Below, piece after piece: positions 1-47,871 of a stretch of 47,871 nucleotides of DNA. Position 1 is the stretch's first letter. Every line of letters begins with the position of its first letter. Both the position numbers and the translations under genes were made by a program. Below the pieces are notes generated by a model. The model did not search any database. It was given only the letters and a program-made list of their open reading frames with translations, and was not told the DNA's origin. This DNA is from an uncultured bacterium (GTDB taxonomy: Bacteria > Bacteroidota > Bacteroidia > Chitinophagales > Chitinophagaceae), in the NCBI GenBank assembly GCA_903834825.1, contig CAILKQ010000128.1, positions 1-47,871 on the forward strand, given 5' to 3'.

Positions 1-62
1 CCGGACCTGTGACAGTCAACGGTTTTCAAGACCGCCGCATTCGACCGCTCTGCCATCTCTCC
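1..62 (-). tRNA. tRNA-Ser (anticodon UGA), 3' part outside window
   Basis: Read on the minus strand, the sequence starts GGAGAGATGGCAGAGCGG, with a D-arm and then an anticodon stem-loop whose seven-base loop CTTGAAA carries anticodon TGA. A long variable arm begins (TTGACTGTCAC), as expected for a class II tRNA. The T-arm and acceptor 3' strand lie beyond base 1. It decodes UCA/UCN serine codons. It is divergent from the ABC exporter gene and has a perfect -7 box immediately upstream. Confidence 0.93.
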
Positions 63-66
63 GGCG

Positions 67-74
67 CAAAAGTA
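67..74 (-). promoter_or_regulatory. -7 box of tRNA-Ser promoter
   Basis: The minus strand reads TACTTTTG, a perfect match to the Bacteroidota -7 consensus TAnnTTTG. Only four bases (CGCC) separate it from the first base of the mature tRNA. No good -33 TTTG is seen at the usual 19-21 bp spacing. Confidence 0.6.
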
Positions 75-156
75 AAACATCAAAGCCGAATTAAAAAGAA
101 ATCATCGAAAAAACATCTTAAAACTCCTCACTGCAGTTTAATAACTTTACCAACAG

Positions 157-1980
157 ATGAAGGAACTCAAACAGCTGAATAAATATTTCTGGAAATACCG
201 GTGGAGACTTACCCTTGGGTTTATATTCATTTTATTGTCCAACTACTTTGGTATACTGGCGCCACAGATGACAGGCTATGTGGTAGATGAAGTGCAACGG
301 GCAATCAATCCAGTTGCCATGCCTTCCGAAAAGGTCTTTTTTGATCCATTGGTCAAGTGGTGCATTGGCGTCTTCAAAAACGCTGGGCTTGATTTTTCGC
401 AGTTGGTCATGGCCTGCGGATTGCTCTTGCTTGCACTGGCATTGATCAGGGGATTTTTTATGTTTTTGATGCGCCAAACCATCATTGTCATGAGCCGCCA
501 TATTGAGTTTGACCAGAAAAACGAGGTGTATGCGCATTACCAGCAGTTGGATGCACAATTCTACAAGGTAAACAGTACCGGCGACCTCATGAGCCGCATG
601 TCTGAAGACGTCTCAAGGGTAAGGATGTATACAGGACCTGCCCTGATGTACCTGATGAACCTTAGCATACTGATTGCAATCAGCCTGTTCTACATGTTCA
701 AAAAAAATGCTCTATTGTCTGCTTATGTTCTTGCACCTTTGCCATTGCTGGCCTTTGCCATGTATTTTGTCAACATCTACATCAACAAGAAAAGCGAGAA
801 AATACAAGCCCAATTGAGCACCCTAACCAGTCTGGCGCAGCAGTCCTTTTCTGGAATAAGGGTCATCAAATCCTACAACCAGGAGAAGTCATCCCTGGGT
901 TTTTTCGACGCAGAAAGCGAAGGCTACAGGAAAAGTGGAATGGCACTCTCTACCATGGAAGCGGTTTATTTTCCGGCCATTGGATTGCTGATTGGATTAA
1001 GTACGCTGTTGACAATTTATATTGGAAGCATCTATCAATTGGAACACCGCATCAGTGCCGGAACCATCGCGGAGTTTGTGGTCTATATCAACATGCTTAC
1101 TTTTCCCGTTTCTGCCATTGGCTGGGTAGTATCTAACACCCAAAGAGCGGCGGCTTCCCAAAAACGACTCAATGAATTCCTTCAAATAAAATCCAATATC
1201 ATTGAAGTCAAGGATGCTGAGAGCCTTGAAAAAATTGATCTTCTGGAGTTTGATGCGGTAGATTTTACCTTTCCTCATACAGGGATAAGGGCAGTTAAGG
1301 ACTTTAGCCTCAGTATAAAGCGCGGCGAAAAAATTGCATTGATTGGCAAGACCGGTTGTGGTAAATCCACGGTAGCCCAGTTGTTGATCAGGATGTTTGA
1401 TCCACAGAAAGGTCAAATCAGGTTGAATGGGAAAAATATAAATGGACTCAATCTTGATTCATTGAGAAAATTGGTCAGTTATGTTCCACAGGATGTTTTT
1501 TTGTTCAGCGATTCCATCCACCACAACATCAATTTTAGTTCCGGTGAGGAGGATATTTCCAAGGCAAAAAAAGCTGCCGAAAACGCGGTGATCCAAGATG
1601 AGATTGAGGCATTGCCCAATGGATTTGAAACGATGATAGGGGAGCGAGGTGTTACACTTTCTGGGGGACAGAAGCAACGGATATCCATTGCTAGAGCGCT
1701 TTCCAAAGAAAATGACCTATTGATATTTGACGACTGCCTAAGTGCTGTGGATGCCAATACCGAGCACAAGATAGCCTCAAACCTTAACCATTATTTGGTG
1801 AATAAAACGGCCATCATCATCACCCATAGGATTTTCCCATCCTTTGTTTTTGATCAAATCATTGTCATGGAGGATGGTATGGTCTTAGAAAAAGGCACCC
1901 ATGAGGCATTGGTCAAAGCCAACGGGTATTATGCCAATTTATTGAGAACCCAGCAAATGGATGCTGGTCTTCCTCAATAA
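157..1980 (+). CDS. ABC transporter, exporter-type half-transporter (TM domain fused to ATPase)
   Basis: This 607-residue half-transporter has an N-terminal six-helix ABC exporter domain (about residues 15-330) and a C-terminal nucleotide-binding domain. Visible motifs are Walker A GKTGCGKST (397-405), signature LSGGQ (501-505), Walker B LLIFD (521-525) and a switch His in IIITHR. The residue after Walker B, normally the catalytic Glu, is Asp526, as in MdlA-like exporters. It likely acts as a dimer in the inner membrane, exporting a lipid or drug; the substrate cannot be read from sequence. It is a single gene with no second ABC subunit beside it. An imperfect -7 box (TAACTTTA, 142-149) lies seven bases before the ATG, so the leader should be very short. 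Confidence 0.9.
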   Translation: MKELKQLNKYFWKYRWRLTLGFIFILLSNYFGILAPQMTGYVVDEVQRAINPVAMPSEKVFFDPLVKWCIGVFKNAGLDFSQLVMACGLLLLALALIRGFFMFLMRQTIIVMSRHIEFDQKNEVYAHYQQLDAQFYKVNSTGDLMSRMSEDVSRVRMYTGPALMYLMNLSILIAISLFYMFKKNALLSAYVLAPLPLLAFAMYFVNIYINKKSEKIQAQLSTLTSLAQQSFSGIRVIKSYNQEKSSLGFFDAESEGYRKSGMALSTMEAVYFPAIGLLIGLSTLLTIYIGSIYQLEHRISAGTIAEFVVYINMLTFPVSAIGWVVSNTQRAAASQKRLNEFLQIKSNIIEVKDAESLEKIDLLEFDAVDFTFPHTGIRAVKDFSLSIKRGEKIALIGKTGCGKSTVAQLLIRMFDPQKGQIRLNGKNINGLNLDSLRKLVSYVPQDVFLFSDSIHHNINFSSGEEDISKAKKAAENAVIQDEIEALPNGFETMIGERGVTLSGGQKQRISIARALSKENDLLIFDDCLSAVDANTEHKIASNLNHYLVNKTAIIITHRIFPSFVFDQIIVMEDGMVLEKGTHEALVKANGYYANLLRTQQMDAGLPQ

Positions 1981-2027
1981 CAGGCTTTTTAGCCATAAAA
2001 AACAGTTCCAAAAAAGCAATACTAAAT

Positions 2028-2057
2028 TTTGACAATTCCAAAACAATGCTATCTTTA
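2028..2057 (+). promoter_or_regulatory. promoter of the PUR-alpha gene
   Basis: TTTG at 2028-2031 is followed after 18 bp by TATCTTTA (2050-2057), one mismatch from TAnnTTTG. Transcription would begin near 2063, leaving room for starts at 2072, 2096 or 2123. Confidence 0.5.
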
Positions 2058-2095
2058 TAGAGACCAACCAATTGCTCTCACCAAAATCTTCAATT

Positions 2096-2671
2096 GTGCA
2101 GTACGACAACAACGAAAAAAGAATGGACAGCGTTTACAGCAAACGCATTAGGGCAGGCAAAAGAAGGACCTATTTCTTCGATGTCAGGACTACCCGTGGC
2201 AATGATTATTACCTGACCATCACAGAAAGCAGAAAGCGTTTCAATGACGATGGTTATGACCGTCACAAGATTTTTTTATACAAAGAAGATTTTAATAAGT
2301 TTATCAAAGCACTGGGTGAAGCAGTAGATCATGTAAAAACTGAATTGATGCCTGATTTTGATTTCGATGCATTCAACCATGAATATGATGAGGAAGGTGG
2401 TGAAGGCCAGGAAGGTGGTTATAGCGGAGGTTATTCCAGACCTGTATCAGCTCCGGTTGTTTCTGTTGAAGCTGCCGAAGCTCCTACAGAAGAATCTCCC
2501 ATATCATCTTCAGAAGATACTTCAACCGCCCAGCCTTCGGCTGACGAGTTTAACCCTTCAACCTCCTCAGCCCCCCAGGCTTCTGATGACGAGTTCAACG
2601 CTTCAACCCCCTCAACCCCTTCAACCTCCGAAGGCGACAACGGAGCTTCAGAAGAAGTTGACAAATGGTAA
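2096..2671 (+). CDS. PUR-alpha/DUF3276 family nucleic-acid-binding protein with low-complexity tail
   Basis: The N-terminal ~85 residues match the bacterial PUR-alpha fold (DUF3276): SKRIRAGKRRTYFFDV, NDYYLTITESRKR and HKIFLYKEDFNKF are hallmark segments. Family members bind single-stranded nucleic acid; the cellular role in Bacteroidota is not established. After residue ~95 the protein becomes an acidic, Ser/Thr/Pro/Glu-rich tail with near-repeats (DEFNPSTSSAP, DEFNASTPSTP). I chose GTG 2096, giving MQYDNNEKRMDS, because it keeps a short leader before the conserved EKRM; TTG 2072 and ATG 2123 are alternatives. The tail DNA contains a copy of a dispersed repeat also found between two genes near 14.4 kb. 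A strong terminator follows. Confidence 0.85.
   Translation: MQYDNNEKRMDSVYSKRIRAGKRRTYFFDVRTTRGNDYYLTITESRKRFNDDGYDRHKIFLYKEDFNKFIKALGEAVDHVKTELMPDFDFDAFNHEYDEEGGEGQEGGYSGGYSRPVSAPVVSVEAAEAPTEESPISSSEDTSTAQPSADEFNPSTSSAPQASDDEFNASTPSTPSTSEGDNGASEEVDKW
2526..2566 (+). repeat. dispersed hairpin repeat, coding copy
   Basis: A ~41-base element inside the PUR-alpha tail consists of the perfect inverted repeat CAGCCTTCGGCTG (2531-2543) followed by GACGAGTTTAACCCTTCAAC. It aligns over its full length with 14401-14442 on the same strand, with only scattered substitutions and one 1-base gap. A decayed second copy (GATGACGAGTTCAACGCTTC onwards) follows at about 2577-2632. Confidence 0.7.
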
Positions 2672-2693
2672 TATCATTTTAAATATTTTATTC

Positions 2694-2724
2694 AAGGGTG
2701 GATTTTTCCACCCTTTTGTTTTTT
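2694..2724 (+). terminator. intrinsic terminator after the PUR-alpha gene
   Basis: Stem AAGGGTGG (2694-2701), loop ATTTTT, stem CCACCCTT (2708-2715), then a T-rich tail. It separates the PUR-alpha gene from the alpha-galactosidase gene 18 bp downstream. Confidence 0.85.
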
Positions 2725-2741
2725 ACCCAATCAAACGATTC

Positions 2742-4757
2742 ATGATGAAATTGTATGTTTTTCTCATTTGCTCATTCTTATTCTCACAGCAAACCATTTG
2801 GGCCCAAAACAATACAAGCCTTTTTCTTGATGACCTGTCACTCCAAACCTATTCAGAAGGCATAAGACCTGTATCTGCCAAGTCTAATTATTGGCATAAT
2901 ACAATCAAAATAGGTGGCGTTGCATACAAAAGGGGATTTGGCGCTCAATCGCCTGCAGTGCTTTCATTCATGCTGGATGGCAACGCCAAAAGTTTTTCAA
3001 CTGAAGTAGGTGTTGATGATTCTGCCAACACAGCCATCCCACTTACTTTTTATGTGCTGGCTGATCAAAAAATCTTGTTTCAAAGCAAGGCCATGCATGT
3101 TGGGGATGCTGCGGTAAAGATTGATCTAGACCTTACCGGAGTCAGGCAATTGGGACTGTTGATCACCGATACGGTGGGTGGATTGGGTAACAAAAGAACC
3201 AATGGGAACTGGGCCAATGCCAGGTTGCTCATCAAGGAAGGATTTACCCCAGGATATGTGCAGAACAACGGTCCTAAATATATCTTGACGCCTGCACCCA
3301 AGAAAACGCCACAAATCAATACCGCCAAGGTTTTTGGTGCCACCCCTGGAAATCCGGTTCTTTTTAAGGTAGCTACAACTGGGATTCAACCAATGTCATT
3401 CAGTGCTTCAAATCTTCCCGAAGGATTACAAATTGCTTCAGAAACTGGCATCATTACTGGATCTGTGAAACAGCGGGGTAATTATGAGGTGATCCTGAAA
3501 GCAAAAAACCAATTGGGTGAGGCTACTAAAAAATTGATCATTAAAATAGGCGATACCATTGCACTTACTCCACCCATTGGATGGAATGGATGGAACTCCT
3601 GGGAAGCTGAGATTGATCAGGAAAAGGTTTTGGCTTCGGCTTATGCTATGGTAAAAACAGGATTGGCGGATCATGGTTGGACCTATATCAATGTGGATGA
3701 TGCATGGATGGGCAAACGAGGTGGACCCGATACAGCATTGCAACCCAATGAAAAGTTTCCAGACATCAAAGGCATGATCGATCAGATCCATACAATGGGA
3801 CTGAAGGCTGGTTTGTATTCAACGCCATACCTCGCAAGCTATGGTGGTTATGTGGGCGCATCCTCTGATTATCCTACCGGTGGTGAAACCCATGAACTTT
3901 TCAAGCCCAATCGACCGCCTTATAGCCGTATTGGCAAATACAAGTTTGAACCCAACGATGCCCGCCAAATGGCTGCTTGGGGTGTGGATTTTCTAAAATA
4001 TGATTGGCGTATAGACGTTGCGTCAACAGAACGCATGTCAACTGCCCTTAAAAACTCTGGAAGGGATATCGTTTTCAGCCTTTCCAACAATGCACCCTTT
4101 GAAAAGGTGACTGATTGGGTTCGGTTGTCGAACATGTATAGGACTGGTCCGGACATCAAGGACAGTTGGACAAGTTTATACAACACTTCATTTGTGTTGG
4201 ACAAATGGTCGCCTTTTGCTGGTCCAGGGCATTGGAGCGATGCAGACATGATGATTGTGGGTGATGTTTCCATTGGACCTGTATTGCACCCCACACGGCT
4301 TACCCCTGATGAACAATACAGCCATGTGAGTATTTTTAGCCTCATAGCTTCTCCAATGTTGATTGGCTGTCCAATCGATCGATTGGATCCGTTTACGGTG
4401 AGCCTGCTTTCCAATGATGAGGTCATTGCCATCAACCAAGACCCATTGGGCAAAGCTGCACGACTAGTTTTGGAGAAAGATGGGTTTCAGGTATGGAAAC
4501 GTGAGCTGGAAAATGGTGATTATGCGGTTGGTATTTTCAATATTGCCGGTTATGGCAAAACGCCACAATCTTATTTTCGTTGGGGCAAAGAACAACCCAA
4601 AACATTTGCGTTGAATTTTAATGAAATTGGCCTGCTTGGCAATTTCAAGATAAGGGATGTTTGGCGCCAAAAAGACCTTGGAATTTTCAAGGGTAAAATA
4701 ACAACTTCAATCCCTCACCATGGCGTGGTGATGATTCGTTTAAAAAAGAATAGCTGA
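2742..4757 (+). CDS. secreted alpha-galactosidase, GH27, with NPCBM and Ig-like domains
   Basis: This 671-residue protein should hydrolyse terminal alpha-galactosides of plant or host glycans. It has a signal peptide (MMKLYVFLICSFLFSQQTIW), an NPCBM-type carbohydrate-binding domain (about residues 28-145), an Ig/cadherin-like domain (about 165-255) and a GH27 (alpha/beta)8 barrel from LTPPIGWNGWNSW onward. The expected nucleophile is Asp421 (KYDW) and the acid/base Asp502 (SDADM), by analogy with the FLKYDN and DPDM motifs of family members. The frame stays open upstream into the PUR-alpha gene, but the signal peptide and the terminator fix the start at ATG 2742 (or 2745). It is convergent with pgi; no SusC/SusD pair or other glycosidase is adjacent. 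Confidence 0.93.
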   Translation: MMKLYVFLICSFLFSQQTIWAQNNTSLFLDDLSLQTYSEGIRPVSAKSNYWHNTIKIGGVAYKRGFGAQSPAVLSFMLDGNAKSFSTEVGVDDSANTAIPLTFYVLADQKILFQSKAMHVGDAAVKIDLDLTGVRQLGLLITDTVGGLGNKRTNGNWANARLLIKEGFTPGYVQNNGPKYILTPAPKKTPQINTAKVFGATPGNPVLFKVATTGIQPMSFSASNLPEGLQIASETGIITGSVKQRGNYEVILKAKNQLGEATKKLIIKIGDTIALTPPIGWNGWNSWEAEIDQEKVLASAYAMVKTGLADHGWTYINVDDAWMGKRGGPDTALQPNEKFPDIKGMIDQIHTMGLKAGLYSTPYLASYGGYVGASSDYPTGGETHELFKPNRPPYSRIGKYKFEPNDARQMAAWGVDFLKYDWRIDVASTERMSTALKNSGRDIVFSLSNNAPFEKVTDWVRLSNMYRTGPDIKDSWTSLYNTSFVLDKWSPFAGPGHWSDADMMIVGDVSIGPVLHPTRLTPDEQYSHVSIFSLIASPMLIGCPIDRLDPFTVSLLSNDEVIAINQDPLGKAARLVLEKDGFQVWKRELENGDYAVGIFNIAGYGKTPQSYFRWGKEQPKTFALNFNEIGLLGNFKIRDVWRQKDLGIFKGKITTSIPHHGVVMIRLKKNS

Positions 4758-4775
4758 GCTACATTCCATATAGCC

Positions 4776-6425
4776 CTAACCCCTCAACCCCAAAAAAGCA
4801 TTCATCAACCCCGTTGTCGAACTGTCATGGCCTTCAATCTGTTGGGATCCATCAAGCTGTGGTAAGATCTTATTGGCCAATTGCTTCCCCAATTCAACAC
4901 CCCATTGGTCAAAACTGTAAATATTCCAGATGACGCCCTGGACAAATATTTTGTGTTCGTATGCCGCAATGAGTTTACCCAGCTCAAATGGGTCAATCTT
5001 TTTTAACAGGAATGAGTTGGTGGGTTTGTTTCCTTCAAAGACCTTGAACGCCACCAGCGCATTTCTTTGTTCTTCAGAAAGTTGAGGCAATTCAGCAACT
5101 GCTTCTTCAGCAGTTTTACCATTCATCAACGCTTCTGTCTGTGCAAAGAAATTCGTCATTAATTTTACATGGTGGTCGCCAATTGGATTGTGGCTGATTG
5201 CAGGTGCTATAAAATCACAAGGGATCATCAATGTTCCCTGATGGATCAGTTGATAAAACGCATGTTGTCCATTGGTGCCGGGTTCGCCCCAAATCACTGG
5301 GCCTGAAGCATAACCTAATGCATTTCCACTTCTATCAACACGCTTTCCATTGCTCTCCATATTCCCTTGTTGGAAATAGGCTGCAAAACGGTGCAGGTAT
5401 TGATCGTAAGGAAGGATGGCTTCAGACTGCACGCCAAAGAAATTGACATACCAAAGGCCAATCAAAGCCATTTTTACCGGGATGTTTTCTTCAAATGAAT
5501 TGTTCTTGAAATGCTTGTCCATTGCGTGGGCGCCTTTCAGCAAGGACTCAAAATTTTTATAACCAATGGTCAATGCAATGGATAGTCCGATGGCACTCCA
5601 AAGGCTGTACCTTCCTCCAACCCAATCCCAAAATTCAAACATGTTTTCCTTGGCAATGCCAAATTCAACCACGGCTTTTTCATTGGTAGACAATGCCACA
5701 AAATGTTTGGCAACATGGGTAGCATTCCCGGATTGTTGGATGAACCAATCCCTTGCCGTATGGGCATTGGTCATGGTTTCCTGTGTAGTGAAAGTCTTGG
5801 AAGCAATTAAAAACAAAGTTTCGTCAGCCGCTATACCTTTCAGGCATTCAGCAATATGTGTTCCATCTACATTGGATACAAAATGGACTTGCATGCCCTC
5901 AACCCAATAGGGTTTTAGGGCTTCCGTTACCATGACTGGGCCCAGGTCGCTTCCCCCAATGCCGATGTTGACAATTTGTTTGATGGGCTTGTCAGAATAT
6001 CCTTTCCATTCACCTGAGTGAATCTTGCTGCAGATCTCTTTCATTTGTGAGAGAACGGCTGTAACCTTGGGCATCACGTCTTCACCATCCGTCGTCACAG
6101 GTTCGCCAGAGAAATTCCGCAAAGCGGTATGTAAAACTGCCCTGTTTTCCGTCCTGTTTATTTTTTCACCATCAAACATGGCGTTGATCGCTTCTTTTAA
6201 GCCAGATTCATGGGCAAGTTCATTCAACAACTTCAATGTCTCATCAGTGATGATGTTCTTTGAATAATCAAAGAGCAGGTTGCCTTCTGTCTGTGAAAAT
6301 GCATCAAAACGCGAAGGGTCATTCCTGAACAGTTCACGCATGTGCACCTGCTTCATTTGAGTTGCGTGTGATTCAAGTTTTTTCCAGGCCTCGGTTTTTG
6401 TAGGATTGATGGTTGGGAAGGGCAT
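4776..6425 (-). CDS. pgi: glucose-6-phosphate isomerase
   Basis: Interconverts glucose 6-phosphate and fructose 6-phosphate in the cytoplasm. The 549-residue length is that of the long (E. coli-like) form. Diagnostic segments include [14 protein letters not shown] (sugar-phosphate loop), [16 protein letters not shown] (PGI signature 1) and a second signature near the C-terminus containing [12 protein letters not shown]. Its ATG overlaps the stop of the upstream threonine aldolase gene by one base (TGATG), so the two should be co-transcribed and translationally coupled. The C-terminal end is convergent with the alpha-galactosidase gene, 18 bp away, with no clear terminator between. Confidence 0.97.
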
Positions 6426-7447
6426 CAGTTGTATTGTTTTAAACTATCTTCTAATTGATTGATCATGTCTGCATGAATATCCAGATGGGTGACCATCCTG
6501 AAGCGGGTAGGGGAGATCGCAAAAAACAATACGCCTTTGTTACTCATGTTGGAGATGAATGCAGGCAGGTTGAAATCAGGCATGCATTCTGCGATTACTA
6601 TATTGGTTTCGACGGGAACAACTTCTTTCACAAAGGATTTCTCCTTGAGTATTGCCTCAATGGCCTTGGCATTCAAATGGTCTGTGCTGAGCCGGTCTAC
6701 ATTGTTTTGCAATGCATACAATCCTGCTGCCGCCAAACTGCCTGCCTGCCTCATTCCGCCTCCAAATACTTTTCTGATGCGCCTGGCTTTTTTGATAAAA
6801 GCTGCATCACCCAACAATAGGCTTCCAACCGGTGCGCCCAATCCTTTGCTGAGACAGATGGAAATGGTGTCAAAAGCTTCACCATATTCTGCAGCTGTTT
6901 CATTTTTTGCAACAAGTGCATTGAAAAGCCTGGCTCCGTCGATGTGTAAAGACAAACCATTTTTTCTACAAACTGCACCAATCTCCAGGATATCGTTGAA
7001 GTTATAGCAACTGCCCCCACCCCGATTTCCTGTGTTTTCTATTACCACAAGCCTCGACAATGGTTTATGGACATCATCAGGATTGTGAATGGATGCTTCC
7101 ACCATGGATGCGGTAATCCTGCCACGGTCTCCTTGTAGCAATTTCACTGATGCGCCGGAGTTCGAGGCTATTCCACCCCCCTCGTATTGATAAATATGGG
7201 AAAGTTCATCACAAATGACCTCGTCCCCTGGTTGGGTATGACACCTGATGGCAATTTGATTGGTCATGGTACCACTGGGGCAAAAAAGGGCTTTTCCCTT
7301 TCCAAACATCGCTGCTGAGAACGATTCCAACGCATTGATGGAAGGGTCTTCCTGGAAAACATCATCCCCAACTGGGGCTTGATGCATTGCGTCGAGCATG
7401 TCTTTTGAGGGCTTGGTGACGGTATCCGATCTTAAATCTATGGTCAT
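6425..7447 (-). CDS. low-specificity L-threonine aldolase (PLP enzyme)
   Basis: This 340-residue fold-type I PLP enzyme cleaves L-threonine (and allo-threonine) to glycine and acetaldehyde. The N-terminus [12 protein letters not shown] is a family hallmark, the PLP-binding lysine is Lys201 in [11 protein letters not shown], and HIDGAR provides the ring-stacking and phosphate region. It is the first gene of a two-gene unit with pgi. A perfect -7 box (TAATTTTG) lies only four bases upstream of the ATG, so the message is probably leaderless. Confidence 0.92.
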
Positions 7448-7451
7448 ATGG

Positions 7452-7459
7452 CAAAATTA
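7452..7459 (-). promoter_or_regulatory. -7 box of threonine aldolase-pgi operon
   Basis: The minus strand reads TAATTTTG, then CCAT, then the ATG start (7447-7445). The spacing puts the expected transcription start at or next to the initiation codon. No convincing -33 element. Confidence 0.6.
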
Positions 7460-7576
7460 ATTCAACAAAACCGGTTAAATCTTATTGTTTTCAACTTTTG
7501 GTTCACATATTTTATTGATTTTCATAAAAAAATGGTATTTTTTGGTAAATGCCTATGATTTGTGGAAAATGAATTT

Positions 7577-7584
7577 TAATTTTG
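7577..7584 (+). promoter_or_regulatory. -7 box upstream of rpoD
   Basis: TAATTTTG is a perfect TAnnTTTG match, followed by CAGGCA, the same bases that follow the trxB -7 box. The leader would be about 85 nt, unusually long for this window. The -33 region (TATG, 7554-7557) is weak. Confidence 0.55.
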
Positions 7585-7676
7585 CAGGCATCACCGTAGC
7601 CTTTGATTAATAACAACTCCTTGGCAACTTACCAAGACTTCTCACCCGTATTACCAAGACAAATCCAAATTCTACC

Positions 7677-8534
7677 ATGAGGCAATTAAAAATAGCGACA
7701 CAGATTACGAACCGCGACTCACAGGCGGTAGAGAAGTACCTTCAGGAAATTTCTAAAATATCAATGATCACGCCGGAAGAAGAGACCATTCTTGCCCAGC
7801 GGATTAAAATGAACGATCAGCGTTCATTGGATAAATTGGTTCAGGCCAACCTTCGTTTTGTGGTTTCTGTTGCAAAACAATACCAGCACCAGGGTCTTTC
7901 TTTGAGTGACCTCATCAATGAGGGTAATCTCGGATTGATCAAGGCTGCACAAAGGTTTGATGAGACAAAAGGTTTCAAATTCATTTCCTATGCAGTGTGG
8001 TGGATTCGTCAATCTATCCTTCAGGCATTGGCTGAACAAGGTCGTCTGGTGCGTCTTCCACAAAACAAGATTGGTACATACAACAAAGCCAACAAGGCTT
8101 ATATGGCTTTTGAACAGGAACATGAGCGTGAGCCATCTACTGAAGAACTTGCCGAGATCCTTGAAATGAGCGAAACAGAAATCAACAATATTTTCCAAAG
8201 CAATACTCGTCATACTTCATTGGATGCTCCGGTACACGAAGCTGAAGATGTGGCCATGGGCGATCTTTTGCAAGGTGGTGATGATACGGATGATGATGTA
8301 ATGAAGGATTCTCTTCGTGCTGAGATCCGACGTGTCCTCAAATCATTGAGCCCTAGAGAAGCAGAAATTGTAAATGCTTATTTTGGACTGGATGGCGAAA
8401 ATGGCGTTACCATTGAGCAAATTGGTCAGAAATATGATCTTACCAAAGAGCGTATTCGCCAAATCAAAGAAAGGGCCATCAAACGCCTTCAAAAAGCCCG
8501 TTACAGCAATGCGCTGAAAGCATATTTAGGGTAG
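7677..8534 (+). CDS. rpoD: RNA polymerase primary sigma factor RpoD/SigA
   Basis: This 285-residue protein is the short Bacteroidota form lacking region 1.1. Region 1.2 spans about residues 16-50 (AVEKYLQEISKISMITPEEE), and region 2 about 50-125 includes NLRFVVSVAKQYQHQGLSL and GFKFISYAVWWIRQSILQAL (-7 recognition and melting). Region 3 follows, and region 4 (about 215-280) contains the helix-turn-helix TIEQIGQKYDLTKERIRQIK. It directs housekeeping transcription from TTTG/TAnnTTTG promoters such as those marked in this window. It is a single-gene unit ended by a strong terminator. Confidence 0.97.
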   Translation: MRQLKIATQITNRDSQAVEKYLQEISKISMITPEEETILAQRIKMNDQRSLDKLVQANLRFVVSVAKQYQHQGLSLSDLINEGNLGLIKAAQRFDETKGFKFISYAVWWIRQSILQALAEQGRLVRLPQNKIGTYNKANKAYMAFEQEHEREPSTEELAEILEMSETEINNIFQSNTRHTSLDAPVHEAEDVAMGDLLQGGDDTDDDVMKDSLRAEIRRVLKSLSPREAEIVNAYFGLDGENGVTIEQIGQKYDLTKERIRQIKERAIKRLQKARYSNALKAYLG

Positions 8535-8546
8535 TAATTATTTTAG

Positions 8547-8572
8547 AGCCCCGCAATTGCGGGGCTTTTTTT
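8547..8572 (+). terminator. rpoD intrinsic terminator
   Basis: A perfect 20-base palindrome, AGCCCCGCAATTGCGGGGCT (8547-8566), is followed by a T-run. It is the strongest terminator in the window. Confidence 0.95.
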
Positions 8573-8605
8573 GAACCCTTCCACCCATTTTGTTGTTTGA
8601 ATGTC

Positions 8606-9478
8606 ATGAGGTATTTGATAATTCTTTTATTGTGTTTATTGGTGGGAAGTTGTGAAAAGGACATCACCATCCAATTGGATCCCAGTTTGAGCCGGCTCGT
8701 TGTTGATGCTACCATCGAAAATGGCCGTCCACCCATGGTTTTCCTTTCCAAAAGCCTCGATTATTTCAGCAAAATTGATCCTGCAGTGCTTTCCTCTTCT
8801 TTCGTTCACAATGCCAAGGTGCGGATTTCGGATGGTTCAACTGATGTATTATTGAAAGAGGATTCCATTAAAAATAGCACAGGCACCAAAATCTATTTTT
8901 ACACCATCGCAGGCCAGTCTTTACCCTTTTTGGGGAAACTCAAGTCATCTTACAGCATAACCATTGAGGCAGACGGTAAGGTATACAATGCAAAAACCAC
9001 GATACCTGAAACCACAAGAAAAATTGATTCCCTGTGGTGGGAAAAAGTTCCTTTGGCAAAAGACAGCAACCGTGTCAAGGTAGTCGTCAGGGCCACAGAC
9101 AAGCCAGGACTTGGTGATTATATCCGTTTTTTTACCAAAGTAGGGCAACAGCCTTTCTTACCTGGTTTCAACAGTGTTTTTGACGACCAGGTGATTGATG
9201 GTCAGCAATACACCATCCCTGTAGACAAAGGGTTTGATAAGAATGCACAGTTCTCAGACAGCACATCTTATTTTAAAAGGGGCGATACAGTGATGATCAA
9301 GGTCTGTAACATTGATAAACAGACCTATGATTTTTGGAGAACCAGTGAATTCAATTTCCAGAGTGTAGGCAACCCATTTTCAAGTCCTATACGCATCCTG
9401 TCCAATATCAACAATGATGCCCTTGGTTATTTTGGAGGATATGGTTGCCAGTACAAGACCATCATCATCCCCCGTTAA
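8606..9478 (+). CDS. DUF4249 family outer-membrane lipoprotein
   Basis: A 290-residue predicted lipoprotein. MRYLIILLLCLLVGSC gives a signal peptide and lipobox with acylated Cys16, followed by EKDITIQL. The body resembles DUF4249 proteins (RLVVDATIENGRPPMVFLSKS, then beta-rich sequence with KVRISDG). Family members are usually encoded beside TonB-dependent receptors of the type found at 22.7 kb, but no receptor is adjacent here. I chose ATG 8606 because it starts directly on the signal peptide; TTG 8597 would add three residues. It lies 33 bp beyond the rpoD terminator with no clear -7 box in between. Function is unknown. Confidence 0.82.
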   Translation: MRYLIILLLCLLVGSCEKDITIQLDPSLSRLVVDATIENGRPPMVFLSKSLDYFSKIDPAVLSSSFVHNAKVRISDGSTDVLLKEDSIKNSTGTKIYFYTIAGQSLPFLGKLKSSYSITIEADGKVYNAKTTIPETTRKIDSLWWEKVPLAKDSNRVKVVVRATDKPGLGDYIRFFTKVGQQPFLPGFNSVFDDQVIDGQQYTIPVDKGFDKNAQFSDSTSYFKRGDTVMIKVCNIDKQTYDFWRTSEFNFQSVGNPFSSPIRILSNINNDALGYFGGYGCQYKTIIIPR

Positions 9479-9554
9479 TATTGATTTAGCATCTTTCTTT
9501 TAAGCCTTTATACAAATAGTCTGATTTAATTAACAAACTCTAACGCCTAAACGC

Positions 9555-9562
9555 TATTTTTG
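9555..9562 (+). promoter_or_regulatory. -7 box of trxB
   Basis: TATTTTTG is a perfect TAnnTTTG match, followed by CAGGCA. The leader would be about 15 nt before ATG 9583. No clear -33. Confidence 0.6.
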
Positions 9563-9582
9563 CAGGCAGTAAAATTTACAAC

Positions 9583-10527
9583 ATGAGCACATCCACCATA
9601 GAAAAAGTAAGTTGTTTGATTATCGGTTCCGGACCTGCTGGGTATACTGCAGCCATTTATGCATCAAGAGCCAATTTACATCCAGTTTTATACCAGGGTA
9701 TACAGCCCGGAGGTCAGCTTACCATAACCACTGAAGTGGAGAACTATCCCGGTTATCCTGAAGGGATTCAAGGCCCTGAAATGATGGTTGATTTTGAAAA
9801 ACAATCCAAGCGAATGGGCGCAGATATCCGTTATGGATTGGCCACCAAGGTGGATTTTTCATCCCAACCGTTCAAAGTATGGATTGACGAGGAAAAAGAA
9901 ATGCATGCAGATACAATCGTTATTGCTACGGGTGCTTCTGCCAAATGGTTAGGCATTGAAAGTGAGCAAAGATTGAATGGTTATGGTGTGAGTGCCTGTG
10001 CTGTTTGTGACGGATTCTTTTTCCGTGGGAAAGAAGTGGCTATTGTTGGTGCAGGGGATACTGCTGCAGAAGAGGCCCATTACCTGAGCAAATTGGCCAC
10101 AACCGTACACATGTTCATCAGAAAAGACCAGATGCGCGCTTCAAAAGTGATGCAAGACCGTGTGATGAATACACCGAACATCAAAATGTATTGGAATACA
10201 GATACAGATGAAATCCTTGGCGACAAGAAAGTAGAGGCCGTAAGAATTATCAACAACAAAACCGGAGAAAAACAAGAGATTCCAATTTCAGGATTTTTTG
10301 TGGCCATCGGACATGAACCCAATTCTTCCATTTTCAAGGACTTCCTTGATATGGATGAAGCAGGATACATCAAGACCATTCCTGGATCATCCAAAACAAA
10401 TATTGAAGGCGTTTTTGCTTGCGGTGATGTACAAGACAAACATTACAGACAGGCCATTACGGCTGCAGGAAGCGGTTGCATGGCAGCCATCGACGCTGAG
10501 CGTTTTCTGGCTGCAAAAGGGCACTGA
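9583..10527 (+). CDS. trxB: thioredoxin-disulfide reductase
   Basis: This 314-residue FAD/NADPH flavoenzyme reduces thioredoxin in the cytoplasm. The FAD-binding site GSGPAGYTAAIYASRA starts at about residue 12, the redox-active CAVC is Cys139/Cys142, and the NADPH site is GAGDTAAEEA. The C-terminal FAD segment GVFACGDVQDKHYRQAITAA is intact. It is monocistronic with its own promoter and convergent with nhaD, 27 bp away. Confidence 0.97.
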   Translation: MSTSTIEKVSCLIIGSGPAGYTAAIYASRANLHPVLYQGIQPGGQLTITTEVENYPGYPEGIQGPEMMVDFEKQSKRMGADIRYGLATKVDFSSQPFKVWIDEEKEMHADTIVIATGASAKWLGIESEQRLNGYGVSACAVCDGFFFRGKEVAIVGAGDTAAEEAHYLSKLATTVHMFIRKDQMRASKVMQDRVMNTPNIKMYWNTDTDEILGDKKVEAVRIINNKTGEKQEIPISGFFVAIGHEPNSSIFKDFLDMDEAGYIKTIPGSSKTNIEGVFACGDVQDKHYRQAITAAGSGCMAAIDAERFLAAKGH

Positions 10528-10554
10528 TCAAATCTAATTTTGCAAGATGTTGGG

Positions 10555-11817
10555 TCATGACCAGTTCATGGCAATGAATACCAATGCACCTGACAGGTAG
10601 CCCAACAAAGCCCAGAGGCTGATCTTTTTGATATACCAGAAGAATTCTATCTTGGTTAGGCCCATTGCAGCCACACCTGCTGCAGATCCTATGATTAGAA
10701 TGCTTCCCCCCGTTCCTGTACAATAGGCGATAAACAGCCAGAAGGGATGGTCTTTTGGAAATTCTGCCAGGCTGTACATTCCTTGCGTTGCGGCAACAAG
10801 GGGAACATTGTCAATGATTGCTGACAGCACTCCCAGACAAACCACTACCAATTTTTGGTTGCCAATCACTGCATTGAGTTTTGCCGCAACATCTGTCAAA
10901 ACTCCAGCAGATTGCAAGGCTGCAACACTGATCAATATCCCAAGGAAAAACAAGATGCTGGGTGTATCAATTTTTCTGATGGCATGGTTTACTGAAAGGT
11001 TGTCCTTGTCTAAGGTGTCTTTGCCACTGTTAATGATTTCAGTAATCAGCCACATCATGCCCAATGAAAACAGCATTCCCATGAAAGGAGGAAGGCCTGT
11101 CAGGGTTTTGAAAACGGGTACAAAGAGAAGGGAAGCCAAGCCCACCAACAAAACAAGGTTGCGTGTTTTTGCGCCAATGGTATGTTCTGGATGTTTGTTT
11201 TTTTCCGCGGTTTCAACTTTTCCTTTCAGGCTGAAGGCTAATGCAATCAATGGGATGATGACAGAAACAATGCTTGGAACGAATACAGTCCGCATGATTT
11301 CAATGGCAGAAATCTGACCGCCAATCCAAAGCATCGTTGTGGTTACGTCTCCAATGGGCGACCATGCGCCTCCTGCATTGGCGGCAATCACTATCATCGC
11401 AGCAAAAATCAACCTGTCTTTGTTGTCGTGAATGAGTTTTGCGGTAAGCGAAATCAAAACAATCGTAGTAGTCAGGTTATCAAGCACTGCGGAAAGGAAA
11501 AAAGCGATGATGGCAATGATCAAGAGCAATCGTTTTTTGTTTGTCGTCTTGATGCTGGAGGAAATAATGTCAAATCCATCATGTGCATCTATCAGTTCAA
11601 CAATGGTCATGGCGCCCAAAAGGAAAAACAAAATGCCAGATATTTCTCCCATGTGTTCCAGCAATTCATGGTTTACCTTATCATGTGAAATGCCGCTGAA
11701 AACATAGAATGTCCAGCAGATCACACCGGTAAGCAATGCACTGGAGGCCTTGTTGAGTTTGATTTGGTGTTCAAACGCGATGGCCAGATAACCGATGATA
11801 AAGATGGTAATTAACAT
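10555..11817 (-). CDS. nhaD: Na+/H+ antiporter, NhaD family
   Basis: A 420-residue polytopic inner-membrane protein with roughly a dozen hydrophobic segments. Typical NhaD segments are SAVLDNLTTTIVLISL, NAGGAWSPIGDVTTTMLW and DNVPLVAATQGMY; the paired Asp-Asn/Thr motifs are the expected ion-binding sites. It exchanges cytoplasmic Na+ or Li+ for protons. It is the last gene of a minus-strand run, starting 4 bp after the stop of the OstA-like gene, so it is probably co-transcribed with envelope genes despite its unrelated role. Confidence 0.93.
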   Translation of the reverse strand: MLITIFIIGYLAIAFEHQIKLNKASSALLTGVICWTFYVFSGISHDKVNHELLEHMGEISGILFFLLGAMTIVELIDAHDGFDIISSSIKTTNKKRLLLIIAIIAFFLSAVLDNLTTTIVLISLTAKLIHDNKDRLIFAAMIVIAANAGGAWSPIGDVTTTMLWIGGQISAIEIMRTVFVPSIVSVIIPLIALAFSLKGKVETAEKNKHPEHTIGAKTRNLVLLVGLASLLFVPVFKTLTGLPPFMGMLFSLGMMWLITEIINSGKDTLDKDNLSVNHAIRKIDTPSILFFLGILISVAALQSAGVLTDVAAKLNAVIGNQKLVVVCLGVLSAIIDNVPLVAATQGMYSLAEFPKDHPFWLFIAYCTGTGGSILIIGSAAGVAAMGLTKIEFFWYIKKISLWALLGYLSGALVFIAMNWS

Positions 11818-11821
11818 GGGA

Positions 11822-13396
11822 TTATTGAATTGAAATGAGATCAGCTACAGATTTTGGCCTCAATGCTTCCAGCCATTTGAAACCACGCAATTCTTTTTTG
11901 TCTTCCGGTATTTCTTTGATGGGATACGTGGTGCCTGTGACGCCATTTATCCATGTCACCCTTTTCAATTCTTTTTTGATGAATTTCATGATGATGGCAT
12001 CTGCCATGGAATAGGTCATGCCAACATAGGAGCTGTCCTGGTCTTGTAAATAATATAAACTCTCACTGTTGCCTTTTGTTTTGAACTGATCGATTTCACC
12101 ATCAACAAATTGTCCGATCATGTTGTTGCCCCTCAACTGGTTGAACAGTCCTTCAGGCGTGCGGTTGACGGTAAAAGCATTTTCATTGGCCTGAAACCTG
12201 TCTGCTTTTTTGTTCTTCGTGAAAAGATAAAGGGTATCTCCTGAAATCTGGCTTCCCTGTGCCCACAAAACCGGCTCAACATAGAAGCGAAAAACCGAGT
12301 CCAGTCCAGAGTAGTAGAGGCTGTCAGATTTTCCTTGCAGTGAATCTGAAAATATTTTAACGTGGTGGTAAGCCTTAAAAAACCGGATGGTATCAGTGTT
12401 GATTTTGCGTGCAGTGTCTTTTTTGAGATAGGCAGAGTAGAGGGTGTCGGCTGCAATAAAAAGTGAGTCATTGTCTTGCTTGAACACCATCATGGGGCGC
12501 ATCCAGGCATTGATGGTCTTGAATTCATTGTTGAATGCTGCTTTACCGGAGAGCATGGAAATTCCCTGGGCAGAGTCCTTGTAAAAAACATTTCCATCAG
12601 CCAGACCCGATGATGATTTTTTATCATAATCAATTTTATCGGCTATCACCGTTTGTACACTGTCATCAATGATCGGTCTCTTGGTAAAGCTGGCCTTGCC
12701 GTTTTTTAAATCGTAAAATCCTTCCCTGGTGCGGATCCTGGACCTTCCATCGTTGATGGTGGTTGCTGCAACAAAACTGGTAACTTCTGAGTTGACATTG
12801 TACAGCAATGTGTCTGTTGTCATGGTATATTCCGGATCAACCAGTTTGACATTTTTCTGAAAATAGACATCCCTGGTATCGGTATAGTAAAACCCTTCTT
12901 TGCTTGTCAATACGGATTCTCCATTGACTACTTTGCCGCCATTGAGGTAAGTGCCAATTTTGGCATTCATATCATATTCCAGGGCTTCTGTGGTCAAGAC
13001 ACCTTTTCCATCGGTAAGTTTTACCTTTTTTTTCAGCTCGGCAATTCTTGTATCGCCCTTGTATTTGAGGTATTGAGAATAAGTATGAACACTGTCTGCA
13101 TCATTGATGTGGATATTTCCGAAAGCTTCCAGTTGGTTCAACTTGACGTTCTGTGCTGCGCTGTCGCAATAGAAAAGCGTATTGTCTTGTTTCATTACCA
13201 CATTGCCGATCAACAGATTGAGGTCTCCTGTTGAATCCTGTTTGACCCTCCTGAATACATCGGCCTTGATGATTTGAATGAACCTTGTGCTATCCATTGG
13301 AGGCGCAATGCTGTCAATTGCTTTTTCCTGCGCCTGGGATTGTTGTAGCAGGCAAAAAAGAAAAAAAATCAGGATGACAGTTCCTTGTTTGTACAT
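11822..13396 (-). CDS. OstA/LptA-like periplasmic protein
   Basis: A 524-residue secreted protein with a signal peptide (MYKQGTVILIFFLFCLLQQS, then QAQ). It has repeated beta-jellyroll OstA-type segments from about residue 35: NLLIGNVVMKQDNTLFYCDSA, AFGNIHINDADSVHTYSQYL, and similar units to about 330. The fold is that of LptA and the LptD N-domain, which carry LPS across the periplasm. It is longer than LptA and is the likely LptA counterpart in this lineage, which is inference. It lies 2 bp after the MlaD-like gene and 4 bp before nhaD, with lptD divergent from the same cluster. Confidence 0.85.
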   Translation of the reverse strand: MYKQGTVILIFFLFCLLQQSQAQEKAIDSIAPPMDSTRFIQIIKADVFRRVKQDSTGDLNLLIGNVVMKQDNTLFYCDSAAQNVKLNQLEAFGNIHINDADSVHTYSQYLKYKGDTRIAELKKKVKLTDGKGVLTTEALEYDMNAKIGTYLNGGKVVNGESVLTSKEGFYYTDTRDVYFQKNVKLVDPEYTMTTDTLLYNVNSEVTSFVAATTINDGRSRIRTREGFYDLKNGKASFTKRPIIDDSVQTVIADKIDYDKKSSSGLADGNVFYKDSAQGISMLSGKAAFNNEFKTINAWMRPMMVFKQDNDSLFIAADTLYSAYLKKDTARKINTDTIRFFKAYHHVKIFSDSLQGKSDSLYYSGLDSVFRFYVEPVLWAQGSQISGDTLYLFTKNKKADRFQANENAFTVNRTPEGLFNQLRGNNMIGQFVDGEIDQFKTKGNSESLYYLQDQDSSYVGMTYSMADAIIMKFIKKELKRVTWINGVTGTTYPIKEIPEDKKELRGFKWLEALRPKSVADLISIQ

Positions 13397-13398
13397 TA

Positions 13399-14397
13399 TT
13401 ATTGTTTGGACAAGGAATCTGGAAGCGGAGCCATTAGCGGGGCAGTCTTGTCTTTTTTGCCAAATACGGATACCTGAACATATCTTTTTGGATGCAAACG
13501 AAAATCTTGCAGCAAAGTATTGAGGCTGTTGCTGGTGCTGTTCAGGCTCTTGTACAGCTGATCATCTGTGGCTAACTTCCCCAGGCTTCCCTTGCCTTCT
13601 TTGATGCCAGCAAGGATAGTGTTGAGGGTAGTGGTGGCCTTTTCCAATGAGGAAACGGTCTTGCTGATATCTGCGGAAGCCATATCCCTTGAAGCTTTGG
13701 TAAGATTATTGACGATAGCTGTAATGGAATCATTGTTCTGTTTCAGATTTTCAGAAAAGCCGTTAACATGTTCAAGTGTTTGGGCAAGGCTTCCTTTGTT
13801 GGGTTCAAGCAATTTGTCGAGTCTTGAGGTGGTTGAGGCCAATGACTCCAAAGTACTGCCAATGTTTTGCTTGGCCTCAGCGTCAAAAACATTGCCTACT
13901 TTTCGCAGCGTAGAATCCAAGGTGGCCAGTGTTCTGTTGACGTTTTCAACGGTGGGTTGCAGCGTTTCTTTCAGGTCTTCCACCATGCTTTTGTTTTCCA
14001 TTCCCTTGAGGGTATCTCCCTCATTCAAGAAGGTTTTGGCATTGCCCATGGTGATGACAATGGCAGTAGACCCAAGCGGAGTAGCAACTATTTTGGCATA
14101 GGAGTCAGTGGGGATATTGATTTCTTTGACCAGTTGAAAAGATACAACCACTGCTGAAAGGTCATGGTCTTTTTCTTCGAGCCCTTCAACCGCACCCACC
14201 CTTAATCCGTTGATTTTTATTCCATCCGCAACATTCAGACCTTCCACTCTTTTGAAAGTGACATACATGGTTGATTTCTTGGCAAAGACATTTTTCCCTT
14301 TCAAAAAATTAAAACCCAGGATCAGAAATGTGATGGATATGGCCGTCAACGCACCAACCTTCGTCTCATTAGATATTTTCATCATAAATTTATTCAT
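13399..14397 (-). CDS. MlaD/MCE family protein
   Basis: This 332-residue protein has one N-terminal membrane helix (GALTAISITFLILGFNFLKG) and an MCE domain at about residues 40-125 (MYVTFKRVEGLNVADGIKINGLRVGAVEG). A long helical tail, rich in Leu and Ser/Thr heptads (about 135-290), may form the periplasmic tunnel or coiled coil. MCE proteins bind phospholipids in transport between inner and outer membrane. No MlaE/MlaF permease or ATPase is adjacent. Start ATG 14397 is used; 14385 and 14382 are also possible. The gene follows the amidase, separated by a dispersed repeat. Confidence 0.88.
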   Translation of the reverse strand: MNKFMMKISNETKVGALTAISITFLILGFNFLKGKNVFAKKSTMYVTFKRVEGLNVADGIKINGLRVGAVEGLEEKDHDLSAVVVSFQLVKEINIPTDSYAKIVATPLGSTAIVITMGNAKTFLNEGDTLKGMENKSMVEDLKETLQPTVENVNRTLATLDSTLRKVGNVFDAEAKQNIGSTLESLASTTSRLDKLLEPNKGSLAQTLEHVNGFSENLKQNNDSITAIVNNLTKASRDMASADISKTVSSLEKATTTLNTILAGIKEGKGSLGKLATDDQLYKSLNSTSNSLNTLLQDFRLHPKRYVQVSVFGKKDKTAPLMAPLPDSLSKQ

Positions 14398-14400
14398 TTA

Positions 14401-14442
14401 ACCCCTCTGCCTTCGGCAGACAAGTTCAACCCCTTCAACCTT
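14401..14442 (+). repeat. dispersed hairpin repeat, intergenic copy
   Basis: This element fills the gap between the amidase stop and the MlaD-like start. It has the perfect hairpin CTGCCTTCGGCAG (14406-14418) followed by ACAAGTTCAACCCCTTCAAC. Relative to the copy at 2526-2566, the stem differs by a compensatory pair (CTGCC/GGCAG versus CAGCC/GGCTG), and the downstream CTTCAACC unit is kept. Confidence 0.7.
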
Positions 14443-15328
14443 ACTTCCCATCCACCATCGCCTTGTACTTCAACACCGCATTGGCAATAGACCTTGTCAA
14501 TTCTACCTGTCCGCTCTCGCTGTTCAAGTAAGCTTCTTCATCTTTGTCTGTGATGAATCCGGTTTCAATCAACACAGCAGGCATGTTGGTCGCCTGAAGC
14601 ACCCAGATTCCCATGTGATTCCTCTGTAGTACCCCAGCGCTTTTCCTACCCACCGCAACAAATTCATCCTCTATCATCGAGGCAAGTTTTACAGAGTTTT
14701 TAAAAAACTTCTGAGACCAAAGACGTGCCTTGATCATTGCTTCCGGGCTGTTGACATCTGGAATATCCATTACCTCGGCAGAGGATTCATATCTTTCATC
14801 CTCAATAATACCCTTGGCTTTTTCATCAGACCTGTCTGCAGCCCAAACATAGGTAGAAGTTCCGTGTGCAGGATTAGGGGAGGTGGCATAAATAGGCACT
14901 TTCCTGTAGTATTTTTTTCTTTTACTGCCTTTTCCTTTGTAATAGGGTACTGATTTGTAACCTGTCACGGTTTTCTTGGGTGGTGCAGCATTTACATGAA
15001 CGCATACAAAGAGGTCACCATTTTCCCTGTTGGCGAAATTGGCCTTCTCGGTAACAGAATGGTAAACATCAGTATTCCTTGTCATCACAATCCGCGTTTC
15101 TGTCAACTCGTTCCTGAGCAAAGTGTCCAACCTTTGGGCAATTTGAAGGGTAATTTGCGCCTCTGTTGAATATTCACCGCGGGCACCGGGGTCTGTTCCG
15201 CCATGGCCGGCATCAATGATGATGGTTTTGATTTTTGGTGGACGGACAGGGGGCTGTGCTATCACCATTGACCCCAATATCAACCCTAAAGCAAAAACCA
15301 GTGAAAATGCATGCAGCGATTTTGCCAT
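14441..15328 (-). CDS. N-acetylmuramoyl-L-alanine amidase (Amidase_3)
   Basis: This 295-residue exported zinc amidase cleaves the lactyl-amide bond between MurNAc and the stem peptide during cell separation or turnover. It has a signal peptide or anchor (residues 1-24), Zn-binding His42 in IIIDAGHGGTDPGARG, a likely ligand Glu56 in STEAQ, a His in FVCVHVNAAPP, and the catalytic Glu in VLIETGFITDKDEE. An insertion at about 120-185 (PYYKGKGSKRKKYYRK and following) is basic and Tyr-rich, consistent with the regulatory/blocking helix region of AmiC-type enzymes. It is the first gene of the envelope operon that runs to nhaD. Confidence 0.93.
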   Translation of the reverse strand: MAKSLHAFSLVFALGLILGSMVIAQPPVRPPKIKTIIIDAGHGGTDPGARGEYSTEAQITLQIAQRLDTLLRNELTETRIVMTRNTDVYHSVTEKANFANRENGDLFVCVHVNAAPPKKTVTGYKSVPYYKGKGSKRKKYYRKVPIYATSPNPAHGTSTYVWAADRSDEKAKGIIEDERYESSAEVMDIPDVNSPEAMIKARLWSQKFFKNSVKLASMIEDEFVAVGRKSAGVLQRNHMGIWVLQATNMPAVLIETGFITDKDEEAYLNSESGQVELTRSIANAVLKYKAMVDGK

Positions 15329-15394
15329 ATTTGAATTTCATTTAGTTTGGTAAGCCGTTGACAATCTTCACAAAATCTTACAACTTAATTTGAC

Positions 15395-15402
15395 TAATTT
15401 TG
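15395..15402 (+). promoter_or_regulatory. -7 box of lptD
   Basis: TAATTTTG is a perfect -7 match 12 bases before ATG 15415. The TTG at 15400 overlaps the box, which rules it out as the start codon if this promoter is used. Confidence 0.6.
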
Positions 15403-15414
15403 ATTGTCATAATT

Positions 15415-18135
15415 ATGCTACAGCCCAAAAGCAAATTTAGCTTAAAATATCTTTTTATCTTGATTTTATGCTCAGGGTTACTTCCTATTTTAACATTACC
15501 AACGCAAGGTGCCTCCAGCCCATTTCGTCCATTTTTGCTCATTTCCCATGTGGATACCATTCCTGCTTCCGGTAAAAAGGATACAGCAACCAAGCAGGCA
15601 AAAGTAGACACCCTAAACCTCAAGCTTTCAGCAGATTCCATCACATCGCCTGTTGATCACAAGGCCGAGGACTCGATGATTTTAGAAGTGGATGCCAGGA
15701 AAATGCTGCTTTACGGGAAGACTGAAATCAAATATGATGACCTCCAGGTCAATGCTCCAACCATTGTATTTGACCAGCAATCACAGTACGTAACCGCCAA
15801 AATGGGCAGGGATACCGCCGGAATTGTGACAGGAATGGCCAAGATGAAGCAGGGTGAAACCATTACGGTAAGTGATAGCCTTCGGTTTAACTTCAAAAGC
15901 CAAAAAGGCCTTACCTATAGTTCTTTTTTCCAGCAGGATGAGCTCTACAATTTTGCCGAAAAGGTGAAAAAGATTGATCCTGAAACTTTTTTTGCCGCCA
16001 GAGGAAGGTTTACCACCTGTAACCTGGATACGCCCCATTTTGCTTTCCGGTTCAGCAGGGCCAAATTTATCAATAAAAAATTGGTGGTCACCGGGCCTGT
16101 ACATCCTGAATTTGAAGATGTGCCCGTTCCTATTTACCTGCCTTTTGGAATCTTCCCCATGAAAAAAGGCCGACAATCCGGGATCATTCCTCCCCAATTC
16201 ACTGTTACCGAGGATTTTGGTGTGGGTTTGGAAGGATTGGGTTATTACAAGGCCGTAAACGATTACCTGGATGCAAAAATCTGGTTTGATCTTTACTCAT
16301 ACGGATCTTGGAGGGCCAATTTTTCTCCGTCCTACCGGATGCGGTATCGCTACAGTGGAACCTTCAACATCAGTTTACAGAATACCAAATTTGCCTTCAA
16401 GGGAGATCCTGACTTCAGTAAAAACAAAAGTTTCTTTGTAACCTGGTCTCACAGCATGGACAGCAAAGCCCGCCCTGGTGTCTCTTTCAGCGCAAATGTC
16501 AATGCCGGGAGCAGTAAATACCTTAGGCTTGTTCCGAATGGAGGTGCAATGGCGAATCCAGGTTTTACAGGAACCGTTCAAGGGGGAGGCAGTTATATGC
16601 AACCCATGAACTTCACCAACCAGTTGAGCTCCTCCATTTCCTACCAAAAAACATGGCAGGGGTCGCCTTTCAATCTTTCTGTCAACCTTAATCATAACCA
16701 GAATACGGCCACACGGCTTGTCAACCTGAACCTGCCAGATGTCGCACTCGTGATGAATACCATTTATCCTTTCCAACCCAAGGATGCCGTCGGAGAATCA
16801 AAATGGTATGAAAAGCTGGGTGTGGGCTACAGCGGAAGTTATAAAGGGCAAATTTCCTTTTATGATACTGCATTCAGGTTCAAACAATTGATTGATACTT
16901 TCCAGTGGGGCGCCAGCCATGATATTCCGATCACCCTTTCCCTGCCGCCCATGGGGCCTTTTCAGGTTGCACCCAACATCTCTTTCAGGGAAAGATGGTA
17001 TGCCCAGAAATTCTACCGCAAATGGAATCCTGTAACTGAAAAGCTGGACTCTACCATGGAGAAAGGCTTCAATGCTGCAAGGGAAATGTCTATGGGACTT
17101 TCTTTTAGCACTGCAGTGTTTGGTACCTATCAAGCAAAGAAAAAAGATGCAAAGGTGCAGGCCATCCGACATGTGATGAGGCCCCAGTTTGGCATCAACT
17201 ACAAGCCCGACCTGATGAAACCCTATTATTACCGTGAACGGGTAGACAAGCAGGGCAATCAGGTACTGATGTCTGTATTCGATGGTAGTATTTATGGACC
17301 ATTCGGTTCAGAAGAGAGCGGGGGCATCGGTTTTGGTATAGACAACAACATTGAAATGAAGGTTCGTTCCAAAAAGGATACTGGAGAGGCGGAACTGAAA
17401 AAAGTGAAGATCCTGGATGGATTTGGTATCTCCGGTGGGTATAATTTCCTGGCAGACAGTTTCAAACTATCGACATTCAGCATTTATGCCCGCAGCAATC
17501 TCTTTGAAAAGATCAACATCACCGCCAATGCCTCAATGGATCCATACAAGACCAATCCAGCCAATGGCTTCAGGATCGATGAGTATGCCTGGCAGGGAGG
17601 AAGCAAATTCAATTTAGGCTCCATCACCAGTGGAAGCATCAACATGTCTACCAGTTTTCAGAGCAAGAAAAAAGATGAAAAAGACAAAGAAGAAAAGGAA
17701 AAATTGAAAGGGGAGGATGATAACCTGACCAATGACCAGATGATGCAGCAGATGGATTATATCCGCCGAAACCCTGCTGAATTCACAGATTTCAGCATTC
17801 CCTGGACCCTGAGTTTTTCCTATTCACTCAGTTTTACAAAACTGCTGCAACCAGATTATCGCTACAAAACTGAATTGACTTCAAGTTTCAATTTCAATGG
17901 AGATTTCAGTCTTTCACCCAAATGGAAAATTGGTGCCAACGGATATTTTGATACCAAAACCATGCAACTTCAATCGCTGACCACCTTCATATCCCGTGAT
18001 CTGCATTGCTGGCAAATGTCCATCAATGTAACGCCTGTAGGACTTTACAGGTTTTTTAATATTACCATCAGTCCCAAATCCGGTTTGCTGCGCGACCTGA
18101 AAATCAACAGGACCAGGTATTTTTACACACAATAG
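15415..18135 (+). CDS. lptD: LPS-assembly outer-membrane protein LptD
   Basis: This 906-residue protein inserts lipopolysaccharide into the outer leaflet. It has a signal peptide (ending near TLPTQGASS), an N-terminal OstA/LptA-like domain (about residues 80-250, from MLLYGKTEIKYDDLQVNAPT) and a C-terminal beta-barrel (about 250-906). The barrel start EFEDVPVPIYLPFGIFPMKK is characteristic of Bacteroidota LptD. Residues ~750-792 form a highly charged Lys/Glu/Asp insertion. Start ATG 15415 is chosen over TTG 15400. It is divergent from the amidase-MlaD-OstA operon; lptE is not adjacent. It ends 15 bp from the convergent plsC gene. Confidence 0.92.
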   Translation: MLQPKSKFSLKYLFILILCSGLLPILTLPTQGASSPFRPFLLISHVDTIPASGKKDTATKQAKVDTLNLKLSADSITSPVDHKAEDSMILEVDARKMLLYGKTEIKYDDLQVNAPTIVFDQQSQYVTAKMGRDTAGIVTGMAKMKQGETITVSDSLRFNFKSQKGLTYSSFFQQDELYNFAEKVKKIDPETFFAARGRFTTCNLDTPHFAFRFSRAKFINKKLVVTGPVHPEFEDVPVPIYLPFGIFPMKKGRQSGIIPPQFTVTEDFGVGLEGLGYYKAVNDYLDAKIWFDLYSYGSWRANFSPSYRMRYRYSGTFNISLQNTKFAFKGDPDFSKNKSFFVTWSHSMDSKARPGVSFSANVNAGSSKYLRLVPNGGAMANPGFTGTVQGGGSYMQPMNFTNQLSSSISYQKTWQGSPFNLSVNLNHNQNTATRLVNLNLPDVALVMNTIYPFQPKDAVGESKWYEKLGVGYSGSYKGQISFYDTAFRFKQLIDTFQWGASHDIPITLSLPPMGPFQVAPNISFRERWYAQKFYRKWNPVTEKLDSTMEKGFNAAREMSMGLSFSTAVFGTYQAKKKDAKVQAIRHVMRPQFGINYKPDLMKPYYYRERVDKQGNQVLMSVFDGSIYGPFGSEESGGIGFGIDNNIEMKVRSKKDTGEAELKKVKILDGFGISGGYNFLADSFKLSTFSIYARSNLFEKINITANASMDPYKTNPANGFRIDEYAWQGGSKFNLGSITSGSINMSTSFQSKKKDEKDKEEKEKLKGEDDNLTNDQMMQQMDYIRRNPAEFTDFSIPWTLSFSYSLSFTKLLQPDYRYKTELTSSFNFNGDFSLSPKWKIGANGYFDTKTMQLQSLTTFISRDLHCWQMSINVTPVGLYRFFNITISPKSGLLRDLKINRTRYFYTQ

Positions 18136-18150
18136 TGTCTGAGGGAGCCA

Positions 18151-18879
18151 TCATCCTTTTTCCAGCCTCTCCCACATCAAATTAAAAACAAATTCTTTCA
18201 TTTCCCCTGCACTTGCAAAATCTTTTGGATCTATTGCAGGAAGAAACTCCATGCTCACCTTACCGGGCCAGAAGAAGAAAGTTTTGTTGTGCGGAAGCAT
18301 TTTTCTTGTTCCCCGGATAACACAGGGAATTATTTTTTTGCCAGTATCGAAGGATAAGCGAAACGCGCCATCCTGAAAGGGCTTCAGGGGATTCTCAGAT
18401 TTGTTTCTGGTTCCTTCCGGATAGATGCACATGTGCATGCCATTCTCCAGCACATTTTTCATGGCCAGATAGCTTTCCCTTTTGCTGGCATCACTTTTTC
18501 GGTCCAGCAACACAGATCCTCTTTTATAGATAATGCTAAATACAGGGACCTTGGCCATCTCAATTTTTGCAATGGTTTTATTGGCACCTGGGATGCCCGG
18601 GCTAGACAATGGCACATCCATCATAGAGTTGTGGTTGCAAACAACAATATAATTTTCACCTTTTTTGAAATGATCTCTGCCCAAAATCCTGAGCCGAACC
18701 CCGCTGAGGGTAAAGAAAACAGCCATCCACACCCTAACAACTTGCATAAATGAAGCCGTTCTTTTGGGTTCTGCATACAGGTCCGTAACCCATACTGCGG
18801 GTATAAAGACCACCATCGAAACAATAAAAATGATTGCTCCCCAAACGGTAAAAACCCTTCCTAAAATATTTTTAACCAT
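18151..18879 (-). CDS. plsC: 1-acyl-sn-glycerol-3-phosphate acyltransferase
   Basis: A 242-residue membrane-bound LPLAT-family enzyme that adds the second acyl chain to lysophosphatidic acid, making phosphatidic acid. An N-terminal membrane segment (about residues 9-33) precedes the catalytic HX4D motif NHNSMMD (His83, Asp88). The acceptor-binding motif is YPEGTR (153-158). Only one base separates its ATG from the ung stop, so ung-plsC is a two-gene unit. Confidence 0.92.
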   Translation of the reverse strand: MVKNILGRVFTVWGAIIFIVSMVVFIPAVWVTDLYAEPKRTASFMQVVRVWMAVFFTLSGVRLRILGRDHFKKGENYIVVCNHNSMMDVPLSSPGIPGANKTIAKIEMAKVPVFSIIYKRGSVLLDRKSDASKRESYLAMKNVLENGMHMCIYPEGTRNKSENPLKPFQDGAFRLSFDTGKKIIPCVIRGTRKMLPHNKTFFFWPGKVSMEFLPAIDPKDFASAGEMKEFVFNLMWERLEKG

Positions 18880-18880
18880 G

Positions 18881-19564
18881 CTATTGTTCTATAATGATCC
18901 AATCAATAGGGTCAATCCCGTTTTTGACAAGGTATTCATTTGCCTTTGAAAAATGGCAGCATCCAAAAAACCCTTTGTCTGCTGCAAACGGGGATGGATG
19001 CATTGCCTTCAACACAAGATGTCTTCCTTCATCAATATGGGCTCCCTTTTCTTTTGCAAAGTTACCCCAAAGCAGGAAAACAATGTTCTTCTTTTCTTTA
19101 TTGAGCAGATTGATGACTGCATCCGTGAAGATTTGCCATCCTATACCAGCATGGCTGTTGGGCTGGTTTGCCCTCACCGTCAGGCTTGCATTGAGCAACA
19201 AGACGCCTTGTTTTGCCCATTGGGTAAGGTCACCGTAATGGCATGGCATGTTGATGCCAAGGTCTTTTTCAATTTCCTTGTAAATATTGACCAGCGATGG
19301 GGGAGGCTTGATGCCTTTTTGAACCGAAAAGCTCAGTCCATGCGCCTGATTGGGCCCATGGTAAGGATCCTGGCCAATGATTACCACTTTTACATCCTTC
19401 AGGTCTGTGGTATTGAAGGCATTAAAAATGAATGGTCCAGGAGGGTAGATGACCTGTTTGCTCTCCCTTTCATTCTTGAGCAGTTCTACAATTCCCAGGA
19501 AATAATCCTTTTTGAATTCGTTTGAAAGGGCTTTTTTCCAGCCTGCAGAAATTTTTACATCCAT
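18881..19564 (-). CDS. ung: uracil-DNA glycosylase, family 1
   Basis: This 227-residue enzyme excises uracil from DNA. The water-activating loop is GQDPYHG with Asp66; the DNA-intercalation loop HPSPFAADKGFFGCCHF carries His189; NIVFLLWGNFA is the uracil-recognition Asn strand. All catalytic motifs are intact. It is the first gene of a unit with plsC, and its 5' end lies next to the divergent tRNA-Arg promoter. Confidence 0.97.
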   Translation of the reverse strand: MDVKISAGWKKALSNEFKKDYFLGIVELLKNERESKQVIYPPGPFIFNAFNTTDLKDVKVVIIGQDPYHGPNQAHGLSFSVQKGIKPPPSLVNIYKEIEKDLGINMPCHYGDLTQWAKQGVLLLNASLTVRANQPNSHAGIGWQIFTDAVINLLNKEKKNIVFLLWGNFAKEKGAHIDEGRHLVLKAMHPSPFAADKGFFGCCHFSKANEYLVKNGIDPIDWIIIEQ

Positions 19565-19579
19565 TGTTCACTTCTCTTC

Positions 19580-19609
19580 TTGTCTGCAAGCTAAAAAAAA
19601 TTATCTTTG
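19580..19609 (+). promoter_or_regulatory. tRNA-Arg promoter
   Basis: TTG (19580-19582), 19 bp spacer, perfect TATCTTTG (19602-19609). This is one of the best complete Bacteroidota promoters in the window. The tRNA starts 19 bases after the box. Confidence 0.8.
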
Positions 19610-19628
19610 CACTCCTTAAAGATATCCA

Positions 19629-19702
19629 GGTCCCGTAGCTCAGTTGGATAGAGCGGCAGCCTTCTAAGCTGTAGGTCATTGGTTCGAATCCAATCGGGAT
19701 CA
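19629..19702 (+). tRNA. tRNA-Arg (anticodon UCU)
   Basis: A complete 74-base cloverleaf. The acceptor stem GGTCCCG pairs with CGGGATC, the D-arm contains AGCTCAGTTGGATAGAGC, anticodon loop CTTCTAA gives UCU, and the T-arm is ATTGGTTCGAATCCAAT. The discriminator base is A and CCA is not encoded. It reads AGA/AGG arginine codons. Confidence 0.97.
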
Positions 19703-19717
19703 CACATATCATCTCAA

Positions 19718-19749
19718 ATATTGTAAAATGCAACTTACAATATCTTTTT
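19718..19749 (+). terminator. probable terminator of tRNA-Arg
   Basis: A perfect 9-bp inverted repeat, ATATTGTAA (19718-19726) and TTACAATAT (19735-19743), has an 8-base loop and is followed by CTTTTTC. The AT-rich stem is weak, so it could instead be an operator for the downstream gene, whose -7-like TATCTTTT (19741-19748) overlaps it. Confidence 0.5.
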
Positions 19750-19763
19750 CTTAGATTTATTCC

Positions 19764-20630
19764 ATGAAGTATTTACTGCTGATTTCTTTGTTGATGACCT
19801 GTCAGTTCAACTATTCGCAAAAAATCACAAACGATTTTTTCGTTTTTGAAAGTGCACTCTCCAATGATTCTGAATACAACTCATTTGAGAAGAAGGCAAA
19901 ACTCATCAAAGAATCAGGGTTTAATGGGATAGAAATTTCTGAGCTTGATCATTTCAATGAAAAATTCAAGGCTATTGCAAACCTTGGTTTTAAACCATCA
20001 TCCCTCTATACCAAGCTTAATTTGGATGAACCTGAGCTTGACCCCAGATTGATCGAAGCCATTAAAATGTTGAAAGGTTCGGGTACCATCATTTGCCCTT
20101 ATATCATTAAAAAAAATGGAATATCCCCCCACTCCCGGGATAAGGGGATTGATAAAATTGCCATTCAGTTGCTGAGGAAGTTAGCAGATTTGGCAAATGA
20201 ATCAGGTTTGCAAGTTGCCATTTATCCCCATTTGAACTTTTATGTGGAAAGGGTGGATCATGCTGCCTGGATTGCAAAAAAAGCGAACAAAAACAATTTG
20301 GGACTGACTTTTAACCTCTGTCATTGGTTGGCAACAACCAATTTAGAGGAGCGGGCTACATTGAATAAGCAAATTGAAACACTTGCACCATACCTTAAAA
20401 TGATCAGCATTAATGGGGCGAACAATATCATCTCTTCAAAATCCAATATTTGGGGGGACTATATTCTCCCACTTGGCGAGGGCAGCTTTGATGTAAAAGG
20501 ACTTGTGAAATATGTTGCTGTTGATCTTGGGCTGAATATACCCATTGGTATTCAATGTTATAACCTGAAGGGGAACAAACAATTGGTTGATCGAATCAGC
20601 GCCCAGGTGATTAATATGAAATCATTTTAA
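19764..20630 (+). CDS. secreted TIM-barrel protein, sugar phosphate isomerase/epimerase-like
   Basis: A 288-residue protein with a signal peptide (MKYLLLISLLMTCQFNYSQ) and an AP-endonuclease-2/xylose-isomerase-like TIM barrel. Supporting segments are KLIKESGFNGIEISELDHF near the N-terminus, LQVAIYPHLNFYVERVDHAAW, and GLTFNLCHWLAT. The usual metal-ligand Glu of the ExH strand and Asp of the DxxH strand appear as YPH and NLCH. The substrate is unknown; sugar or keto-sugar rearrangement in the periplasm is inference. It is a single gene between tRNA-Arg and the convergent ABC-F gene. Confidence 0.75.
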   Translation: MKYLLLISLLMTCQFNYSQKITNDFFVFESALSNDSEYNSFEKKAKLIKESGFNGIEISELDHFNEKFKAIANLGFKPSSLYTKLNLDEPELDPRLIEAIKMLKGSGTIICPYIIKKNGISPHSRDKGIDKIAIQLLRKLADLANESGLQVAIYPHLNFYVERVDHAAWIAKKANKNNLGLTFNLCHWLATTNLEERATLNKQIETLAPYLKMISINGANNIISSKSNIWGDYILPLGEGSFDVKGLVKYVAVDLGLNIPIGIQCYNLKGNKQLVDRISAQVINMKSF

Positions 20631-20731
20631 CTGCACTCAAAAAGGGCTGTAGAAAAATACCGATCTCCTCGATCACAGATAATACAAACTACTACACCTT
20701 TTTTCAAACCAGATATGGGTTTAATGACTGC

Positions 20732-22690
20732 CTATTCCAAATTCATCAGGGCTTCAAAAAGTTGTTCAGATTGCTTTTCGTTGCTGCTCAATTCCGATTG
20801 GAGTTTGTTGTATTTTGATTCTGCTTCAACAAACGCGTTGCGGTTGGAATAGATGGCAGGATCAGCCAAAGCTGCTTCAGCTTCCGCTTTGCTTTTTTTC
20901 AATACTGCAATTTTGGCTTCTAGTTCATCAAACTGTCGCTGTAGCCTTTTCTTTTCTTTTTGCTTGTCCCTGTCTATGGCATTGTTTCCCTGAACAGCTT
21001 GGCTGGGTGGGGGAGTCGCTTCTTTTTTCTTTTCAACAACTGGCTCAGGCTTTGCCTCTTTTTTGTTGAGCTGTTCTTTTACGGCATTTTTCTCCATCCT
21101 TTCTTTCCATTCACACCATTCAGTGTAACCACCTTTGAATTCAACAATTTTTCCGTCTACAATTTCCCAGATCTTGTTGGCCGTTTTGGAGATGAAATAG
21201 CGGTCATGGCTTACCAGGATTATGCTTCCCTCGTATTTATCCAAGGCATCTGCCAGCAGATCAACGGAGTGCATGTCCAGGTGGTTGGTCGGTTCATCGA
21301 GCATCAGGAAATTGGCCTTGCTGATGATGGTTTTGGCCAATGCTACCCTGGCTTTTTCTCCTCCACTCAATACCTTGATCTTTTTGTCTACATCGTCTCC
21401 GCTGAAAAGGAAACATCCCAGCACGGTGCGCAGTTCCATGTCTGTCTTCTTGCTGCCCGCTGTTTGAAGTTCTTCAAGAACATTATAATCCAATTTCAGG
21501 TGTTCCAGCTGGTGCTGTGCATAGAAACTCTCGTCTACATTATGTCCCCAGTTCCTTTCCCCTTCAAAGGTTTCTCTGTCAGCAATGATGCGCAGAAGGG
21601 TTGATTTTCCTTTTCCATTGGCACCTATTAGGGCAATTTTATCGCCTCGTTCGATTTCAGCGTCCGCTGCATCAACAATTTCAATGTTGCCAAATTTTTT
21701 AGTGAGGTTTTTCAGTGAACATATGATTTTTCCAGGTGTCTTGTCTACGCTGAAGTTGATGCGCATGTTGGGCCTTTCAATCGATGCTTCCTCAACACGG
21801 TCTATCTTATCCAACCTTTTTTGCACACTTTGTGCCTGTGCAGCCTTTGAAGCCTTGGCTTTAAATCTTTCGATGAACCTTTCCTGTTGACGGATAAAAT
21901 CTTGCTGGTTGTCGAATGCCCTCTGCTGCATTTCCATCCTGATCAACTTCTCTTTTTCATAATAAGAATAGTTGCCGGAATAGATGATGAGTTTGCGCTG
22001 GTAAATCTCTACAATCTTGTTGACCATCCTGTCCAGAAAGAATTTGTCGTGGCTCACAATAACAACGGCTCCCTGGTAATGGATCAGGTATTTTTCCAGC
22101 CATTCGATGGAAGGGAGATCAAGGTGATTGGTCGGTTCGTCCATCATGAGCAGGTCGGGCTTCATCAGGATCATCTTGGCCAGCAGCACGCGCATTCTCC
22201 ATCCTCCACTGAATTCTTTGTAAGGACGGGAAAGATCAGACTGCTTGAATCCCAGTCCATGCAATACATCCTCGGTCTTGTGTTCAACGTCATATCCATC
22301 GAGCACATCCATCTCATGCAACAAATCGGTAAAACGGGTGAGTTTTTTCTCATCCTCCGATTTTTCCAGTTCAATGGTTAGCAAGTCGATTTCCTTTTGA
22401 ACCTGCATGACCCGTTCAAAGGCACCCATGGCAACCTGTAGAATGCTTTCTTCTGTATCAAAACTAAGGAGGTCTTGGTGCAAATAACCAATGCTGGTGG
22501 TTCTGCTCTTTTCCAGGGTTCCAGCGCTGGGCAGGTATTCTCCTGCCAGGAGTTTGAGAAGCGTTGATTTGCCTGTTCCATTGTAGCCGATCAATCCAAT
22601 CCTTTCACCTGGATGGATATGCCAAGTTGCTTCTTCTACGATAACGCGTGCGCCAAATTCAAATGTTAGGTCCTGAAATCCTGCCAGCAT
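20732..22690 (-). CDS. ABC-F family ATPase (Uup/EttA-type ribosome-associated factor)
   Basis: A 652-residue cytosolic protein with two tandem ABC domains and no membrane segments. Domain 1 has Walker A GYNGTGKS (35-42), SGGW (161-164) and DEPTNHLD (184-191). A ~80-residue charged linker (P-site tRNA interaction motif) follows at about 235-310. Domain 2 has GANGKGKS, LSGGEKARVALAK and a second DEPTNHLD. The C-terminal ~75 residues form a Lys/Glu coiled coil, as in Uup. ABC-F proteins act on stalled or translating ribosomes. It is divergent from a TonB receptor, and its -7 box lies 19 bases before the ATG. Confidence 0.93.
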   Translation of the reverse strand: MLAGFQDLTFEFGARVIVEEATWHIHPGERIGLIGYNGTGKSTLLKLLAGEYLPSAGTLEKSRTTSIGYLHQDLLSFDTEESILQVAMGAFERVMQVQKEIDLLTIELEKSEDEKKLTRFTDLLHEMDVLDGYDVEHKTEDVLHGLGFKQSDLSRPYKEFSGGWRMRVLLAKMILMKPDLLMMDEPTNHLDLPSIEWLEKYLIHYQGAVVIVSHDKFFLDRMVNKIVEIYQRKLIIYSGNYSYYEKEKLIRMEMQQRAFDNQQDFIRQQERFIERFKAKASKAAQAQSVQKRLDKIDRVEEASIERPNMRINFSVDKTPGKIICSLKNLTKKFGNIEIVDAADAEIERGDKIALIGANGKGKSTLLRIIADRETFEGERNWGHNVDESFYAQHQLEHLKLDYNVLEELQTAGSKKTDMELRTVLGCFLFSGDDVDKKIKVLSGGEKARVALAKTIISKANFLMLDEPTNHLDMHSVDLLADALDKYEGSIILVSHDRYFISKTANKIWEIVDGKIVEFKGGYTEWCEWKERMEKNAVKEQLNKKEAKPEPVVEKKKEATPPPSQAVQGNNAIDRDKQKEKKRLQRQFDELEAKIAVLKKSKAEAEAALADPAIYSNRNAFVEAESKYNKLQSELSSNEKQSEQLFEALMNLE

Positions 22691-22701
22691 AAATTTAATT
22701 G

Positions 22702-22731
22702 TTGCGCCGCAAAGTTACTATAATATCTTTG
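22702..22731 (+). promoter_or_regulatory. promoter of the TonB receptor gene
   Basis: TTG (22702-22704), 19 bp spacer, perfect TATCTTTG (22724-22731). It precludes TTG 22734 as the start, since that codon lies at about the transcription start. ATG 22752 leaves a leader of about 15 nt. Confidence 0.75.
22710..22717 (-). promoter_or_regulatory. -7 box of the ABC-F gene
   Basis: The minus strand reads TAACTTTG, a perfect match, 19 bases upstream of the ABC-F ATG. It sits within the spacer of the divergent TonB promoter; the two -7 boxes are only 6 bp apart. Confidence 0.65.
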
Positions 22732-22751
22732 TCTTGAACTTTCATTCCGCT

Positions 22752-25124
22752 ATGATGTTAAAGGATATTGTGAGAATACTAACATTGATTTTGATCCTGC
22801 TCTCGCAGGCTTTTTTACTGAGTGCGCAAACCAGATATACACTGAGTGGATATGTGCGCGATTCCCTCAGCCGTGAAACACTGATTGGTGCTACCGTTCA
22901 AGCCAAAGAAACCGGTCGTGCTGTTGGCACCAACCAGTACGGGTTTTACTCGCTGACCCTTCCCGATGGCGAGTATACCCTGATTGTTTCTTTTGTCGGG
23001 TATTCCCCATTTGAAAAGAAAATCAGCCTGCATGCAGACTTGGAACTCAACCTTCCTGTTTTATCCAAATCAAGCTTGTCTCAGGAAATCATCATCTCGG
23101 CCAGAAGAAAAGATGCAAATGTGACCAATGCGCAAATGGGACAAATTGACCTCAGCATGAACCGGATGCGCTCGGTACCTGTGATATTTGGAGAGCTTGA
23201 TCCTCTCAAAACCCTTCAACTTTTCCCCGGTATAACCAATGCAGGTGAGGGCAACAGCGGTTTGTATGTTAGGGGAGGAGGACCTGATCAAAACCTTATC
23301 CTGCTGGACGACGCAGTTGTCTATAATACTGGCCACCTTTTTGGGTTTTTCTCCATATTCAATGGTGATGCCATTAAAAATATAACCCTGATCAAAGGGG
23401 GAATGCCAGCCCAATACGGTGGTCGATTGTCTTCTGTATTGGACATTTCCATGAAAGATGGTAACATGAACAAGTTTCAAGCTGAGGGAGGAATCGGATC
23501 TATCTCATCCCGTCTATCGATTCAGGGCCCTATCAAGAAGGATAAGGCATCTTTCATCGTATCCGGAAGGCGCACTTATATAGATGCGTTGATCAAACCA
23601 TTCATCAAAAAAAGCAGTCAGTTTTACGGATCAGGGTATTATTTCTACGACCTTAACGCCAAATTCAACTATCGTTTTTCCAACAAAGACAGGCTCTACA
23701 TCAGTGGTTATTTTGGCAGGGATGTTTTTGATTTTGTGAACAAACAGCGCCAGTTTAACGTAGGCATTCCCTGGGGAAATTCAACGGTTACAGCCAGGTG
23801 GAACCATGTATTCAGCAAGAAGCTTTTCATGAATTCAACGGTTGTCTACAACGATTATAATTTTGCCTTGAATGCTTTGCAGAATAATTTTGATTTTTCG
23901 CTCAGCAGTGGCATAAGGGATGTAAATATCAAAACAGATCTTGATTATTATTTGTCTCCAGAGCATAAGCTGAAGTACGGTTTGCAGTATACGTTTCACC
24001 GTTTTTCACCCTCTGTGGTCTCCGGCAGGCAAGACTCTGTCCAGTTCAACCCCAACAATTCCCAGTTAAAATATGCACGGGAAACAAGTGCCTATGTGCA
24101 GGATGATTGGGAGGTGAACGACCGGTTGAAATTAAGTTATGGCCTTCGCTGGAGTGGTTTTCAGCAGGTTGGACCTTTCAAGACCTTCAAGAGAGATCCC
24201 AATGGAAACAAACTCGACAGCACCGTTTTTAACCGAGGCGAACAGGTTAAATTTTATGCAGGATTTGAGCCCCGTACAACCCTGCGCTATACGTTGAATG
24301 ACCAAACATCCATCAAGGCATCTGTAAGCAGGAACCGACAGTACATTCACCTGGTCAGCAACTCCGGTACCACACTTCCTACCGATGTGTGGGTACCCAG
24401 TACACTTGTTGTCAAGCCTCAGTTGTCATGGCAATATGCAGCAGGTTTCTTCAAGAATTTCAAGGACAATGCCTATGAAACTTCGGTAGAACTCTACTAT
24501 AAATCAATGCAAAATCAGATTGAATACAAAGAAGGGTATACACCTTCCATCAAAGATCCCGAAGAGGAATTTGTTTTTGGAAAGGGTTGGAGCTATGGAG
24601 CAGAGTTTTTCATCAACAAAACCAAAGGAAATTTCACCGGCTGGATTGGTTATACACTGGCGTGGTCCTGGCGCAAGTTCCCAGGCTTGAACAACGGAAA
24701 CAAGTATCCTGCCAAGTTTGACCGCCGCAATGACCTATCTGTTGTTGGTATCTATGAACTGAATCCCAAGTGGAAGTTTTCTGCTGTTTTTGTTTATGCT
24801 ACTGGCAACGCCACATCTTTGCCGGAAAAATTTTACCTTGTTGAGGGGGTACTGACCCAGCAGTACAGCAAGATCAACCAGTACCGTTTGGCACCTTATC
24901 ACCGCCTTGATCTTTCTGCAACGTATGTGCCAGTTCCGAAAAAAGAAAGGAAAGTAAAAGGAAGCTGGATCTTCAGTGTATACAATGCTTACAACAGGAA
25001 AAACCCTTATTTCTATTATTTTGATCAAACGGGTAGCGCGTTTGCAGGCACCTTGCAGGTTCAGGCCAAGCAGGTTTCCCTGTTTCCTGCCATTCCATCG
25101 GTCACCTATAATTTTAAATTCTAA
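22752..25124 (+). CDS. TonB-dependent receptor with carboxypeptidase-regulatory-like domain
   Basis: A 790-residue outer-membrane receptor: signal peptide (through AFLLSAQ), CarboxypepD_reg-like domain (about 30-115, YTLSGYVRDSLSRETLIGAT), TonB plug (about 135-235) and 22-strand barrel ending in a terminal Phe. The plug segment LYVRGGGPDQNLILLDDAVV and KGGMPAQYGGRLSSVLDISM is typical of the receptor class commonly paired with DUF4249 lipoproteins, and no SusD follows. ATG 22752 (or 22755) is selected from the promoter position and the signal peptide. The substrate is unknown. It is convergent with the hypothetical gene, 2 bp away. Confidence 0.92.
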   Translation: MMLKDIVRILTLILILLSQAFLLSAQTRYTLSGYVRDSLSRETLIGATVQAKETGRAVGTNQYGFYSLTLPDGEYTLIVSFVGYSPFEKKISLHADLELNLPVLSKSSLSQEIIISARRKDANVTNAQMGQIDLSMNRMRSVPVIFGELDPLKTLQLFPGITNAGEGNSGLYVRGGGPDQNLILLDDAVVYNTGHLFGFFSIFNGDAIKNITLIKGGMPAQYGGRLSSVLDISMKDGNMNKFQAEGGIGSISSRLSIQGPIKKDKASFIVSGRRTYIDALIKPFIKKSSQFYGSGYYFYDLNAKFNYRFSNKDRLYISGYFGRDVFDFVNKQRQFNVGIPWGNSTVTARWNHVFSKKLFMNSTVVYNDYNFALNALQNNFDFSLSSGIRDVNIKTDLDYYLSPEHKLKYGLQYTFHRFSPSVVSGRQDSVQFNPNNSQLKYARETSAYVQDDWEVNDRLKLSYGLRWSGFQQVGPFKTFKRDPNGNKLDSTVFNRGEQVKFYAGFEPRTTLRYTLNDQTSIKASVSRNRQYIHLVSNSGTTLPTDVWVPSTLVVKPQLSWQYAAGFFKNFKDNAYETSVELYYKSMQNQIEYKEGYTPSIKDPEEEFVFGKGWSYGAEFFINKTKGNFTGWIGYTLAWSWRKFPGLNNGNKYPAKFDRRNDLSVVGIYELNPKWKFSAVFVYATGNATSLPEKFYLVEGVLTQQYSKINQYRLAPYHRLDLSATYVPVPKKERKVKGSWIFSVYNAYNRKNPYFYYFDQTGSAFAGTLQVQAKQVSLFPAIPSVTYNFKF

Positions 25125-25126
25125 AA

Positions 25127-26230
25127 CTATCTTTTAATTCTTAATCGAATTGAACCACTGGTTTGTTCCGTTGATGTGATATTTATCTCGTATCGGTTGG
25201 TTGCTGTTGTTACGACCATGAGTGCCGTATTGGGAGGAATGGTTCCCATGCTTTCTGCAAACATTACAATATCATAGATCTCATCTGTTTGATTTACGTC
25301 TATATTGATGGTGATGGGTTTGGCAGTCAACATTTTTGCTGGGATCAACAGTACTCCATTCATAAAAATGGATACGGTATCACCATCTACCTGCCCGTTG
25401 TCATAAATTTCTATTTTGATGGAAGGTCCTGTAATATCTATTGTTTTAATGACCTGTGCATTCCTTTGGGTTAGTTTTTCTTTTGCAGATTCAGATAGAT
25501 TTTTTGCCTTTCCTCCTTCCATGGGCATGACCGGCTTACGATCAGCCTTCTTTTCAGCAGATTTTTCTGTGACAGTCTGCTGGCTTCCTTTTGGAAGTGT
25601 ATTCGTTTTTTCCTCAGCAGGCTTCTTGATGGTTGGAATTGGTTTTGGATCTGCCTCTACCAGAATTTTTTGCTGCACCGTATTGGGTTCTGTTTTTTTC
25701 TGCGGGTTTTTTTCGTCTTTTTTTGCTGATGGGGGAGTTGTAATCAACAATTTTCTTTCCAGGGAGGTACTGCCTTTTCCGCAATCACTTCCTTTTTCTA
25801 CTGGTTTCCATTTCCCCAAAAAGATTTCTTTGTCGGCTTGTTTTAGATAGGTCAATTCATGTGATTGGAGGCAATTTTTAAACTCAGGAGGGGTATTGGT
25901 TTTTACTGTCTCAACTTCATTTACAGAGAGTGATTTGCTGCCATTATCAAAACTTCCTTTCAGCCTGCAAATGACAAAATATCGTTTGCCGGTTATGGAA
26001 AAATATGTATAAGAATACCCACTCACCTGCGTTCCTGCCACTTCTATTTCCAGCACATAATCTGTGGTTGATCCAGAAGGGTCGTCCGCTGATGTGAATC
26101 CGCCAATCCATTGTCCGCTCATTTTCTGGGCACCTACATGTTGAAAACCCAAGATCAAAAATGACAATAAAAAAAGGGTAAATGCCCTTGAAATAGTTCC
26201 AATTTCAGGGAAAAACAAATGTTTTTTCAT
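25127..26230 (-). CDS. secreted two-domain protein of unknown function
   Basis: A 367-residue protein of unrecognised family. It has a signal peptide (MKKHLFFPEIGTISRAFTLF to QHVGAQ) and an N-terminal beta-rich domain of about 120 residues beginning MSGQWIGGF, with three Cys (VICRL, KNCLQ, SDCGKG). A Lys/Pro/Glu/Thr-rich linker (about 160-250) leads to a C-terminal beta domain (about 255-367: GPSIKIEIYDNGQVDGDTVS, NIDVNQTDEIYDIVMFAESM). The GxWxG opening suggests a calycin-like barrel, which is inference. Starts at 26263 and 26251 are possible, but ATG 26230 gives the best signal peptide. Confidence 0.7.
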   Translation of the reverse strand: MKKHLFFPEIGTISRAFTLFLLSFLILGFQHVGAQKMSGQWIGGFTSADDPSGSTTDYVLEIEVAGTQVSGYSYTYFSITGKRYFVICRLKGSFDNGSKSLSVNEVETVKTNTPPEFKNCLQSHELTYLKQADKEIFLGKWKPVEKGSDCGKGSTSLERKLLITTPPSAKKDEKNPQKKTEPNTVQQKILVEADPKPIPTIKKPAEEKTNTLPKGSQQTVTEKSAEKKADRKPVMPMEGGKAKNLSESAKEKLTQRNAQVIKTIDITGPSIKIEIYDNGQVDGDTVSIFMNGVLLIPAKMLTAKPITINIDVNQTDEIYDIVMFAESMGTIPPNTALMVVTTATNRYEINITSTEQTSGSIRLRIKR

Positions 26231-26312
26231 CTTATTATTAAACAATTCCATTTTTTTAATCACAACAATGCAAATTATTGTGAATTCAAGAGGGGCTTAC
26301 CCAATACTTCGT

Positions 26313-26320
26313 TAAATTTG
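26313..26320 (+). promoter_or_regulatory. -7 box of thrS-infC
   Basis: TAAATTTG is a perfect -7 match, followed by CAG. The leader would be ~33 nt before ATG 26359, too short for a T-box or the E. coli-type thrS operator. No clear -33. Confidence 0.6.
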
Positions 26321-26358
26321 CAGTTAATCAAGCATTCTAATTCAACCGCATATACAAA

Positions 26359-28293
26359 ATGGTCAATATTCAATTTCCGGATGGTGCAGTAAGAAGCTAT
26401 GAGCAGGGCATAACGCCCTTGGCTGTAGCTAAGGGTATTTCAGAGGGGTTGGCGAAAAAAGTCATTGCTGCGTCTATCGACGGGGTTGTCAGTGATGCTT
26501 CAACTTCCATCAACAAGGATGCTGCATTGAAACTCATCACCTGGGACGATGCCGACGGAAAATCAACTTTTTGGCATTCTACCGCACATTTGTTGGCAGA
26601 AGCGGTGGAAGCTACATTTCCCGGCGTGAAATTTTGGGTAGGCCCTGCCATTGACAGGGGCTTTTATTATGATATGGATCTTGGTGGGAAAACAATTTCT
26701 GAAGAGGAATTGTCCAATCTTGAAAAAAAGATGGGAGAACTGGCCAAGCAAAACAATATTTTCATTCGCAAGCAGATTTCAAAGGGCGATGCCATCGCCT
26801 ATTTTACCGAAAAGGGCGATGAGTACAAACTGGATCTGCTGCAGGGCCTCACAGATGGCGAAATCAGCTTTTACACCCAAGGTGCATTTACCGACCTTTG
26901 CCGTGGACCCCATATCCCTCATACCGGCCTGATCAAGGCCATCAAACTGACTTCTATTGCTGGTGCCTATTGGAAAGGGGATGAGAAGAACAAGCAACTT
27001 ACCCGTATCTATGGAGTGAGTTTTCCGAACCAGAAAGAACTTGATGAGCATATCCTGATGCTGGAAGAGGCCAAGAAAAGAGACCACCGGAAGCTCGGCA
27101 AAGAGTTGGGTATTTTTACTTTTGATGATAGTGTAGGACCTGGTCTTCCCTTGTGGATGCCCAACGGCACCGTGATCATTGAAGAATTGGAGCGATTGGC
27201 AAAGGAAACAGAAAATGCTGCAGGATACAAGCGTGTGGTTACACCGCATATTGCAAAGGAAAGCCTGTACATCACCAGTGGACATCTTCCTTATTACCAG
27301 GAAAGCATGTATCCTCCCATGGAGCTGGAAGGAGTTAAATACTACCTCAAGGCCATGAACTGTCCTCACCACCACAAGATATTCTCAGCCGAGAACAGGA
27401 GCTACCGGGAACTGCCGCTCCGTCTTGCAGAATATGGCACTTGTTACCGCTATGAACAAAGTGGTGAGCTCTTCGGGCTCATGAGGGTGAGGTGTTTGCA
27501 CATGAACGATGCCCATATCTATTGTTCAAAAGAAGATTTTGCCAATGAATTCAGGGCTGTCAATGACATGTACATCAAGTATTTCAACATATTTGGCATT
27601 GATAAATACGTGATGCGCCTTAGTTTGCATGACCCTGCAAAACTGGGCCAGAAATACATCAATGAACCTGAACTTTGGCTTGAAACGGAGGAGATGGTCA
27701 GGCAGGTATTGATTGAATCCAACATACCTTTTGTTGAAGTTCCTGACGAGGGCGCTTTTTATGGTCCTAAAATTGATGTACAGATCTGGAGTGCCATTGG
27801 TCGTGAGTTCACCCTTGCCACCAACCAGGTAGATTTTGCCCAGGGCAGAAGGTTTGGGTTACAATTTACCAACAGAGACAACCAGCCTGAAGTGCCTTTG
27901 ATCATTCACAGGGCTCCGTTGGGTACCCATGAAAGGTTCATCGGATTCCTTCTGGAGCACTATGCTGGTAAATTTCCATTGTGGCTTTCTCCGGTTCAGG
28001 TGAAAATTCTTCCGATCAGTGATAAGTTCAATGATTATTCTTTCTCCGTCAACAAGCAGTTGTTGGAGGCAGGCATACGATCTGAGGTGGACGACAGGAG
28101 TGAAAAAATTGGCAAGAAAATCAGGGATACTGAACTGATGCGTGTTCCTTACATGCTTGTCATCGGCGAAAAAGAACAGACCGAAGGATGCGTTTCCGTA
28201 AGAAGACAAGGAAAGGGAGATGCAGGACAATGTTCAGTATCAGAAATATTGTCTACCTTAACATTCGAAAATAAGAATCGGCAATCCATTTAA
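26359..28293 (+). CDS. thrS: threonyl-tRNA synthetase
   Basis: A 644-residue class II synthetase charging tRNA-Thr. Domains: N-terminal TGS (about 1-62), editing/SAD domain with HSTAHLLAEAV (Zn-like HxxxH), catalytic core (about 245-535) and anticodon-binding C-domain (about 540-635). The active-site zinc ligand Cys is in KAMNCPHHH; motif 2 is in YGTCYRYEQSGELFGLMRVR; motif 3 includes GTHERFIGFLLEHY. Full length, with both editing and catalytic modules. infC follows 30 bp downstream. Confidence 0.98.
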   Translation: MVNIQFPDGAVRSYEQGITPLAVAKGISEGLAKKVIAASIDGVVSDASTSINKDAALKLITWDDADGKSTFWHSTAHLLAEAVEATFPGVKFWVGPAIDRGFYYDMDLGGKTISEEELSNLEKKMGELAKQNNIFIRKQISKGDAIAYFTEKGDEYKLDLLQGLTDGEISFYTQGAFTDLCRGPHIPHTGLIKAIKLTSIAGAYWKGDEKNKQLTRIYGVSFPNQKELDEHILMLEEAKKRDHRKLGKELGIFTFDDSVGPGLPLWMPNGTVIIEELERLAKETENAAGYKRVVTPHIAKESLYITSGHLPYYQESMYPPMELEGVKYYLKAMNCPHHHKIFSAENRSYRELPLRLAEYGTCYRYEQSGELFGLMRVRCLHMNDAHIYCSKEDFANEFRAVNDMYIKYFNIFGIDKYVMRLSLHDPAKLGQKYINEPELWLETEEMVRQVLIESNIPFVEVPDEGAFYGPKIDVQIWSAIGREFTLATNQVDFAQGRRFGLQFTNRDNQPEVPLIIHRAPLGTHERFIGFLLEHYAGKFPLWLSPVQVKILPISDKFNDYSFSVNKQLLEAGIRSEVDDRSEKIGKKIRDTELMRVPYMLVIGEKEQTEGCVSVRRQGKGDAGQCSVSEILSTLTFENKNRQSI

Positions 28294-28323
28294 TTAAAAA
28301 ACAATAAAAACGGATACCACCTG

Positions 28324-28959
28324 ATGCCGTCAGGGAATCCGAAAGCTACTATGGCATTATCTAACAGACCATTCAGCAGCCGTCCTGGATCAGGCGGCCC
28401 CAGGGGAAGATTCCTCCCAAGAAAAGAAGCAGAGCACCGTATCAACCATTTCATCAGGGTTCCACAGGTTCGCCTTGTAGGTGATAATGTAACAATGGGT
28501 GTTTATTCAACGCAAGATGCCCTCAAAATGGCCCAACAGCTGGAGCTTGATCTGGTGGAAATTTCTCCACAGGTTGATCCTCCTGTTTGCAAAATCATTG
28601 ATTACAACAAATTCCTTTACGACAAGAAACGCAAGGAAAAAGAAATGAAGGCCAAGAGCAAATCTGCAGAACTAAAAGAGATTCGTTTTACTCCTGGTAC
28701 TGATGACCATGATTTTGATTTCAAGGCCCGTCATGCAGAAAACTTCCTTAAAGAAGGCAACAAGGTAAAGGCCTATGTACAGTTCAAGGGTCGTGCCATC
28801 ATGTTCAAGGAAAGGGGCGAACTTGTGCTTTTGAAATTCGCTGAGCGTCTTTCTGAAGTAGGTCAGGTTGAAGGTCTTCCCAAGCTGGAAGGCAAGAGAA
28901 TGCTGATGATCATTGCCCCGAAATCTGCCAAAAAGAAGGTTACTGCAGCAGCAGAATAA
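28324..28959 (+). CDS. infC: translation initiation factor IF-3
   Basis: A 211-residue protein: IF3 N-domain (RINHFIRVPQVRLVGDNVTM, PVCKIIDYNKFLYDKKRK), linker, and C-domain (KEIRFTPGTDDHDFDFKAR, VKAYVQFKGRAIMF). It binds the 30S subunit and proofreads initiation. A Gly/Arg/Pro-rich N-terminal extension of ~35 residues precedes the conserved part. ATG 28324 is used; ATG 28351 (MALSNRPFSSRPG) is equally credible. No AUU start is seen, so the E. coli-type autoregulation is not evident. rpmI and rplT, which commonly follow infC, are absent here. Confidence 0.95.
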   Translation: MPSGNPKATMALSNRPFSSRPGSGGPRGRFLPRKEAEHRINHFIRVPQVRLVGDNVTMGVYSTQDALKMAQQLELDLVEISPQVDPPVCKIIDYNKFLYDKKRKEKEMKAKSKSAELKEIRFTPGTDDHDFDFKARHAENFLKEGNKVKAYVQFKGRAIMFKERGELVLLKFAERLSEVGQVEGLPKLEGKRMLMIIAPKSAKKKVTAAAE

Positions 28960-28968
28960 ATCATACAC

Positions 28969-29036
28969 CGCCAAATGATGTGTTTCAACAGTGCCTTCGG
29001 GTACTGATCAATGAAAATATCATTTGGCGTTTTTGT
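28969..29036 (+). terminator. branched terminator after infC
   Basis: An 11-bp perfect stem, CGCCAAATGAT (28969-28979) and ATCATTTGGCG (29019-29029), closes a 39-base loop that contains a second hairpin (CAGTGCC, TTC, GGGTACTG) and is followed by TTTTTGTTTTTT. It separates thrS-infC from the convergent MATE gene, whose stop codon overlaps the T-tract. Confidence 0.7.
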
Positions 29037-29039
29037 TTT

Positions 29040-30389
29040 TTAGATTGACCTGCTTTTTACATTGTTCCATTTGCCAGATTTGAGATAGGCAAAAGACATG
29101 ATAAATATACTGGTCCAGTAAACCCATTCTGATCCCCATCCCCATACAATGGACAGGTTGTATACTTCCATCACCAGGTATACATAAATAATGTACATGA
29201 CAATAGTAATCATTTCTATCATGAGGTTGATCCTGGTATTGCCAGTTCCAGTAACAGCATTAAGGCAAACCGTAGACACAGACATCATCAGGATGGCCAC
29301 CGAAACAACCCTCAACACAGGAATGGCCATGGTCAGAAATGCAGCATCATCATTGAATATGCTGAGGATTTCCCTGGTAAAAAGTTGAACAGGAATGAAA
29401 ATAACCAGGGTTGAACCAGCACTGAGCATGGCTATCCTACCCACAAGTATCATCACCCTTTTGCTCAATCCCTGGCCAACAAGGTTGGAAACCATTGTGC
29501 TGGACGTTGCGGCAAATGACCAGATAAATATGCCATAAAAGCCAAACAGCAGCCTCATCAGCTGACTGACATCCAATGCCAACATACCATCATGGGATAC
29601 AAGGATGAAAAAAAACTCCCAGCTGATGATGCTGATGGCGTATTGCAGGATAATGGGGGATGATTGTATGAAAATGGTTTTACTGATCTTCCAGTTGAAT
29701 GTCAGGTTATCAAACAATTTGAACCTTGCATTCATTCCCTTTGCATTGATGACGGCCAAAACAACCACCATCCCGATGAATTCTGCCATGATGCTTGCAT
29801 AGGCCGCACCATTGAATCCAAGTTTAGGCATCCCGAGGTTACCAAAAATCAATCCATAATCCAGCACCACATTGGAAATTGTTTCTGCCAAGGTACCCCA
29901 GATCAGCAGTTTGCTTTGATTGGTTCCTACCAGCAAGGCATTGCGCATTTGGTAGATGTATAAAAAAGGGAGACCCCATATCCGGATAAACAAGAAACTT
30001 GTTGACTGTTTGGCCAAGGCAGGATCGGTAAAACTCCCAAATATGGCAGGTGCAAAACTGTAGGTGCAGATGATGCCAAAAACAGCAATCAAAAGCGTGA
30101 GGTAAATGCTTTGGATGAACAATCCACCTATTTCTGAGCTGCGGTCCTGTCCTGCCCTTCTTGAAACCAGGGTTTGCAGGCCATTGTTGAGTCCATAGCC
30201 AATGACCGAAAAAATCAGGTAATAAACGCCTGTGATTCCAGAAGCACCCATGAAACCTGGACCCAATTTGGACAAGAAGAAGCTGTTGATCAGAAAATTA
30301 AATTGGGGAACAAGTATGGCAAAACTGATGGGTATTGCCATCTGTAAAATCTGCCTGTAACTTATATTCAATTTCAAACTATCTTCCAT
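29040..30389 (-). CDS. MATE family efflux transporter
   Basis: A 449-residue inner-membrane protein with about 12 hydrophobic helices in two homologous halves. It belongs to the MATE/MatE superfamily, driving drug or metabolite export by H+ or Na+ antiport. Segments such as IPISFAILVPQFNFLINSFF, ITGVYYLIFSVIGYGLNNGLQTLVSRRAGQ and NAVTGTGNTRINLMIEM fit the family. The open frame extends 27 residues upstream, but a perfect -7 box (30428-30435, minus) lies inside that extension, so ATG 30389 (MEDSLKLNISYRQ) is the start. Substrate unknown. Confidence 0.88.
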   Translation of the reverse strand: MEDSLKLNISYRQILQMAIPISFAILVPQFNFLINSFFLSKLGPGFMGASGITGVYYLIFSVIGYGLNNGLQTLVSRRAGQDRSSEIGGLFIQSIYLTLLIAVFGIICTYSFAPAIFGSFTDPALAKQSTSFLFIRIWGLPFLYIYQMRNALLVGTNQSKLLIWGTLAETISNVVLDYGLIFGNLGMPKLGFNGAAYASIMAEFIGMVVVLAVINAKGMNARFKLFDNLTFNWKISKTIFIQSSPIILQYAISIISWEFFFILVSHDGMLALDVSQLMRLLFGFYGIFIWSFAATSSTMVSNLVGQGLSKRVMILVGRIAMLSAGSTLVIFIPVQLFTREILSIFNDDAAFLTMAIPVLRVVSVAILMMSVSTVCLNAVTGTGNTRINLMIEMITIVMYIIYVYLVMEVYNLSIVWGWGSEWVYWTSIFIMSFAYLKSGKWNNVKSRSI

Positions 30390-30427
30390 ACTGATCTCTT
30401 GTCGATGCCCCACTCCAAGCCAGATTG

Positions 30428-30435
30428 CAAACCTA
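30428..30435 (-). promoter_or_regulatory. -7 box of the MATE gene
   Basis: The minus strand reads TAGGTTTG followed by CAATCT, a perfect TAnnTTTG match. Predicted transcription starts near 30422, giving a leader of about 33 nt. Confidence 0.55.
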
Positions 30436-30470
30436 CGGCTTTCCCATTCGCTTTTAACTGTTAAATACAT

Positions 30471-30478
30471 TAAATTTG
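30471..30478 (+). promoter_or_regulatory. -7 box of the DUF3822 operon
   Basis: TAAATTTG lies four bases before ATG 30483, with a -33-like TTCG 20 bp upstream (30447-30450). The position implies a leaderless transcript for the DUF3822-to-rnr operon. Confidence 0.6.
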
Positions 30479-30482
30479 TTGT

Positions 30483-31340
30483 ATGATTTCATCCGCCATT
30501 AGGCCAACTTTTGGTTTCAGCAATGAAAATAATTCTTCAGCCATCGAAGGATCTGCCAAATTATGCATTGAAGTTGGGGAATTTCATATCGCCCTTACCA
30601 TCAGCAATCCCTCTGGGGATTTGATCAGCATATTTGACCTTTATTCATCCAAGCTAAAAACAGATGCAGCTTTTTTGCAGTCAGTATTGGCATCTGAAAA
30701 ACTTGTGGGCATCCAATTCTCTGATGTTATTCTCATTCACAACCAAAAAGAAATGGTTCTAGTGCCATCTTCTTTGTATAACCAAGAGCTGGATGCTGTC
30801 CTTATTGACACCATTCATGGCGACCAAATGGACTATTCCATTGCTGTGGATGATGTTCACCAATGGGAATTACACAATGTATTCGGAACATCATCTGAAA
30901 TGCTTGAACTTGTTCTTGATAAATATCCGCAAGCAAGGCAAGTGCAGTACATGACTGCATGCCTCAGAGGAATTTTCAGAACCCTTACCGAAGATGTGAA
31001 CCAATGGATCAAGCTGTATGTTTTGCCCTCTTGTTTCAATTTGGTTGTATTAAAGGGAGAGCAATTGCAGATTGCCAAGTCATTTTATTACGAAACTCCC
31101 GAAGACATTATTTATCATCTGTTGAATGTGGTTGATAAATACGGCCTTGATGTATCTGAAGTGCTTGTAGAGGTGAGCGGATTACTAGATTCATCCTCAA
31201 CTACATGGAGGGAGTTGGGTAAATATTTCCTGAACATTAGTATAGAAAAAACCACTTCTTTTTCAGGTGAAAATCCAAACAATGCTGATTTTCCTTCCCA
31301 TTATTTCACCCCATTTTTGCTTGTTCCCAGATGCGTATAA
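30483..31340 (+). CDS. DUF3822 family protein
   Basis: A 285-residue cytoplasmic protein without signal peptide, matching DUF3822 proteins typically encoded just before rsmD in Chitinophagaceae-type genomes. The layout (N-terminal beta-rich CIEVGEFHIALTISN, middle HNVFGTSSEMLELVLDKYP, C-terminal VLVEVSGLLDSSSTTWREL) suggests an actin/RNase-H-like ATPase fold such as PilM/FtsA. That is inference, and no clear phosphate loops are seen. Its stop overlaps the rsmD start by 10 bases. It is the first gene of a five-gene overlapping chain. Function unknown. Confidence 0.82.
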   Translation: MISSAIRPTFGFSNENNSSAIEGSAKLCIEVGEFHIALTISNPSGDLISIFDLYSSKLKTDAAFLQSVLASEKLVGIQFSDVILIHNQKEMVLVPSSLYNQELDAVLIDTIHGDQMDYSIAVDDVHQWELHNVFGTSSEMLELVLDKYPQARQVQYMTACLRGIFRTLTEDVNQWIKLYVLPSCFNLVVLKGEQLQIAKSFYYETPEDIIYHLLNVVDKYGLDVSEVLVEVSGLLDSSSTTWRELGKYFLNISIEKTTSFSGENPNNADFPSHYFTPFLLVPRCV

Positions 31341-31888
31341 TCAGCGGAGAACTCGGTGGCAGGAAGATCAATCCACCCAACAACATGCCTTTTACCAGGC
31401 CCACGACAGACATGGCCAAAGAAGGCCTGTTCAATGTCATTGAAAACAATATGGACCTTTCTGCCGTACGCTCCCTCGATCTTTTTGGGGGAACAGGGAG
31501 CATCAGTTTAGAATTGTTTTCAAGGGGTGTGAAAGACCTTACCATCATTGAGAAGGATCCTGAGATGTATAATTTTATAAAGAAAACAGCAGAGCAGATG
31601 GCTGTTACTGGCTTGAAACTTTTCAGGTCTGATGTGTTCAAATACATGGTGGAATGCAAGGAGCAGTTCAATTTCATTTTTGCCGGTCCTCCTTACGCCC
31701 TTGGTAACATTGAAGACATTCCAAAGATAATTTTTCAAAAAGAACTGCTTGCCGAAGAAGGCTGGTTCATTTTAGAACATACCCCCCGCAATGATTTTAA
31801 GGATCATCCCTATTTCAGGACTGAAAGAAAATACGGAACAACCATATTTTCAATTTTCATCAACCGCCCCACTGAAACCAAGGCCTAA
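31331..31888 (+). CDS. rsmD: 16S rRNA (guanine966-N2)-methyltransferase RsmD, with altered motif IV
   Basis: A 185-residue SAM-dependent methyltransferase that methylates G966 of 16S rRNA. The N-terminus MRIISGELGGRKINPP and TRPTTDMAKEGLFN are RsmD hallmarks, and SAM motif I is LDLFGGTGSIS (49-59). Motif IV, normally [D/N]PP[Y/F] (ADPPY in relatives), reads AGPPY here, with Gly119 (codon GGT, 31685-31687) where Asp is expected. The rest looks intact, so activity may be reduced or the base may be a sequencing error. It overlaps DUF3822 by 10 bases and the next gene by one base (TAATG). Confidence 0.9.
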   Translation: MRIISGELGGRKINPPNNMPFTRPTTDMAKEGLFNVIENNMDLSAVRSLDLFGGTGSISLELFSRGVKDLTIIEKDPEMYNFIKKTAEQMAVTGLKLFRSDVFKYMVECKEQFNFIFAGPPYALGNIEDIPKIIFQKELLAEEGWFILEHTPRNDFKDHPYFRTERKYGTTIFSIFINRPTETKA

Positions 31889-32457
31889 TGAAGAAGTCTG
31901 AAGCAAGGAAAATCTTCAGTGCACAACGTTCTGCATTACAACCCTTTGAGGTCAATACCAAACAAGACCTTTTGCTGATCTTTTTCCAGCAGCTTTCCCT
32001 TCCAAATTGTAGTCTCGTTCATGCATACCTTCCGCTCTATGAGCGCAACGAGCCCGATCCAACTCCATTGTTGGATTTTATGCATTTTCGCCATCCTGGC
32101 ATGCAGGTTACCTATGCCAAGATAGACCCAAACAATTTCAGCATGCTGCATTTTTTGCAGGATGATGAGATGTATTTTGAGAAAAACCAATACGGAATAC
32201 CTGAGCCCATCGGCGGATTAGCAGTTGACGAGAAGGATATTGACATTGTTTTCATCCCCTTACTGGCCTTTGATGAATTGGGCAACAGGGTGGGATATGG
32301 AAAAGGGTATTATGACCGGTTTCTGTCAAAATGCAGAAAAGATGTATTGAAAATTGGCCTTTCGTTCTTTCCGCCCATCGATTCAATTGAAGATGTCGAT
32401 TTCTTCGATAAAAAGCTCGACTTTTGTATTACACCCGAACGTGTATATGCATTTTAA
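31888..32457 (+). CDS. 5-formyltetrahydrofolate cyclo-ligase
   Basis: A 189-residue enzyme (MTHFS/YgfA family) converting 5-formyl-THF to 5,10-methenyl-THF with ATP. Family motifs are YGIPEP (substrate-binding Glu106) and GYGKGYYDRF (136-145), the phosphate and Mg site. The start at ATG 31888 overlaps the rsmD stop, and the last 11 bases overlap lpxK. Part of the DUF3822-rnr chain. Confidence 0.93.
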   Translation: MKKSEARKIFSAQRSALQPFEVNTKQDLLLIFFQQLSLPNCSLVHAYLPLYERNEPDPTPLLDFMHFRHPGMQVTYAKIDPNNFSMLHFLQDDEMYFEKNQYGIPEPIGGLAVDEKDIDIVFIPLLAFDELGNRVGYGKGYYDRFLSKCRKDVLKIGLSFFPPIDSIEDVDFFDKKLDFCITPERVYAF

Positions 32458-33529
32458 AAACATTTATTTACGGTCTTTTCGGCTTTTTTTGTTTCCGCTT
32501 GCCTATTTATACGGTCTCATCATTTATTTGCGCAACCTTTTATACGATCGGGATATCATCGGCGCAGTGACTTTTAACCTTCCCATTATATGTGTTGGTA
32601 ACCTTTCGGTTGGAGGAACTGGAAAGTCTCCAATGGTCGAATATTTATCCAACTTGTTAAAAAAAGAGTATGCTATTGCAACGCTGAGCAGGGGGTATAA
32701 AAGAAGAACCTCAGGCTATGTATTGGCCAATGATCGCTCCACGGCCATTGAAATTGGCGATGAACCCATGCAATTCCACCTTTCTCACCCTGACATAGCT
32801 GTTGCTGTAGGCGAACAAAGGATTGAAGCCATTCCGCAATTGCTCTATGATCGGCCTGAAACCCAACTCATCATTTTAGATGATGCTTTTCAGCACCGTG
32901 AAATCAATCCGGGGTTCAATATCATTTTAACTGAATACGCCAACCTCTATTCCAGGGATTTTTATCTGCCCACAGGAGACCTCAGAGACCAGAAGTCCAG
33001 TGCAAAAAGGGCACACATCATTGTGGTAACAAAATGCCCTGCTATTGTTACAGAGCATGAACGCTTCACGATAATGCGGGAATTGAATCCACTGCCCGGA
33101 CAGGAGATTTTTTTCACCACCATTGAATACAATACCCCTTATCATATTGTAACAAAAGAAAAGCGTAGCTTGTCAAAGGAAGAAGAAGTTCTACTGGTAT
33201 GTGGGATTGCCAATCCTGAACCCCTTACGCAATACATCCACGAGACTACGAAAACCTATGATGCATTGTTTTACAGTGATCATCATATTTTCAGCATTGA
33301 TGATCTGGGGGATATCAAGGAGCGATTGGATCGCATCCATGATGATCATAAGACCATCCTTACTACGGAAAAAGATGCGGTGCGGTTGATCAAATTCAGT
33401 GACAAAATCAAAGATCTTCCTTTTTTTGTATTGCCAATCACCATCCGGTTCCTTTTCGGACAGGAACAGAAATTTACCGACTTGATCAGGAACTATCCAA
33501 ACGAATTTTATGGGAAGAAAGAACAATAA
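32447..33529 (+). CDS. lpxK: tetraacyldisaccharide 4'-kinase
   Basis: A 360-residue inner-membrane-associated kinase that phosphorylates the 4' position of the lipid A disaccharide precursor. An N-terminal hydrophobic helix (FRLFLFPLAYLYGLIIYLRN) anchors it; the P-loop is VGNLSVGGTGKSP, followed by LSRGYKRRTSGY and the Asp-rich LIILDDAFQHR, all LpxK signatures. The frame is open 31 codons upstream, but that part overlaps the previous gene and lacks family similarity; ATG 32447 matches the normal LpxK N-terminus. It overlaps rnr by 20 bases. Together with lptD it indicates complete lipid A synthesis. Confidence 0.94.
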   Translation: MHFKNIYLRSFRLFLFPLAYLYGLIIYLRNLLYDRDIIGAVTFNLPIICVGNLSVGGTGKSPMVEYLSNLLKKEYAIATLSRGYKRRTSGYVLANDRSTAIEIGDEPMQFHLSHPDIAVAVGEQRIEAIPQLLYDRPETQLIILDDAFQHREINPGFNIILTEYANLYSRDFYLPTGDLRDQKSSAKRAHIIVVTKCPAIVTEHERFTIMRELNPLPGQEIFFTTIEYNTPYHIVTKEKRSLSKEEEVLLVCGIANPEPLTQYIHETTKTYDALFYSDHHIFSIDDLGDIKERLDRIHDDHKTILTTEKDAVRLIKFSDKIKDLPFFVLPITIRFLFGQEQKFTDLIRNYPNEFYGKKEQ

Positions 33530-35495
33530 GAAAGAATATAAGCGCGACGTACCACTATACAAGGGACATTTTGAGATCACAAGATCTGGTATGGGATTTG
33601 TTGTCGTGTCTGGGCTCGAGAAGGACATCATCATTCGACCCAATGATTTCAACAGGGCTTTTCATGGCGATCATGTAAGGGTAGAGGTAACCAAGGGAGA
33701 TATAAGGGCAGGCCGTTTGCAGGGAAAAATAACCCAGGTCATTGAAAGAAAACAAAAACAGTTTGTTGGTAAAATTGAGGTCAACCGAGACTTTGCCTTT
33801 TTTATTCCAGACACAGAGAAACCCATCCCTGATTTTTTTATTCCGCTCCAGTCATTGAATGGAGCCAAGGATGGTGAAAAAGTTATCGCTCAAATCATCT
33901 CATGGGAGAAGGATGATAAGCGTCCTAAAGGAGAAGTGATTGAAGTCATCACCAGAGAAATGGAGGGAGACCTTGCCATGAAAGAGATCCTGATTCAGCA
34001 AGGATTTTCTATCATGTTTCCTGAAAATGTTATGGAAGAGACTGCCAGAATCCCTTCAGCCATCACCAAAGATGATCTTGCAGTGCGAAGAGACATGCGG
34101 GACGTCCTCACGTTTACCATTGATCCTGAAGATGCAAAGGATTTTGATGATGCAATAAGCTTTAGCAGGGCAGAGGATGGGATGTTGGAATTGGGTGTTC
34201 ATATAGCCGATGTCAGTCATTATATTGAAACCGATTCTGCCCTCGATGAAGAAGCTTTTGAGCGGGCAACTTCTGTTTATCTGCCAGACAGGGTTGTGCC
34301 CATGTTGCCTGAAAAAATATCCAATGAACTCTGTTCCCTCAGGCCTCATGAAGATAAACTCACCTATTCCTGTGTGTTTAAAATGACTTCAAAAGGCGAA
34401 ATCAAGGATGTTTGGATTGGCCGAACGGTCATTCATTCCAACCATCGGTTCACCTATGAAGATGTACAAAAGATCATTGAAACCCATACAGGCCTTTATG
34501 ATAAGGAAGTATTGTTGCTCAATGAGTTGGCCAAGGGAATGCGCAAGAAAAGGATGAAGGAAGGTGCCATTAATTTTTCATCCCAGGAAGTACGGTTCAA
34601 GTTGGATGACATGGGCAGACCCATTGGGATTGTCATCAAGGAAAGCAAGGAATCCCATCAACTCATTGAAGAATTCATGTTGCTTGCCAACCGCACCATT
34701 GCAGAGAAAGTAGCGAAAGTAAAAATATCCAATAAGCCATTGCCATTTCCTTACAGGATACACGATCAGCCTGATGAAGACAGGTTGATTCCTTTCGTAG
34801 AGTTTGCCAAGAAATATGGGTATTATTTCCTTACCACAACCCCTGAACTGATTGCAAAATCGTTTAATGAGATGTTGACCAAGGTAAAGGGATTGCCCGA
34901 ACAACGCGTGCTTGAACAGATGGGTATCCGTACCATGGCCAAGGCTATTTATACAACCAAGAATATTGGTCATTATGGGCTTGGCTTTGAGCATTACTGT
35001 CATTTTACATCACCTATCAGAAGGTATCCTGATGTACTGGTACACAGGGTGCTTACAGATGTGTTGAACGGTGACCCGGAGCCAGACAAGAAAATGGAAC
35101 AACGATGTGTACATTCCAGTGCACGCGAGAGGGCTGCCATGGATGCTGAAAGAGCTGCCAATAAATACAAGCAGGTAGAATACATGCGCCAGTTCATTGG
35201 AGATGAATTTGAGGCTGTCATCTCAGGAGTTGCCAGTTTTGGTTTTTGGGCAGAAACCATTGATCACAAATGTGAGGGCTTGGTTTCAGCAACATCCCTG
35301 TTGGATTATGATGATTTTGTTTACCATGAAACAGAATATGCACTGATTGGAAGAAGAAGCGGATGGGCTTTCCGTATTGGAGACCCTGTGAAGATCAAAG
35401 TCATTTCAGCCAACCTGACCAAGCGCCAGCTGGATTATGAATGGATGCTGGATATAGACTTCAAGGTTACATCCCCAAAGAAAAAGAAAAAATAA
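33510..35495 (+). CDS. rnr: ribonuclease R (RNB-family 3'-5' exoribonuclease)
   Basis: A 661-residue processive exonuclease degrading structured RNA. Cold-shock-type OB domains lie at about 10-170. The RNB catalytic domain is marked by DPEDAKDFDDAISF, with Asp205, Asp211, Asp213 and Asp214 as likely Mg ligands, and by HYGLGFEHYCHFTSPIRRYPD. A C-terminal S1 domain (about 565-650) ends in a Lys-rich tail. It is shorter than E. coli RNase R because the N-terminal helix-turn-helix extension is missing. It is last in the overlapping chain that begins with DUF3822. Confidence 0.95.
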   Translation: MGRKNNKKEYKRDVPLYKGHFEITRSGMGFVVVSGLEKDIIIRPNDFNRAFHGDHVRVEVTKGDIRAGRLQGKITQVIERKQKQFVGKIEVNRDFAFFIPDTEKPIPDFFIPLQSLNGAKDGEKVIAQIISWEKDDKRPKGEVIEVITREMEGDLAMKEILIQQGFSIMFPENVMEETARIPSAITKDDLAVRRDMRDVLTFTIDPEDAKDFDDAISFSRAEDGMLELGVHIADVSHYIETDSALDEEAFERATSVYLPDRVVPMLPEKISNELCSLRPHEDKLTYSCVFKMTSKGEIKDVWIGRTVIHSNHRFTYEDVQKIIETHTGLYDKEVLLLNELAKGMRKKRMKEGAINFSSQEVRFKLDDMGRPIGIVIKESKESHQLIEEFMLLANRTIAEKVAKVKISNKPLPFPYRIHDQPDEDRLIPFVEFAKKYGYYFLTTTPELIAKSFNEMLTKVKGLPEQRVLEQMGIRTMAKAIYTTKNIGHYGLGFEHYCHFTSPIRRYPDVLVHRVLTDVLNGDPEPDKKMEQRCVHSSARERAAMDAERAANKYKQVEYMRQFIGDEFEAVISGVASFGFWAETIDHKCEGLVSATSLLDYDDFVYHETEYALIGRRSGWAFRIGDPVKIKVISANLTKRQLDYEWMLDIDFKVTSPKKKKK

Positions 35496-35546
35496 ACATA
35501 AGAACGCTTCATTTGCTATCTTAGAGGCCCTTACTAAAGGTACTTT

Positions 35547-36512
35547 ATGACAGGCATAGAAACATTACAACAATCATTCGAAACCTATTTTAACCATAGG
35601 CATTTTCCTTCCTTTCCTGCTACTTTATACGATCCGTTGGAAGAATTTCTTTCCAATTCTGGAAAGAGAATCAGGCCCGTCCTTTGCTTGATGGGAAATG
35701 AGCTTTTTGGCGAAATCAAACCGGATGCTTACCATCTTGCTGCAGCAGTTGAACTCTTTCATAATTTTACCCTGGTTCATGATGATATCATGGACAAAGC
35801 TCCCCTGCGCCGGGGGAAACCTACTGTGCATGCCGTGCATGGAGAACCAACTGCTTTGCTCGGCGGAGATGCGATGATGGTGGTTGCTTACGATTACCTC
35901 AACAAAATAGGCCCTTTATTTCTCAAGAAAACATTGCATCTTTTCAATAAAACAGCCAAGGAGGTTTGCGAGGGGCAACAACTTGATATGGATTTTGAAA
36001 TGCAAGATCAGGTTCATTTGGATCAATACTTAAAAATGATTGAATTAAAAACCTCGGTCTTGCTTGCTTCCAGCCTTCAATTGGGGGCCATCATCGGCGG
36101 TGCAAGTGATGGAAATCAGCAACATCTTTATGAATTCGGAAGAAACTTGGGCATCGCATTCCAGGTGCAAGATGATTATCTTGATGCCTTTGGCGACCCA
36201 AGCAAATTTGGAAAACAAGTCGGGGGTGATATCCAAAGCAACAAGAAGACCTTTTTGATGATCCATGCACTTGAAACTGCAAAAGGGGATATGCTTGCCG
36301 AATTGCACCAGCTCATGAAACAGCAAGACAAGGACAAGGTTGAAAAAGTACTGGCCATCTACAAGGCCTGTGGGGTAGACCTATGGGCCAATGCCCTCAA
36401 GGAACAATATCTTGAAAAGGCATTTGTACACCTTGAAGAGATTGCTGTATCCAAGGAAAGAAAAGCAGCACTGGTTGAACTTGCGCATTATCTTATCAAA
36501 AGAGACAAATAA
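35547..36512 (+). CDS. polyprenyl (short-chain isoprenyl) diphosphate synthase
   Basis: A 321-residue trans-prenyltransferase condensing IPP onto an allylic diphosphate. The first Asp-rich motif is HDDIMD (Asp79, Asp80, Asp83) and the second QDDYLD (Asp209, Asp210, Asp213). The fifth residue before the first motif is Phe74, a bulky residue that in this family limits chain length, and the motif has the DDxxD spacing of GGPP-type enzymes. A C20 or C15 product is therefore more likely than the menaquinone side chain; this is inference. It starts 51 bp after rnr and is followed after 11 bp by an APC permease. Confidence 0.9.
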   Translation: MTGIETLQQSFETYFNHRHFPSFPATLYDPLEEFLSNSGKRIRPVLCLMGNELFGEIKPDAYHLAAAVELFHNFTLVHDDIMDKAPLRRGKPTVHAVHGEPTALLGGDAMMVVAYDYLNKIGPLFLKKTLHLFNKTAKEVCEGQQLDMDFEMQDQVHLDQYLKMIELKTSVLLASSLQLGAIIGGASDGNQQHLYEFGRNLGIAFQVQDDYLDAFGDPSKFGKQVGGDIQSNKKTFLMIHALETAKGDMLAELHQLMKQQDKDKVEKVLAIYKACGVDLWANALKEQYLEKAFVHLEEIAVSKERKAALVELAHYLIKRDK

Positions 36513-36523
36513 AAACGAATATT

Positions 36524-38191
36524 TTGGGAAATATTTTCAGAAAAAAGAATTTGCATGATCTAAGTGGAGAAGTTTCATTGCACGCCGGCCCAGAGGGAGC
36601 TACGGGCTTGCACCGTGTATTGAATGTGAGAGACCTCACGCTGATGGGCGTTGCTGCGGTGATAGGGGGAGGTATTTTTTCAACCATTGGTTCTGCTGCT
36701 TACAATGGTGGACCAGGTGTTATTCTTCTTTTTGTCATTACTGCCATCACCTGTGGTTTTACAGCCCTTTGTTATGCAGAATTTGCTTCACGCATCCCTG
36801 TTGCGGGTAGTGCGTATACCTATTCCTATGTGAGTTTTGGTGAAGTGGTTGCTTGGATTATAGGCTGGGCTTTGATTTTAGAATATGCCATTGGTAACAT
36901 TGTTGTTGCCATTTCATGGAGTGCTTATTTCAACAATATTCTCCATGCCATGGGCCTTGATCTTCCCAGGTGGTTGACAGTGGGCTATCAGACAGCCAGC
37001 AATATTCATACAGCTGCTTTGGCCAATGGTGCCGATGTTGCTGGTCTGGTGTATACCAATGCACCAAGAATTTTAGGTATTCCTTTTATCATCAATTTAC
37101 CCGCATTCGTCATTGTTGCACTAATTTCTATGTTGGCTTATATCGGTATTCAGGAGAGCAAACGTACAGCCAACGCAATGGTGATGATCAAAATAGTTGT
37201 GCTGGTCTTGGTAGCCATTGTAGGATTTTGGTTTATTTTCTCCAATGGCACCACTGCCAATTGGACTCCTTTTCTACCCAATGGAATGGATGGTGTTTTA
37301 AAAGGTGTTTCTGCTGTATTCTTTGCCTATATTGGATTTGATGCCATCTCCACCACTGCAGAGGAGTGTGCCAATCCACAGCGGGACCTTCCCAAGGGAA
37401 TGATTTATTCCCTGATCATTTGTACGGTAATTTATATTGTAATTGCATTGGTCATTACTGGATTGGTCAAATCCTCCGAGTTTGCCAATGTTGCTGATCC
37501 TCTTGCCTTTGTTTTTGAGCGGATCAATATGCAGAAATTTGGTTTCTTCATTTCAGTCACTGCAGTGATTGCAGCCACCAGTGTATTGTTAATATTTCAG
37601 ATAGGACAACCCAGGATTTGGATGGCGATGAGCAGGGATGGATTGCTGCCCAAATCTTTTGGTAAGGTCAACAAGAAATACCAAACACCAGGTTTTTCTA
37701 CTGTAGTTGCAGGTGTATTGGTAGCTGGACTGGTGCTTTTTATTGATGACAAACTTGTTACTGACCTCACAAGCATTGGTACCTTGTTTGCATTTGTATT
37801 GGTCAGTGGGGGTGTACTTATGTTGCCAAGGATTAAGAAGGAAAAAGATAAGTTTTCTATCCCCTACATCAATGCACAATATATTTTTCCATTGATGTAT
37901 GTGGTTGCTTTTTACCTGTTTCAGGAAAGAACCATCCACGCATTTGTAAAGATTGGAACTGAGGGGTATCAAGAGGTACTGTTCCTTATTTTTATGTTAC
38001 TGGCGGCTATCCTTGCTGTGCTTTCTTTTACCAAGAAGTACTCCCTCATTCCAGTCCTGGGAGTGTCCTGTTGCATGTACCTGATGGTTGAGATTCCTGC
38101 TAAAAGTTGGATTGTTTTTTGGGGCTGGATGGCGTTTGGTCTTTCCATCTATCTGCTTTATGGCAAGAACAACAGTAAGTTGAACAAATAA
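36524..38191 (+). CDS. APC-superfamily amino acid permease
   Basis: A 555-residue inner-membrane transporter with about 14 hydrophobic helices. The first helix, LMGVAAVIGGGIFSTIGSAA, carries the Gly-rich unwound substrate-binding motif of amino acid permeases; YAEFASRIPVAGSAYTYSYV and FFAYIGFDAISTTAEECANP are further APC signatures, closest to cationic amino acid transporters. No ATG precedes the conserved N-terminus; TTG 36524 gives MGNIFRKKNLHDL, the usual family opening, so a TTG start is likely. It is probably co-transcribed with the prenyl synthase gene. Confidence 0.88.
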   Translation: MGNIFRKKNLHDLSGEVSLHAGPEGATGLHRVLNVRDLTLMGVAAVIGGGIFSTIGSAAYNGGPGVILLFVITAITCGFTALCYAEFASRIPVAGSAYTYSYVSFGEVVAWIIGWALILEYAIGNIVVAISWSAYFNNILHAMGLDLPRWLTVGYQTASNIHTAALANGADVAGLVYTNAPRILGIPFIINLPAFVIVALISMLAYIGIQESKRTANAMVMIKIVVLVLVAIVGFWFIFSNGTTANWTPFLPNGMDGVLKGVSAVFFAYIGFDAISTTAEECANPQRDLPKGMIYSLIICTVIYIVIALVITGLVKSSEFANVADPLAFVFERINMQKFGFFISVTAVIAATSVLLIFQIGQPRIWMAMSRDGLLPKSFGKVNKKYQTPGFSTVVAGVLVAGLVLFIDDKLVTDLTSIGTLFAFVLVSGGVLMLPRIKKEKDKFSIPYINAQYIFPLMYVVAFYLFQERTIHAFVKIGTEGYQEVLFLIFMLLAAILAVLSFTKKYSLIPVLGVSCCMYLMVEIPAKSWIVFWGWMAFGLSIYLLYGKNNSKLNK

Positions 38192-38211
38192 CAAGATAGA
38201 GACTACCTTTG
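38180..38211 (+). promoter_or_regulatory. promoter of the DUF2027-Smr gene
   Basis: TTG (38180-38182), 21 bp spacer, perfect TACCTTTG (38204-38211). The ATG (38217) follows after only five bases, so the mRNA is probably leaderless. Confidence 0.65.
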
Positions 38212-38216
38212 TAAAC

Positions 38217-39239
38217 ATGAAGTTTCAGGAGGGAGATAAAATCATGGTTCTTGCTACTGGCGAGCGTGGATCAGTTGTAGAGTGGATCGACAAGAAAATG
38301 CTGCTGATTGAGGTTGATGGCATTAGTTTTCCTGTGTATGCTGATCAGATTGATTTTCCCTATTTCCAAGACTTCACGGCTCCAAAAGAATTCAAAAAAA
38401 AGTCTTCTTTTACAAATGCGGAACCACCCAGAAGAGAAAAAAATGTACAACGATTTATTGAGCGTGATGGTGTTTGGCTTTCTTTCTTTCCCGTGCTTGA
38501 TAAGGATGTTTTTGACGACGACATTATTTCCCATTATCGCATTTATGTATTGAACCATACCGATGATGACCTTATTTTTGAACTTTCTATTTACTATGGA
38601 AACGAAAAAGAGCTGGATCTCCGCAACAGCATATGCGCCTTGGATGAAATGTATTTGTTTGATCTTCCATTTGAAAACCTGAATGATCAGCCCAGGATGG
38701 ATTTTGACTTTTCCCTGCCATCTGCCGATAAGAAACGGGTTGGACATTTTGAGGTTCAGTTCAAACCCAAGCCCAAACAAATCTTCAAATTATCTGAGGA
38801 TGTCTTGAAAGCACAAAAGGCTTCATTCAACATCAACCTTTTTGAGACCTATCCCAATAAAGAAGCAGAGCAGGATCGCTTTGACATAAACAGGCTCTCT
38901 GCAGCTGGTTTCAAGGTTTATCCTGCTGATAAAATAAAGGCCAATCTTCCCCCACGAAGAACATTGATCGATTTACATGCAGATAAGTTATCAGACCAAC
39001 ATCACCGCTTATCTCCCGTGCAGATTCTTGACATGCAACTCAAGGCATTTGAAAAATTCTATGAAGAAGCACTTGCCCATAAACTCCCAGAAATAACTGT
39101 GATCCATGGCATTGGAACAGGAAAGCTGAAGGATGAAATCCATGAACTGCTTCGCCACAAAAAAGATGTTAAATCCTTTGTTAACAGGCTCCATCATCTT
39201 TATGGGTATGGCGCAACAGAAATATATATCATACCTTAG
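38217..39239 (+). CDS. DUF2027 domain protein with C-terminal Smr domain
   Basis: A 340-residue cytoplasmic protein. The N-terminal ~50 residues form a KOW/Tudor-like beta-barrel (GDKIMVLATGERGSVVEWID), the middle part (about 80-210) is the DUF2027 beta-sandwich, and residues 250-340 are a Smr domain with IDLH (251-254) and HGIGTGKLK (297-305). Smr domains in MutS2 and SmrB-type proteins cleave DNA or mRNA at collided ribosomes; no MutS part is present, so an RNA-linked role is plausible but unproven. The stop codon lies directly before the RNase P RNA, and its promoter predicts no leader. Confidence 0.88.
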   Translation: MKFQEGDKIMVLATGERGSVVEWIDKKMLLIEVDGISFPVYADQIDFPYFQDFTAPKEFKKKSSFTNAEPPRREKNVQRFIERDGVWLSFFPVLDKDVFDDDIISHYRIYVLNHTDDDLIFELSIYYGNEKELDLRNSICALDEMYLFDLPFENLNDQPRMDFDFSLPSADKKRVGHFEVQFKPKPKQIFKLSEDVLKAQKASFNINLFETYPNKEAEQDRFDINRLSAAGFKVYPADKIKANLPPRRTLIDLHADKLSDQHHRLSPVQILDMQLKAFEKFYEEALAHKLPEITVIHGIGTGKLKDEIHELLRHKKDVKSFVNRLHHLYGYGATEIYIIP

Positions 39240-39240
39240 T

Positions 39241-39608
39241 ATTGCCGCAATACGCTATCGCGTTGAGCAATCAACGAGGAAAGTCCGGACAACATAGAGC
39301 ATCGCACCGGTGAACAGCCGGGTCTTGTGAAAACAAGAACAGATAGTGCCACAGAAAATAACCGCCTCAACTTGTTGGGGTAAGGGTGAAAACGGGAGGT
39401 AAAAGCTCCCGGCGTTATGCAGTAATGCATACCGGGGGTAAACCTTGCGTGTTGAAATGCCACATAGGTCAGGGCAACCTTCGGGTGGGGAATGACTCGT
39501 TCTCTCTCTTTGAGGCCTTGATGGGTAGGCAGCTTGATCACAAAGGGTAACTTTTGTGACAGATAAATGATAGCCTTGTACAGAATCCGGCTTATTACTT
39601 GCGGCACC
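39241..39608 (+). ncRNA. rnpB: RNase P RNA, bacterial class A
   Basis: The catalytic RNA of tRNA 5' maturation. Conserved core elements are GAGGAAAGTCCGGAC (39277-39291; P4 5' strand and CR I), ACAGAAAATAACCGCC, a GGTAAGGGTGAAA-type P10-12 region, and ACAGAATCCGGCTTAT near the 3' end (P4 3' strand and CR V). P1 is formed by TGCCGCAA (39243-39250) and TTGCGGCA (39599-39606). The 5' end therefore lies within four bases of the upstream stop codon; a -7-like TACCTTAG (39232-39239) includes that stop. A strong terminator follows. Confidence 0.95.
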
Positions 39609-39616
39609 ACATTAAA

Positions 39617-39646
39617 AATGCCTTCTCAAATGAGAAGGCATTTTTT
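39617..39646 (+). terminator. rnpB intrinsic terminator
   Basis: A perfect 12-bp stem, AATGCCTTCTCA (39617-39628) and TGAGAAGGCATT (39631-39642), is followed by a T-run. Confidence 0.93.
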
Positions 39647-39675
39647 CTTAAAAAGGTTTAATTCCAATGGAATGA

Positions 39676-39759
39676 TCAATTGTTGTCTGCATCGAATGTT
39701 TCGAAAAGCAATGCTTCAGCAATGAAAGAGCTGTTTCCTGCAATGATGGTTAATAGCAT
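39676..39759 (-). CDS. possible 27-residue peptide, tentative
   Basis: A short frame on the minus strand encodes MLLTIIAGNSSFIAEALLFE followed by TFDADNN. It lies 56 bases downstream of the 49-residue membrane protein gene on the same strand. The frame is open upstream of the ATG (a hydrophobic AISGLFTAV stretch precedes it) but has no standard start codon there. It could be a small exported peptide, a degraded gene end, or chance. Confidence 0.2.
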   Translation of the reverse strand: MLLTIIAGNSSFIAEALLFETFDADNN

Positions 39760-39815
39760 GACTGCGGTAAATAAACCTGAAATAGCTTTTCTACAGTCTA
39801 AAAAAACAATAAAAA

Positions 39816-39965
39816 TTAGATGAGGTCTAATGCTTTAGCAAAAGTTGTAACCAAAGGAACTACAGTCAGCGATACCATTGAAGGTAAAAAAAGATAAACC
39901 ACAACACAAAGTGCTATAGAGAGGAAAAATAAAATCCAATACACATTCTTTTGGCTCTTGGTCAT
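39816..39965 (-). CDS. small single-pass membrane protein (49 residues)
   Basis: An unrecognised small protein: short basic N-terminus MTKSQKN, then a hydrophobic helix (VYWILFFLSIALCVVVYLFL), a Pro, and an amphipathic C-terminal segment (VSLTVVPLVTTFAKALDLI). A perfect -7 box (TATATTTG, 39991-39984) with a -33-like TTTA 19 bp further upstream sits 18 bases before the ATG, which supports a real gene. It lies in the ~460 bp between rnpB and malQ, divergent from malQ and convergent with rnpB. Function unknown; a membrane stress or regulatory peptide is possible. Confidence 0.6.
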   Translation of the reverse strand: MTKSQKNVYWILFFLSIALCVVVYLFLPSMVSLTVVPLVTTFAKALDLI

Positions 39966-39983
39966 CTTATTGAGTTTGAAAGG

Positions 39984-39991
39984 CAAATATA
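39984..39991 (-). promoter_or_regulatory. -7 box of the 49-residue membrane protein gene
   Basis: The minus strand reads TATATTTG followed by CC, a perfect match, with TTTA 19 bp upstream as a -33 candidate. The leader would be about 14 nt. Confidence 0.6.
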
Positions 39992-40107
39992 CAAAGCGAT
40001 TCTATTTTCTTAAAATCTTAATCCCTGCATTCTCAATAATTTTTAATGTGTATTGATTACACTAATTTAAATAATGTTTAAATTGTACTCCCTATACACA
40101 TTGATTG

Positions 40108-42792
40108 ATGAATATTAATATATACCTGAGATTTTCTACCCGACCAGGACAAATGTTGAAGATTCAGGTAGATTTTCCTGGAGACGAGCATGCTGAATTT
40201 CCTGTTATTTATCCGATGCGTTATGTAGATCATTCTCATTGGCATATTCAGCTTGCTTTAACCGAAGATCAAACTGGTGCCAATGAAAAACTCACTTATC
40301 AGTATCTTTTTGAAGATGAGACTGGAACGGTGACCAGGGATTGTTCCAAAAACAGGTTCATTTCACTGAAAAAGCAAAAATCTGAACTGGTATTGCTGGA
40401 CAGTTGGGTTGATATGGGTGCTGTTTCCAATGTTTTTCATACATCACCTTTTGAACATATATTTTCTGTTCAACGAAAAGCTGCCAAAAATTTACCACTT
40501 AAAGCCGGATATACTCGTTTTACCATTGATGCTCCAATGCTTTCCAATGATTATCAATTGGGGTTGATGGGTAATTTGGATGTTTTGGGGAATTGGTCTG
40601 TTTCCAAAGTGCTTACAATGCAATTCAATGGCACCCATTGGATTGCTGATATAGATGCTGCTCGTACCCCAATTCAATTTGAATACAAATATTGTTTGCT
40701 GGATGCCTCCGGTAACTTTATTGGCTATGAAAAAGGGAATAACAGGCATGTCAGTCTTCAGCAAAAATCACAACTCACTTGCTTGATTCAAGATGGATTT
40801 GCCCGTTTTGACCACATCTGGAGAGGAGCAGGTATTGCCATTCCTGTTTTCAGTTTGCGTTCTGCCCAAAGCATGGGTGTTGGAGAATTTACTGATATCA
40901 ACCTGCTGGTGGATTGGGCAGAAAAGGTATCCCTCAGGATGATTCAACTCCTTCCTGTCAATGATACAACCTCTACACATACAAGGGCTGATTCTTATCC
41001 TTACGCTGCCATATCTGCGTTTGCACTTCACCCTATTTATGCTTCAATTGAAACCATTGCCGGGAAAAAGCATGCAAAGCAAATAAATTCTTATATCTCT
41101 CGAAAGGATGAATTGAATGCTTCCCCAGGTGTTGATTATGAAACCGTCATGGAATTGAAGTGGGATGCTTTGACCGTCCTTTATCAATCCATGAAGAATG
41201 ATGTTTTTCAAGAAGTTGACTATGGAAATTTCTATCTTGAAAACAAGTCATGGTTGGTTCCTTATGCTGCTTATGGTTTTCTCCGAGACAAATTCGGCTC
41301 TCCCGATTCCTCAACATGGGGTAAATATGCTTCATTCAATGATTCACTCATCAATGAACTATGTGCCCCAGGCGCAGAAAATTTTGATGCCATAGCATTG
41401 CATTATTTTATCCAATATCAGCTGCACCTTCAACTGAAAAATGCCCATGATTATGCAAACAGCAAAGGCATTATTCTTAAAGGCGATATTGCCATAGGTG
41501 TACACAGAAATGGGGCAGATACCTGGACGCAGCCTTCGTTATACAACCTAGACATGCAGGCAGGTGCACCTCCAGATGATTTTGCGGTAAAAGGCCAGAA
41601 CTGGGGTTTTCCGACCTACAATTGGGAAACCATGCAATCAGATGGTTTTGCCTGGTGGAGACAACGTTTCCAGCAAATGTCTAACTATTTTGATGCTTTT
41701 CGGATTGACCATATCCTTGGTTTTTTTCGCATTTGGTCTATACCCGATCATGCCATTGAAGGCATCATGGGCAGGTTTGTACCTGCCATTCCCGTTTCAA
41801 GGAATGAATTTGAGCAAAGGGGAGTTTTTATTGACAACAATCGATACTGCAAACCCTATATCACTGATGCTGTAATTGGACAACTGGCAAGCCATTTACA
41901 GGCTGATGCAAAACATTTTCTAGAATCGAACGGAGATGCTACTTATCGGTTCAAATCGATTTTTGATACACAACGTAAAATTGAAGAATATTTCAACGCT
42001 GAAGAACAGGATGTTGCTAAAAAAGGGTTGAAACAACTTTTATTCAATCTCCATGCTAACGTTGTTCTCTGGTCTGATGGTGAAAACAAAGATGGTTTCC
42101 ACTTCCGTTTCAATGCTTCAAAAACCCTGTCATTTCAGTACCTGGACTCCCATGCCCAGCAACAACTTTTTTCCTTGTATGATGATTATTTCTACCACCG
42201 GCAGGAGCAAATCTGGAAGCATGAAGCACTTGAAAAACTTCCGGCTTTAAAACTGTGCACAGATATGCTCATCTGTGGAGAAGACCTGGGAATGGTTCCC
42301 CAAACTGTTCCTGCCGTCATATCATCACTTGGTTTCCTGAGCATGGAGGTTCAAAGAATGCCCAAACAGTTGAATACCCTCTTTTTTGATCCATCCAATG
42401 CTCCCTATCTCTCTGTTGTCACCCCATCTACCCATGACATGAGTACCATCCGTGAATGGTGGCTGGAAGACAGGAAAAAGACCCAAGAATTCTATAATGA
42501 ACAGCTCTGGCAACACGGAGAAGCGCCTGCTGCTGCAACAAGTCAAATCGTTCGTTCTGTTGTACTTCAACACCTGGCTTCACCAGCCATGTGGGCAGTA
42601 TTTCAATTGCAGGATTTGCTTGCCACAAATGATTCTCTTCGATTGGAAGATCCGTATGCAGAACGGATCAATATCCCAGGAGATCCTAACCATTACTGGA
42701 GATTTAGAATGCACTTGCCTATTGAAGAACTGATTAAAAATGATACCTTTAATCAAGACCTCAACTATTTAATCAGTGTGAACAACCGATAG
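40108..42792 (+). CDS. malQ: 4-alpha-glucanotransferase (GH77) with N-terminal CBM20 starch-binding domains
   Basis: This 894-residue protein resembles plant DPE2: two CBM20-like domains (about residues 1-105 and 130-240; second contains GLMGNLDVLGNWSVSKVLTM) precede a GH77 barrel. Expected catalytic residues are nucleophile Asp534 (FRIDH), acid/base Glu725 (CGEDLG) and Asp777 (STHDM). It disproportionates malto-oligosaccharides and transfers glucosyl units from maltose to glycogen-like acceptors. There is no signal peptide, so it is cytoplasmic. ATG 40108 is chosen over TTG 40105. A 7-bp inverted repeat (ATTTAAA/TTTAAAT, 40065-40083) lies upstream. The dipeptide epimerase gene follows after 49 bp. 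Confidence 0.94.
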   Translation: MNINIYLRFSTRPGQMLKIQVDFPGDEHAEFPVIYPMRYVDHSHWHIQLALTEDQTGANEKLTYQYLFEDETGTVTRDCSKNRFISLKKQKSELVLLDSWVDMGAVSNVFHTSPFEHIFSVQRKAAKNLPLKAGYTRFTIDAPMLSNDYQLGLMGNLDVLGNWSVSKVLTMQFNGTHWIADIDAARTPIQFEYKYCLLDASGNFIGYEKGNNRHVSLQQKSQLTCLIQDGFARFDHIWRGAGIAIPVFSLRSAQSMGVGEFTDINLLVDWAEKVSLRMIQLLPVNDTTSTHTRADSYPYAAISAFALHPIYASIETIAGKKHAKQINSYISRKDELNASPGVDYETVMELKWDALTVLYQSMKNDVFQEVDYGNFYLENKSWLVPYAAYGFLRDKFGSPDSSTWGKYASFNDSLINELCAPGAENFDAIALHYFIQYQLHLQLKNAHDYANSKGIILKGDIAIGVHRNGADTWTQPSLYNLDMQAGAPPDDFAVKGQNWGFPTYNWETMQSDGFAWWRQRFQQMSNYFDAFRIDHILGFFRIWSIPDHAIEGIMGRFVPAIPVSRNEFEQRGVFIDNNRYCKPYITDAVIGQLASHLQADAKHFLESNGDATYRFKSIFDTQRKIEEYFNAEEQDVAKKGLKQLLFNLHANVVLWSDGENKDGFHFRFNASKTLSFQYLDSHAQQQLFSLYDDYFYHRQEQIWKHEALEKLPALKLCTDMLICGEDLGMVPQTVPAVISSLGFLSMEVQRMPKQLNTLFFDPSNAPYLSVVTPSTHDMSTIREWWLEDRKKTQEFYNEQLWQHGEAPAAATSQIVRSVVLQHLASPAMWAVFQLQDLLATNDSLRLEDPYAERINIPGDPNHYWRFRMHLPIEELIKNDTFNQDLNYLISVNNR

Positions 42793-42841
42793 GTTTTCAC
42801 TGATATTTCATTGGCTTTAAAAGGAAGATGCAGTAAAATCT

Positions 42842-43858
42842 ATGTTTACAATACGCTATTGGCAAAAAGAACTGGCTTTTGAATATCCATTCACCATTTC
42901 CAAGGGGACAAAAACACACCAGCCTACCTTTATTGTTGAACTGAATTTTCGTGGAATCATTGGGTATGGTGAAGCTCCCGCCATTGCCTATTATGGAATT
43001 ACCACTGACAAAATGGTAGCAGATCTTGAGGCCAAACGAAAGTTTGTTGAATCCTTTTCTTTAACGGATCCCAAAAGATTCTGGCATTTTTTACACCATT
43101 TGTTTCCCAACAATCCATTTCTGGTTTGTGCATTGGACATGGCAGGATGGGATATCTTTGGCAAGCTCAGGAGAAAGCCTTTGTATGAATTGTGGAACCT
43201 GAATCTGGCGAATGCGCCCCTAACTGATTATACCATTGGCATCGATTCGCTAGAAAAAATGCTTGAGAAAATTGTTGCACATCCAGCACCCATTTATAAA
43301 ATAAAAGTAGGTACTGCAGATGATCTTGAAAAACTCAAGGCCATCAGATCACATACAGATGCCATCATCAGGGTTGATGCCAATGCAGGATGGAGCTTTG
43401 ACCAGGCCCTTGAAATACTGCCTGTTTTAGAACAACTCAGTATTGAATTGATTGAACAACCCCTGGCCAAGGAAGACCTTGAAGGTGCAAAGATTTTAAA
43501 AGAGGCAACATCCATTCCCATTTTCGCTGATGAGTCTTGCGTAGGGGAGAAGGATGTAGAAAAATGTGCTGGCTATTTTTCCGGGATCAACATTAAACTT
43601 ACCAAATGCAGTGGCATTACGCCAGCATTGGACATGATAAAAAAAGCAAAATTGTTAAACCTGCAAGTTATGCTGGGTTGCATGAATGAAAGCAGCATAG
43701 GAACAGCCGCATTGGCGCATTTGGCACCATTGGTAGATTTCCTCGATGCAGATGGACCTTTGCTGTTAAAGGAAGACCTTGGGGCTGGAATTGAGTTTGT
43801 TGAATACCAATTGAAGCCAACCCTGTTGCCTGGATTGGGAATAACACCTTTCTTGTAA
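42842..43858 (+). CDS. dipeptide epimerase (L-Ala-D/L-Glu epimerase type, enolase superfamily)
   Basis: A 338-residue enolase-superfamily enzyme of the muconate-lactonizing subgroup. The barrel carries KIK (Lys153/Lys155, one proton base), metal ligands Asp179 (RVDANAG), Glu205 (IEQP) and Asp230 (ADES), and the opposite base Lys252 (NIKLTKCSG). The C-terminal LDADGPLLL segment is typical of dipeptide epimerases, which convert L-Ala-D-Glu from murein to L-Ala-L-Glu. Exact dipeptide specificity cannot be read from sequence. It may be co-transcribed with malQ and is convergent, 3 bp apart, with a TonB receptor gene. Confidence 0.88.
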   Translation: MFTIRYWQKELAFEYPFTISKGTKTHQPTFIVELNFRGIIGYGEAPAIAYYGITTDKMVADLEAKRKFVESFSLTDPKRFWHFLHHLFPNNPFLVCALDMAGWDIFGKLRRKPLYELWNLNLANAPLTDYTIGIDSLEKMLEKIVAHPAPIYKIKVGTADDLEKLKAIRSHTDAIIRVDANAGWSFDQALEILPVLEQLSIELIEQPLAKEDLEGAKILKEATSIPIFADESCVGEKDVEKCAGYFSGINIKLTKCSGITPALDMIKKAKLLNLQVMLGCMNESSIGTAALAHLAPLVDFLDADGPLLLKEDLGAGIEFVEYQLKPTLLPGLGITPFL

Positions 43859-43861
43859 AGG

Positions 43862-46210
43862 CTATAACCTCCAGCCCAATCCAATGCCGATCATTCTTGG
43901 ATTGCCAAGATGAGCAGCACCAAAATCATAGGCGTAGTTGATGTATTTTTTGCCCATCAGGTTTCTGCCCCAAACGGAGATGTCGAAATGTTTTGTTCTG
44001 ATGCTTGACCTGATATTGACCAAACCATAGGCTTTCTGCTCAATGGTATTGGCAAGATCAAAGAACTGTTTACCAGTATGGTTGTATTCCAGCCTGAACA
44101 TCAGTTCATGAGCAGCGATGCTGGTTTGGTATTGTGTTGCAAAATAATTGGTGGTGGATGGGGTAAAGACTTGTTTATTGCCAGACAGATCAACCTGGGC
44201 GCCATTGTTGACCGCTCCCAAAACAGCATACTTGGCTGATGTCAAACCTCCTGAATATTGTAAACTCAATCCTTTTGCCAATTTAACTTCCATTTCACCC
44301 TCTAAACCCCAAGCATTCATTTCTCCGGCATTCTGGATAATGGTTACTGCGCTAGGCAAGACAAGCAAGGGTGTTTGAATATCCATGACTTTGTTGTAGA
44401 AAATGGCTACCGCATACCTGAACTGGTTGTTCTTGTCCTTTCCTTTGATACCTGCTTCAAACATGTTGCTGAATTCGGGATTATAGGCAGACAATGGAAC
44501 CTGGGATGGATCAGCGGAAATAGAAGTCAAGCCACCAGTCCTGAACCCTCTGCTGAAGGATAGATAAAAAAGCTGCTGTTCAGTAGGTTGGTAATGGATG
44601 CCCAATTTAGGAGAAAAAGCCCCATAGGATGATTTTCCTGTTTTTTCAGCCATCGTTGGAAATGCGGCCCTTGGTTTTTTTTCATACTCACTGCCAATGG
44701 TCAATTTTCTATTTTCATTGTCAATCCTCATGCCACCGTTAATGGTGATTTTTTTATTGATTTTATAGCTCACGTTACCGTAACCAGCAAAACCATCGTT
44801 CTCACCTTTATTGATCGAAATAATTGAGAAATTTTTATCGGGTATCCCAAACAAACCAGCATCATTTCCAAAAGCAGTTGCCTGCTTCGTTGGACTCTTT
44901 TGTGTGAACTGGAAAATACCAGCACTCCATTCAAAAGCTGCATCAGGTGAAGATTTTACAGAATTAAACCTTAACTCATTGGTCATTACATTCACAGTAT
45001 TGAAATCTTTACCGTAATTGTTGAATATGCCTACGATGTCAGCAGGGGAGAAGTCCGCATCCAATGAATTTTCATAATAGCGATAATTTCGCTGTCTTGC
45101 ATGCTGAAAGGTTATATCTGTTTTCTTTCCCTTGTGTTTAGCCACAACTGAAACGTTCCTGCTGTTGTCTCTCATGGAGGATGTGAGGTTTTGAGAAAGC
45201 ATATAAGGATTTTCAAACAACGCTTTCATGTCATTCACCAACGGGAAAGCGCCATTATTCTTGGCTGTATATTGCTTTAGATCAGCTTGTAAACTCCAGC
45301 CTTTTCCCAAAAAGTATTTCATCTGCAGGTTGAGCATGGTTTGTTGTTGATTGTCAAATTTCTTGTTGAGGAATTCATTGGTGTAAAATCCATTTTTAGC
45401 ATCATGAAGGGCTGATAAGCCAAGAAAAAGCTTATTTTTTATGATGGGTGCATTCACAGCAGCATTGATCCTTTTCTGACCGTAATTTCCAATTTGAACA
45501 CCTGCATTAACCTGCGTTGCATTGGTAGGTTTCTTCGTGGTAATATTGATTACACCACCCATCGCATTTCTCCCATAAAATGTTCCCTGAGCACCACGGA
45601 TGATATCAATGCTTTCAATTTCATTCAATTGTGGGATGTAGGTATCCAAATTGAATTGTGCCACACCATCAACGTAAGTGGCAACCGATTGGTCGTATGA
45701 AGTGGTAACCATTCCCCTGATTCCAGTTACATTGCGGTTATCTCCGGAATTGGCGATAAAAAGGTTGGGGGCGAACCCGGATAAGTCGCTGATTTCCCAG
45801 ATCCGCATGTCTCTGACTTGCTTTGCATTGATAGAACTGATAGAACCTGGCGTATTCAAAATATTCGCTTGTTTTTTATCACTGCTAACAACAACTTCAT
45901 CCAACTTGATGGAATTGGATTCCATTAGAATAGAAACCTCTTGAGATCTGTCCAGTTGACCCTTCCAGATAACCGATGCATAGCCTTCTGCTGTAATAAG
46001 CAGTTCATAATAACCTTTTGAAAGATTAATGAAAACTATACCTGTCTTTTCATTTACGACTACCAATTGGTTAGAATTGAGTATACTGACTTCAATACCT
46101 TCAACTTTGATTCCCTGTTTGTTTTTTGCTGAAATGCTAAGCTTGATGGTCTCTTGAGAAAAACCAAATAGGGTAATCAGAAGAAATGCGAAAACAAAAA
46201 AATGGCGCAT
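43862..46210 (-). CDS. TonB-dependent receptor (siderophore/vitamin type)
   Basis: A 782-residue outer-membrane receptor with a signal peptide (MRHFFVFAFLLITLFGFSQ), a short carboxypeptidase-regulatory-like domain (about 22-95), a TonB plug (about 108-225, with ESIDIIRGAQGTFYGRNAMG) and a 22-strand barrel ending RMIGIGLGWRL. The plug is closer to classic iron/cobalamin receptors than to SusC. No SusD or DUF4249 partner is adjacent. The gene starts 8 bp after the yihY stop, so mltG-yihY-receptor may be one unit. Ligand unknown. Confidence 0.9.
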   Translation of the reverse strand: MRHFFVFAFLLITLFGFSQETIKLSISAKNKQGIKVEGIEVSILNSNQLVVVNEKTGIVFINLSKGYYELLITAEGYASVIWKGQLDRSQEVSILMESNSIKLDEVVVSSDKKQANILNTPGSISSINAKQVRDMRIWEISDLSGFAPNLFIANSGDNRNVTGIRGMVTTSYDQSVATYVDGVAQFNLDTYIPQLNEIESIDIIRGAQGTFYGRNAMGGVINITTKKPTNATQVNAGVQIGNYGQKRINAAVNAPIIKNKLFLGLSALHDAKNGFYTNEFLNKKFDNQQQTMLNLQMKYFLGKGWSLQADLKQYTAKNNGAFPLVNDMKALFENPYMLSQNLTSSMRDNSRNVSVVAKHKGKKTDITFQHARQRNYRYYENSLDADFSPADIVGIFNNYGKDFNTVNVMTNELRFNSVKSSPDAAFEWSAGIFQFTQKSPTKQATAFGNDAGLFGIPDKNFSIISINKGENDGFAGYGNVSYKINKKITINGGMRIDNENRKLTIGSEYEKKPRAAFPTMAEKTGKSSYGAFSPKLGIHYQPTEQQLFYLSFSRGFRTGGLTSISADPSQVPLSAYNPEFSNMFEAGIKGKDKNNQFRYAVAIFYNKVMDIQTPLLVLPSAVTIIQNAGEMNAWGLEGEMEVKLAKGLSLQYSGGLTSAKYAVLGAVNNGAQVDLSGNKQVFTPSTTNYFATQYQTSIAAHELMFRLEYNHTGKQFFDLANTIEQKAYGLVNIRSSIRTKHFDISVWGRNLMGKKYINYAYDFGAAHLGNPRMIGIGLGWRL

Positions 46211-46218
46211 GTTGGATG

Positions 46219-47175
46219 TTATTTGTTGTTAAAATTTTTTCTTTTCTCAGCGATACTTTTAAGCGAATTGATGCTGACATTTAACTCAAATCCTATCAAT
46301 AGAACAAGAGAATTGACAAATACCAAAAACATCAGTATCAAAATGCTTCCTAATGATCCATAAACTTTGTTATATGAAGCAATATTGTTTACCCAATATG
46401 AGAAAAAATAGGTGAAAGACATGATCAAAATAGTAGCAAGAAGGGCTCCCGGAGTCTTGATCTTCCATTTTTTTTGTACATGAGGTGCATAGCGATAGAT
46501 AAGGCCAATCGCTAAAAAAATCAGTAAAAATGTAATCACAAACTGGCCGGAACCGAAAATGAAATCAATAATACTGTCTTTGATCTTCATTTGCTCGATA
46601 ATCCAATTCAAAATAATGGTTTGTGTGAGCATGATCATGATGGTAGCGATGATCAATAAAACGATGATAAACGTAAGCCTGATGGCAATAAGCCTTGCTT
46701 CAATAAAATTTTGTTCCTCCACCTCAATGTGCAACATGGATTTCCTGAAAGTTCTCATGATGGTCAAGGTGGCATTTGAGGAAAAATACAATGCCAGGAA
46801 AAGTCCGAATGAAAGTGTACCTGTTCCTGTAGAAAAAAAGTCATCCATCACATTTTTGATCATGGTATAGGTTATTTCATCAGGTATTACACTACGCAAA
46901 AGAACAAGAACCTCATCATACAATCTTTTGGAGCCTGGTATGTAGGATAAGAGGGTAAAAATGAAAATGAACAGTGGCGGAATGGCCATCAAGAAATTGA
47001 ATGACACCGAGGCGGCCCTTTCATTCAGCCCTATTTGTTGTGTTTGTTTAAAAAAAAAATGAAGCACATCATACAAAGGAAGGCCTTCAAAGCCTGGTAA
47101 AACCAGTTTTTTTGACCAATTGATCACTCCCTTTACGGGTCTGCTTTCAATCAGGATCCTTTGAAGTTTTATCAT
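46219..47175 (-). CDS. YihY/BrkB family inner-membrane protein
   Basis: A 318-residue polytopic membrane protein with about six helices, matching the YihY/virulence factor BrkB family: NERAASVSFNFLMAIPPLFI, LALYFSSNATLTIMRTF, and the C-terminal YGSLGSILILMFLVFVNSLVLLIG with FELN. The molecular function is unsettled in the family (earlier RNase BN label is wrong). ATG 47175 is preferred to TTG 47184; it lies 9 bp after the mltG stop. Confidence 0.9.
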   Translation of the reverse strand: MIKLQRILIESRPVKGVINWSKKLVLPGFEGLPLYDVLHFFFKQTQQIGLNERAASVSFNFLMAIPPLFIFIFTLLSYIPGSKRLYDEVLVLLRSVIPDEITYTMIKNVMDDFFSTGTGTLSFGLFLALYFSSNATLTIMRTFRKSMLHIEVEEQNFIEARLIAIRLTFIIVLLIIATIMIMLTQTIILNWIIEQMKIKDSIIDFIFGSGQFVITFLLIFLAIGLIYRYAPHVQKKWKIKTPGALLATILIMSFTYFFSYWVNNIASYNKVYGSLGSILILMFLVFVNSLVLLIGFELNVSINSLKSIAEKRKNFNNK

Positions 47176-47184
47176 TCTGTTCAA

Positions 47185-47871
47185 TTAATGTATTTTGAGA
47201 CTGTCCAAAGCCTTCCGGTATTTTCGGGCATTTTCAAAATGTTCTTCTGCTGTTGAGGCAAAGCTATGTGATCCTGAGAAGTCTGCTTTTGCACAAAAAT
47301 ACAAATAGTCAGTCTTTTCCGCTTTTAAAACTGCATCAATCGAGGCAATGGATGGTGTACAAATAGGGCCTGGTGGTAAGCCTTTGTTTCTGTAGGTATT
47401 GTATGGAGAATTTGCAGTTGAACTGATGTGGCCGAATGTAACTCTTCTGATACTAAAATCACCTACTGCGAACTTGATGGTTGGGTCAGCCCCCAGGGGC
47501 ATTCCTTGCTTCAACCTGTTGATATAAACACTTGCAATGGTTGGTTTTTCTTCAATGTTATTGGTCTCTTCTTCAACAATGGAGGCTATTGTGATCACTT
47601 CTTCTTTGGACAGGCCAAGCAATATTGCATTGTCAATTCGGCTGTCAGTCCAAAAGGCATTTGACTCCTTGCTCATCCTCTTCATAAACTCATTGGGGCT
47701 GCTGTTCCAATAAATTTCATAGGTATTGGGAATGACAAGGGTCATCAAGGTTTCCTGCTTTACACCAAATGCCCGAATGGAGTCATTGTTGGAGATGAAC
47801 CGGTAAATGTCAGCTTCAGTGCATTCCAGTTTGCCTCCAATATACTTGGCAAGCTCTTTCTTTGTCCTGAA
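47185..47871 (-). CDS. mltG: endolytic murein transglycosylase MltG, 5' end outside window
   Basis: The C-terminal 228 residues of MltG (YceG), which cleaves nascent glycan strands at the inner membrane and sets strand length. The frame is open to the window edge (FRTKKELAKYIGG onward), so the TTG at 47748 is not the start. Visible motifs are QETLMTLVIPNTYEIYWN, the catalytic-Glu strand ITIASIVEEETN, and GLPPGPICTPSIASIDA. The N-terminal membrane anchor and LysM-like part lie outside. The first visible gene of a run with yihY. Confidence 0.95.
   Translation of the reverse strand, partial: FRTKKELAKYIGGKLECTEADIYRFISNNDSIRAFGVKQETLMTLVIPNTYEIYWNSSPNEFMKRMSKESNAFWTDSRIDNAILLGLSKEEVITIASIVEEETNNIEEKPTIASVYINRLKQGMPLGADPTIKFAVGDFSIRRVTFGHISSTANSPYNTYRNKGLPPGPICTPSIASIDAVLKAEKTDYLYFCAKADFSGSHSFASTAEEHFENARKYRKALDSLKIH

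Follow-up and report, generated by a model that had tools for sequence, protein, structure and literature searches.

The 49-codon open reading frame at 39816-39965 on the minus strand of the window (the whole 47,871-nucleotide stretch of DNA analysed here, contig 128 of a 2.6 Mb source genome in 205 contigs) is a real gene under purifying selection, and belongs to a micro-protein family of broad occurrence in the order Chitinophagales, where each carrier genome has a single copy. We see an even chance that the fuller reading holds, namely that this is a genuine, probably monocistronic and constitutive gene of a hairpin family in Chitinophagales whose product likely serves a larger inner-membrane complex in an accessory or stabilising role, as one of its subunits. 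The frame encodes MTKSQKN...AKALDLI and is documented by its translation, its homologues, dN/dS and AlphaFold2 modelling. It lies between the convergent rnpB gene (39243-39610, plus strand; class A RNase P RNA, Rfam RF00010, 232.7 bits) and a divergent gene at 40105-42792 (plus strand) that is conserved in relatives and which we take to be malQ-like, encoding a putative 4-alpha-glucanotransferase, a name that comes from the first-pass annotation. An alternative TTG start of the same frame would give 56 amino acids and overlaps the promoter box described below, so ATG is the likelier start. From ATG to stop the gene measures 150 bp. The first-pass annotation had placed it below the usual gene-calling cutoffs, which does not hold for Prodigal, where according to the available part of its description start-stop pairs are scored above 90 bp (PMC2848648).

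A strong homologue is present in 30 of 37 same-genus genomes, the source genome included, in a search of 60 genomes; these matches have E values of 1.3e-13 or better and run from residues 1-4 to residue 49. The other seven same-genus genomes had no strong match to the 49-residue peptide. The alignment of the 30 same-genus sequences has no internal gaps. When the window gene is compared with its six nearest relatives in the comparison (L002-L007), dN is 0.020-0.029 against a dS of 0.41-0.70, and the third codon positions hold 11-16 differences, the first and second together 2-4; for the remaining 23 relatives dS exceeds 1 or was not computable. Given the many homologues and this strongly synonymous substitution pattern, the frame is more than a chance one. 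Both the peptide conservation and the synonymous-site bias by which the first-pass annotation proposed to judge its gene are thus present, and its central claim, a real small membrane-protein gene with a promoter of its own, stands.

That promoter is represented by a -7 box, TATATTTG, at 39984-39991 (minus strand), with 18 nt from the end of the box to the ATG; it matches TAnnTTTG perfectly, as first reported, and no second TAnnTTTG occurs on either strand within 39600-40200. The window contains 232 ATG-started ORFs of 40-60 codons, nested starts counted, and only two of them, the 49-codon ORF among them, have a TAnnTTTG box 14-33 nt upstream. Among 71 distinct homologues (counted after removal of three loci that lack an in-frame ATG close to the match, and of repeated identical peptides), 67 carry TAnnTTYG 10-40 nt before the ATG, at actual distances of 14-31 nt, where shuffled sequences give a mean of 2.7 and a maximum of 9; the strict form TAnnTTTG is found in 50 of the 71 against a shuffled mean of 1.9. 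These expectations are to be read with the sequences being related and the shuffles preserving single-base composition only. A second set of 52 loci, which remained from 60 after removal of eight without an ATG and which comes from partly overlapping genomes, has TAnnTTYG within 14-40 nt of the ATG in 45 cases (shuffled mean 1.4). With TATATTTG shortly upstream of its start, the window gene fits the primary-sigma -7 element of Bacteroidota, TAnnTTTG. As far as the accessible text of the source goes, the published consensus in this phylum is TTTG / TANNTTTG, with a -33 element that is much less evident (PMC6847099). The -33 element proposed for the window gene is only plausible: 19 nt from the box the window reads TTTA, where its homologues are enriched in TTG (19 of the 64 sequences among the 71 whose box falls inside a narrower search range have TTG 19-21 nt upstream of the box, against a shuffled mean of 3.8, and none of 500 shuffles reached as many). 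An E. coli-type scan predicted no more promoters than in its own shuffles, and this promoter and terminator scan was not relied on. A -7 box whose spacing from the start stays steady may help to validate micro-genes in this phylum.

The reach of the family was followed with profiles of increasing breadth. One built from the 30 same-genus sequences found, at E 0.01, a match in 114 of the 396 genomes searched in the order, and a broader profile, A3, matched 247 of the 396 at E 0.001 (23 of these genomes being themselves rows of A3), with one match per genome. The A3 matches are spread over 106 of the 164 genera of the order, and among its good-quality genomes 242 of 350 are carriers. In a draw of 395 genomes across the class, A3 matched 24 and profile A5 matched 25, the latter divided into 12 inside the order and 13 outside. 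Ten of the 13 outside matches are trusted, and they fall in three families of the class. Eight of these ten genomes are rows of A5, which makes their strong A5 values partly a matter of construction; under A3, whose rows include no genome of this group, the E values lie between 5e-4 and 2.8e-14. The three distrusted matches comprise two that are partial and lie in longer frames (G687 and G527) and one, in G723 (locus L091, 1501-1644, plus strand), that is distrusted because the genes around it resemble those at L066, a locus of the same family. G723 is a 57% complete genome from another order, and its contig is likely to be mis-binned.

The family is also absent from identifiable parts of its home range. 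At least 19 same-family genomes have no A3 match, including all eight genomes listed for genus g40, and G325 gave no convincing match to A3. A fuller search of the 19 listed same-family and eight same-genus non-carriers returned a best E value of 0.0155, for a partial match in a long frame. These absences weigh against the fuller reading, as whatever the gene serves must be dispensable, or be served otherwise, in the same-family genomes that are without it. Whole listed genera of the same family, g40 and also g24 and g25, are without the micro-protein, so that a comparison of gene content is possible.

Members of the family are 47-57 residues long where the start is clear (52 loci). AlphaFold2, with an alignment of 36 sequences, models the window protein as two helices, at residues 3-26 (39888-39959, minus strand) and 28-45 (39831-39884, minus strand), with a mean pLDDT of 93.3 and a pTM of 0.68; over the five models the mean pLDDT ranges from 78.5 to 93.3. 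For a distant member the helices are placed at 4-24 and 26-44 in a model of moderate quality (pLDDT 80.9, pTM 0.51). The first-pass annotation had described a single helix followed by an amphipathic tail, and the tail is better read as a second membrane helix: mean hydropathy is 2.6 over residues 8-26, residues 29-43 have a Kyte-Doolittle mean of 1.71, and across 41 aligned members the helices average 2.13 and 1.46, both being hydrophobic. Several positions are strongly constrained in these 41 members. Trp10 is invariant (41/41), Ser16 (38/41), Ala45 (39/41) and Asp47 (39/41) are nearly so, and 40 members have a proline at position 36 or 37, within the second helix, which ends in Ala45 and is followed by Asp47.

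By the positive-inside rule, the positively charged end of a membrane protein is cytoplasmic. The first eight aligned residues have a mean net charge of +2.2, a count that omits the first unaligned residues, which are often acidic, and on this charge the N-terminal end would be cytoplasmic. The last seven aligned residues have a mean net charge of -0.34 and so give no positive-inside support for a cytoplasmic C-terminal end, which would follow from the predicted hairpin itself. The protein is accordingly predicted, from the structural models, to be a 49-residue inner-membrane protein that folds tightly into a hairpin of two helices, its N- and C-terminal ends both being cytoplasmic.

None of the Pfam, NCBIfam and PHROGs families searched names this protein, which bears out its initial description as unrecognised. 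These libraries gave only sub-threshold or scattered matches, in one to three members each, the best of the scattered ones having E values of 0.0021 (PHROG 7781, one member) and 0.0044 (PF01956, three members). The sequence search of the PDB gave no match up to E 10, and Foldseek against the PDB gave four, the best at E 7.3, a two-helix hairpin carrying little fold information. Among the weak profile matches of the window protein the best is to the Lnb transmembrane domain, PF25221 (residues 3-41, E 0.013), and was rejected: its 16 bits are under the Pfam cut-off of 25.2, only three of 36 members show it, and the NCBIfam model for Lnb, NF051878, is 394 positions long against the 49 residues here. 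We treat this similarity as a chance resemblance of hydrophobic stretches. FixQ/CcoQ (PF05545), likewise a small hydrophobic protein, was rejected at 12.2 bits against a cut-off of 29. A description of the family was not found in the titles and abstract openings of the literature searched by text, a kind of search that cannot match a sequence, and the available portion of the main text of the Pro-SMP finder paper makes no mention of Bacteroidetes, Bacteroidota, Chitinophaga or Flavobacterium (PMC10903887).

The hairpin protein would, by analogy, pack against a larger inner-membrane complex in an accessory or stabilising capacity, in the manner of CydX or AcrZ. This role is the most likely one for a protein that is very small, single-copy and expressed from a housekeeping-type promoter, and that conserves Trp10, Ser16, the proline of the second helix, Ala45 and Asp47. 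CydX and AcrZ are single-helix proteins. They resemble the window protein in being hydrophobic and of about 50 residues or fewer; it differs from them in its predicted hairpin and in its occurrence in Bacteroidia, the comparison having been made through the library and PDB searches only. In E. coli, as stated in the accessible parts of the two sources, CydX belongs to the cytochrome bd complex and the binding partner of AcrZ is AcrB (PMC4325964, PMC7267776). A bolder version of the proposal can be put forward only tentatively, and we hold it to be the less probable way of seeing the family. On this view its members would be hitherto undescribed micro-proteins, close to core in Chitinophagales and occurring in some other Bacteroidia as well, whose two-helix inner-membrane hairpin would serve a Bacteroidota-specific envelope machine as a constitutive general subunit and would have been overlooked on account of its size. 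A single-copy membrane micro-protein that is conserved together with its promoter box through much of an order makes a good candidate for a subunit still missing from a general membrane machine. Direct tests in cultured members are made possible by the profile, by the residues that hardly vary and by the genera without the gene.

The genomic neighbourhood bears on a different reading, in which the protein would take part in glycogen or maltose metabolism together with its divergent neighbour malQ. With 1.5 kb flanks, malQ adjoins the gene in all 30 same-genus loci and in 17 of 25 further ones. A wider set of 60 loci, mostly one per genus, was drawn half from the same family and half from other families, with flanks of up to 6 kb (five loci being shortened by contig ends). 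Here the malQ cluster, its identity resting on a match to the window's own gene, occurs in 19 loci, all of them among the 30 from the same family, and is divergent in 17 of the 19; it was not found within about 6 kb in the other 11 same-family loci or in any of the 30 other-family loci. The synteny with malQ proposed at the outset is thus real in the genus and in much of the family, and does not extend beyond it, which makes a role tied to malQ unlikely. The position beside rnpB is similarly local, as it recurs in 21 of 29 close-relative loci (18/20 and 3/9, with flanks of about 1.5 kb, some of them cut by contig ends) and in none of the 60 loci from other genera.

Other neighbour clusters in the 60 loci, to which we assign presumptive names from their sequences, are epimerase-like (15 loci, all same-family), dnaK-like (9), pyrophosphatase-like (5) and TauE-like (3). 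No partner gene or neighbour cluster is common to all clades in the set. An upstream neighbour lies on the same strand in 25 of the 60 loci, and some copies may be co-transcribed with it. A promoter box that is retained next to changing neighbours is what one would expect of a stand-alone unit, and the gene looks like one.

A more specific form of the subunit idea, a small accessory subunit of a terminal oxidase resembling CydX or CcoQ, is quite improbable. Known small oxidase subunits are of similar size, and one of 36 family members matches FixQ at E 0.029, below the cut-off. Co-occurrence was examined in 21 hand-picked carriers and 19 listed same-family non-carriers, genomes that are not independent of one another, and shows no clear link of the family with either ccoN or cydA. 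At E 1e-20, ccoN is slightly commoner in carriers (19/21 against 14/19), and over its curated cut-off the counts are 18/21 and 13/19; however, two carriers (G117 and G201) have no ccoN match at all. For cydA the count is nine in either group, out of 21 carriers and 19 non-carriers, which leaves 12 carriers without a match.

The size and hydrophobicity of the protein would also suit the membrane toxin of a type I toxin-antitoxin pair, which we consider very improbable. The family is carried as one copy per genome through much of an order, its housekeeping-type promoter box is conserved, and a tblastn search with the window peptide at E 0.1 found nothing in the plasmid or phage records, all of which argue against a toxin. 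The strand opposite the gene has no TAnnTTTG within 39600-40200, a weak argument, as malQ shows no such box either.

Downstream of the gene, on the same strand, lies a remnant of another gene (39676-39797, minus strand) that consists of a signal-peptide-like stretch (39714-39797) followed by the last residues of the protein; compared with L003-L005, two stretches are missing from it. A related gene occurs near the peptide in 22 of 29 close-relative loci, a fuller copy being, for example, that at 568-1173 (minus strand) of L004. Three of these genes were read out (201, 158 and 255 amino acids), all of them downstream, on the same strand and secreted-looking by eye, and the family has no Pfam match. 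Such an arrangement would be expected if the 49-codon frame served the downstream gene as a leader peptide or regulatory uORF. This is highly improbable, as the peptide is still conserved where the downstream gene is broken, in the window, and where neighbours vary between clades, and as two relatives, L031 and L036, show on inspection by eye a separate TACCTTTG between the peptide gene and its downstream neighbour. Finally, short ORFs are common, as the 232 in the window illustrate, but conservation across the order, synonymous bias and conservation of the promoter make the idea of a chance ORF practically negligible.

Beyond the remnant, a perfect 14-base inverted repeat with the loop AAAT and with A- and T-runs is located at 39614-39645, and similar repeats are matched in relatives in both orientations. 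It is probably a bidirectional terminator shared by rnpB on the plus strand and the facing unit on the minus strand.
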